The notes under the pieces are model-generated. The model made no database searches and had not been told where the DNA came from. It saw only the letters and a program-made list of their open reading frames with translations. Source: Nitrososphaerales archaeon (GTDB lineage Archaea > Thermoproteota > Nitrososphaeria > Nitrososphaerales > Nitrososphaeraceae). From it: 41,647 bases of DNA. Positions 1 to 41,647 of the stretch are shown here, piece after piece. The stretch covers positions 1 through 41,647 of the forward strand of contig JARBAW010000048.1 in NCBI GenBank assembly GCA_029237505.1, read 5' to 3'. Numbering within the stretch: the first letter of the stretch is position 1; every line of letters starts with the position of its first letter. Both the position numbers and the translations under genes were made by a program.

Positions 1-240
1 TGGTCATCTCAATATTGCAAGATTTGTTGTCAAAAAGGCACAAGAAAAATACAAGGATTGTTTCAATGTAAGACTTGTGGTGAAGATAACGCTGATAGAA
101 ACGCTGCTTACAATATCGCTAAACGGGGATTAGGTCAGGCATCTAATCTAGGGGTAACTGTGGACATGCCCAGAACTTTTCCTAGTGTAGACAGGAACAC
201 AATGATGAGAAAAGAAGCCTACATTTTTAATCGGAGGTAG
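1..240 (+). CDS. tnpB: TnpB (IS200/IS605 OrfB) RNA-guided nuclease, C-terminal fragment cut by window edge
   Basis: The reading frame is open at base 1 and ends in TAG at 238-240. Translated from base 1, it shows the TnpB zinc ribbon: a C-x2-C at residues 6-9 and a second C-x2-C at residues 23-26. It is followed at once by DNADRNAAYNIAKRG, where the Asp of DRNAA corresponds to the third RuvC catalytic acid of TnpB/Cas12-like proteins. TnpB is the RNA-guided nuclease of IS605-group elements. Only the C-terminal 79 residues lie in the window, so whether the gene is intact upstream cannot be judged. The stop is 11 bp before the nadM start, which leaves no room for a normal IS605 right end between the genes. 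Confidence 0.85.
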   Translation, partial: WSSQYCKICCQKGTRKIQGLFQCKTCGEDNADRNAAYNIAKRGLGQASNLGVTVDMPRTFPSVDRNTMMRKEAYIFNRR

Positions 241-251
241 TTCGCACCAAT

Positions 252-782
252 TTGTCAAGAGGCATATTCATAGGCAGGTTTCAGCCCTTCCATTTAGGTC
301 ATATTGCAGCAATTAAATTCGCCTTCAAAAGAGTTGATGAATTAGCTATTGTTATAGGCAGTGCTCAAGCAAGTTATGAATCGCAAAATCCATTTACTGC
401 TGGCGAAAGAGTATCCATGATAAAGGATTCACTGAATGCAGATAAAATGATAGATTGCAAAAAAACACTCATAATTCCAGTTCCTGATACGAACATTCAT
501 TCAACATGGACTCATTCCGTCGATATGCTGGTACCTAAATATGATGTTGTGTTTACTAACAATGCATTTACTGGATACCTCTTTATCCAAAGAAATATCG
601 CAGTGACGGAACCAAAATTACTAAATCGAAGCGATCTTTCAGGAACTGAAATTAGAAGGCGTATGGTGAAAAATCTAAAGTGGACTCACCTAGTTCCAGA
701 ACAAACTCAAAGTCTAATCGAGGAAGTTGGAGGAGTCGAACGTTTGAAAAAAATATCTGACATATCAATTCATAAAAACTAA
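252..782 (+). CDS. nadM: Nicotinamide-nucleotide adenylyltransferase, archaeal NadM type
   Basis: This 176-residue protein would make NAD+ from NMN and ATP in the cytosol. The N-terminal nucleotidyltransferase signature GRFQPFHLGH (residues 8-17) contains the HxGH ATP-binding motif. The second signature, SGTEIRRRM, is at about residues 130-138 and corresponds to the ISSTxxR motif. The length is typical of archaeal NadM, and no Nudix or kinase domain is fused. The start is TTG at 252, the only codon that places the glycine-rich motif at the usual distance from the N-terminus. The upstream DNA is occupied by the TnpB coding end, so its promoter must lie inside that coding sequence. Confidence 0.93.
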   Translation: MSRGIFIGRFQPFHLGHIAAIKFAFKRVDELAIVIGSAQASYESQNPFTAGERVSMIKDSLNADKMIDCKKTLIIPVPDTNIHSTWTHSVDMLVPKYDVVFTNNAFTGYLFIQRNIAVTEPKLLNRSDLSGTEIRRRMVKNLKWTHLVPEQTQSLIEEVGGVERLKKISDISIHKN

Positions 783-815
783 GTTTTAGAATTAAGTTAA
801 TTATTCCGTGGTAAT

Positions 816-1364
816 TTGGTCAAATTGGGAGATTCTCAAATATGGATATTGATAAATAATTCAAAAACGACACCAAAACAGTTGAAAGTTCATTCTTTAT
901 CAAAGAGGGAAATACATGATATCACGAATCAAATTGACATATCTTGGCCAAAAAATTCATTTCCCCCAATCAAGAGTATTCAGGCATATGTAATCGACGA
1001 AAAGAAGAGGCTTCTTGTAGGGAATAATCTGGTTGCGATACAATTGGCAGCCGACCTCATAATTCCTCATTTGACACAGCATGAAATTTTGAATCACTTT
1101 GCATCAGTTCAGGTTGACATGAATGCAGTAAAGTTTGTTTGTAATGGTGCCAATATCATGAGGCCGGGTATTACTGATTTTTCTACGTTCAAGGAATCAG
1201 AAATAGTGTTGGTAAAAGATCAAACTCATAAAAAAGAACTTGCAGTATGCATCTCACTTGTCGACGATGAAAATGGAAGAAAAATGGAAAAAGGGATCAT
1301 CCTAAACAACATACACCATATTGGCGATATGTATTGGGAAATGAAAAAAACTATCCGGACGTGA
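816..1364 (+). CDS. PUA-domain RNA-binding protein (archaeal MCT-1/Tma20-like)
   Basis: A protein of 182 residues starting at TTG 816. The C-terminal half (about residues 98-172) is a PUA domain, with the typical core VDMNAVKFVCNGANIMRPGI and a closing IHHIGDMYWEM segment. The N-terminal half (HSLSKREIHDI... through a VGNNLVAIQL strand) resembles the pre-PUA domain of archaeal MCT-1-like proteins. PUA domains bind structured RNA such as tRNA or rRNA, and eukaryotic MCT-1 relatives act in ribosome recycling and initiation. The specific role here is not visible. It lies 33 bp after nadM on the same strand and is probably co-transcribed. Confidence 0.82.
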   Translation: MVKLGDSQIWILINNSKTTPKQLKVHSLSKREIHDITNQIDISWPKNSFPPIKSIQAYVIDEKKRLLVGNNLVAIQLAADLIIPHLTQHEILNHFASVQVDMNAVKFVCNGANIMRPGITDFSTFKESEIVLVKDQTHKKELAVCISLVDDENGRKMEKGIILNNIHHIGDMYWEMKKTIRT

Positions 1365-1412
1365 TTATGTCGACAATTGAAAAAATTAGTGATATTAAAA
1401 TTATTTATAAAA

Positions 1413-2009
1413 TTATAGATTGAGTGATTCTTCTTCGATTCCCTTCTTAGTTATCGTCAGGATGTCAATTCCATCACCGCTCGCAGAATCTCTTTGAATT
1501 GATGACTTTATTGCCTTAATAGCAAGCTTCTTGGAAGTTTCTTCTGACATGTTTTTCTTGTACTCGGCATCAATTAATCCCAACGCCATCTCTGCTCCAG
1601 TGCCTACAGCTGCATAGTTATCGGGAAGTAGTGAGCCCAAAGGATCCAGTGTATATATTTCAGGTGTATTTTGTACTCCACCAACAATAACCTGAGTCAG
1701 TAAAGGAAAGTATCTTCTTTCAAACATGATAACTGACATCAATTTAGCGACAGAATTTGTAGCCATATCTCTTCTCGTTTCCAGTTTTCTAATTTTTGCG
1801 AGAGCTCCAACTTGTCTTGTAAGAACTTGCATATCCGCCACCATACCTGCACACGCACTGGCAACTTGATCTGTTATCTGGAATATTTTCCTCGTGTTCT
1901 TATTTACCACAAAATTTCCGTAAGAAATACGTTTTTCAGCAGCAAGAATAATACCGTCTTGATAAGTTATACCTACCGCGGTAGCACCTGGCATAAATTG
2001 AAACGCCAT
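1413..2009 (-). CDS. psmB: Proteasome beta subunit, apparently catalytically inactive (Thr1 replaced by Ala)
   Basis: A 198-residue 20S proteasome beta-type protein with a short propeptide (MAFQFMPG). In active archaeal subunits the residue after the propeptide Gly is the nucleophile Thr1 (GTTTVG). Here the sequence is GATAVG, so Ala9 stands at the Thr1 position. The other catalytic-site residues are kept when numbered from there: Glu17 (E25), Lys33 (K41) and Asp166 (D174, in RDSASGDG). The fold core, including NYAAVGTGAEMALG, is intact, so this looks like a structural beta subunit that would assemble with a second, active beta encoded elsewhere. Crenarchaea are known to carry non-equivalent beta subunits. 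It converges on the PUA gene. Confidence 0.9.
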   Translation of the reverse strand: MAFQFMPGATAVGITYQDGIILAAEKRISYGNFVVNKNTRKIFQITDQVASACAGMVADMQVLTRQVGALAKIRKLETRRDMATNSVAKLMSVIMFERRYFPLLTQVIVGGVQNTPEIYTLDPLGSLLPDNYAAVGTGAEMALGLIDAEYKKNMSEETSKKLAIKAIKSSIQRDSASGDGIDILTITKKGIEEESLNL

Positions 2010-2091
2010 ATGATTGGATAGTAGTGAATGTAGTTAGATTTAGTCGTTTCGTCTATTCTCAGGCTAATTGGACAGGAGTAGTTTCAATCAC

Positions 2092-3711
2092 TTAGGGAAC
2101 TTTTGTCAAAAATTTGTCATGAATTCTTATTGCTTCTGAAACCAACCTATTTTGCAATTCTAACGCTTCCTTCCCTTCTGGGTGTCGTGTTTCTGCCACA
2201 GCTTGTGCTACAATACTCATAATGTGTCGCAAAAGAAATTCATCGCCTCTTATTGATTCCGCCTTGTATGTAGGATTTGCCTTGTTGACAAATACTACAT
2301 TTTCGTTGATGAAGCTATATCTTGAATCGGTTTCATCTTCATAAGGAATGATTTTGTAGCCAACTTTTTTCAGTGCAAATGTTTTCTTCATTAATGGTTT
2401 TCTTACCTGAGTTGTAACAGTTACATTTTCGTAATTTTCGATATCCGGGCTTTGGCCACTGTACAGATAATTGGGAAGAGTACTATCTGCATCATCCAAA
2501 CTCTGCTTATTTTTTCCTTTTCCAGATAGAGAACCTCGAGATCTTTTGATTTCATTCTTGGTAAAGTCTTTATATTCATCGTCTATCGATTTGTCAAACA
2601 AATTATCTTCCGCCGGAATTGATGATGTCTTACTGGTAGGTTTTGATAGGATTTTTTTGGTTTCAACTATTTCATATCCTTCTATTTCTTCAGATGGTTC
2701 TAAGGTTTCAATTACTGCCTGGCCAAGAACTCTATCTATCTGCTTGTAAATTCTTGATTCTTCTCGAGTCACAAGTACATCTTCATAAAGTGTAAGACTT
2801 GGTATAACCGTATCGAGAATAAACTTTTTCATCTGACCTGAAAATTTTTCAAATTCTGTATCTTCTATAATAGCCGACTTGTCTGCAAATCTGGATGTTA
2901 GTGTATCACATCTTACAAATCCGGTCACCCTGGGTATTTTGGAGTCAAATCCAAACAACGTCCTCATTACAATGTGTCCACCTACCATAACTGCAATTCC
3001 TCTTTCATCCTCAGTTAGCGGCCTGCGAGCCACAGTAATTTCACCAACAATGTTTCCCTTGTCAATGTTCAACGGTATTTTGTGACCCTGTATGTCGGGA
3101 ACCCTTATCAACTGAGCATTAGTAAAACTCCATTCTTTGAATCTCGAAGCTCTCTTAATATACACCTCAAAAAGGGGATGCCTCAATACTGCCAATTTTC
3201 TAATTTCCTTTACCAGCCTCAATTCATCGACAAAAGATTTTGCGTCACTTATGATTATCTCCGTTCCATCCCTTGACAAACGTGATTCCCTAATTTCGCG
3301 TAAATTGGATTTACCTCTAAATAGATCATCTAAAGATGTTGTATCAATTAAAAATGATTTATGATAGTTACCTTTTCGGGTTCTAATTTTCATTTTTTCA
3401 AATGATGTCAAAAAAGATAGTCTTCCAGTTCCATATCTTCCTGTTCTGATTCTCTTCAATTTGGGTGAAACAGAATCAACTTTCTTATGGGGCGAACCCA
3501 AAAGCAAGAATTTCTGAATCTCACTTTCATCCATTCCTGCATTATCTTCAATTGAAATAGAGTTATCTGAAAGGATGGTTATCAGAACTCTTGTTGCATC
3601 CTCGTCGAATGCATTTTCAACCAATTCCTTTACGACATCTGCAGGAGAAACCCATGTCTTTGTAGCAAATTCCTTAAAGAAAGATGGGTGCACCTTCAGT
3701 GCGATTGTCAT
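2092..3711 (-). CDS. GHKL (Bergerat-fold) ATPase of unknown function
   Basis: A 539-residue protein with a clear N-terminal GHKL ATP-binding domain. The N-box KELVENAFDEDA has E29, N33 and D36, the G1 box is EDNAGMD (D56, G59), and the G2 lid is GRYGTGRLSF (residues 91-100). This is the fold of Hsp90, MutL, topoisomerase VI-B and MORC proteins. A transducer-like region follows (to about 330), then a poorly conserved, charged, Ser/Lys-rich linker (about 340-440). A short C-terminal domain contains NRLVSEAIRIHDKF. There are no MutL endonuclease, DNA-gyrase or histidine-kinase partner domains. The ATG at 3709-3711 is used. No neighbour gives a partner, so function is open; chaperone-like or DNA-associated roles are both possible. 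Confidence 0.75.
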   Translation of the reverse strand: MTIALKVHPSFFKEFATKTWVSPADVVKELVENAFDEDATRVLITILSDNSISIEDNAGMDESEIQKFLLLGSPHKKVDSVSPKLKRIRTGRYGTGRLSFLTSFEKMKIRTRKGNYHKSFLIDTTSLDDLFRGKSNLREIRESRLSRDGTEIIISDAKSFVDELRLVKEIRKLAVLRHPLFEVYIKRASRFKEWSFTNAQLIRVPDIQGHKIPLNIDKGNIVGEITVARRPLTEDERGIAVMVGGHIVMRTLFGFDSKIPRVTGFVRCDTLTSRFADKSAIIEDTEFEKFSGQMKKFILDTVIPSLTLYEDVLVTREESRIYKQIDRVLGQAVIETLEPSEEIEGYEIVETKKILSKPTSKTSSIPAEDNLFDKSIDDEYKDFTKNEIKRSRGSLSGKGKNKQSLDDADSTLPNYLYSGQSPDIENYENVTVTTQVRKPLMKKTFALKKVGYKIIPYEDETDSRYSFINENVVFVNKANPTYKAESIRGDEFLLRHIMSIVAQAVAETRHPEGKEALELQNRLVSEAIRIHDKFLTKVP

Positions 3712-3855
3712 GGTTACTATGTTTTAATCTCTCACCTTTATCTATTACTAGTTTGAATTTTTGTCTGTTTCTAAATATTCTTTATTGAACAAGAAAAGAA
3801 AATTAAAACAAACCTTAATGACTTTACACAAAAAATTAAGGATGTGTTAATTGTG

Positions 3856-4023
3856 TTAAAAATTAAGCAAAATAGTAGGTGGCGCAAATTCTGTGATGCC
3901 AAGTAACAAGTGCGGCGCTGAACTACTCGGCGTAGTTGTTAACCAAATCATAACAGCAGGTACTGCTGCGCAGGCAATTATCGTCAATATGATGAGCCAC
4001 ACCGCAGTCATTTTTTCAGCCAT
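3856..4023 (-). CDS. 55-residue single-TM membrane microprotein
   Basis: A short ORF read on the minus strand from ATG 4021-4023 to TAA 3856-3858. It begins MAEKMTAVW, continues into a strongly hydrophobic stretch (about residues 7-28) and ends with a polar Thr/Ser/Pro-rich segment and APPTILLNF. This fits one transmembrane helix with a short outer tail. A good TATA box (4044-4053) sits about 26 bp before the ATG, as expected for a leaderless archaeal mRNA. That and the clean hydrophobic pattern make it a likely real gene. It is divergent from sucC. No function can be assigned. Confidence 0.6.
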   Translation of the reverse strand: MAEKMTAVWLIILTIIACAAVPAVMIWLTTTPSSSAPHLLLGITEFAPPTILLNF

Positions 4024-4043
4024 AGCATACGGATTTAATAGAA

Positions 4044-4053
4044 GATATATAAA
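4044..4053 (-). promoter_or_regulatory. TATA box of the 55-residue membrane protein
   Basis: On the minus strand the bases read TTTATATATC, centred about 26 bp before the ATG at 4023. That spacing is typical of leaderless transcripts in this group. Confidence 0.6.
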
Positions 4054-4116
4054 TTTTCAAATTTGGTAACTTGTATAGGATTATAAGTCGCCACATAGGC
4101 TTCACATTCTTGCTGA

Positions 4117-5229
4117 ATGAAGTTACTAGAATATCAAGGTAAAGAATTATTTGCAGAATATGATATAGCCGTGCCAAAATCATATCTTGCTAGAAACCAA
4201 TCGGAATTGAGCCATATTACAGACAAACTACAATTCCCTGTTGTACTAAAGTCTCAATTGACTGTTGGTGGAAGAGGGAAAGCTGGAGCGATATTGAAAT
4301 GCACGAAAATGGAAGAGCTAGTACCGAAGTTTACAGAATTAATGAAAAAAGAGGTAAAAGGAGAGCTTCCTGAAGTAATCTTAATTGAAGAGGCTGTAAG
4401 CATAGACAAAGAGCTCTATTTTTCGTTGTTCCTAAACAGAGGAAAGAGAAGGTATTCATTAATCTCTTCTGCTCAGGGAGGAATGGATATTGAAAGCGTA
4501 GAGAACAAGGTGATTCAGGATATTTCTATTACTGGATTAACACAATCAGATGCAGAAAGCGTTGCCAAAAAATTAAGCCTTGAGGGGGTAACTGCCAAGT
4601 CATTTTCAAATATTGTGATAAAGTTAGCTAAGCTTGTCAGGGAAAAGGAGGCGGAGTTGGCAGAGATAAATCCTTTGGCAATATTAAAAGACGGAACATG
4701 TTTGGCACTTGACTCAAAAATAATTATCGACGATAATTCACTATTTAGGCATCCTGAGTTGAGAAAATATGTTCAAATATCTGAATTACAGGAGCAGGCA
4801 GAAAAAAGTGGATTTTCTTTTGTAGAGTTAGATGGAAACATAGCTATAATTGGTAATGGTGCCGGTCTTGTAATGTCCACATTAGATATTGTAACTGATG
4901 CGGGTGGTAAACCGGGCGCTTTTTTGGATTTTGGTGGAAGAGCTACTACTGAAACAATTTACAAGGCATTAGAAGTAATCAGCAAATTGTCAAAAATTAA
5001 AGCTATTTTGGTAAACTTATTTGGTGGTATTGTTCGAACAGATCTGGTTGCTCAGGCAATACTCAATGCTTATCAAGATGGGATGATTAGTGTCCCAATT
5101 TATGCTAGAATCTCTGGAGCGGAGTCTGAAAAATCAAAGAAGATGCTCTCCAACAGTAATGCAAAGCTATATGATACTGTAGAGGAAGCAATCTCATCAC
5201 TCGTTCAGTATAAAGAGTTGAGCAAATAA
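4117..5229 (+). CDS. sucC: Succinyl-CoA ligase (ADP-forming-type), beta subunit
   Basis: A 370-residue SucC with the canonical start MKLLEYQGKELFAEY. The N-terminal ATP-grasp half contains the nucleotide-binding glycine loop GGRGKAG (about 52-58) and the EINPLAI metal-site region (about 182-189). The C-terminal CoA-ligase half contains IGNGAGLVMSTLD and LVNLFGGIVRTD. It interconverts succinyl-CoA and succinate with substrate-level NTP formation in the citric acid cycle. It is directly abutted by sucD (TAA then ATG, no gap), so the two subunits are translated from one message. An AT-rich TATA-like stretch at about 4072-4085 is the probable promoter. Confidence 0.93.
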   Translation: MKLLEYQGKELFAEYDIAVPKSYLARNQSELSHITDKLQFPVVLKSQLTVGGRGKAGAILKCTKMEELVPKFTELMKKEVKGELPEVILIEEAVSIDKELYFSLFLNRGKRRYSLISSAQGGMDIESVENKVIQDISITGLTQSDAESVAKKLSLEGVTAKSFSNIVIKLAKLVREKEAELAEINPLAILKDGTCLALDSKIIIDDNSLFRHPELRKYVQISELQEQAEKSGFSFVELDGNIAIIGNGAGLVMSTLDIVTDAGGKPGAFLDFGGRATTETIYKALEVISKLSKIKAILVNLFGGIVRTDLVAQAILNAYQDGMISVPIYARISGAESEKSKKMLSNSNAKLYDTVEEAISSLVQYKELSK

Positions 5230-6144
5230 ATGTCAAAAAAATTTGATATTTTTGATATCCTTGTAGGTAACTCCAATGATTCTGACTATGGTAATAAACC
5301 AGTCATAATTCAGGGAATAACTGGAAATTTTGGTTCTGTTCATACAAGGTTGATGAGAGAGTATGGTACCAATATTGTTGCAGGAGTAACTCCTAACAAA
5401 GGAGGACAGTCATTTGAAGGAATTCCTGTTTTTGACTCTGTAAAGGATGCCAATAAGAACTTTGGTGCAAAGATATCTGGAATATTTGTTCCAGCTCCGT
5501 TCTTCCTATCTGCAGTAAAGGACGCAGTTAACAGCGGGATAAAATTACTTATTGCTATTCCGGAACATGTTCCAATACGAGATGCAATGGAGGCTCTAGA
5601 ATATGCCCAGTCTAATGGCGCTAGGATAATTGGCCCTAATACTCCAGGGGTTATTATACCATCGGTTAGTAAGATAGGGATAATGCCTTCTCAGCCATTT
5701 ACTAAAGGGAATACAGCAGTGTTTTCTAGAAGCGGGACGTTGATGTATGAAGTTTCATATTATTTATCAAGGGAAGGAATAGGTCAACAAATCGCCTTAG
5801 GTATAGGCGGAGATCCAATTAACGGCACAAATCTGATAGAAGCATTTGAACTGATAAGCGAGAGAGATGAGGTCGAATCAGTAGTTGTAGTTGGGGAGAT
5901 AGGAGGAGATGCAGAAGAATCACTTGTTCAATACATTGAAAAAACAGGTTTCAGCAAACCTGTTGTTGCATATGTAGCAGGGCGTTCCGCACCAAAGGAA
6001 AAAAGAATGGGACATGCAGGCGCAATAGTTTATGGCAATTATGGTTCAGCAGAATCCAAGATATCTAGTTATGCCAAGGTGAATATCCCTGTAGCAAAGA
6101 GACCTGCTGAAGTACCCAGCCTTCTATTAAAACTTATGAAGTGA
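5230..6144 (+). CDS. sucD: Succinyl-CoA ligase, alpha subunit
   Basis: A 304-residue alpha subunit. The CoA-binding Rossmann segment is IIQGITGNFGSVH (residues 26-38). The phosphohistidine loop GHAGAI has the catalytic His at residue 262. The SRSGTLMYEV and GIGGDPINGT segments are typical of the family. An N-terminal extension of about 22 residues precedes the usual start region. It begins immediately after the sucC stop codon, which suggests translational coupling and 1:1 production. It forms the heterodimeric or heterotetrameric ligase with SucC. Confidence 0.93.
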   Translation: MSKKFDIFDILVGNSNDSDYGNKPVIIQGITGNFGSVHTRLMREYGTNIVAGVTPNKGGQSFEGIPVFDSVKDANKNFGAKISGIFVPAPFFLSAVKDAVNSGIKLLIAIPEHVPIRDAMEALEYAQSNGARIIGPNTPGVIIPSVSKIGIMPSQPFTKGNTAVFSRSGTLMYEVSYYLSREGIGQQIALGIGGDPINGTNLIEAFELISERDEVESVVVVGEIGGDAEESLVQYIEKTGFSKPVVAYVAGRSAPKEKRMGHAGAIVYGNYGSAESKISSYAKVNIPVAKRPAEVPSLLLKLMK

Positions 6145-6180
6145 AAGGAAGGTAATCATGAACCCCAATGCAAACTGAAC

Positions 6181-6199
6181 CTTTTTGTTTCTATTTTTA
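6181..6199 (+). terminator. T-rich terminator-like tract after sucCD
   Basis: Two runs of five T separated by GTTTCTA lie about 40-55 bp after the sucD stop, with no strong hairpin. Such T-rich tracts act as terminators for archaeal RNA polymerase. The assignment rests on sequence only. Confidence 0.35.
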
Positions 6200-6386
6200 G
6201 TAAATAATCACAACGAGAGAATTTTCAGCGAATTACCATGATTTATGTAATTAGACTTAATATGAATAGTCATGCTAAATAGTACGCTAACACTCTGACC
6301 ATCTTGAAATCTCTAGAGTTCGACATGATTATTATTTCAGCTATACCTAGATCTGATTTGGCTTGTTAATCAGAGGGAATATTTGA

Positions 6387-7211
6387 ATGGTACAAAATCA
6401 CCTGGTCAAAGAGTTACTTACTCTAAAAAATGAATATCTTGAGAAAATTCATTCGTATAATCATATTAGAGAGTTTTTACCCGAGCCGCGTTTTCAATCA
6501 CTAATTGACAAACCAGATTTAGAAAAACTACACACTTTCTTTAGGCTTAATAAAATATATTACAAGCAGGAAAGTGTGGCCCTTGGAAATATTCCTTGTG
6601 TATCATATGAAGGCGATGTCAACCAATTCTGGCTAAGCTCAAAAAAATATGATACCAATTATCAACCGTTTCTTCCTACTTGGGGACTTTCTGCATTGAT
6701 AATGGTCCAGGTGGCAAAAGATTTGGGTTTCGAGAATATTATTGACATCGGCTCGGGTGATGGGAGGCTGTTGTTCTGTGGCAGTGTGATCGGCCTTAAC
6801 TCCGTTGGTGTAGAGATAGATAAAGATTTATGCGATCTCCAAACGATGATATCGAACTATAGTAACGTTAAGTTTCAAGTTATTAACGGTGATTCAAATT
6901 CGATAGATTACTCGCAATTCGCACTTGACAATACTATCATCTTCGTCTCGGCTTTGCCTGAATCTGGAGAAATGATATCATATGGTATAATAAATCAATT
7001 CAAAAAATATGTGGAAAATCTGCATAATGTGGGCATTACGTTAATGGGAAGCCATACTTATAGGAAATATTCGCGAGACAAGTCCGTGTGGGGATGGGGA
7101 AAATTCATAGCTGATAATGATTTAAGACTAGTCGAATGTTTGAGCCTACCTACTTCATGGACACTTGACGAAAGAAAAGAAACTCCATATTTATTCACAC
7201 TTTTCAAGTAA
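6387..7211 (+). CDS. SAM-dependent methyltransferase-like protein, substrate unknown
   Basis: A 274-residue protein with a class I methyltransferase core. Motif I is DIGSGDGR (120-127), the acidic residue after strand 2 is in GVEIDKD (E143), and motif III-like is INGDS. After strand 4 the sequence is SALPES rather than the NPPY or DPPF seen in DNA and RNA methylases. The N-terminal 110 residues are helical and not recognised, and the C-terminus is rich in aromatic residues (SVWGWGKF, PTSWTL). A GAGGG stretch lies about 10 bp before the ATG at 6387, a possible ribosome-binding site. The gene stands alone. Methyltransferase fold is well supported; the substrate is not. Confidence 0.65.
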   Translation: MVQNHLVKELLTLKNEYLEKIHSYNHIREFLPEPRFQSLIDKPDLEKLHTFFRLNKIYYKQESVALGNIPCVSYEGDVNQFWLSSKKYDTNYQPFLPTWGLSALIMVQVAKDLGFENIIDIGSGDGRLLFCGSVIGLNSVGVEIDKDLCDLQTMISNYSNVKFQVINGDSNSIDYSQFALDNTIIFVSALPESGEMISYGIINQFKKYVENLHNVGITLMGSHTYRKYSRDKSVWGWGKFIADNDLRLVECLSLPTSWTLDERKETPYLFTLFK

Positions 7212-7254
7212 TGATATCGATAACCCTAGGCATGATAACAAGAAGGTAATGATT

Positions 7255-7280
7255 GGAGCATAATTCTTTTTATGTGCTCC
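7255..7280. repeat. Inverted repeat (hairpin) after the methyltransferase-like gene
   Basis: GGAGCA at 7255-7260 is complementary to TGCTCC at 7275-7280, with an AT-rich loop that can extend the stem by TAA/TTA around a small bulge. It lies 44 bp after the stop codon and could act as a transcript 3' end or RNA stabiliser. Confidence 0.45.
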
Positions 7281-7355
7281 ATATCGTGGGTTCGATTTAT
7301 CTTATAGTTAATTTATTCTGGCGACATTACCTACCCTTATTTACAATAAGTTATT

Positions 7356-7964
7356 TTGGTACACCTTCGTTATAGATCTAGGATCGAATATTTGATGGAG
7401 ACCTTATCTAGATACCTTGTATATCTGAAGAATGAAAAATACATTCCAGATGACGCAAATTCCATTCTTTCTATATCAAGAAATATTCTACGAGAATACA
7501 AAATTATTATTAGGGATGTAAGAGTTGCATCTTACTTTCTTGAACTGGACATCAGTATTTCTCCATTAGAACTAGAAAAAGTAAAATCAAAATTGACCAA
7601 GATTGGGTCAGTCATCGAAATTGATAGGATTATTGAAACTGAATTAGATAAAAAAGTATCTCTAGAACTTGCGCGCCAACTATTCAATAATGAGAAGTAT
7701 TGGAAGACTCATGAAGTTCTTGAAGGAGTTTGGAAGCATACACAAGGTGACGAAAGATCCTTACTTAATGGTATCATTCTTGTAGCAGCAGCCTTAGTAC
7801 ATTCTCAAAAAGGAGAACATCAAATTTGTATTTCAATAATGAAGAGAGCACTAGACAAATTACAAGGTGCTTCGGGACACTATTATGACGTAGATGTGGA
7901 TATGCTAATAACTAATGTAAAAAGCATTGTCAATTTGACAGAAATTTCTCCTTTCAAGATCTGA
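7356..7964 (+). CDS. DUF309-domain protein
   Basis: A 202-residue protein. The C-terminal half carries the DUF309 signature: a helix ending NNEKYWKTHEVLEGVW (about 111-126), then a second helix with GIILVAAALVHSQKGE. The YW...HE...W residues and the later His are the conserved family positions. The N-terminal ~95 residues are charged and not recognised. DUF309 proteins are small helical proteins of unknown biochemical role. The listed start is TTG 7356; an in-frame ATG at 7395 would shorten the protein by 13 residues and cannot be excluded. Confidence 0.75.
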   Translation: MVHLRYRSRIEYLMETLSRYLVYLKNEKYIPDDANSILSISRNILREYKIIIRDVRVASYFLELDISISPLELEKVKSKLTKIGSVIEIDRIIETELDKKVSLELARQLFNNEKYWKTHEVLEGVWKHTQGDERSLLNGIILVAAALVHSQKGEHQICISIMKRALDKLQGASGHYYDVDVDMLITNVKSIVNLTEISPFKI

Positions 7965-8026
7965 GAATAGTCAAAAATATGCATTCTATCTACAATCGAG
8001 ACGTAGATTATAGTGCTATTGATGAT

Positions 8027-8188
8027 TTATTGAGATTGCCTATTTCTTCTCAATCTCATTATATATGCCACCGCTATAAGCCCTGCAAGTATTGAAACCA
8101 GAATAAAAAAAGTACCTTCATCTCTCACTGTGCCCTTTGGCAAAATTGCAAATAATATGGTTGAAAGAAATTCTAACATTTCAATCAT
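8027..8188 (-). CDS. 53-residue membrane microprotein
   Basis: A minus-strand ORF from ATG 8186-8188 to TAA 8027-8029. It starts MIEMLEFLSTILFAILPKG, followed by a short charged TVRDEGT turn. A second hydrophobic stretch (about residues 27-44) ends in the basic tail MRLRRNRQSQ. This reads as a two-helix hairpin, or one re-entrant plus one full helix, with a positive cytoplasmic end. It is head-to-head with gatE in the 283-bp gap after the DUF309 gene. An AT-rich TTTAATAATA element sits just before the start, but spacing for a TATA box is poor. Coding is inferred from composition only. Confidence 0.5.
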   Translation of the reverse strand: MIEMLEFLSTILFAILPKGTVRDEGTFFILVSILAGLIAVAYIMRLRRNRQSQ

Positions 8189-8247
8189 TATTATTAAATC
8201 GAGTCAGGAAGTTAAGGATTTCTCGAATGTAATTAATAATAATAATA

Positions 8248-10224
8248 ATGGGGTTCTGTTCTATTGTTATAGCATTGGTTAATAATGATGCACCGAATCA
8301 GAATAAACATAAGGTTGGGCTTGAAATCCATCAACAATTGGATTCTAATAATAAATTATTTTGTAATTGCAAAATAGTAGATTCCCCTGAATATGATTTT
8401 ACCTTCAAAAGGATCCTACACCCAACTCAAAGTGAAATGGGATCATATGATCAAGCTGCCGTTTTTGAGTCAAAGAAAATTAAGACTGTAAAATATCTGT
8501 CGTCTAAAAATTCCAATTGTCTGATTGAATCAGATGAGGAGCCACCAGAGATGGTTAACACAGAGGCACTTGATTTAGTCTTAACCATATCTCTTGCACT
8601 TCATTGTACAATTGAAGATGAATTACATGTAATGCGAAAAATAGTGATCGATGGTTCAAATACTACAGGATTCCAAAGAACAATACTAGTTGCTAGGAAC
8701 GGATATTTGGATGTCGATGGAGTTAGGGTTGGAATCCAAAGTATATGCTTAGAAGAAGATGCTGCTAGGATAATAAATGAACAAAAAGATGCTGCTAGGA
8801 TAATAAATGAACAAAAAGATGATACGGTCGATACTAAAATATTCGCTCTAGATAGATTAGGAATTCCACTTATCGAAATTGCCTTGGACCCAATTTCTAA
8901 TACTCCAATGTTTGTAACAAATGTGGCACAAACTATTGGCCGACTACTTCGCGCTACTAAGAAAGTAACTCGAGGCCTTGGAAGTATTAGACAAGACGTG
9001 AATATTTCAACAAATGGTGGTGCGGTTGTGGAAGTGAAAGGGGTGCAGCAGTTATCACAGTTGGCCCTCGTTATTGAATATGAAACAAAAAGACAGGATG
9101 GGTTAAATCAAATCGCGCAAGAACTTCATAATCGTAAAATTCATGAATCAGCCTTCATTGGCAATATCATAGATGTTACTGATTTCATGCAACAATCGAA
9201 TTCCAAAATAGTAAAGAAAATTCTCAGTGGCGATTCTAGATTCATGGCGTTAGTGTTGCGAGAATTTCATGGGATGTTATCTTTTGAACCATATCAAGGA
9301 ATAAGATTAGGCAAAGAATTGGGGGAAGTTGCAAAGTCCTATGGAATAGGTGGTATATTTCACTCCGACGAATTACCAAACTATGGGATTACCGGTGAAG
9401 ATGTGAAATCATTAGCCTCTATTTTAAAAGTTGACAAGAACGACGCTTTTGTTTTGGTTGGTGGCCCTTCCGTATTATTGAACTCCGTAATTTCCGAATT
9501 AACGAATAGAATTAAAAAGGCATTTTCAGGTGTTGTTGCGGAAACGCGTTCTGTGAGATTAGATGGCGTTACTGTATTTAGTAGGCCCAGACCAGGATCA
9601 TCGAGAATGTATCCTGAAACGGATATCCCTTACATTTCAATTAATGAAAACAGATTAAAAGAATTATCGAAGCACATTCCTCTCCCATGGAACGAAGTCA
9701 TCGATCAACTTTGTAAGAAATATCCTATCAACCGGACATTAGCAGAAAATATTTTTGATTCTCAATACTTTTCTCTTTTTGAGAAAATAGCAAGGCACAC
9801 ATCAATAAATCCCTCGTTCATAATATCTAAACTTACAGAAGATTTCGTTAGATTGGAAAGACAAGGTTATGATTGTTCCATCCTTACACAAAATGATCTA
9901 TTTTATTTGTTTGAACAGCTTGATAAATCTAGAATATCGAAAGAATCAATTCCAATAATACTCGAAAAACTGTTAAGAAATGAAGGTAGTTCTGTTAATG
10001 AAATCATAGGAACATTGGGATCTGAGGGATTTACAGAAGATGATATTGATGGCATTATCAAAAAAGTAATTGAGGAAAATCATAAGATAATTTCTCAGAA
10101 GGGAATGGATTCAATCGGCCTTTTGATGGGCAGGTGTATGTCAATTCTAAGAGGTAAGGTTGATGGGGAAAAAATCAACAAGCAACTAGTTACTAGACTA
10201 ACAGAACACTTGAATAAGTCCTAG
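8248..10224 (+). CDS. gatE: Glu-tRNA(Gln) amidotransferase subunit E
   Basis: A 658-residue archaeal GatE, partner of GatD in converting Glu-tRNA(Gln) to Gln-tRNA(Gln). The GatB/E cradle starts with KVGLEIHQQLDSNNKLFCNC (about 22-41) and continues through RLGIPLIEIAL and GLGSIRQDVNIS. An AspRS-like insert (about 290-460) includes RMYPETDIPYISI. A GatB/Yqey tail domain ends the protein. Residues 172-181 are repeated exactly at 182-191 by a 30-bp tandem duplication in the cradle domain. The ATG at 8248 adds a hydrophobic 17-residue N-terminus (MGFCSIVIALV...), so the true start may be the downstream TTG 8275. gatD is not in the window. Confidence 0.93.
   Translation: MGFCSIVIALVNNDAPNQNKHKVGLEIHQQLDSNNKLFCNCKIVDSPEYDFTFKRILHPTQSEMGSYDQAAVFESKKIKTVKYLSSKNSNCLIESDEEPPEMVNTEALDLVLTISLALHCTIEDELHVMRKIVIDGSNTTGFQRTILVARNGYLDVDGVRVGIQSICLEEDAARIINEQKDAARIINEQKDDTVDTKIFALDRLGIPLIEIALDPISNTPMFVTNVAQTIGRLLRATKKVTRGLGSIRQDVNISTNGGAVVEVKGVQQLSQLALVIEYETKRQDGLNQIAQELHNRKIHESAFIGNIIDVTDFMQQSNSKIVKKILSGDSRFMALVLREFHGMLSFEPYQGIRLGKELGEVAKSYGIGGIFHSDELPNYGITGEDVKSLASILKVDKNDAFVLVGGPSVLLNSVISELTNRIKKAFSGVVAETRSVRLDGVTVFSRPRPGSSRMYPETDIPYISINENRLKELSKHIPLPWNEVIDQLCKKYPINRTLAENIFDSQYFSLFEKIARHTSINPSFIISKLTEDFVRLERQGYDCSILTQNDLFYLFEQLDKSRISKESIPIILEKLLRNEGSSVNEIIGTLGSEGFTEDDIDGIIKKVIEENHKIISQKGMDSIGLLMGRCMSILRGKVDGEKINKQLVTRLTEHLNKS
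8758..8820 (+). repeat. Perfect 30-bp tandem duplication inside gatE
   Basis: The unit at 8761-8790 (starting GCTGCTAGGATAATAAATGA) recurs without a mismatch at 8791-8820. The preceding three bases (GAT) also match the unit end. It adds ten residues in frame, giving two copies of DAARIINEQK. Confidence 0.97.
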
Positions 10225-10428
10225 TCAATTAAGCCAATCAAATATGAATTTGATCTGGTCTTTGTGGAGTATATTTGCGTTGAATTATAAGAAAAGTGCC
10301 GGAATCTTACAACAGTCGTGTGCATCATATGAATAAAGATGTAGCAAAAAGATGGTTCAGAATTTTCTTTAGAAATTAATGTAATTAATCCAAAAGCTCC
10401 ATTTCTATGAATTAAAAATAATTTGAAT

Positions 10429-10971
10429 TCAAGTTGCTTGTCTGTACCTGGTTCTCAACCGCAATCTTTCAAAGAATTCCAGGACAATCCATAAAATAAG
10501 TGCACCAATACCTATTAGTAAAACTATTACTCCAATTAAAATCGTTTCAATTTCAACTTTTGGACTTTTATTACTATCGAAAAGGATCGCGCTACCAAAG
10601 ATACATTCTGTATAAATGTCAGTATTTTTGAGATTTGTCAAAACTGCAGTATAATTACCACTAATTGTCGGATTTATTGTTGCAAATAACTGTTGAGATG
10701 AATTAACATTAAATAACAATGATCCTTTTGGATTCAATATCCTAATATTAGTTAAGTCTAACGAACTTTGAGGAGTTAAGGAGATAGAAATGTTTTTGCC
10801 CTTTTGTACATCTTTCAGAAATATGATCGAGTTGCCATCCTTTGCTATTTTTCCCTTAAAAACTGTGCTTGTAGAGTGGAGAGGGTCGGGCACCTTAAGA
10901 GATGATATAGAAATTATCGTTACCCCGATCAATATAGATATTAATGCGATAGCCAAAACAATTCTTCTCAT
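10429..10971 (-). CDS. Exported two-TM protein with beta-sandwich-like ectodomain
   Basis: A 180-residue protein not assigned to a named family. An N-terminal membrane segment or uncleaved signal (residues 4-24) is followed by about 115 residues. These look beta-rich and resemble pre-peptidase/GOLD-like sandwiches, with segments such as GKNISISLTPQSSLDL, LNPKGSLLF and TISGNYTAVLTNL. A second helix (about 143-165) ends with a basic tail RLRLRTRYRQAT, which predicts a cytoplasmic C-terminus. Several N-x-S/T sequons lie in the outer domain. Start is ATG at 10969-10971. The architecture suggests a cell-surface protein anchored at both ends. Confidence 0.6.
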   Translation of the reverse strand: MRRIVLAIALISILIGVTIISISSLKVPDPLHSTSTVFKGKIAKDGNSIIFLKDVQKGKNISISLTPQSSLDLTNIRILNPKGSLLFNVNSSQQLFATINPTISGNYTAVLTNLKNTDIYTECIFGSAILFDSNKSPKVEIETILIGVIVLLIGIGALILWIVLEFFERLRLRTRYRQAT

Positions 10972-11148
10972 TGGTTATCACTCATCTTTAGTGCCATCTT
11001 TTGATGCTCCCATTTTAATGAGTTACAAATATGTGTTTTAAAGATATTACTGTGGTTTCAAAGATAGGTTTGTATCACAGCTCAAAAATTCAAATGATGG
11101 TCCACAGCCTAAGTTTGATATCGTGATTCAAATAAGGAGAGAATTCAT

Positions 11149-11162
11149 AATATATATATAAA
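11149..11162 (+). promoter_or_regulatory. TATA box of the GH5-like gene
   Basis: An alternating AT run reading AATATATATATAAA is centred about 28 bp before the ATG at 11184. This favours that ATG over the TTG at 11169 as the start. Confidence 0.6.
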
Positions 11163-11183
11163 CTAAATTTGGTACTAGTTGCA

Positions 11184-12491
11184 ATGAGTAGTTTCAAGCA
11201 CGCAAAAACTGCCTTATTTGGTTTAACTTTTGTATTGATAATATTGATGTCCAGCGGGCATTTTGCCTCCTTTGGGCAATCTGCAAATTTAGAAGGTCCC
11301 TTTGTCGGGGTTGCAATGAAAGGTGCATATGTGGATCAAAAGGAAAACAGAGAAAATACCCCATTACCACCTGCGACTTATTTCGATGAGAGTTTCAGGT
11401 TGCTAAGTGAAGCAGGACTAAATCATGTGAGATTCTTATTCTACTGGGAAGCATATGAGAAAAATCCACAAGGGTTTATGAATGAGATAGAACAAGTGGC
11501 AAATGCCGCAGATAAGTACGGCATTAAGGTAATTTATGATAATCATCAATGGCACACATCCTCTTGGCTTGAAAAGAGGGGTACTGGATTTCCAACTTCT
11601 CTATTTGCCAATAGTTCACAGCAATATCCTATGAATAGTGGCGGTAAAGAAGGTGAGCCGGTGGCAAAACTTTGGTGGTCTAATTTCTGGGATGGTACTA
11701 TTAAGGATGGAAAGGGAAATGATGCATGGACTCTTTTAGCTGACTTTTATAAGAAAATAGTCGCCGCAGTAGATAGTCATGAAAGCACTTTAGGCTATGA
11801 AATATTGAGTGAACCTCATGTTGAAAGCGCTGACCAATGGGAAAAAATTGGAAGTTTCAATTCGTTTATGACTGACGAGCTACGTTCGGTGACTCAGAAG
11901 GTTATTGTTTACAGCATGAATGTTCCTGTTGATCTAAATGGACCCATACAATTAACACCAGAAAATCTTGCGGAGATGGCTCCTGCAAGTAAGGAAAATG
12001 TATGGTTCAAAATAAGTGTCTACGGAATTCCAGACAGAGACCAGTATCAAAAAGAAAGGTTCGACCTTTTCTTACAAACTCGTGAATTGACAGGCATTCC
12101 ACTCTACATTGGTGAATGGAACAATGTCGTAAGAACCCAAGTTAATGGTGTATTCCAGCTTGATCCTCAAAAGAGTGGTCTGAACCAGCAAATTGCAGAT
12201 ACTATGCTTGAAGCATTTAAGAATGAAAATATTACTGCCTCAGCTTTCTGGAAATGGGACTATCAAGATGCAGACACTGCTAGTTTCAATTTGCTTTCAC
12301 ACATAAACGGAACAATGACACCAACAGAATACTACACATTTCTCAAAAACTCAGTAGCCAATGTTTATGGTGATCTATCCACTTCTGCATCAGGTCAATC
12401 CTCTGAAACAGCTAGTGACACAACATCTGATACAACTTCGGAAGACACTTCTGAAGCAGCATCTGAAACTAATTCTACTGAAGAGAATTAA
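11184..12491 (+). CDS. Secreted glycoside hydrolase family 5-like protein (cellulase fold)
   Basis: A 435-residue exported protein from the ATG at 11184. A signal peptide or anchor (about 9-33) is followed by a TIM-barrel GH5-like domain. Visible landmarks are LNHVRFLFYWEAYE, the substrate-site DNHQWH (119-124), the strand-4 acid/base motif YEILSEPH (E210), and the strand-7 nucleophile motif YIGEWN (E311) followed by FWKWDY. The usual Asn of the NEP motif is Ser here. The C-terminus (about 398-435) is a Ser/Thr/Glu-only tail, probably a flexible or glycosylated surface stalk. It would act outside the cell on a beta-glucan or glycolipid (clan A endo-beta-glycosidases). The stop overlaps that of the converging ABC ATPase gene by 4 bp. 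Confidence 0.78.
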   Translation: MSSFKHAKTALFGLTFVLIILMSSGHFASFGQSANLEGPFVGVAMKGAYVDQKENRENTPLPPATYFDESFRLLSEAGLNHVRFLFYWEAYEKNPQGFMNEIEQVANAADKYGIKVIYDNHQWHTSSWLEKRGTGFPTSLFANSSQQYPMNSGGKEGEPVAKLWWSNFWDGTIKDGKGNDAWTLLADFYKKIVAAVDSHESTLGYEILSEPHVESADQWEKIGSFNSFMTDELRSVTQKVIVYSMNVPVDLNGPIQLTPENLAEMAPASKENVWFKISVYGIPDRDQYQKERFDLFLQTRELTGIPLYIGEWNNVVRTQVNGVFQLDPQKSGLNQQIADTMLEAFKNENITASAFWKWDYQDADTASFNLLSHINGTMTPTEYYTFLKNSVANVYGDLSTSASGQSSETASDTTSDTTSEDTSEAASETNSTEEN

Positions 12492-13423
12492 TCTCGCGCC
12501 AATTCTCTATCAGAGTTATTGGGTTCAGAACCAACTAGGGATACAAATACGTCGTCCAGAGTAATAGGCGATACTTTAAAGAACAAATTTTTCTTTATTG
12601 CAATAGCTGATAATTCCTGGATGTTGGATTCAAACGTAAATAGTTTTATGGTTTCCGTTCCACCATCAACTACCGTCCCATAGGATCTTAACACTTCGCT
12701 GTCGACACCGGATTTTGAAATTTCTATCTTGATATTTTCTTTGATATTCTTTCTAATATCTGCAATAGTCCCTTGAGAGATAATGATCCCCTTATCTATT
12801 ATTACTATATCGTCAGAGAGTACTTCAGCTTCATCCATATAGTGTGTAGTAAGTAAAATCGTAGTTCCATTTTCTTTTTTTTCCTTAATGGCCTTCCAGA
12901 TCTGACGTCTGGAGACTGGATCAAGTCCGATTGTAGGTTCATCCAGGAAAAGTAACTTTGAGTCCGTGGCCATCGCCATCGCCACCAATACCTTTTGCTT
13001 CATTCCCCCCGACAGGTACATGGCGAGTCTATTTCTAACTTCATATAACTCAAATTCTCTAAGAATTTTTTCAGTTTTCATATATGAGTCGTCCTTGCTG
13101 ACACCTCTGATTCTTAGCCAGTAATAGATATGATCCCAAGGAGTAAGTGCGCGCAGAGGTCTTCCCTCTTGAGGCACTATGGATATTTCGTTTCGTATTT
13201 TTTCCGTATCTTTAATTAAATCATTTTCAAATATTTTTACAGTTCCAGAACTTGGTAATAGTTGAGTCGCGCAAATTCTCACAAAGGTAGTTTTTCCAGC
13301 ACCATTTCTTCCCAGAAGAGTAAATATCCTACCCGGTTCAATACTAAGTGAAATGCTATTTATTGCGAAAGTTGACGATCCTTTATATTTCTTGGTAACA
13401 TCAGCGGCTTCTATTGCTTTCAT
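12488..13423 (-). CDS. ABC transporter ATP-binding protein (DrrA/CcmA type)
   Basis: A 311-residue ABC ATPase. Walker A is GRNGAGKT (38-45), the Q-loop is in IVPQE, the signature is LSGGM (137-141), Walker B is LLFLDEP (157-163) and the switch His is in LLTTHYMDEAEVL. The C-terminal ~80 residues after DDIVIIDKG form the extra domain typical of DrrA-like exporters, with a VSPITLDDVFVSLVG end. It would power an ABC-2 type efflux permease, but no permease gene lies next to it. It ends 4 bp into the converging GH5-like gene. Confidence 0.88.
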   Translation of the reverse strand: MKAIEAADVTKKYKGSSTFAINSISLSIEPGRIFTLLGRNGAGKTTFVRICATQLLPSSGTVKIFENDLIKDTEKIRNEISIVPQEGRPLRALTPWDHIYYWLRIRGVSKDDSYMKTEKILREFELYEVRNRLAMYLSGGMKQKVLVAMAMATDSKLLFLDEPTIGLDPVSRRQIWKAIKEKKENGTTILLTTHYMDEAEVLSDDIVIIDKGIIISQGTIADIRKNIKENIKIEISKSGVDSEVLRSYGTVVDGGTETIKLFTFESNIQELSAIAIKKNLFFKVSPITLDDVFVSLVGSEPNNSDRELARD

Positions 13424-13529
13424 ATTGGAAGATTTCAGTCTTAATTTTAGATAATCCGTAACTTAAGAAGGATATTATCCATAATAGGTAATGTTGATTT
13501 TGAAATTGGAAAATAGTATATATTCTAAT

Positions 13530-14114
13530 TTACTCCACATTGATAGAAACTCCATCTTCCTTTGAATCTTTTAATTGAAAGACCACTTCTAGAATTCCAT
13601 TTTTATATGTTGATTTTCCTGTGGACGGCTCAATCTGATCTGGCAATTCAATTTTTTTACTATATCTTCTTTCTCCTGTGGTTGATTCTATCGTAAGAGA
13701 TTTTTCATTGGCAGTTATCCTTAAATCATTTTTACTCACTCCGGGCATTTCTGCAATTATTTTCAATTTGTCAACATCTCTGATAATGTCGACTACTGGC
13801 TCCCTTTGATCACTAACAGAAAATTTACCAGTTAAGGAGCTAGGGAACGTATTTAAGTTTCCAAATTTTCTGACGATTGGTTTTCCATCTTCTCCTATTT
13901 TGAATGAATATCCATAGACAATAGGGCCCATTTCACGCACAGTTGAACCGTCGTTAAGTTTGCGCTCTCTTATTAGATTTTTTGGAACATTTTGATCCAT
14001 GTTCTTGACAGCCTCTTGCATCAACTTTTCCATTTCCTTCATCATGGAATCTACATCGGGAAACCATGAATTAGTTCTTCTTCGTCCAAACCATTCGTCA
14101 AAGGGAGTAGACAT
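13530..14114 (-). CDS. Small heat-shock protein, Hsp20/alpha-crystallin family
   Basis: A 194-residue Hsp20. The N-terminal arm MSTPFDEWFGRRR leads into a helical DSMMKEMEKLMQEAV segment. The alpha-crystallin domain (about 100-190) includes EPVVDIIRDVDKLKIIAEMP, the SLTIESTTGERRYSKKIELP strand pair, and the closing YKNGILEVVF. It is an ATP-independent holdase. The ATG at 14114 is preferred over the upstream in-frame TTG or ATG codons because a strong TATA box lies 27 bp before it. It is 46 bp after dnaJ in the same direction, so it has its own promoter but may also be read through from the grpE-dnaK-dnaJ unit. Confidence 0.92.
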   Translation of the reverse strand: MSTPFDEWFGRRRTNSWFPDVDSMMKEMEKLMQEAVKNMDQNVPKNLIRERKLNDGSTVREMGPIVYGYSFKIGEDGKPIVRKFGNLNTFPSSLTGKFSVSDQREPVVDIIRDVDKLKIIAEMPGVSKNDLRITANEKSLTIESTTGERRYSKKIELPDQIEPSTGKSTYKNGILEVVFQLKDSKEDGVSINVE

Positions 14115-14133
14115 GTGTATTATCTTAAGTTGT

Positions 14134-14148
14134 TTAAATATAAATATT
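14134..14148 (-). promoter_or_regulatory. TATA box of hsp20
   Basis: On the minus strand AATATTTATATTTAA is centred about 27 bp before the ATG at 14114. Part of it lies just before the dnaJ stop, so hsp20 can be transcribed independently. Confidence 0.6.
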
Positions 14149-14160
14149 ACAATTTCGTGA

Positions 14161-15276
14161 TTAGGTATTTTTAGTATCATTCAATTCTTTGATTAGCCAC
14201 TTTTGTCTATCACTAAGCTTGGTAGGCACCTCAAGCTTTATTTTTATGATTTGATCTCCCTTAGAGCGTCGACCATGCACCGGTATCCCTTTTCCCCTCA
14301 ATCTAAAGATTGAATCTACTTGTGTACCTGGTGGAATTTTCAATTTCTCACTTCCATACAGCGTAGGTAATACTAATTCTGTGCCTAATACCAGCTCCGT
14401 ATATTTTAGCTTCAGTAGATAAAGTAAATCTCCATTTTCAAGTCTTTCAAAAATTTGATGAGGCTTTATGTGAATTCGGATAAACAAATCTCCTGGTACT
14501 TCATTTCCATCAGATATTCCCCTGCCACTTAACTGAAGTGTCATTCCATCATCAATTCCTGGGGGTATTTCCACCTGAATTTTCGTTCTTATAGCAACTT
14601 TACCATTTGAGCCACAATTCTTGCAAGGTTTTTCTATAATCTCGCCCACACCTTTACAAGATCTACAAGTCTCTACAGTGACGAAAGTTGAAAATCTATT
14701 TTCGTTAAATATTCGCTTTGTTTGGCCAAGTCCATTACAAGAGGAACACTTCTTTCGTTTCGTTCCAGGATAGCATCCACTTCCATTGCAGACTGAGCAC
14801 TTTTCTAATGCAGGAATCTCAACCGTTTCATTCTTTCCACTAATTACCTCTTCTAATGAAAGCGACAAGTCAATCACAGTATCCTCTCCTCTATTACCTC
14901 TTCCAAAATTAAATCCGAATCCAAACGGATCACTCCTATTTCTAGGAGAAAAGCCACCCCCAAACAATTGTTCAAAAATATCTTTTATTCCGCCAAATCC
15001 GATGTCCCTGAAGATTTCATCAAAGTTCGATTCTGATCCTCTAAAGACTTCTTCAGATCCGACATGTCCAAATTTATCATATTTTTTCCTTTTTTCATCA
15101 TCAGATAGTACTGCGTACGCTTCTGAAATTTCTTTGAATTTTTCTTCTGCACCCGCATTTTTGTTTCTATCCGGATGAAATTGAAGGGCTAACTTCCTAT
15201 ATTTATTTTTGATCTCCTCTTTAGTAGCATTTCTTCCGACATTCAAAACTTCGTAATAGTCACGCTTTGTACTCAT
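14161..15276 (-). CDS. dnaJ: Chaperone DnaJ (Hsp40, type I)
   Basis: A 371-residue full-length type I Hsp40. The J-domain carries HPD at about residues 34-36, followed by a Gly/Phe-rich linker. The zinc domain has four C-x2-C-x-G-like motifs ([24 protein letters not shown] and CKNCGSNG), the last with a shuffled glycine order. Two C-terminal substrate-binding barrels complete it. It stimulates DnaK ATPase and delivers unfolded clients. The ATG at 15276 ([10 protein letters not shown]) is chosen over a TTG three codons upstream. It follows dnaK by 60 bp in a bacterial-type chaperone cluster, a set generally considered laterally acquired by archaea. Confidence 0.96.
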
Positions 15277-15336
15277 TTGAAGCAACCATTGATTGGAAAT
15301 GACGCCATGAATTTGGGTATTACACTAGGTATCATA

Positions 15337-17247
15337 CTAGGCCTGAGTATTGGACTGACTCGCACTATCTGTTGGTTGATTCGCACTATCTGTTGGTTGA
15401 TTCGCACTATCTGTTGGTTGATTCGCACTATCTGTTGGTTGATTCGCACTACCAGTATTTTGAGATGAGGTTGATTGTTGAGATGCAGAGGCACCAGCAG
15501 ATCTGTATGCTTCCGTACTTATTTGACCTATGATATTTTTAAGAGATTCCATTTTCTTTTTTATTTCTTCAATGTTGTTTGATGATAATGCTTCCTTCAA
15601 TTCCTTAACGGAATTATTCACTTTTTCTACTTGATCTGGTTTTATTTTGTCCTTTAAATCCTGTTGCGTAAGTTTTTCTGCAGTATATGTTAAATTATCT
15701 GCTTCATTTTTCACTTCTGCTTCTTCTTTCTTCTTTTTATCTTGTTCAGCAAATTGCTCTGATTCCTTCTTTAGTCTTTCAATATCATCTTTAGAGAGTT
15801 TAGTATTTGCAGAAATCGTTATTTTGGATTCCTTAGAAGTGGCAAGGTCTTTTGCTGTGACATTGAGTATGCCATTTGCATCAATATCAAAAGTAACCTC
15901 TACCTGTGGAATTCCTCTGGGTGCGGGAGGTATTCCTGACAAGTTGAACATTCCCAAGGAAACACAATCGGCTGCCATCGATCTTTCACCCTGGACTATG
16001 TGAACAGTTACTGCATTTTGATAGTCTGCAGCAGTAGTAAAGACTTTACTTTTCTTTGTAGGTATAGTGGTGTTTCTTTCAATAAGTGGTTCTTTCAATC
16101 CCCCGAGTACTTCCACTCCCAAAGTTAGCGGGGTTACATCAACTAATAGTATGTCTGTACTTACATCTCCCGCAATGATTGCCCCTTGAACCGCCGCCCC
16201 CATAGCTACGGCTTCCATAGGATCAATGCCTCTTTCTGGTTCCTTTGACATTACGCTTGTGATGAATTGTCGAACAATTGGCATGCGCGTTGGTCCTCCA
16301 ATTAGTATAATTTTATCGATCTCGGCAGGTTTCAGTTTTGCATCCTCGATTGCCTGCAGCATGGGGCTTTTGCATCTTTCAATTATTGGTCTCAACAATT
16401 CCTCTAGCTTTGATCTTGATAGTGCCAAGACCAAGTTTTTCGGACCTGATGCATCGTATGCTAAGAATGGTAAATTTATTTCAGTGCTCATTACATTAGA
16501 TAATTCAATTTTTGCCTTTTCTGCAGCCTCCTTAATTCTCATCATCGCAGCTTTATCATTGCGAATATCAATAGAAGTTTGATTCTTAAACTCTTGAATG
16601 ATATATTCGATCACAGAGTTATCCATATCCGTACCACCAAGTTGAGTATCACCAGAAGTACTCTTTACTTGAAATACTCCGCCACCCATCTCCATTATGG
16701 TAACATCTAGTGTTCCTCCGCCAAGATCAAAGACCATTATCTTCAAATCTTTGTTTACCTTGTCTAATCCATAAGCTAACGATGCAGCTGTGGGTTCATT
16801 AATAATTCTGACAACTTCCAGCCCTGCGATTTCGCCTGCATCTTTTGTCGCTTGTCGTTGATTATCATTAAAATACGCTGGGACCGTTATCACTGCCTTA
16901 TCCACAGTTTCGCCAATATAGGCTTCAGAATCTCTTTTTATTTTTTGCAAAATAAAGGACGAAATCTGTTGAGGCGTATACTCCTTATCATAGACTCTAA
17001 ATTTGAAATCAGTGCCCATTTTTCGCTTAGCAGCTATTACCGTCCCTTCAGGATTGGTTACCATCTGTCTTCTTGCAGGTTCACCTACCAGCAATTGGCC
17101 GTCTTTAGTGAAGGCAACATATGACGGAAAGGCCTTCCCACCAACGGATGTTCCTTCAGCAGCTTGAATAATTGTAGGTTTCCCGCCAATCATCACAGAT
17201 GCTGCCGAATTACTTGTTCCAAGGTCTATCCCAATAATTTTACCCAT
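15337..17247 (-). CDS. dnaK: Chaperone DnaK (Hsp70)
   Basis: A 636-residue Hsp70. The nucleotide-binding domain starts [15 protein letters not shown] and includes [13 protein letters not shown] and [13 protein letters not shown]. The linker region precedes [17 protein letters not shown], and a substrate-binding domain and helical lid follow. The last ~45 residues are a low-complexity tail with tandem NQPTDSA heptapeptides encoded by 21-bp repeats. It refolds proteins with DnaJ and GrpE. It begins 12 bp after the grpE stop codon. No CIRCE operator is seen upstream, so control is presumably archaeal. Confidence 0.97.
15361..15452 (-). repeat. 21-bp tandem repeat in the dnaK 3' coding end
   Basis: Four identical 21-bp units (plus-strand CGCACTATCTGTTGGTTGAT followed by T) run from 15361 to 15444. 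A partial fifth unit begins at 15445. They encode repeated NQPTDSA heptapeptides in the disordered DnaK tail and preserve frame at any copy number. Confidence 0.97.
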
Positions 17248-17259
17248 AATCTCTTTTCA

Positions 17260-17961
17260 CTACTCCTTATGATTTTCATTGATATCTTTATTTGTAACTG
17301 TTCTTTTAGATAAAATGACTGAAGAAGGTCTTAAAACTTTATTGTTTAACAAATAACCCTTCCTTACTACTTCCACTATTGTATTGTCGGGTGCCAGCTC
17401 ATTGGTTACAAATCCAATAGCATCGTGGACATTTGGATCAAATGGGGTATTCATGCTTTCTATTTCTACCATGCCTTCTTCCTTCATAAAACTCTCAAAA
17501 TTGGTCATAATGCCTTGGATTCCCCCAACGACAGTCGAATCATACTCGCCATTTTTTAGAGTTTCCAGTGCCAATAGACAATCATCATAAATCTTCAAGA
17601 TTTTTATGAAGAGTTGACCCCTATTCTCTTCAATTTTTGATTCCACTTGTCTCTCCATTTGTTTCCGATAATTATCAAAATCTGCCATAAGATACCTAAG
17701 TTTTGATAAATTCTTTTCAGATACTTCTCTTTCCTTTTCAAGCTCTGCATTGAGGAATTCGATTTCTCTCCTTAATACCTCATTGTCGGTAACTTTTGAA
17801 CTATTATCTCTGCTATCGACATTGTCATCACTATCGATTAATACGTCATTATCGGTAACTTCTAAATTCTCTTCATTACTATCGTTTACTTTCTTGTCCA
17901 AGATTGGAAATATTCTGACTCCTCTCAGATAATTAGATATCGGCAATTGTCCATTAATCAA
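17260..17961 (-). CDS. grpE: Nucleotide exchange factor GrpE
   Basis: A 233-residue GrpE. A disordered acidic N-terminus (repeated VTDN-D/E-VL segments) is followed by the long coiled coil (about 85-135, with YLMADFDNYRKQMERQ). A C-terminal beta domain holds FDPNVHDAIGFV and the VVRKGYLLNNKVLRPSSVILS signature. It releases ADP from DnaK. It is first in the grpE-dnaK-dnaJ unit and divergent from thioredoxin, with 28 bp between the listed starts. The start is uncertain: TTG 17961 gives the longest form and TTG 17901 would remove 20 residues. Confidence 0.92.
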   Translation of the reverse strand: MINGQLPISNYLRGVRIFPILDKKVNDSNEENLEVTDNDVLIDSDDNVDSRDNSSKVTDNEVLRREIEFLNAELEKEREVSEKNLSKLRYLMADFDNYRKQMERQVESKIEENRGQLFIKILKIYDDCLLALETLKNGEYDSTVVGGIQGIMTNFESFMKEEGMVEIESMNTPFDPNVHDAIGFVTNELAPDNTIVEVVRKGYLLNNKVLRPSSVILSKRTVTNKDINENHKE

Positions 17962-17989
17962 AAAACATAATAAGCCAAAACATGGTCAG

Positions 17990-18418
17990 TTGTTAACATC
18001 AATTAAATTGGAAGACGAAGAACTGAGAATCATTAACGAAAAAAGGATGAAAAAGCTACAACAGATAGTGAATGAAAAGGAGCTTTTGAAAAATATCACA
18101 GAACCAATTAATCTTGATGACTCTGATTTTACTGATACAGTAAGCAAATTTCCACTAATTTTGGTTGATTTTTGGGCTCCTTGGTGCGGGCCATGCAGGA
18201 TGATGTCTCCAATAATCGACCAAATTGGTAAAGAGTATCAGGGCAAACTGGTTGTAGGTAAAGTGAATGTTGATGAAAATCCAAATATTTCAAGACAGTT
18301 TGGAATATCGAGCATCCCAACATTGATATTATTCAAGAGAGGTCAAGCTGTCAATAATATCATTGGATCTGTTTCTAAAAGCAAGATAGATGAAATGGTA
18401 AGAATGCATATCGAGTAA
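17990..18418 (+). CDS. trxA: Thioredoxin
   Basis: A 142-residue thioredoxin with the redox motif WCGPC at residues 65-69 inside LVDFWAPWCGPCRMM. Downstream are VNVDENPNISRQFGI and the cis-Pro loop SIPTLILFKRG. The N-terminal ~38 residues before the fold are charged and helical (KLEDEELRIINEKRMKKLQQ), longer than in E. coli Trx. The start is TTG 17990; the ATG at 17982 is in another frame and stops after four codons. The gene is divergent from grpE, which would suit joint use in protein-folding stress. It is a cytosolic protein disulfide reductase. Confidence 0.92.
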   Translation: MLTSIKLEDEELRIINEKRMKKLQQIVNEKELLKNITEPINLDDSDFTDTVSKFPLILVDFWAPWCGPCRMMSPIIDQIGKEYQGKLVVGKVNVDENPNISRQFGISSIPTLILFKRGQAVNNIIGSVSKSKIDEMVRMHIE

Positions 18419-18545
18419 GATAATTCTCAAGAATTTAATTCGCTCATGTTTCAATTTTTGGTAATGTAGTCTGCACCATGAAAATATTTTGCTTTGGTAA
18501 CAATTTTCAAAACCCGAATCCTAATCCTATCAGTACTACTAAATA

Positions 18546-18815
18546 TCATATATCTATATTGAATAATTGTGGCGCATATATCGATCCGTCTCTCACTCTT
18601 TTTACTCTTGCTACCGATAGATAATGTGGCCAAATTGTAATTATTATCGATCCTTGAGGAACTCCTTCAGGAGATTCAATTATCACAATGTCATTAGGAT
18701 TCACGCCATGTTCATTCAGTACTACTTTGCTTCTGTCTACTAGTTCCGAAGACATGCCACTACTATAAAGATAAACCTTGTCAGAATAATCAATCTTAGA
18801 ATCCTTGGAATCCAT
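18546..18815 (-). CDS. Conserved-looking hypothetical protein, 89 residues
   Basis: The ORF runs from ATG 18813-18815. The product is soluble, with alternating strands and turns (SDKVYLYSSGM, GVNPNDIVIIESPEGVPQGS, IIITIWPHYLSVARVKRVRDG). There are no cysteines or membrane helices. The small beta-rich pattern is compatible with an OB- or AbrB-like barrel, but no family signature is clear enough to name. It is convergent with thioredoxin and 53 bp downstream of the zinc-ribbon microprotein on the same strand, so the two may be co-transcribed. Confidence 0.55.
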   Translation of the reverse strand: MDSKDSKIDYSDKVYLYSSGMSSELVDRSKVVLNEHGVNPNDIVIIESPEGVPQGSIIITIWPHYLSVARVKRVRDGSIYAPQLFNIDI

Positions 18816-18868
18816 TTCTATCTATAAAGTTGTCAATACGTTAAATTCTTATCTGAAAATTATTTGAG

Positions 18869-19036
18869 CTATAATTCGTCTATGTGAAATTTGGACCTGC
18901 AACCAATACATTCATAAATTTCATTTCCAACGGATCCGCTTACATTGAATCTAACAATTGTAGTGCATTTAGGACATCTACCTTCTACGGTTCTTCTACT
19001 CTTATGTGGTCTTGATGTACTTTTTCTTCTTCCCAT
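18869..19036 (-). CDS. 55-residue zinc-ribbon protein
   Basis: A short gene from ATG 19034-19036 to TAG 18869-18871. The first 20 residues are strongly basic (MGRRKSTSRPHKSRRTVEGR). A zinc ribbon follows, made of CPKC (21-24) and CIGC (43-46) separated by 18 residues of beta-hairpin, and the end is KFHIDEL. This is the layout of small archaeal nucleic-acid-binding ribbon proteins related to ribosomal or transcription-factor ribbons. It is too short for many gene finders. The basic tail suggests RNA or DNA contact; the partner is unknown. Confidence 0.72.
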   Translation of the reverse strand: MGRRKSTSRPHKSRRTVEGRCPKCTTIVRFNVSGSVGNEIYECIGCRSKFHIDEL

Positions 19037-19305
19037 GATCCAATTTGGTTAGTAATTAACTGGTTTATAAATTACATTGAATTTCGTGAAATTCTTAACA
19101 TAATTTATTCCGAAGAGTTTCCCATTCAAGGCTGTCAATCTAATTCTAGCACAAAATATTAAGTTTATTTAATCTATAATAATTGGATTTTGACCAATAC
19201 CCAATAATACGAAAGGGCTTACAAAATATGTTTCAGAATAACTTCGTATCAGAGTCAACAGCGAATAAGTTAAATGCTACAAATAAGACATTAAATTTGC
19301 TGTGA

Positions 19306-20190
19306 ATGTTATCTGACTATATCGAAGTATCAAAGCCAAGAATAGTAGTTGTACTGGTTGTTACAGCAATAACAAGCTCTTTGGCCGCGACCAGGTTTGA
19401 TTCAACACCTTTAACTTCGTGGGACATTTCGGCATTTCATCTATTGTTTCTTGGGATATGTGGCTGTCTAGCATCTATGGGATCAAGTGCTTTGAATCAT
19501 TATTTTGATCGAGACATAGACAAGATCATGTCTAGGACAGTAAAAAGACCAATCCCGGCAGGAAGATTAGAACCTAAAAACGTTCTGATTTATGGTATCA
19601 TATTGTGCGCAAGCGCTGTAATCATCTCATTCTTGACTCTGAATTTGGTGGCAATGGCAATGATTGCGCTAGGAATATTTTTCTATGTATTTATTTACAC
19701 GTTGTGGTTAAAACGCTCAAATGTGTCTAATATTGTGGTAGGGGGGTTCGCAGGAAGCGCTGCATCTATGGCAGGATGGGCCACAACCACCGGATCAATG
19801 GATATCTTGGGATTCCTGATTGGATGGTTGGTATTCTTGTGGACGCCGCCTCATTTTTGGTCATTTGCCATAAAATCAAGAGAGGAGTACGCAAGTGTAA
19901 AAGTTCCAATGTTGCCCGTTCTTATAGGTAATGAAAAAACAGCAGGATATATTTTTGCAAATACCGCAATCCTGTTACCATATTCGTTATCTTTGTATCT
20001 TCTCGGTTTGGGCGTGGTGTATTTTGTCACTGCTGCAATTTCAGGTTCTCTGATGCTAATTTACCACTACAAGTTGACAAGGGACCCCACCCCTGACTTT
20101 GCATGGAAGGCTTACAAGATAACAGCGCCCTACTTGGTTGTTATATTTATCTCACTGGCATTTGATTCTCTTTACTATTATCGATTTTAA
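19306..20190 (+). CDS. ctaB: Protohaem IX farnesyltransferase (haem O synthase), UbiA family
   Basis: A 294-residue polytopic membrane protein (about eight or nine helices). The first prenyl-diphosphate motif, NHYFDRDIDKIMSRT, has N64, D68 and D72. The haem O synthase hallmark KRPIPAGRLEP follows, then a second loop with DFLIGWLVFLWTPPHFW-like sequence (around residues 165-185) and SREEYASVKVPMLPV. It transfers a farnesyl or longer prenyl group to haem B for terminal oxidases. An in-frame 25-codon ORF ends with TGA directly before this ATG (see findings). Confidence 0.93.
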   Translation: MLSDYIEVSKPRIVVVLVVTAITSSLAATRFDSTPLTSWDISAFHLLFLGICGCLASMGSSALNHYFDRDIDKIMSRTVKRPIPAGRLEPKNVLIYGIILCASAVIISFLTLNLVAMAMIALGIFFYVFIYTLWLKRSNVSNIVVGGFAGSAASMAGWATTTGSMDILGFLIGWLVFLWTPPHFWSFAIKSREEYASVKVPMLPVLIGNEKTAGYIFANTAILLPYSLSLYLLGLGVVYFVTAAISGSLMLIYHYKLTRDPTPDFAWKAYKITAPYLVVIFISLAFDSLYYYRF

Positions 20191-20249
20191 CAATATTACA
20201 TTAGGTCAAATCATTTCGTAACAAAATAAAGGATAGAACGCATCCGATT

Positions 20250-20531
20250 CTATTTAATATTGACTGATTGTCGACTAACGTTTATTACTTCTATTTCGCC
20301 CACTGCCTCTACCTTTCTAATTGATTCTTCCAACAACTCCATTTGACCTTCTGAGTCATCTAGAGTAAAATCTGCCAAAACAGAATACAGTCCAAAAGCA
20401 ATTGGTTCTTTCTTATGAGCCAATAATTTGAACGGTTCTGGAAGCGTTTCTTTCAAAGTTTTTGGGATCGAATCTATATCTGAATCAGATTCTGAAGGAA
20501 GTATCTTGATTCTCGCGACTAATTTACTCAT
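20250..20531 (-). CDS. ef1b: Translation elongation factor aEF-1 beta
   Basis: A 93-residue archaeal EF-1B exchange factor. The start is MSKLVARIKILPSESDSDID, the centre is PIAFGLYSVLADFTLDDSEG, and the end is IRKVEAVGEIEVINVSRQ. These match the ferredoxin-like guanine-nucleotide exchange domain that reloads EF-1 alpha with GTP. The length is standard for the archaeal form. It starts 2 bp after the stop of the upstream zinc-ribbon gene, an arrangement common in archaea that implies coupled translation. Confidence 0.94.
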   Translation of the reverse strand: MSKLVARIKILPSESDSDIDSIPKTLKETLPEPFKLLAHKKEPIAFGLYSVLADFTLDDSEGQMELLEESIRKVEAVGEIEVINVSRQSVNIK

Positions 20532-20533
20532 TA

Positions 20534-20713
20534 TTATGGACCTTCAAACCCACATCCAATACATTTGTATGATCTTGCAAACTGTCTGCAACTTTGACAT
20601 CTCCAAATTAAGACATATCCACAATTAGGGCAGTAATATTTCACACATTCATCGTTTGCGATTATGGGTCTGCTACAAGAAGTACAAATTGGTAATTGTA
20701 ATGATTTTGACAC
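20534..20713 (-). CDS. Small double zinc-ribbon protein upstream of aEF-1 beta
   Basis: About 59 residues with four C-x2-C pairs: CTSC, CPNC, CQSC and CIGC (the last as CIGCGFEG at the C-terminus). This is the HVO_2753/DUF1610-like family of tiny archaeal double zinc ribbons encoded next to aEF-1 beta. I prefer GTG 20713 as the start because a TATA box is centred about 30 bp before it; a longer reading from TTG 20725 adds four residues. The role is probably in translation, by gene linkage. Confidence 0.82.
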   Translation of the reverse strand: MSKSLQLPICTSCSRPIIANDECVKYYCPNCGYVLIWRCQSCRQFARSYKCIGCGFEGP

Positions 20714-20737
20714 AGAGAAGCACAAACATTAATCCGA

Positions 20738-20748
20738 ATTTATATCTT
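20738..20748 (-). promoter_or_regulatory. TATA box of the zinc-ribbon/aEF-1 beta pair
   Basis: On the minus strand AGATATAAATT is centred about 30 bp before GTG 20713. It supports the shorter zinc-ribbon start and a leaderless bicistronic message. Confidence 0.5.
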
Positions 20749-20819
20749 GCTTGAATGATTGAACATGATGTCTCATGTTGACTCTTAAAGTCTAAAGAAA
20801 AAGTTAGAAATAGATATTT

Positions 20820-21986
20820 CTAAATATCCTTATTGGTACTGAAAACCCGTCGAAATTCATTACCAATCAAAATTTTCGTCAAGTTAGTAGCTATTTTTGA
20901 TTTAAGAAAAAGATCCAGGGCACTTGAATGAAAATCAAAATCTGAAAAATTGGAAACTTGACTTATTGCCATTTTTGAGATTGACGAGAATATTGAGTCA
21001 ATGGATTTGTTATCTAATCTTTCCAATACCTTCCTTGCTAGCAACATGGAGTTGAATTCCTTCCAAAACATGGATTTCCAAGTCCTTTCATATTCATACA
21101 GGCATCCATCATCCTGATTTGCTATTGCCTTTGCGATTGCTTTACCTGCCAAGATACCTGCCATTCCACAACTGAAGATACCACCAGCTGTAGTTGGTTT
21201 GGTCTGTCCTGCAGCGTCGCCAACCACAAGAACTCTTTCTTTTATGAAAGGTGGTCTTGGACCTCCAATCCAAATTGGAGCATAGATTTTCCTGATGACA
21301 GAAAATTTCTCTCCCCTGGATCTTATGAAATCAGTTAGTGCGACTAGTGTGTTAATGCCTTTTCCAGCTACTCCTATCTTTCCTTTTCCTTCGCCACTGG
21401 GAATTATCCAGACAAAAAAGCCGGGGTATTTTTCAGCATCAAATAATATTTCTACAGTCTTACTGTCAATCCAATCTGCATATATTTCGAATTGTGCAGA
21501 AGCTAAAATCCCGCTATTTGTAGCGTCCTTCAGAGAACTTAGCCCTTTTGCATCAACAAAGTACTTGCATTGAATTTCTCCGTCCGACGTCTTTGCAATA
21601 AAGGCGGATTGATTTTTGGTGATACCCTTAAATGAACATCTCGTACGTATTTCAGCACCTGCCCTTTGGGCCTGCTTTGCAATTTGTTTGTCCAGTCCCC
21701 GGCGATCTACTACTATAACATTTTGTTTTTCGGCAGGTAATTCAAAACTAGATGATCTCGAACTAATCTTAGCCAAAGACACGGCATTTTGAAAGTTGTT
21801 CGAGTCAACAATGAGACCTAATTTTTGTAAACCGCCGACACTAACCATACCACCACAATGTTCAGGAGTTCCAATTTCATGATCTTCTTCGATAACTATT
21901 GTAGAAGGTCCGGTTGAAGAGCACTCTCTTGCGGCCGCGAGTCCTGCCACACTTCCACCAGCAATCAGCACATCACAGTATTCCAT
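20820..21986 (-). CDS. Geranylgeranyl reductase family FAD-dependent oxidoreductase
   Basis: A 388-residue flavoprotein. The N-terminal dinucleotide fold is DVLIAGGSVAGLAAARE, then PEHCGGMVSVGGL, the substrate-loop region typical of the family. The second FAD motif is VLVVGDAAGQTKPTTAGGI followed by a long helix. This family saturates geranylgeranyl chains of archaeal membrane lipids or prenyl quinones. Archaea often have several paralogues, so the exact substrate cannot be read from sequence. It is divergent from pth2. Confidence 0.85.
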   Translation of the reverse strand: MEYCDVLIAGGSVAGLAAARECSSTGPSTIVIEEDHEIGTPEHCGGMVSVGGLQKLGLIVDSNNFQNAVSLAKISSRSSSFELPAEKQNVIVVDRRGLDKQIAKQAQRAGAEIRTRCSFKGITKNQSAFIAKTSDGEIQCKYFVDAKGLSSLKDATNSGILASAQFEIYADWIDSKTVEILFDAEKYPGFFVWIIPSGEGKGKIGVAGKGINTLVALTDFIRSRGEKFSVIRKIYAPIWIGGPRPPFIKERVLVVGDAAGQTKPTTAGGIFSCGMAGILAGKAIAKAIANQDDGCLYEYERTWKSMFWKEFNSMLLARKVLERLDNKSIDSIFSSISKMAISQVSNFSDFDFHSSALDLFLKSKIATNLTKILIGNEFRRVFSTNKDI

Positions 21987-22033
21987 ACGCTATAAAGAAA
22001 CAATTATTTCATCATTTTATTAACTAACCTGCA

Positions 22034-22387
22034 GTGGAATTTAAGCAAGTAATAGTTGTTAGAAAAGACCTAAGAATGGGAACTGGTAAAATAGCAGCTC
22101 AGGTTGGTCATGCGGCTGTCTTGGGAGTCGAAGAATCAAGAAAATCAAATAAATTGTGGCTGAAAAGTTGGTTCAGTGAAGGACAACCAAAGATAGTTGT
22201 TAAAGTAAACAGTCTTGACGAATTAATACAAGTACAGACGGACGCCGAAGTTCTAAGAATTCCTGTGGTAGTTGTGCAGGACAGAGGGTTAACCCAGATT
22301 CCAAGTGGTACGGTTACATGTGTTTGTATTGGTCCTGCTCCTTCATATATTATTGATAAAGTGACGTCTGAACTTAAATTACTCTAA
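22034..22387 (+). CDS. pth2: Peptidyl-tRNA hydrolase, Pth2 type
   Basis: A 117-residue archaeal/eukaryotic-type peptidyl-tRNA hydrolase. The core KQVIVVRKDLRMGTGKIAAQ (4-23) leads to VGHAAVLG, with the conserved Lys and His of the active site. Later segments are PVVVVQDRGLTQIPSGT and CIGPAP. It frees tRNA from stalled peptidyl-tRNA. The start is GTG 22034; no in-frame ATG lies upstream of the conserved core. Confidence 0.95.
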   Translation: MEFKQVIVVRKDLRMGTGKIAAQVGHAAVLGVEESRKSNKLWLKSWFSEGQPKIVVKVNSLDELIQVQTDAEVLRIPVVVVQDRGLTQIPSGTVTCVCIGPAPSYIIDKVTSELKLL

Positions 22388-22462
22388 TTATCTGGCAACA
22401 ATTTTGAATTATTTTGTGCAGTGTTTTTATATCTTGTGTAATTTGACCTTCGTTCCAAACAT

Positions 22463-22472
22463 GTATATATAC
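22463..22472 (+). promoter_or_regulatory. TATA box of tbp
   Basis: GTATATATAC is centred about 30 bp before the tbp ATG at 22497. It is a perfect palindrome and a strong TBP site, so autoregulation by TBP is conceivable (inference). Confidence 0.5.
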
Positions 22473-22496
22473 TTCCATTTATAAAGCCAACCTAGT

Positions 22497-23060
22497 ATGC
22501 CAGAAACTAAGCCCATTGTTAGCATTGAAAATGTTGTTGCTTCTGCGACTGTCAATCAAACTGTAAACCTTAATTTAATCACTCAAATATTCCCAGATGT
22601 CGAATACCACCCAGATCAATTTCCGGGGCTTGTATTTAGACTGAAATCACCTAAAACTGCAACCCTCATTTTCAGTTCGGGGAAAATGGTATGCACCGGC
22701 GCAAAATCCGAAGAACAGGCCATAAAGGCTGTAAAGAATGTAGTCCAAAAGCTCAGAAAAGGAAGCATTCCAATAGAAAATGAACCACAAATAGAGATTC
22801 AGAATATCGTCGCATCTGCAAGTTTAGGTGGTAAAATACATCTGGAGTTGGCAGCAAGGGTATTGCCTCGAAGCATGTACGAGCCTGAGCAATTTCCAGG
22901 TCTAATACATAGAATGCTGGATCCTAAAACCGTCATCCTTCTATTTGCTAGCGGAAAATTGGTATGTACTGGCGCCAAGAAAGAGTCAGAAGTATATAGA
23001 GCAGTTCACAATCTACATGATCTTCTCGAAGAGAAGAATTTAATGATCTATGAAGGTTAA
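22497..23060 (+). CDS. tbp: TATA-box-binding protein
   Basis: A 187-residue TBP made of two direct repeats of the saddle fold. Each has a matching core: FPGLVFRLKSPKTATLIFSS then GKMVCTGAKS in the first half, and FPGLIHRMLDPKTVILLFAS then GKLVCTGAKK in the second. The start IVSIENVVASATVNQTVNL is typical. It recruits TFB and RNA polymerase to TATA boxes. Only a six-residue N-terminal leader precedes the fold, as in other archaea. tfb is also in this window, 11 kb away. Confidence 0.97.
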   Translation: MPETKPIVSIENVVASATVNQTVNLNLITQIFPDVEYHPDQFPGLVFRLKSPKTATLIFSSGKMVCTGAKSEEQAIKAVKNVVQKLRKGSIPIENEPQIEIQNIVASASLGGKIHLELAARVLPRSMYEPEQFPGLIHRMLDPKTVILLFASGKLVCTGAKKESEVYRAVHNLHDLLEEKNLMIYEG

Positions 23061-23101
23061 AGTCCATTTGACCTTGAGTATATTCAATATTCGATTCAAA
23101 A

Positions 23102-24223
23102 ATGCCTGAACTTTGGCTAAATTATGGCACCACTGACATAATAGTAGACCTAAAAGTAGAGAATCTTTCACTTGTTGAAAATCCAAAATTCGACATACTC
23201 AACACCGAAATTCTCAAACAAGAAATTGAGTCTATTCAAATCGAAGACGGTACTAGGATTATACCCCTGGACGCTTCAATTTCTACTGTTCAACTTGTTT
23301 CTGATCTAATTGCTATTGCAGAAGGTAAAGGAATTAATCTATCCATTGGATCAATTCCAAAAATAAAAAAACAATTATCACACAAATTGCAAAATCAAAA
23401 CATCATCAGTTTTGAGAATAATGTTGAACATTTACAAGATCTCATCAACGACAAAAGCACTATATTTGTTTCAAAAGCGAGCATCGATCCTTTTTTTGGT
23501 TATGGTGGAACTCCCATCACTCTCTTGCGGGAATTTGAACAGGACAGAATGAATGAGGCGTTTCAATCGAGAACAGATGACTTACCTCATCCAGCAATAA
23601 TTGGGCCACCGACTGAAGTAGCAACCAAATTGTGTGAGGGTGTAAATGCAAAGTCTATTGAAATTATTTCAAGTAATAGTGGAATCACCAATATCTTTTA
23701 TGATGAAATACTTCAGTCATTCCAAAATGCAATCAAAAAACTTGAGAGCCTGGCGATAGAGGATAATCCAGAAGTAAAATCACTCATCGTGGGAACGAAT
23801 ATTGATACAAATTCAAGTTCAACCTTGTCTAGTTCTTTGAGTTTATTATGGAATTCAGTCAATATTCTCAAAAGAAATGCCATTGTTGTTATAGTTTCAG
23901 AAAATAACAAGGGATTTGGAGCAAAGGCAATAGAGAAATTTGCATATGGGCAAATAAAATTAGAAGACTATAAGAATTCAACATATCTCGAAGGATTAGA
24001 ACATGTAATGTTCATGAATGAATTAAGAGAAAAATTTGATGTGGCAATTCTTTCTTCGTTACCAAAATATTATCTAAAGGAGACATTTGGATTAAAGGTA
24101 TTTTCTAACGTCCAGGAAGCAGCAGAAAAAATATTACAGACGAATGGAAAAAGTCATAGGATTTCAATTATTCAGGATCCAAATACTGCAATATTTAAAA
24201 CGCACGACAAAACTAGAAATTAA
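23102..24223 (+). CDS. LarA-like (DUF2088) protein lacking the lactate-racemase catalytic residues
   Basis: A 373-residue protein whose layout matches LarA, the nickel-pincer lactate racemase. The start is WLNYGTTDIIVDL, followed by EDGTRIIP (cf. D-x-TRPxP). A GSI then stands where LarA has GTH, and SIDPFFGYGGTPITLL aligns with SIEPHxxAGFSGGxKAILPG. C-terminal segments are KFDVAILSSLPKYYLKETFG, then a helical VQEAAEKIL and ISIIQDPNTAIF. Both catalytic His positions and the pincer-bearing Lys appear replaced, so a racemase role is unlikely. It begins 41 bp after tbp on the same strand. Family call by motif alignment from memory; function unknown. Confidence 0.62.
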   Translation: MPELWLNYGTTDIIVDLKVENLSLVENPKFDILNTEILKQEIESIQIEDGTRIIPLDASISTVQLVSDLIAIAEGKGINLSIGSIPKIKKQLSHKLQNQNIISFENNVEHLQDLINDKSTIFVSKASIDPFFGYGGTPITLLREFEQDRMNEAFQSRTDDLPHPAIIGPPTEVATKLCEGVNAKSIEIISSNSGITNIFYDEILQSFQNAIKKLESLAIEDNPEVKSLIVGTNIDTNSSSTLSSSLSLLWNSVNILKRNAIVVIVSENNKGFGAKAIEKFAYGQIKLEDYKNSTYLEGLEHVMFMNELREKFDVAILSSLPKYYLKETFGLKVFSNVQEAAEKILQTNGKSHRISIIQDPNTAIFKTHDKTRN

Positions 24224-24782
24224 TACAAATTATGTTTCATGGAAACCCAACGTTAAAATAATTAAAAATCATCTATTTGATAATTTGCAAAGCTGCTTAC
24301 GAAAAAATGGAGAATATATATTCTACCGATGTGGCACCGAAAATCTACATTCGGTGATAGAGATCAATCTAAACTCATTACCCGAACATTATACTGAGTA
24401 TTTTTTTGAATCAATTCTTAAAGAATTACCAGAATCATTCATTGTAGCAGAATATGATGGAAAAATCATTGGTTACGTAATGTGCAAGATTGAATTCGGA
24501 TTTTCAAATTTCAGGAAATTAGGTTTTGTAAAAAAAGGACATGTGGTTTCAATCGCGATTTTAGAAGGACATCGAGGAAAAAAGGTTGGCACTATTCTAA
24601 TGGAAGAAGCAATAAATGGACTAGTGTCGAGGAGAACTGAAGAAGTATATCTGGAGGTAAGAGTCAGCAATTCTGCGGCGATAAAAATGTATGAGAAACT
24701 AAATTTCAAGATGAGGTCCAGATTGAAAACTTACTACAGAGATGGTGAGGATGCCTTCTTAATGGCACTCGAATTATCTTGA
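24144..24782 (+). CDS. GNAT-family N-acetyltransferase (RimI/Ard1-like)
   Basis: The acetyltransferase core runs from YIFYRCGTENLHSVIEINLN through FIVAEYDGKIIGYVMCKI and the acetyl-CoA motif VVSIAILEGHRGKKVGTILM. It ends with VSNSAAIKMYEKLNFKM and DAFLMALEL, the pattern of archaeal N-terminal (Ala/Ser) acetyltransferases. The start is uncertain. The ATG at 24144 overlaps the LarA-like gene by 80 bp and adds about 55 residues before the fold; a TTG near 24287 would give a conventional RimI length. It is probably co-transcribed with the upstream gene. Confidence 0.82.
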   Translation: MEKVIGFQLFRIQILQYLKRTTKLEINTNYVSWKPNVKIIKNHLFDNLQSCLRKNGEYIFYRCGTENLHSVIEINLNSLPEHYTEYFFESILKELPESFIVAEYDGKIIGYVMCKIEFGFSNFRKLGFVKKGHVVSIAILEGHRGKKVGTILMEEAINGLVSRRTEEVYLEVRVSNSAAIKMYEKLNFKMRSRLKTYYRDGEDAFLMALELS

Positions 24783-24810
24783 GTTGAATAATTGTGGTGC
24801 AATCAACATA

Positions 24811-25008
24811 ATGAAACAGAACAAAATAATCGGGTTAATTTTGCTCATAGCACCGTCGCTATTTTTCATTTTCTTTTCATACATGTTGATATTTACGCAT
24901 TGGGATACTATCTTGATAAAAACTACTTTAATTGTTATTGTCGGGATCCTAATGACAGTTTTGGTCTGGATGGGATACACAATGTCTTCGGCTCCTCCAG
25001 ATAAATAA
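24811..25008 (+). CDS. 65-residue two-TM membrane protein
   Basis: From ATG 24811 the product is MKQNKIIGLILLIAPSLFFI, then a first helix to about residue 27. A short loop (THWDTILIKT) and a second helix (about 38-57) end in MSSAPPDK. The positive N-terminus suggests both ends are cytoplasmic. An in-frame TTG at 24784 would add nine residues. It follows the acetyltransferase by 28 bp and converges on the Trm5-like gene. No family is recognised. Confidence 0.6.
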   Translation: MKQNKIIGLILLIAPSLFFIFFSYMLIFTHWDTILIKTTLIVIVGILMTVLVWMGYTMSSAPPDK

Positions 25009-25015
25009 ATCAAAA

Positions 25016-25858
25016 TCAAGTTACATATACATCAGATACGATTTGATAAAAACGAGGTCCAACCTCTCTTACGACTCTAACATTTCTAATGCTGTGAGTA
25101 AACCTTCCAAATGCTTCTAAAGTATCGTTACGGCCGCGCTGTAATGCATCCTTCTTATTGTCAGCTCCAACATGACAAAAATAATGTACCATGCCCATGC
25201 CATTTGCAAGCGAACTTACAGCTGCGTCTACAAAATCTCTTGCCCTTTCCGGTAAGGGCATCAGCACCCGATTTGCAACTCCCTTCAGGTTTTTCTCTAT
25301 CTCATACTTGGCATCACCGTGAATAGGAATCACCTTCCCACTCAATTTATTTATGTCAATATTCTGCTTACACATGTCGATGGCCATCGGATTTGAATCA
25401 ATAGAATAAATTTTTGCCGACCTATTATGACGTGATATTATTATAGAAAACGTTCCTACACCTCCGAACATATTCACAATCACTTCATTTGGGGCTGTCA
25501 ATCTAGCAATTCTCAACCGTTCGGTTGATAGTCTTGGTGAAAAGTATGTATTAATTACATCTACTTTAAAAGTGCATCCATGTTCCTTATAGATTGTAAT
25601 TGGGCTTTTTTCTCCAGATATTAATTCCAATTTCCGCAGTCTGTAATCACCTTCAATGGCTGATACTTGACAAAATACTGATTTCACTGGTCTGATCTTT
25701 TCAAGTAATGCATCTGCTATCAATTTTCTTTTGGAAGTTAATGTTTCTGGAATCTTGATTATCGCAATAGTACCGATAATATCAAATGAAGATGACAGTT
25801 TTTCAAGCTCTGTACTATCAAGTCTCTCCTGCAATACTTCTTTTAGCATCTTTGTCAT
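25016..25858 (-). CDS. Trm5/Taw2-family tRNA (guanine-37) methyltransferase
   Basis: A 280-residue class I methyltransferase of the Trm5/TYW2 family. The middle carries VINTYFSPRLSTERLRIA, followed by the SAM motif EVIVNMFGGVGTFSI and the acidic IYSIDSNPMAIDMC. The catalytic-loop region reads RVLMPLPERARDF, where Trm5 has NLP and here MPLP. The family methylates G37 of tRNA (m1G37) or builds wyosine derivatives; Trm5 and Taw variants are hard to separate by eye. It starts 13 bp after the ABCE1 stop and is likely co-transcribed with it. Confidence 0.85.
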   Translation of the reverse strand: MTKMLKEVLQERLDSTELEKLSSSFDIIGTIAIIKIPETLTSKRKLIADALLEKIRPVKSVFCQVSAIEGDYRLRKLELISGEKSPITIYKEHGCTFKVDVINTYFSPRLSTERLRIARLTAPNEVIVNMFGGVGTFSIIISRHNRSAKIYSIDSNPMAIDMCKQNIDINKLSGKVIPIHGDAKYEIEKNLKGVANRVLMPLPERARDFVDAAVSSLANGMGMVHYFCHVGADNKKDALQRGRNDTLEAFGRFTHSIRNVRVVREVGPRFYQIVSDVYVT

Positions 25859-25871
25859 ATTTTGATTAATT

Positions 25872-27668
25872 TCAAGTCCTCATATAATAGTCTCCAGAGC
25901 TCTTTTGTGCTCTGTCCAATCTTCCACCCAATTTGTTTATTCTTGGACGGCCAGTGCTTTCATCTCGTCTGTATGTAATCGAAAGACTCTCCAGAAACTT
26001 ATTCATTCCACTCTCTTTCTTTATTGGGGAACCTGCAGATCCACTCTCCCCCGGCTTTCCAGAAAAGATAATCAATGAATCAGCCACCAAGTCTATTAAT
26101 TGCATATCATGATCAACAATTATTGCCGACTTACCCTGTGATTTAACAAATCTGTGAAGGAATTTTGCAATATTAATTCTATCCTCCACGTCCAAAAATG
26201 CTGAAGGCTCATCTAAAGCATAGATATCTGCAGGTCGTATTAATGAACAACAAACAGCTACCTTTTGCAGTTCTCCTCCACTCAGAGTATCTACTCTTTT
26301 GTCATAAAGCTTTTTGATACCCATTGGCATAACGATCTGCTGTTCCATAGTAGAACCTTCGATCGGTCCTTGATATGCCACATTTAATAACGATTGTATA
26401 TTGCCATCATATTCATTTTGCAGATATTGTGGCTTGTATGACAAACTAGCCTTGATATCCAATTGTCCACTATCTGCCTTTTCTATGCCTGCTATCATTT
26501 TCATAAATGTAGTTTTTCCCAAAGCATTGGCTCCCACCAATCCAACTATCTCTCCCTCTCTGATCTCCCCTTGAGAAACATTCAACTTAAATGATGGAAA
26601 TGACTTTGTTAAATCAGAAAATTTTGTCAGTGGTCTATCGACTATTAACTCCTCATTCTTGTTTGAACCGTCGAACTTGAATGATTTTTCTCTAAATCTG
26701 ATATTTTCCGTTGGAATAAATCCATCCAAAAAAGCGTTAATACCTACTCTGGTACCTTGTATCGGAGCAACTATTCCGTATGCACCTGGTTCACCATACA
26801 GAATATGAATGTAATCTGAAAGATAGTCTAGAAGAGTTAGATCATGTTCAACCACCATTACGCTCTTGCCATCATCTGCAAGTTGTTTTATAGTTCTCGC
26901 AACAGCCAATCTTTGATAGATATCATTGTATGATGAAGGTTCATCAAAGAAATAATAATCCGCATCCTTGTTGACTGCAATAGCAACAGCCAATCGTTGT
27001 AATTCTCCGCCACTCAATTCGGAGAGAGATCGATCAAGTGAATTATGAAGAGATAATTGTTCGGTCACCAAATCAATTACACCTCTTTCATCATACTTCT
27101 TCAAAAGCTCGCGTGCTGTTCCCTTGAAGGCCTTGGGAATCAATTGAACCATTTGGGGTTTGATTGAAGTTCGCAAATCTCCCGCGGCAATTTTTTCAAA
27201 ATGAGGCTTTAATTCTGTACCTTGAAAATTCCTTATGATATCATCCCATTCTAACTCAGAATCGTAGTTACCAAAATTTGGCTTTATATTACCAGACAAA
27301 ATATTCAAAAGTGTGGATTTTCCTATTCCATTTCTTCCCAACAAACCGACAACTGAACCTTTTTTGAGTAAAGGAATGTGGTAAAGCCTGAAAGAATTAA
27401 TACCGTATTGATGAATCTTGTGATCTCCAATCTCTTTTGCCAGATTAACAATAACTATTGCATCAAATGGGCATTTTTTTATACAAATTCCACACCCCGT
27501 ACACAATTCCTCAGAAATAACAGCTTTCCCATCTTCGGGCCTCTGAATAATACACTCTCCTCCCGTCTTATTCACAGGACAATAAACGATGCATTCCAAA
27601 CCGCATTTCTTTGGTTGACAGAGTTCTTCATCTAAGACGGCGACCCTGTGGGTAGAATTAGGGTTCAT
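25872..27668 (-). CDS. abce1: Ribosome-recycling ATPase ABCE1 (Rli1)
   Basis: A 598-residue ABCE1. The N-terminal domain carries two 4Fe-4S clusters, with cysteines in CQPKKCGLECIVYC and the ferredoxin-like CTGCGICIKKCP. Two ABC domains follow: Walker A GRNGIGKST (111-119) and GANALGKTT, signatures LSGGELQRLAV and LSGGELQKVAV, and Walker B in YYFFDEPS and IYALDEPS. It splits ribosomes after termination. All cluster cysteines and catalytic residues appear intact. It is divergent from the triple-knuckle protein gene, with 154 bp between the starts. Confidence 0.97.
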   Translation of the reverse strand: MNPNSTHRVAVLDEELCQPKKCGLECIVYCPVNKTGGECIIQRPEDGKAVISEELCTGCGICIKKCPFDAIVIVNLAKEIGDHKIHQYGINSFRLYHIPLLKKGSVVGLLGRNGIGKSTLLNILSGNIKPNFGNYDSELEWDDIIRNFQGTELKPHFEKIAAGDLRTSIKPQMVQLIPKAFKGTARELLKKYDERGVIDLVTEQLSLHNSLDRSLSELSGGELQRLAVAIAVNKDADYYFFDEPSSYNDIYQRLAVARTIKQLADDGKSVMVVEHDLTLLDYLSDYIHILYGEPGAYGIVAPIQGTRVGINAFLDGFIPTENIRFREKSFKFDGSNKNEELIVDRPLTKFSDLTKSFPSFKLNVSQGEIREGEIVGLVGANALGKTTFMKMIAGIEKADSGQLDIKASLSYKPQYLQNEYDGNIQSLLNVAYQGPIEGSTMEQQIVMPMGIKKLYDKRVDTLSGGELQKVAVCCSLIRPADIYALDEPSAFLDVEDRINIAKFLHRFVKSQGKSAIIVDHDMQLIDLVADSLIIFSGKPGESGSAGSPIKKESGMNKFLESLSITYRRDESTGRPRINKLGGRLDRAQKSSGDYYMRT

Positions 27669-27822
27669 AGGTAACTATGATAGTATTAATGAAATGATAT
27701 TTTATAATTGTTGAGGATCTTATAAACTGGGAATTTTTCTGTATCTCAATAGATTGCACTTATTATTGTAATATTTATTTTCGAGAAATACTAAAAAGTA
27801 TCGGATTATTGACAAATTTAAG

Positions 27823-28503
27823 ATGGGCGAACTATACTGCAATGACTCACGTTGCCACAGAAATAGGAGCGGGGAGAGACATAAGGCCCACATGAAAGGT
27901 GACGAACATTCAAGCGTCTACCATGGTGAAAATTATTGCAATGATCCGCGATGCCCACAAAACAGGGAAGGACAGAAACATGAAGCTCACACCGAGTCAA
28001 ATATCTCAAATGAAATGACTGTTCATAAAAGATTTGATACCACTAATGAATATCCCTACTGCAATGATCCACGATGCCAGATAAACCGAGATGGAGAAAG
28101 GCATAGACAACACTCCCATGAAAACCCCAATTTTTATCATATTAAGTACTTGGGTGGCCACAAAGCATTTCCTACTCACACCGATACTAAGATGCATTTT
28201 TACTACGATAGAATTGAAATTGACAATCCAAAACTGATAGTTCCATACAGATATATGCAAAATATCGAAAACACAAATGAAAAGAAAATATCTGCATTGA
28301 GAGTAATACTTCTTGGACTTATTTTTGTTCCACTAGCCATAGTTGGTGCTCTATGGAAAAAGAATCACGTCTATACAATCATACGGTTCAGAGATAATTT
28401 CGATGATCAAATGATTGTCTTGGATTTTGACCAAAACATAGCTTCTGCCCAATCCCTAATCTATAAGAGGATGTTGGAATTCCGTAATGCTAAGGAATTC
28501 TAA
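27823..28503 (+). CDS. Triple Cys2His2-knuckle protein with PH-like domain and one TM segment
   Basis: A 226-residue protein with three near-identical N-terminal modules of strict spacing C-x4-C-x8-H-x2-H. Ligands are C6/C11/H20/H23, C39/C44/H53/H56 and C80/C85/H94/H97. Each module reads YCND-S/P-RC, then x-x-NR-x-G-x-x-H-x-x-H, which suggests three separate zinc knuckles. From about residue 105 a bacterial-PH-like domain follows (YLGGHKAF, FYYDRIEIDN, LIVPYRYMQNIEN). A hydrophobic helix (about 158-176) interrupts it, and the end is VYTIIRFRDNFDDQMIVLDF plus a helix. A TATA-like AAATACTAAAAAG lies about 31 bp before the ATG. I do not recognise a named family; it is likely membrane-associated. 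Confidence 0.72.
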   Translation: MGELYCNDSRCHRNRSGERHKAHMKGDEHSSVYHGENYCNDPRCPQNREGQKHEAHTESNISNEMTVHKRFDTTNEYPYCNDPRCQINRDGERHRQHSHENPNFYHIKYLGGHKAFPTHTDTKMHFYYDRIEIDNPKLIVPYRYMQNIENTNEKKISALRVILLGLIFVPLAIVGALWKKNHVYTIIRFRDNFDDQMIVLDFDQNIASAQSLIYKRMLEFRNAKEF

Positions 28504-28561
28504 TCGCAGTTTTGAAGAAACCTAGCTAAGATTAAATTATCCCCCAATGCTTTACATTATC

Positions 28562-28679
28562 AAGCCGGCCATAGTAATAGGGTGCGACCCGGTCCCATTC
28601 CGAACCCGGAAGTCAAACCTGTTATCGCTGCTGTGTTACTGATCTACGTGAGTGGTTGGGAAGCAGCAGTGCTGGCATT
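28562..28679 (+). rRNA. rrf: 5S ribosomal RNA
   Basis: The internal sequence GGTCCCATTCCGAACCCGGA and the following AAGTCAAACCTG are the conserved loop B/C region of 5S rRNA. The terminal helix is formed by GCCGGC at 28564-28569 and GCTGGC at 28671-28676, with one G-U pair. The GATCTACGTGAGTGGTTGGG arm is also typical. The ends are set by that helix and are accurate to a few bases. It stands alone, away from 16S and 23S genes, as is usual in Thaumarchaeota. An ATTAAATTAT element about 25 bp upstream is a plausible TATA box, and a T-run follows. Confidence 0.95.
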
Positions 28680-28717
28680 CTAATATCTTGACATTTTTGA
28701 TTAGTATATTCTGCATT

Positions 28718-29299
28718 TTATCGTGTCATCTCCTCTCCAAAATGCACTTCGGAAAGTAATTCCTGTACATTCATAGCTATGCTATCAAGCAATTCATACA
28801 AAAAGACAAATTCTCTTGGATGCCATATCCTACACTCAATTAGGCACGCCATGTTAACGACACGAACTGAAACCGTTCTTGTAACTTCAGACTTGAGGGC
28901 TTGAAATAGAAAATCTTTGATGCGCTGGTCTTTAGTCAATCTAGAAGCCAAGATGCTATCACTCCAACCAGCCTCATTCACGTGACCTCCAGTCAAACTG
29001 TAATAGAGCTTTGAATTTAAGAGATTTTGATGATTCGCATCGTTTTCTATCAAATCCTGATTTTGAACAAGACAATAAATGTTATAGAAGGGTCCCATTC
29101 TAACAACATCTTCTGAACCTACAAAGTCAATATTTCCGGAAAGCATTCGAATAAATCCATCTCTGTTTCCCAACCACCTTTCAAAATACGGTTTGTATTT
29201 TTGGGGTATGTCAGAATCAAAATGTCCAATTCTACACTGTATGTCATCCAGACCTAATAAGTCAATTATTTCTTTAATTTGAAGAATTGGCAAGGACAA
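28718..29299 (-). CDS. Hypothetical protein, 193 residues
   Basis: A soluble, mostly helical protein that I do not recognise. It starts at TTG 29299 with MSLPILQIKEIIDLLGLDD. The centre contains NRDGFIRMLSGNIDFVGSED and SKLYYSLTGGHVNEAGWSDS, and the C-terminal half contains RTVSVRVVNMACLIECRIWH followed by FLYELLDSIAMNVQELL. Two Cys occur near the middle-to-end but no metal motif is evident. It begins 38 bp after the leucyl aminopeptidase stop on the same strand, so it may share that transcript. Confidence 0.55.
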   Translation of the reverse strand: MSLPILQIKEIIDLLGLDDIQCRIGHFDSDIPQKYKPYFERWLGNRDGFIRMLSGNIDFVGSEDVVRMGPFYNIYCLVQNQDLIENDANHQNLLNSKLYYSLTGGHVNEAGWSDSILASRLTKDQRIKDFLFQALKSEVTRTVSVRVVNMACLIECRIWHPREFVFLYELLDSIAMNVQELLSEVHFGEEMTR

Positions 29300-29337
29300 A
29301 ACAATTGTTAGTTACTGCATTGCAGATCAATTTGTTG

Positions 29338-30825
29338 CTATGACGCATTTTGACTCGCAATAAATTTGACAATTGTTCTGATACCAAAACCAGTAGCTCC
29401 TTTTGGATTATATGTCTTTTCTTTGGTACCCTCTTGATTCCAGGCTGTTCCAGCAATATCCAAATGTACCCATGGAATATCGTCAACAAAATAGGACAAG
29501 AATGCGGCAGCAGTAATAGCACCTCCACCTCTCCCTCCGATATTTTTTATATCTGCATTTGAGCTTTTCAATTGTTCTTTGTAATCATCAAATAGTGGGA
29601 GTTCCCATATTTTTTCACCTGTTTGTTTCGAATACTCTAGAATTTTCGTTACTAATTCTCTATTATTTCCCATCAATGCAGCAACATTTGAACCAAGTGC
29701 TATTATGGCCGCACCTGTCAAAGTTGCCATATCGATAATAGATTGAGGCGCAAAAGTTTTTACTGCAAAGGCAAGTGCATCTCCTAAAATAATTCTACCC
29801 TCAGCGTCAGTATTTAAAACTTCGACAGTTTTACTGTTATACATTTTGATGATATCACCAGGTCGATAAGAATTACCCGAAGGCATATTCTCTACAGCAG
29901 GTATTATGCCAATCACATTTGTCTTCAAATCAAGATCAGATATGGCCTTCATTATGCCAATTACATTACACCCACCACATTTGTCGTACTTCATCTCCTC
30001 CATCTTGTCAGAAGGCTTGATTGAAATTCCGCCTGTATCAAATGTAACTGCCTTTCCAACAACAACTATTCGTTTGTCATTTTTCATAGATCCTAGATAT
30101 TCTATTACTATTAGATTGGGAGTGCTAGAGCTACCTCTACCTACTGCCAATATGCCACCAAATCCATAAGTTTCCATTTCCTCCTTTCTAATCACCCTTA
30201 CCTTGATCTTTGGATTTGCTGATAATTTTTCTGAGAAATTTGCAAGAATTTTTGGCGAACAGTCATTTGGAGGCAAGTTACTAATGTCTCGAGTGAATAT
30301 CACAGCATCAGATAGTATTGAGGCGGAGTCGATGATGTTTTGAATAGCCGTCAGGTCTTTCCCTGTCAAGATCCTAACTTGATTAAGATCAGTGCTATCT
30401 TCATCCTTCTTATAGTTAGTAAATGAATAATTTGATAATTTGATTCCTTCTACTATCGCCGACAGGTGTTCGTTATCAATGCCCTTGAATGGAATAATCA
30501 CTAATTCATCTGCAGCCAACTCTTTTGACTTGTTAACTACTTTACCAGTCAGATTCCTCGTTTTTTCAGGTTCCAAACTTTTTTTATCGCCCATTCCTAA
30601 AAGCAAAACGCGTTTGATGCTAGATCCAGGAGTATTATGAATTACACTCATTGAACCTTCCTTTGCTGTAAATTCCTTTGATTTGACTATCTCTCTAATT
30701 ATGGGATCAAAGTCATTGGTAATATCTGATAATGACAAGGTAGAAACTTCATCCGTGAAGACATAATTCACCAGGAGTTTTGTTCTCAACGATGAAATAT
30801 TGTTTTCAGCCTCAATAACGACCAT
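29338..30825 (-). CDS. pepA: Leucyl aminopeptidase (M17 family)
   Basis: A 495-residue M17 cytosol aminopeptidase. The N-terminal regulatory domain is followed by the dizinc catalytic domain, with VGKAVTFDTGGISIKPSDKM, the metal and active-site signature NTDAEGRI, and LTGAAIIALGSNVAALMGN. It removes N-terminal residues from peptides in the cytosol, and would complete proteasome product degradation. The ATG at 30825 is preferred over the TTG two codons upstream because a TATA element lies about 27 bp before it, inside a palindrome. Confidence 0.94.
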   Translation of the reverse strand: MVVIEAENNISSLRTKLLVNYVFTDEVSTLSLSDITNDFDPIIREIVKSKEFTAKEGSMSVIHNTPGSSIKRVLLLGMGDKKSLEPEKTRNLTGKVVNKSKELAADELVIIPFKGIDNEHLSAIVEGIKLSNYSFTNYKKDEDSTDLNQVRILTGKDLTAIQNIIDSASILSDAVIFTRDISNLPPNDCSPKILANFSEKLSANPKIKVRVIRKEEMETYGFGGILAVGRGSSSTPNLIVIEYLGSMKNDKRIVVVGKAVTFDTGGISIKPSDKMEEMKYDKCGGCNVIGIMKAISDLDLKTNVIGIIPAVENMPSGNSYRPGDIIKMYNSKTVEVLNTDAEGRIILGDALAFAVKTFAPQSIIDMATLTGAAIIALGSNVAALMGNNRELVTKILEYSKQTGEKIWELPLFDDYKEQLKSSNADIKNIGGRGGGAITAAAFLSYFVDDIPWVHLDIAGTAWNQEGTKEKTYNPKGATGFGIRTIVKFIASQNAS

Positions 30826-30841
30826 GTTCAAAATCAGAAGT

Positions 30842-30860
30842 ATACTTTATTTTAAAGTAT
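30842..30860 (-). promoter_or_regulatory. Palindromic TATA region of pepA
   Basis: ATACTTTA and TAAAGTAT form a perfect inverted repeat around three bases. On the minus strand the centre supplies TTTAAAATAAA about 27 bp before the pepA ATG. A regulator binding the palindrome would block TBP; this is inference. Confidence 0.45.
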
Positions 30861-31040
30861 TGAAGACTCTACTTTTGCCAAGATTTCAAATTATGGATAA
30901 GTACATAACATCATACAAGAGTCTATGAGAGCCTAATTCGTGTCTTATTCTTATTATTATTATCATCATCAACTCACTTAGTCGATAAGTTGTAAAAATC
31001 AAGGATAAGAAAGTAGGACATTTATTAAATATCTATAAGT

Positions 31041-32447
31041 GTGAGTATTATCAAATCGATAAGAAGAGATATGGTCAATAAAGGCAACAAAGTTACTCCC
31101 AATCTCCTTGATATTCCGTCGGAGCTTGAAGATTTCATGAAAAATGATACATACTCCTTACTTGTGAAGGGACCTTCGGGATCAGGAAAAACCACGTTTT
31201 CTCTTACCATTCTACATTCCTTAAAAGCAAAAAACAATTTTTTCTATATTTCCACTAGAACTTCTCCCAAACAAATCTTTGAACAGTATCCATGGTTAAG
31301 AAAGTTTGTAAAGGAACCAAGTAGGGATATTGACAGTCCTGATGTTGGACAAAATCTTTCGGCTTTTGAAGATGCTCGATTAGACGAGCCTGAATCACTC
31401 TTTGAAAGAGTTACCAATCAGTTAATGGACGTAAAGAACCCCGTCATAATAATTGATAGTTGGGACTCCGTTGCTTCATTGATGGACAGAGAAGCCAGGT
31501 TAAACAACGAAAGAGTACTTCAGACTTGGAGAGAACGTGCAAAGGCAAAATTGATTTTTACAACCGAGGAGTCAGTGGAATCCAGTCTGGAAAATATTGT
31601 TGATGGTGTAGTGGAGTTAAACTATGAACTTAAAGATGGAATACGGACAAGGAGTTTATTTCTCAAGAAACTTAGGGGAATTCCAATAAAGAGATCGGTC
31701 TATTTCTTTACCCTAAAAGATAGAATCACGCAGTGTTTTCATAGCTATGATGTTAGGGATTTCAGAATAGTGAACAAGGAAAATATTTCAAGAGAAAAAG
31801 AATCTCATACGCAATCATTGCAGTCAGGGTATCATGATCTTGATATTTTTGTTGGAAACCCTTTACCACAAAATGGCTTGATAACTATTGAAAAGGATGA
31901 TTCAATATCTAATGATACTTTATTACTATTTTTGAACGATCTTTTACAGAATTTTTCTAGAATGAATTATTCATTACTTCTGGATTCAACACTGGGACCG
32001 TCATTGACAGATACGTACAAATCCAAAAGTAAAAATCAGAAAAAACTTTACCTGATGGCGGAACCTATTTTGCAAGAAAAGTTATCTAAGCATGAATTAA
32101 GAAAGAAGAATACGTTCTACAAGTATATAGATACTGCAATTTCAGGACATCAAACTAGGGAAAAAATTATCTCCATGATGGAATCAAGTACCATTACCAG
32201 CTTAGCGCCAACCACCACCGATATTGTTAGCTATTGCAGATACATCAAGAAGAAATTTGAACTTACATTTTTGATTCTAAATTCAAGCAATAACCCTGAA
32301 CAATTCTATTCATTTTCAGATATTCATTTGAAATTCGTACTAATTTGTGGAACACTTTTCTTGAAGTGTTCTACACCTGCTTCCGCATTGTTTGGAATAA
32401 AGGTTGCTAATTCGGTACCTCAAATCCAACTAGATCATGTTTTGTAA
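31041..32447 (+). CDS. KaiC/GvpD-like RecA-superfamily ATPase
   Basis: A 468-residue protein. The first half is a RecA/KaiC-type domain with Walker A GPSGSGKTT (44-52), the STRTSPKQI segment after strand 2, and Walker B NPVIIIDSWDS (133-143). The region ELNYELKDGIRTRSLFLKKL is typical of KaiC-like archaeal proteins. The second half begins SLQSGYHDLDIFVGNPLPQN, like a repeated KaiC domain start. It has no P-loop, so it appears to be a degenerate second domain. The start is GTG 31041; ATG 31071 is an alternative. It converges on a winged-helix gene, overlapping by 18 bp. The role is probably regulatory, target unknown. Confidence 0.75.
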   Translation: MSIIKSIRRDMVNKGNKVTPNLLDIPSELEDFMKNDTYSLLVKGPSGSGKTTFSLTILHSLKAKNNFFYISTRTSPKQIFEQYPWLRKFVKEPSRDIDSPDVGQNLSAFEDARLDEPESLFERVTNQLMDVKNPVIIIDSWDSVASLMDREARLNNERVLQTWRERAKAKLIFTTEESVESSLENIVDGVVELNYELKDGIRTRSLFLKKLRGIPIKRSVYFFTLKDRITQCFHSYDVRDFRIVNKENISREKESHTQSLQSGYHDLDIFVGNPLPQNGLITIEKDDSISNDTLLLFLNDLLQNFSRMNYSLLLDSTLGPSLTDTYKSKSKNQKKLYLMAEPILQEKLSKHELRKKNTFYKYIDTAISGHQTREKIISMMESSTITSLAPTTTDIVSYCRYIKKKFELTFLILNSSNNPEQFYSFSDIHLKFVLICGTLFLKCSTPASALFGIKVANSVPQIQLDHVL

Positions 32448-32738
32448 CTTTATATTGTAGGGCTCTTCTTCAGCGCTTTCTTCTAGTGATATTGGTAACA
32501 AATGCATCATTTGTTCATAATAGTCTAAGAATGTAGCTCCTTTGTCTGTAACTTTATAGACCATTTTTGCTCCATTGTTATTTTCCATTATGAGACCAAA
32601 ATTCAAAAGTGAATCGATATAATTTCTGCATTGATCATTACTTAACATTGCTTTGTACATTATTTTTGTTCGGGTTTCTTCTCTGATAGCAGATCTCAAT
32701 ATTGCCGCTATGACTCCATATTTACTTCTATTTTTCAT
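32430..32738 (-). CDS. Winged helix-turn-helix DNA-binding protein
   Basis: A 102-residue archaeal wHTH protein. The start MKNRSKYGVIAAILRSAIRE and the helices KIMYKAMLSNDQCRNYIDSLLNFGLI match the HTH_45-type transcription regulators abundant in Thaumarchaeota. The wing follows as KMVYKVTDKGATFL, then a C-terminal helix and an acidic tail. ATG 32738 is preferred, giving the usual family N-terminus; TTG 32762 is an alternative that fits a TATA-like TTTAATAG near 32785. The last 18 bp overlap the 3' end of the converging KaiC-like gene. Confidence 0.8.
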   Translation of the reverse strand: MKNRSKYGVIAAILRSAIREETRTKIMYKAMLSNDQCRNYIDSLLNFGLIMENNNGAKMVYKVTDKGATFLDYYEQMMHLLPISLEESAEEEPYNIKLQNMI

Positions 32739-32927
32739 TGCCCAATAACTGAAGTTATGCAATATAACTGGAGTGAAACTATTAAATAGAAACTTAAATG
32801 TCTAGATTCAACTACATAAATCAGAATAAAATTTTAATCTATGTATTTATTCCATTCTTGTTCCAGAAAAAAAAACTGCCGAATGTTCGATTAAATTTTC
32901 TCTAAAAAAATACTTTGATAATTATTC

Positions 32928-33212
32928 TCAAACACAATTGCCTGCCTTATCGATATTATTTTGATTAAGCACACAATCTGTCATGACTGGTTTTATTTTT
33001 TGAAACCTTATTTTACCCTTATTGATTTTTCCAGAATTCTGCATTGTTGCAGTTTTGGATTCCATCAACGATATGTGGTCATTACAAACTAGGCCAATCA
33101 TATACTCTTCATTGTCCGAAAATATAGAAACAATATGAGAAGGGGGCATGTTACAGATTCGACCTTTGATCATTATAGAGCATCTTTCTGGAACCATATC
33201 CCATTCAAGCAT
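32928..33212 (-). CDS. Small putative metal-binding protein, 94 residues
   Basis: An ORF from ATG 33210-33212. The core is MVPERCSIMIKGRICNMPPS, then HIVSIFSDNEEYMIGLVCNDH. Cys11, Cys20, Cys43 and His46 are spaced like a single zinc site. The C-terminal 45 residues are basic and contain two more Cys without clear spacing. I do not recognise a named family. It lies between a wHTH gene and tfb on the same strand, with separate promoters likely. Confidence 0.6.
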   Translation of the reverse strand: MLEWDMVPERCSIMIKGRICNMPPSHIVSIFSDNEEYMIGLVCNDHISLMESKTATMQNSGKINKGKIRFQKIKPVMTDCVLNQNNIDKAGNCV

Positions 33213-33317
33213 TCTGAAGCAATAGATGTTATAACCCTTTGTTTGTACCCGAACTCCGGCTAAAATATTAGTGTCAGATACCTTAGTAAAAATAATGGAA
33301 GTTAATTTTGGACTTTC

Positions 33318-34271
33318 TTATTGTTGGCCGTCTAGAATATTCTTGATTTCCTTACATCTTTTTCTTAAGGAAACTGTAGAAATATCCGCTACTTGGCACA
33401 CTTCAACTTGGCGTAAGAATTCGTTGCAGTCCTGTGATGCGATATATATAATAGCTCCTGCGAAAGCACGAGGATTTTTTCCAATTGAAATTCTACTGTG
33501 CTGAACAAGTGAGTAAATTCGCAATGCTTCCCTTTTTGTTTTTTCTGTAAGTTTTAATCTATTTGAAATCAGTGTCACGTAATCAATCCCTTGAATAACA
33601 GGGATTTTAAGTGATAATTCCTTTAAAATCAATTTGTAATGTGACATTATTTCCTTGCTTGGAATATTACAAACATTTGCGATATCTGATATTGTTTTTG
33701 GTATTGAAATTTCTCTACAAGCAGCATATATTGAGGCCGCAACAAGTGAAACAGTAGATCTTCCCTTTGCTAATTTCCTTATAGCAGCTTTGCGATAAAT
33801 ATATGCCGCATTTTCCATTACTGCCGGACTAAGATAGAGCTTGTCTCCAAAATTATTGAGGTATTTTAGGGCTTTATCCAAGTTCCTTGAAATTGAATCA
33901 TTTAGTTGAGATCTATTATTCCATGTTCTCAATCTTTGGATTGTTTCTTTTTGAACTGGATCAAGCATTTTGCCACGGCCATCTGTGTCATTTAGTCCAA
34001 TAAGAGTCGAAAGACCCTTATGGCTTACAGTCAATGATTCAGGCATTCCAATACGGGATTTATCCTTATATTCGCCTTTCTCAAAATAAGGCAGATCATT
34101 ATTGTAGATTTTTTCATTCGAGACACAGCCGCAGGTACTACAGACATATTCACTTGAGAGTACGTCTAAAACAAGAGTAAAACTTTGACATTGATTGCAT
34201 TGAACCCTGTTATTTGCACTTGATTCAAAGGAATCGTTATTCCGAATTTGTTTGCTGTTTTCTAAGGCCAT
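33318..34271 (-). CDS. tfb: Transcription initiation factor TFB
   Basis: A 317-residue TFIIB homologue. The N-terminal zinc ribbon has C25, C28, C44 and C47 (CNQC and CSTC). The B-finger/reader region follows, including SRIGMPESLTVSHKGLSTLI. Two cyclin folds are visible, each with the LSPAVMENAAYIYRKA-like and ASIYAACREISIP or AIIYIASQDC segments that identify TFB. It bridges TBP-DNA and RNA polymerase. The ATG is at 34269-34271, with a TATA box 28 bp upstream. Thaumarchaeota usually have several TFBs, so this may be one of a set. Confidence 0.96.
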   Translation of the reverse strand: MALENSKQIRNNDSFESSANNRVQCNQCQSFTLVLDVLSSEYVCSTCGCVSNEKIYNNDLPYFEKGEYKDKSRIGMPESLTVSHKGLSTLIGLNDTDGRGKMLDPVQKETIQRLRTWNNRSQLNDSISRNLDKALKYLNNFGDKLYLSPAVMENAAYIYRKAAIRKLAKGRSTVSLVAASIYAACREISIPKTISDIANVCNIPSKEIMSHYKLILKELSLKIPVIQGIDYVTLISNRLKLTEKTKREALRIYSLVQHSRISIGKNPRAFAGAIIYIASQDCNEFLRQVEVCQVADISTVSLRKRCKEIKNILDGQQ

Positions 34272-34293
34272 CTCTACTCTTTTTTACCAGATT

Positions 34294-34304
34294 CTTTTAT
34301 TATC
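34294..34304 (-). promoter_or_regulatory. TATA box of tfb
   Basis: The minus strand reads GATAATAAAAG, centred 28 bp before the tfb ATG, consistent with a leaderless message. Confidence 0.5.
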
Positions 34305-34651
34305 AATAGTTTTTCTAGAAATCAGAAATTCCTTATGAATTGGCACTTAGACTTTATAATTCTAATTAAAATATTGATAATATAGAGAATTACGAGGAAA
34401 AATCGTATTTTTCTTTCTTAAATAAGAATCTATAAATGTTTAGTTTAGTAAGAAGAATCAATTATGGATATAAGTTTTGGAAATTTAATTTTTGTATTAG
34501 ACAAATATTGTCAGTGTCAAATTTGCCGATGACTGAGCGCATACTATTGATTTTTCGGACTAAATGAAATCCCAAATCTTTTCATTCATTTAAGATTTTC
34601 ACATACTAGCTTGGAAAATAATGTTCCTTCCAACATTGTCTTTAAGTGGGT

Positions 34652-34689
34652 ATCTAATTTGATTTTGACATACTGTTGTCAAATTAGAT
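34652..34689. repeat. Long inverted repeat with nested second pairing
   Basis: ATCTAATTTGA (34652-34662) is a perfect inverted match of TCAAATTAGAT (34679-34689). Within it TTTGACA (34664-34670) can instead pair with TGTCAAA (34677-34683), so two alternative hairpins are possible. It could be an operator or part of an RNA. Confidence 0.7.
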
Positions 34690-34748
34690 TAGTATCACTA
34701 TCATTACTTCAATTAGATAATGATTCTTACGAAACCGTTTTGCCAAAT

Positions 34749-34793
34749 AACGTTCTTTACCTTTAATATAAACGTATGATAAAGTAGAACGTT
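34749..34793. repeat. Inverted repeat flanking a TATA-like element
   Basis: AACGTTC (34749-34755) and GAACGTT (34787-34793) form inverted half-sites. Between them lies TTTAATATAAA (34762-34772), a good TATA box candidate. This is the layout of an operator-controlled archaeal promoter reading rightward; transcription is not proven. Confidence 0.55.
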
Positions 34794-34897
34794 ATATTTT
34801 TACTAATACTAGAATTTTCTAATAAGTGAGACAGGTGGGTATACTCGAGATTGCATGGGAAAAATGCATGGATATTTGTATCTAGTAAAGTGTAACA

Positions 34898-34909
34898 ATT
34901 ATATAATTA
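34898..34909 (+). promoter_or_regulatory. TATA box of the HTH-like gene
   Basis: ATTATATAATTA is centred about 26 bp before the ATG at 34929, the standard leaderless spacing. Confidence 0.55.
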
Positions 34910-34928
34910 GTTATACTACTAATGCCCG

Positions 34929-35189
34929 ATGAAAGATACAAGACTATTAAAAATCCTTGTTGAAGAAAAGGCACTAGTAAAATTATTAAAGACAATTGGA
35001 TCCGGTAGAGAATACCCAACTAGAGAACTTTTAACAAAATTGGGTGCATACGGATATGGTCACAAGCTGCTCCTTAAAGCACAAAAGCGCGGATTGGTAG
35101 ATAGAAAGACTGTCAAGAATAAAGTGTTCAACAAATTAACTAACGACGGCAAAAAAATCGTAAAAATAGCAAAGGAAATAGGAGTATAA
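34929..35189 (+). CDS. Small winged-helix-like protein, 86 residues
   Basis: A basic, helical protein from ATG 34929. The pattern REYPTRELLTKLGAYGYGHK, then LLLKAQKRGLVDRKTVKNKV and FNKLTNDGKKIVKIAKE, reads as helix-turn-helix followed by a wing and a C-terminal helix. This is like the MarR/PadR-type one-domain archaeal regulators. DNA binding is inferred from fold-like pattern and charge. The long structured upstream region fits an autoregulated regulator gene. It converges on tpiA. Confidence 0.68.
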   Translation: MKDTRLLKILVEEKALVKLLKTIGSGREYPTRELLTKLGAYGYGHKLLLKAQKRGLVDRKTVKNKVFNKLTNDGKKIVKIAKEIGV

Positions 35190-35222
35190 AGGAACAATTC
35201 CTCCAACTTTTATTTTCTGAAT

Positions 35223-35897
35223 TTATTTCAAAACTGAAGACAATTCTAGAATTTTATCGTACCAAGAGCCGGATTTTACTACTCCGCTAGATATCAATAT
35301 CCCTTCCGCTCCCAGTTGAAGAGCTTTTTGTACATCAGTTTTATCTACAATACCTGCTCCGCACAGGACCTTAACCATTGGCGATATTCTCTTTACCACT
35401 TGTACAGAATCTGTTATGATTGAGGGATTAGCTTTTGACACTGCAATTCCCTTTCCAATAAGTTCTGGCGGTTCTATGGCTAAGTAATCGGGAGAAAATT
35501 GTGACAGTGCTTCTACTTCTTGCAAATCATCTGCGCAAACTATTGAAATCATATCCAATTCTCTTAGACGTATAACTAAATTACTGACTCGTGCATGTTC
35601 TATCTTGTGTTCACTATGGTTAATTATGGAGCCTATTGCCCCATGGGATTTTATGATTTCAGGTATGGTAAAGCCGGTTGTTGCTCCGAGTGCTGCATCA
35701 TCTACATGCTGGCTTATTATTGGAAGATTTATTTCTGCTAAGGCCATAATGCTAGATGTCGGGGGAGCAATGATGATCTCCTTGCGATTTAATTGGGATA
35801 CTTTCATTGCCTCTTGAGCAATCTTTAATGAATTTTCACCCGAAATCTCATCGTAATTTTTGAGATTTATTACCAGTGGATTTACAAAAGTGAACAT
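35223..35897 (-). CDS. tpiA: Triosephosphate isomerase (archaeal short form)
   Basis: A 224-residue TIM, the compact archaeal form. The substrate Asn-x-Lys is in INLKNY (N11, K13), the catalytic His is in IINHSEH (H94), and the catalytic Glu is in AIEPPELIGKG (E142). The phosphate-binding CGAGIVDK and GAEGILISSGV close the barrel. It interconverts DHAP and glyceraldehyde 3-phosphate. It starts 8 bp after the FBP aldolase/phosphatase stop, so the two adjacent gluconeogenic steps are one operon. Confidence 0.96.
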   Translation of the reverse strand: MFTFVNPLVINLKNYDEISGENSLKIAQEAMKVSQLNRKEIIIAPPTSSIMALAEINLPIISQHVDDAALGATTGFTIPEIIKSHGAIGSIINHSEHKIEHARVSNLVIRLRELDMISIVCADDLQEVEALSQFSPDYLAIEPPELIGKGIAVSKANPSIITDSVQVVKRISPMVKVLCGAGIVDKTDVQKALQLGAEGILISSGVVKSGSWYDKILELSSVLK

Positions 35898-35905
35898 AAT
35901 AGATT

Positions 35906-36994
35906 TTAGGAGAGATCTTCAAACTTTCTGTTTAGCTTTTCTATCCTTGCTTCATAACCTTTGTTGTACTCTAGCTCGTCTGGGACCAGGGTAGCTGGAT
36001 GGATAAACCCTTGATTTCTCATGATCATTGCTCTTTCTGAAGCCCATTGACGTTGCAGATCCCAGTCCGCAGTTCCAAAACCATCATGTGGTCCGGTAAG
36101 GATTCCATCATGCATACTAAATACAAGACACGAAACAATTGGAATTGCGTAATTCAAACTTGCAGCAGAGTTGAGCTTTACTGGCATCAACGGCATATGA
36201 TGACTGCCTCTTGTATTTCCGGCAACATAGTGAGGATCATTGAAGGCGCTACCTGCTTCTTCAGTTGCAGGGAAGTTTTTCTGAGTTCTTACTATTGCTA
36301 TCGGATCATCTTTGCCAACGTAAGTTCCTGCTATGTTATGCAATCTATCAGTTGATGCAGAGACTATCTGTTCTCCTTCAGATGACAAGACCGAGTGAAC
36401 CACATATCTTCCAGGATACATTAAAGCCGTTTCTAATTCAGGCTTGTCTCCCCACAGTTTAAGTCCTGCAATTTTGCCTGTCATGACATCCATAATCCTG
36501 AATTTGACTCCTTCAGCTAAACGTTCATTTATCAACAAGCCTGTGCTGCTCCTGGCGTCCACAAACATTCTCCAGAGTGGGAAATTAAATGCCCCCGGTT
36601 CCGTTTTATCAGCAGCAAAAACACAAAAGACTTCACTTGGTCTTTCTTCAATATCTATTTCAGCGACTCCTGGACCCATACCTCTCACATTTCCAGAAAA
36701 AGCATCTTTCAACAAATCCTGCCCTGCTCCGTACAAGCCTTGTAACTTTGCAACTTTGGTTCCTTCTGTAAAGGCATCCCATGCCATTTTATGAATTTCT
36801 TTATTATCAGCGCCTCTTGTGTGAGTCATAATGATGTGTATATCATCTCCCGTATATCCAATGTAATAGTCCAGTAACAGTTTAGAATTCTCTTTTACCA
36901 CCTTGTTAACCGCCTCTACAAGTTCATCGCTGGGTCTTGTATGACCACCAATGGCTCCAATATCCGCTTTTATTGCAGAAAGTGTAACTTTCAT
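35906..36994 (-). CDS. fbp: Bifunctional fructose-1,6-bisphosphate aldolase/phosphatase
   Basis: A 362-residue archaeal type V FBPase, which condenses triose phosphates to FBP and then hydrolyses it to F6P, making gluconeogenesis unidirectional. From ATG 36994 the N-terminus is KADIGAIGGHTRPS with D11 and H18, metal and catalytic residues of this family. The YTGDDIHI Asp pair follows at 50-51, then the RTQKNFPA Lys-loop region and VAGNTRGSHHMPLMPV. An upstream in-frame ATG would add 33 unrelated residues and is rejected because the family starts at MKVTLS. It is operonic with tpiA. Confidence 0.96.
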   Translation of the reverse strand: MKVTLSAIKADIGAIGGHTRPSDELVEAVNKVVKENSKLLLDYYIGYTGDDIHIIMTHTRGADNKEIHKMAWDAFTEGTKVAKLQGLYGAGQDLLKDAFSGNVRGMGPGVAEIDIEERPSEVFCVFAADKTEPGAFNFPLWRMFVDARSSTGLLINERLAEGVKFRIMDVMTGKIAGLKLWGDKPELETALMYPGRYVVHSVLSSEGEQIVSASTDRLHNIAGTYVGKDDPIAIVRTQKNFPATEEAGSAFNDPHYVAGNTRGSHHMPLMPVKLNSAASLNYAIPIVSCLVFSMHDGILTGPHDGFGTADWDLQRQWASERAMIMRNQGFIHPATLVPDELEYNKGYEARIEKLNRKFEDLS

Positions 36995-37136
36995 ATTCCG
37001 TAGACTATTAAATAAATGGAGTTTAAAATTCTTATGATTCAAGATTTTCTTTATTGCAAAATGTTCGAGAATATCTAGAACATTATAATTCAATTGAGTT
37101 TAATTGCATTGAATAAGACAAAACAAAGCTTCGTCT

Positions 37137-38111
37137 TTATTCGTATAACCAACAACGAACAAAACCATTCTTGTCATTAATTAATGGTGGATCGTTACGG
37201 CATTTTTCCTTTGCATATGGACAACTATGAATGTACTTGCATCCAGTATCTCTTACGGTTGACTCTTGCAAACTTTCTAGTATTTCAAATCGCTCTGACT
37301 TTCTGTCCGGCTTTAGCGGGGTTTTTTCTTCACCTTTGAGACTGGGAATTGATGTTACGAGTTTTTCAGTATACGGATGTTTTGGTTTATTATAAATATC
37401 ATAGGATTTTCCCAATTCAATTATTTGTCCGCGATACATTATGGCTATAGTTTCTGATACTTCTGATATGACTCCCAAGTCATGGGAAATGAATACTATT
37501 GACATGTTACGATCCTTTTTTAATTTTTTTAAGAGATTGATAATTTGTGATTGTACCATGACATCCAACGAAGTAGTGGGTTCATCTGCTATCAATATCC
37601 TGGGATTCAGTAACAATGCCATTGCTATTGCAACTCGTTGCTTCATACCGCCACTCAATTCATGTGGGTATTTTTTGGTTATTGACGGTTCTAATAGCAC
37701 ACTTTCCAAAGAATCAGAAATAACCTTAAAGTCATCTCTAGAGTAACCATGTTGCTTTAAAATCTCCTTCATTTGCGATCCCACAGTAAAGACTGGATCT
37801 AACGAATTAAGTGCTCCCTGAAAGATCATCGAAATTTCCTTCCATCTGATGTTCTTATCAAATTCAGTATCTGATAATTTAGATATGTTTTGAGTGTCTA
37901 GAATAATTTGACCGCCGACTATTTTGCCTGGAAAGGGAACTGAACGCAAGAGTGCTGCTCCCAAAGTGCTCTTACCACATCCGGATTCGCCAACAATTCC
38001 TATGGATTCATTTTTGGCTAGGCCAAAACTAACGTCGTCAACCGCTCTTACATTACCGAATTGTGTGAAATAATATACTTTTAAATTATTTACAGTAAGA
38101 GCAAAATTCAA
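37137..38111 (-). CDS. dppD: Oligopeptide/dipeptide ABC transporter ATP-binding protein (DppD type)
   Basis: A 324-residue peptide-transporter ATPase. Walker A is GESGCGKST, the signature is LSGGMKQRV, and Walker B is RILIADEPT followed by SLDVMVQ. The C-terminal oligopeptide-transporter domain contains the family cysteine cluster (GCKYIHSCPYAKEKC, then a final Cys in RCWLYE), which can hold an iron-sulfur cluster. DppB, DppC, DppF and a binding protein are not adjacent, so partner genes must be elsewhere or absent. Confidence 0.9.
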   Translation of the reverse strand: MNFALTVNNLKVYYFTQFGNVRAVDDVSFGLAKNESIGIVGESGCGKSTLGAALLRSVPFPGKIVGGQIILDTQNISKLSDTEFDKNIRWKEISMIFQGALNSLDPVFTVGSQMKEILKQHGYSRDDFKVISDSLESVLLEPSITKKYPHELSGGMKQRVAIAMALLLNPRILIADEPTTSLDVMVQSQIINLLKKLKKDRNMSIVFISHDLGVISEVSETIAIMYRGQIIELGKSYDIYNKPKHPYTEKLVTSIPSLKGEEKTPLKPDRKSERFEILESLQESTVRDTGCKYIHSCPYAKEKCRNDPPLINDKNGFVRCWLYE

Positions 38112-38225
38112 ACAACTCTTAATCGATCTTGACCGTATAAGTATCTATTTTATTAAATAGTAATTTGTCCATCAGAACCTATTGGACATATATATGGTAG
38201 AAATAGTAGACAACCTGATCTTTAG

Positions 38226-38735
38226 TTGAAAGTACCCATTTGCATTTTTGATGCCAAGACTGGTGTTTTATGTCCAAAATGTGAAAGCAGGCTGAAAAAT
38301 GGGGAACTGTCTACCATCGATGTAGAATGCTCTATTAAACTTATCAAACTCTCACATAAGAATCAGGATATAGATAAAATAAATTTAATAGGTTCTCAGA
38401 AGATTGATGAAGACTACATATTGATTTTGAAGGATTCAAATGTAAGCCACATAAACTCCGATGATGAACTAATGAATTCAGTCGAAAAAGAATTTAATGG
38501 AAAAGTATGGTTTGTGGAATCAAATAGCTCGATTAGACGATTTCTTGAAAATCTTTTCTTTCCCATTAGAATATTGAAAACAAACATGATTTGGTTACCC
38601 GATGGGAATCAAGTAACACAAGTTACTATTGAAAGTAAAGATTATGAAAAATTCTTTAATATTATTGAGAAAATAAAAAAGATTGTTAATGCAGTCAGGA
38701 ACGTAGAGCTTGTTGTAGAGATCGCAGGTAAGTAA
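38226..38735 (+). CDS. NusA-like KH-domain protein
   Basis: A 169-residue archaeal protein starting at TTG 38226. The N-terminus (MKVPICIFDAKTGVLCPKC) has Cys6, Cys16 and Cys19, a probable zinc site. The GELSTIDVECSIKLIKL and EFNGKVWFVESNSSIRRFLE regions and the late NMIWLPDGNQVTQVTIES are hallmarks of the archaeal KH/NusA-like family. RNA binding is inferred from that family. The gene ends 4 bp before the aspS start, indicating an operon. The exact role is not established by the sequence. Confidence 0.75.
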   Translation: MKVPICIFDAKTGVLCPKCESRLKNGELSTIDVECSIKLIKLSHKNQDIDKINLIGSQKIDEDYILILKDSNVSHINSDDELMNSVEKEFNGKVWFVESNSSIRRFLENLFFPIRILKTNMIWLPDGNQVTQVTIESKDYEKFFNIIEKIKKIVNAVRNVELVVEIAGK

Positions 38736-38739
38736 GGGA

Positions 38740-40035
38740 ATGAATAATTATGATATCTTGAAAAGAACATTTGCTGTATCAATTGATAAGAGCAATATCG
38801 GCCAAAATTTGATGTTTGTAGGTTGGATTGAAGATTTCAGAGATATGGGAAAAATTGGATTCATAAGTGTTCGAGACATGACCGGAAATTTTCAGGGGGT
38901 TGTTACCGGAGAAATACTGATTAAACTTAGAGAAATTCCCAGGCAGAGTGTCGTAATTATCCATGGAGTTATTAAGGAAAGTAAGGCTGAGAGCTTTCAG
39001 GTTGAAGTTAAGGTAGAAAAAGTCGAACTTTTGTCGAAGGCGGCGAACCCTCTTCCAATTGATCCAACTGGAAGAGTAAGCTCATCACTGGATAAAAGGC
39101 TAGATTCCAGAGCGCTAGATTTAAGAAACTCTAGAATTTCCAACATTTTTAAGACAAGATCTAATGCACTTTATTTAATTCGTAAATTCCTTACTTCCAA
39201 AATGTTTGTTGAAGTCAACACTCCAAAAATAATTGGGAGTGCTACGGAAGGCGGAGCAGATCTTTTTGGTTTTGAATATTTTTCAAAAAAGGCATTCTTG
39301 GCTCAAAGCCCACAGCTTTACAAAGAACAATTAACTTTGGGGCTTGAAAGAGTATTTGAAATTTCACCATATTTTAGAGCGGAGCCATCACATACCGTAA
39401 GACATCTTTCTGAATTTGTCAGCGTGGATATGGAGGCAGCATATCTAAAATATACTGATGTTATGGATTTCATTGAAGAATTAATCATCTCAACAATAAG
39501 CGATCTTTATACTAATCACAATATCCAAATGAAATATTTTGGTGAAAGTCGGGATATTTTGCCTGACAAAATACCCAGAATTTCGTATGAGAAATGCCTT
39601 GAGGACTTGAAAAGTTTAGGTGAAAAAATTGAATTTGGTGAGGATCTTTCCGATCCATCTTTAAGGAAACTTGGTGAAATCTATCCAAAATTCTATTTCA
39701 TAGTTGATTGGCCGACGAAACTGAAACCATTTTACATACTAGAACACGAAAAAGATCCAGAATTATCAAAGTCATTTGATCTGCAATATGGATATCTTGA
39801 AATTGTCTCTGGAGGTACTAGAGAACACGATTCTGAAAGATTGAAAAATAAGTTACTGGAAAAAGGACTAAACCCTAGTAGCTTTTCGGACCACTTACAA
39901 GCGTTTGAATGGGGGATGCCTCCTCACTCTGGCTGTGGTCTTGGCTTTGATAGGTTTATGATGATCCTTACAAAATCCACAAACATTAGAGAAGTTGTTC
40001 TCTATCCTAGGGACACAGAGAGACTTAGTCCTTAG
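38740..40035 (+). CDS. aspS: Aspartyl-tRNA synthetase, archaeal type
   Basis: A 431-residue class II synthetase. An N-terminal OB-fold anticodon-binding domain contains GWIEDFRDMGKIGFISVRDM. The catalytic domain follows, with LPIDPTGRV, ATEGGADLFGFEYF, LAQSPQLYKEQ, motif 2 FRAEPSHTVRHLSEF and motif 3 GCGLGFDRFMM. At the positions where Thermococcus AspRS has Trp26 and Lys85, used to discriminate tRNA(Asp), this protein has Glu and apparently Ser. That suggests a non-discriminating enzyme that also charges tRNA(Asn). It overlaps the converging JAMM gene by 11 bp. Confidence 0.96.
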   Translation: MNNYDILKRTFAVSIDKSNIGQNLMFVGWIEDFRDMGKIGFISVRDMTGNFQGVVTGEILIKLREIPRQSVVIIHGVIKESKAESFQVEVKVEKVELLSKAANPLPIDPTGRVSSSLDKRLDSRALDLRNSRISNIFKTRSNALYLIRKFLTSKMFVEVNTPKIIGSATEGGADLFGFEYFSKKAFLAQSPQLYKEQLTLGLERVFEISPYFRAEPSHTVRHLSEFVSVDMEAAYLKYTDVMDFIEELIISTISDLYTNHNIQMKYFGESRDILPDKIPRISYEKCLEDLKSLGEKIEFGEDLSDPSLRKLGEIYPKFYFIVDWPTKLKPFYILEHEKDPELSKSFDLQYGYLEIVSGGTREHDSERLKNKLLEKGLNPSSFSDHLQAFEWGMPPHSGCGLGFDRFMMILTKSTNIREVVLYPRDTERLSP

Positions 40036-40441
40036 ATATCTCTATCTTTACTTTTTCCAGGGAATCTTCCACTAAAAGGTGGGCCGTGTATGTGGAACTT
40101 GATACCTCGTATATGAGCCAAATCACTGGGTTTATCTTCATGAAGGTTAAATCTGTGTTAGACGGATGAGACCCAACCAAATGTGAATGAAAGACACCAA
40201 CAACGTTTAATTCATTAGCAGATGCCCATTGATACGCCTTCATTAGTTCATCAGGATCTATATTAAACGAATACTCTGAATGAGCGATATTTTCCATCCT
40301 CTTTATCATTTTCACACAATATTCATTATTGACAATATTTCCCAAAAGAAGGGAGCATGATTCATTAGGGTAATCTTCCCTTGCGAAATGTGTTAGAGTA
40401 TCTAGTTGGCTTTCAGTAACTAGCAATGATAAGTTGGACAT
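40025..40441 (-). CDS. JAMM/MPN-domain metalloprotease-like protein
   Basis: A 138-residue stand-alone JAB1/MPN domain. The zinc-site residues are in PNES (E27), HSH (H85 and H87), and PSNTD (S94, D97). The spacing from the second His to the Asp is ten residues, one shorter than the usual HxHPx6SxxD. Related archaeal JAMM proteins cleave small ubiquitin-like modifiers from targets or process sulfur carriers. No modifier or E1 gene is in the window. Confidence 0.85.
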   Translation of the reverse strand: MSNLSLLVTESQLDTLTHFAREDYPNESCSLLLGNIVNNEYCVKMIKRMENIAHSEYSFNIDPDELMKAYQWASANELNVVGVFHSHLVGSHPSNTDLTFMKINPVIWLIYEVSSSTYTAHLLVEDSLEKVKIEISKD

Positions 40442-40558
40442 TGTTAATTCTCCACATTTCTATCTAGTAAACTCGATCTTATATTCAATTCAGGCCGATG
40501 ACATCGTTTAAAATATGACTAATATACAATTTCTTTGCACAGTGAAATCAGAACAATA

Positions 40559-41362
40559 CTAACCTACTATTATTTTTCCCTTCATGTGGGGATGTAAAGT
40601 ACAGAAATAATCATATTGTGAATCATTAAGGGTTGTGGCATCAAGGATGAAGGTTGCGTTTGGCTTAATCGTTTTTGAATCAAATGTCTTCCCATCATCT
40701 ATTGAACTTGTTACTGTATGAGGAACATTATCATTATTTATCCATTCTATTCCTCCATCTTTTGGGACTGTCACATTAGCAGGCTGAAAGCTGGGATTTC
40801 CAGGTGCTGATGAACCAGGAAGTATACTAGTCTTGATTGTGTTGGTGATATTTCTTGCAGGAGGGGTTTGATTTTGGCTCTCCTCAGCGTTTTCGATATT
40901 TTCTTGTACTGCTTTTGGCGTAACTAATCCAAATACATAAAACGTAGATCCACCGACTACTGCCGACATGATGAAGATTACCGCAATCGCCTTAAAGTAA
41001 GGCGTCCTCTTGTATGATGCCACCGTAAGTACCGTGGCAGGTATTGATATGATAAGCATCAATCCAATATACGCAGTGATACTTGGTGTTCGTGTACTAA
41101 CGGATATGGCAGCTGCCAGACCAAAGGTAACGAGAAAACCTAAAGTGATAAATGTCGCAGATTTGGCTTTGGCTGAAGTTGGAAATCCATCTTTGAAAAT
41201 TCCGGCGGCCAGAAATATTAATCCGATAAACATGGTAAGAATACTCACAGCGTGCATTCCTTCAGTAAATGTATGGGCAATACCTGAAAGTGATATACCG
41301 ACCCCGACAATACCTAATGAAGTAAGCCCTATCCCTGGAGTTATAAGATCCCAATCAGACAT
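40559..41362 (-). CDS. Membrane protein with C-terminal cupredoxin (blue copper) domain
   Basis: A 267-residue protein with about five transmembrane helices in the first 147 residues, a Pro/Asn-rich linker (about 150-185), then a plastocyanin-like domain. The copper ligands expected of type 1 sites are visible: His215 in VPHTV, Cys254, His257 and Met260 in YFCTLHPHMKG. The domain should face outside, where it could shuttle electrons or hold copper. Ammonia-oxidising archaea rely heavily on such membrane-bound cupredoxins in place of cytochromes c. Its partner cannot be read from context. Confidence 0.88.
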   Translation of the reverse strand: MSDWDLITPGIGLTSLGIVGVGISLSGIAHTFTEGMHAVSILTMFIGLIFLAAGIFKDGFPTSAKAKSATFITLGFLVTFGLAAAISVSTRTPSITAYIGLMLIISIPATVLTVASYKRTPYFKAIAVIFIMSAVVGGSTFYVFGLVTPKAVQENIENAEESQNQTPPARNITNTIKTSILPGSSAPGNPSFQPANVTVPKDGGIEWINNDNVPHTVTSSIDDGKTFDSKTIKPNATFILDATTLNDSQYDYFCTLHPHMKGKIIVG

Positions 41363-41624
41363 TCTTTAGTACGTGAACTCAAGCTCACATAATTAATCTT
41401 TTCTTGTACGTCTGTATAATAGGCAGGATTTGCAGAGTCATGCTATCTAAGGCAGAACAGATCAGCTCAAATTTTCAATGAACTTCCATGTCGCCAAAAG
41501 GATTGAAATTTCATTCTAGAGAGTTTGGAAAAAATCATTTGAAAATTTTTTGAATATTATGTCAAAGCACTTATATTCAAGCAAGATAACTTTACCATCG
41601 TATTTACGAATATGAGGGAATAAA

Positions 41625-41647
41625 ATGCCTAATACTGGTATAGTAAA
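41625..41647 (+). CDS. Possible start of a gene cut by the window end
   Basis: ATG at 41625 opens MPNTGIV and runs off the window. A purine-rich GAGGG lies about 10 bp before it, and an ACTTATATTC element is about 50 bp upstream, consistent with a leadered message. Only seven codons are visible, so the product cannot be identified. Confidence 0.35.

Follow-up and report, generated by a model that had tools for sequence, protein, structure and literature searches.

The window analysed here, by which we mean the whole 41.6-kb stretch of DNA from a soil archaeon, carries a forward-strand ORF between the divergently oriented gene for ABCE1 and a nearby 5S rRNA gene (Table 1). Both neighbours were confirmed as placed in the preliminary description of this locus. 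An earlier start for the ORF was considered and rejected, given that no ATG, GTG or TTG codon occurs upstream in frame in the window, and that the conserved block located there looks like a promoter.

Table 1. Features of the ORF and its surroundings, in window coordinates
Feature	Position	Strand	Basis or remark
ABCE1, divergent neighbour	25872..27668	-	Family synteny; no functional link from present evidence
Conserved upstream block (TTTTCGAGAAATACTAAAAAGTATCGG...AAG), 45 nt, probable promoter	27778..27822	+	Six orthologues
ORF, three predicted metal knuckles and C-terminal domain	27823..28503	+	226 aa, ATG start
Knuckle module 1, residues 6-23	27838..27891	+	Exact spacing pattern
Knuckle module 2, residues 39-56	27937..27990	+	Exact spacing pattern
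Knuckle module 3, residues 80-97	28060..28113	+	Exact spacing pattern
C-terminal domain, possibly PH-like, residues 103-226	28129..28500	+	Profile A2 and the genomes it matches
Hydrophobic segment, residues 158-178, shorter in homologues	28294..28356	+	Hydropathy, alignment
Conserved TTAAATTATCCC box 5' of 5S, kept whether or not the ORF is inserted	28532..28543	+	Alignment; promoter role putative
5S rRNA, ancestral neighbour of ABCE1	28561..28680	+	Just downstream of ORF

The modules and their genomic setting

All three modules of the predicted protein exhibit the identical spacing C-x4-C-x8-H-x2-H and share the core C-N-D-[PS]-R-C-x2-N-R-x-G-x2-H-x2-H, while the linkers that separate them (15 and 23 residues) show no similarity to each other by eye. 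The corresponding DNA pattern, TGY-x4-TGY-x8-CAY-x2-CAY, has exactly three matches in the window, all in the frame of the ORF, compared with a shuffle expectation of 0.07 per window, and three matches were reached in no shuffle. The spacing, the common core and the dissimilar linkers that had been claimed for this protein are therefore all present. At the DNA level, identity among the three copies is 65-69%. When the orthologues in two other genomes (G183 and G413) are compared, positional orthologues are 82% identical and non-corresponding copies 71%. Because modules are closer to their positional orthologues than to their sister copies, the triplication is old and took place before these species diverged.

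In the majority of the family genomes examined, ABCE1 adjoins the 5S rRNA gene without this ORF, and in two such congeners the distance between the genes is 135 bp (G238) and 126 bp (G152). Alignment indicates that the ORF is inserted between ABCE1 and 5S in the window and in G413, and this position is common to G262, G139 and G412, whereas in G183 and G263 the ORF is located elsewhere. The adjacency of ABCE1 and 5S is ancestral in the family, and the presence of the ORF there is a local, late insertion. The order of ABCE1, 5S rRNA, o28718 and a leucyl-aminopeptidase-like gene (window positions 25872-30831) often recurs across the family, and the 5S locus is stable.

These observations bear on the possibility that the ligand of the knuckles is RNA or DNA, conceivably ribosomal RNA, with the C-terminal domain serving as a scaffold or anchor. 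A role linked to RNA or the ribosome had been raised on the basis of gene position, and the gene does adjoin 5S and ABCE1 in the close relatives of the window. However, that position stems from a late insertion and is absent from G183 and G263, and the check on neighbourhood conservation places the ORF between ABCE1 and 5S only among those close relatives. Given that the position is secondary, we reject the ribosome or RNA reading as far as it is drawn from gene order.

The 45-nt block upstream of the ORF is kept in six orthologues, including that of G183 despite its different neighbours, and on the strength of this sequence conservation it is a probable promoter that travels with the gene. 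Within the block, an inverted repeat, ATACTAAAAAGTAT (window positions 27788-27801), is a possible promoter or operator element.

Distribution and conservation of the module

A profile of 20 columns (A1), built from 14 module types, was searched against 400 Nitrososphaeria genomes. The outcome was bimodal, with 18 module matches in seven genomes at E values of 4e-13 to 1e-9 and the next match at 0.007, and thus the module separates cleanly from noise. A relaxed DNA pattern recovered only the same module proteins, and its reversed control produced zero matches. Elsewhere in the class and phylum, weak matches (E 0.0016-0.5) extend over no more than part of the module, and we set them aside as noise. 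No further module proteins emerged from a sample of 300 genomes of the phylum, and none was found in phage and plasmid records. Three pattern matches in viral contigs were discarded, two of them lying in tiny or broken frames and one in a long, low-complexity frame that lacks the core.

Among the 400 genomes, the module is limited to two lineages. In the genus of the window, orthologues were identified in G139, G183 and G262 and, as a variant, in G263, and those of G412 and G413 were added by a family-wide profile search; orthologues of the ORF are 66-82% identical. Seven of the 12 genomes of this genus carry a module protein, and some of the five that do not are incomplete. In G152, all that is left is a broken piece of the C-terminal domain. 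The second lineage is represented by G060 and G227, which belong to another family of the same order (f2, genus g18; probably Nitrosopumilaceae), and there the modules occur in only two of the 95 genomes of the genus. The protein is rare and patchy, which indicates an accessory function, and its gene order implies no partner.

Four architectures were observed. The window protein and its orthologues have three modules followed by the C-terminal domain, and the G263 variant has two. In G060, two modules precede a zinc-ribbon-like Cys pattern and a C-terminal J domain (DnaJ, PF00226, E 1.6e-16, with the HPDK sequence present), which makes it the only module protein that qualifies as a J-domain protein. 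In G227, two modules stand alone in a protein of 62 residues. The modules are missing from six orthologues of the J protein of G060, which are 57-76% identical to it over the rest of its length, and the three frames read in the DNA upstream of them show no trace of a module. The module is therefore an independent cassette that recombines with other domains. In G060, three genes from the gene for the knuckle and J-domain protein, lies a gene that by eye resembles an AN1 zinc finger (L148, positions 8894-9232).

Conservation within the modules is extensive. All four ligands (C, C, H and H) are invariant in 24 of 24 module copies from nine genomes, including the additional copies in G412 and G413, all of which are intact. 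The 14 aligned module types without exception also retain D4 and R11, and G13 is nearly invariant, having been replaced by Glu in module 2 of G183. Among six orthologues, dN/dS is 0-0.13 in the modules, where some dS values are saturated and the ratios concerned are only bounded from above as small, and 0.07-0.19 in the C-terminal domain. In the linkers it reaches about 0.3-0.8 for most divergent pairs and is low, at 0.07-0.14, among the three closest genomes. Purifying selection on the modules is strong, whereas the linkers drift. Selection for three independent metal sites, as originally suggested, is thus upheld as regards the separate constraint on three modules and the ligands, and the invariant Cys and His residues would probably bind a metal.

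The pattern of invariance is also relevant to the idea that the modules constitute a store, sensor or chaperone for Zn, Cu or Ni and that their function is simply to bind the metal. The copper demand of ammonia oxidisers is high, and both this demand and the tandem arrangement of Cys/His sites would suit such a role. However, the constancy of the non-ligand residues D4, R11 and, nearly, G13 is a better fit to a folded recognition module, and fusion to a J domain lacks an obvious metal-trafficking logic, such that we regard this explanation as unlikely.

The charge of the module similarly informs the nucleic-acid reading introduced above. In the genus of the window, the modules are rich in Arg and have a net charge of 0 to +3, which would favour RNA or DNA binding, but those of the second lineage carry a net charge of -1 to -2. 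Since charge is unconserved across the lineages, the notion of a generally basic, nucleic-acid-binding module is not supported, and we consider the binding of RNA or DNA to be rather unlikely overall.

Searches of Pfam, NCBIfam and PADLOC revealed no family that fits the module, with matches at chance level only, and a search of the PDB by sequence gave no match for the whole protein. The module is therefore a small domain that is absent from these four collections, in keeping with the initial impression that no named zinc finger has this form; no strong match to a described family was obtained, and the Cys and His positions are kept in all homologous modules. A match to a class II bacteriocin (E 0.005) covers only the start of module 1 and is at chance level. 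The sole PHROGs match (phrog_857, E 0.005) is weak and concerns a family of unknown function. Literature searches found no paper on the core string or on a link between zinc fingers and J domains in these archaea.

The C-terminal domain

The C-terminal domain spans about 120 residues and is conserved separately from the modules. In the 400-genome search, it also occurs without modules in other genera of the family. It follows an ordinary zinc ribbon in G331 (L011, positions 1270-1875) and a further N-terminal region in G348, and in a second G263 protein (L018, positions 1168-1938) it is joined to an MG2-like domain (a weak match, E 0.0012). Genes for this domain are broken in several genomes. 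In two genera, a single in-frame TGA is found in each of two otherwise open genes, at adjacent codons of the conserved motif GGHKAYP (L006, about 1531-1560; L009, about 1504-1530), and decay is the likely cause.

Such broken genes, together with the patchy occurrence of the protein, could be taken to mean that this is a fast-moving accessory gene of little function, in which disulphides form at the Cys pairs or the motif is a structural element free of metal. This would be difficult to reconcile with the strong purifying selection on both the modules and the C-terminal domain and with His positions that are as invariant as the Cys positions, and we judge it to be quite improbable.

The PH-like label that had been attached to this domain gained no support from library or fold searches. 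No PH, GRAM or bPH sequence profile in the libraries searched matches the domain, and a PDB match to the domain alone (E 0.79) is meaningless. AlphaFold2, run with a shallow alignment of three sequences, gave models of low confidence (mean pLDDT 40.7 and 48.1), wherein the order strand-strand-helix-strand-strand-helix is compatible with a PH-like domain, in which a seven-stranded sandwich has a C-terminal helix as its cap, and Foldseek with the low-confidence model found no match at E ≤ 0.001. On the basis of this modelled order, a PH-like fold is plausible. The bacterial PH-like (PHb) domains of PF08000 and related families have a similar size and an order of strands and helices, ending in a helix, that is compatible with the one predicted here, and are known in archaea, the host group of the window (PMC2817789). 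However, the C-terminal domain lacks a sequence or fold match to them and has a hydrophobic insert. For PF08000 domains, protein interaction rather than direct membrane binding was predicted (PMC2817789).

The hydrophobic helix noted earlier is indeed present in the window protein (maximum 19-residue Kyte-Doolittle value of 2.56), and in the close family of the window the segment is long enough for a transmembrane helix. The proposed membrane placement fares less well, in that three homologues (L007, L008 and L011) have a deletion of about seven residues that leaves a hydrophobic run of 11. Such a run is too short to span a membrane, and therefore a transmembrane role is not a property of the family; a conserved transmembrane helix, the mark of an integral membrane protein, was not found across the homologues. 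We infer that the protein is cytoplasmic.

Possible function and relation to known systems

We propose that each copy of the core C-x-D-x2-C-x3-R-x-G-x2-H-x2-H would fold around one Zn(II) through its two Cys and two His residues and serve as a recognition knuckle. Tandem copies on flexible linkers would then form a multivalent, probably protein-binding, adaptor attached to differing effector or scaffold domains, which may be a PH-like domain in the genus of the window and a J-domain co-chaperone in the other family. We give roughly even chances to this reading of the module as a metal-stabilised recognition knuckle, with zinc as the probable metal, that acts in tandem as a protein-binding adaptor. 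A preference for protein over nucleic acid as the ligand derives its best functional hint from the G060 fusion, because the part of a J protein outside the J domain usually selects clients. More tentatively, the module may be an undescribed archaeal zinc-knuckle domain with a fold of its own, functioning as a plug-in unit for client or partner recognition that is shared by a co-chaperone and a scaffold-like protein within this archaeal order. Some scepticism is appropriate, given that five of 14 purified proteins of a haloarchaeon that were predicted to be zinc fingers proved zinc-free (PMC11241148). In archaea, a protein predicted to hold zinc may thus turn out to have none, and this counts against our preferred explanation.

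The module defines a small domain family missing from Pfam and NCBIfam, and its short, invariant signature makes direct expression and testing feasible. Its N-terminal position on a J-domain protein provides a concrete functional hypothesis, namely the recognition of clients or partners. The biological weight is modest, as the protein is rare, patchy, accessory and confined to one archaeal order.

Like zinc-binding domains in general, the module has four invariant Cys/His ligands. It resembles the classical C2H2 zinc finger (C-x2-4-C-x12-H-x3-5-H) in presenting two Cys and then two His residues and in occurring in tandem on linkers. However, its Cys and His pairs are separated by eight rather than 12 residues, and it ends in H-x2-H; no module copy has the classical spacing, and no Pfam zinc-finger family scored above cut-off. 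CCHC zinc knuckles (C-x2-C-x4-H-x4-C) are likewise about 18 residues long, often in tandem, and contain Gly and basic residues, but differ from the module in both spacing and ligand order, and Pfam yielded no match. A stretch of eight residues (CNDPKCPW) in uS17, a ribosomal protein of archaea (6skf chain As), is similar to the beginning of the module (E 0.36), but the NR-x-G-x2-H-x2-H half is lacking and the resemblance is probably a coincidence. Zinc-ribbon-containing J-domain proteins are similar to the G060 protein in combining zinc-ribbon-like Cys pairs with a C-terminal J domain, whereas the two N-terminal knuckles of G060 are missing from its orthologues, and the window protein itself lacks a J domain.
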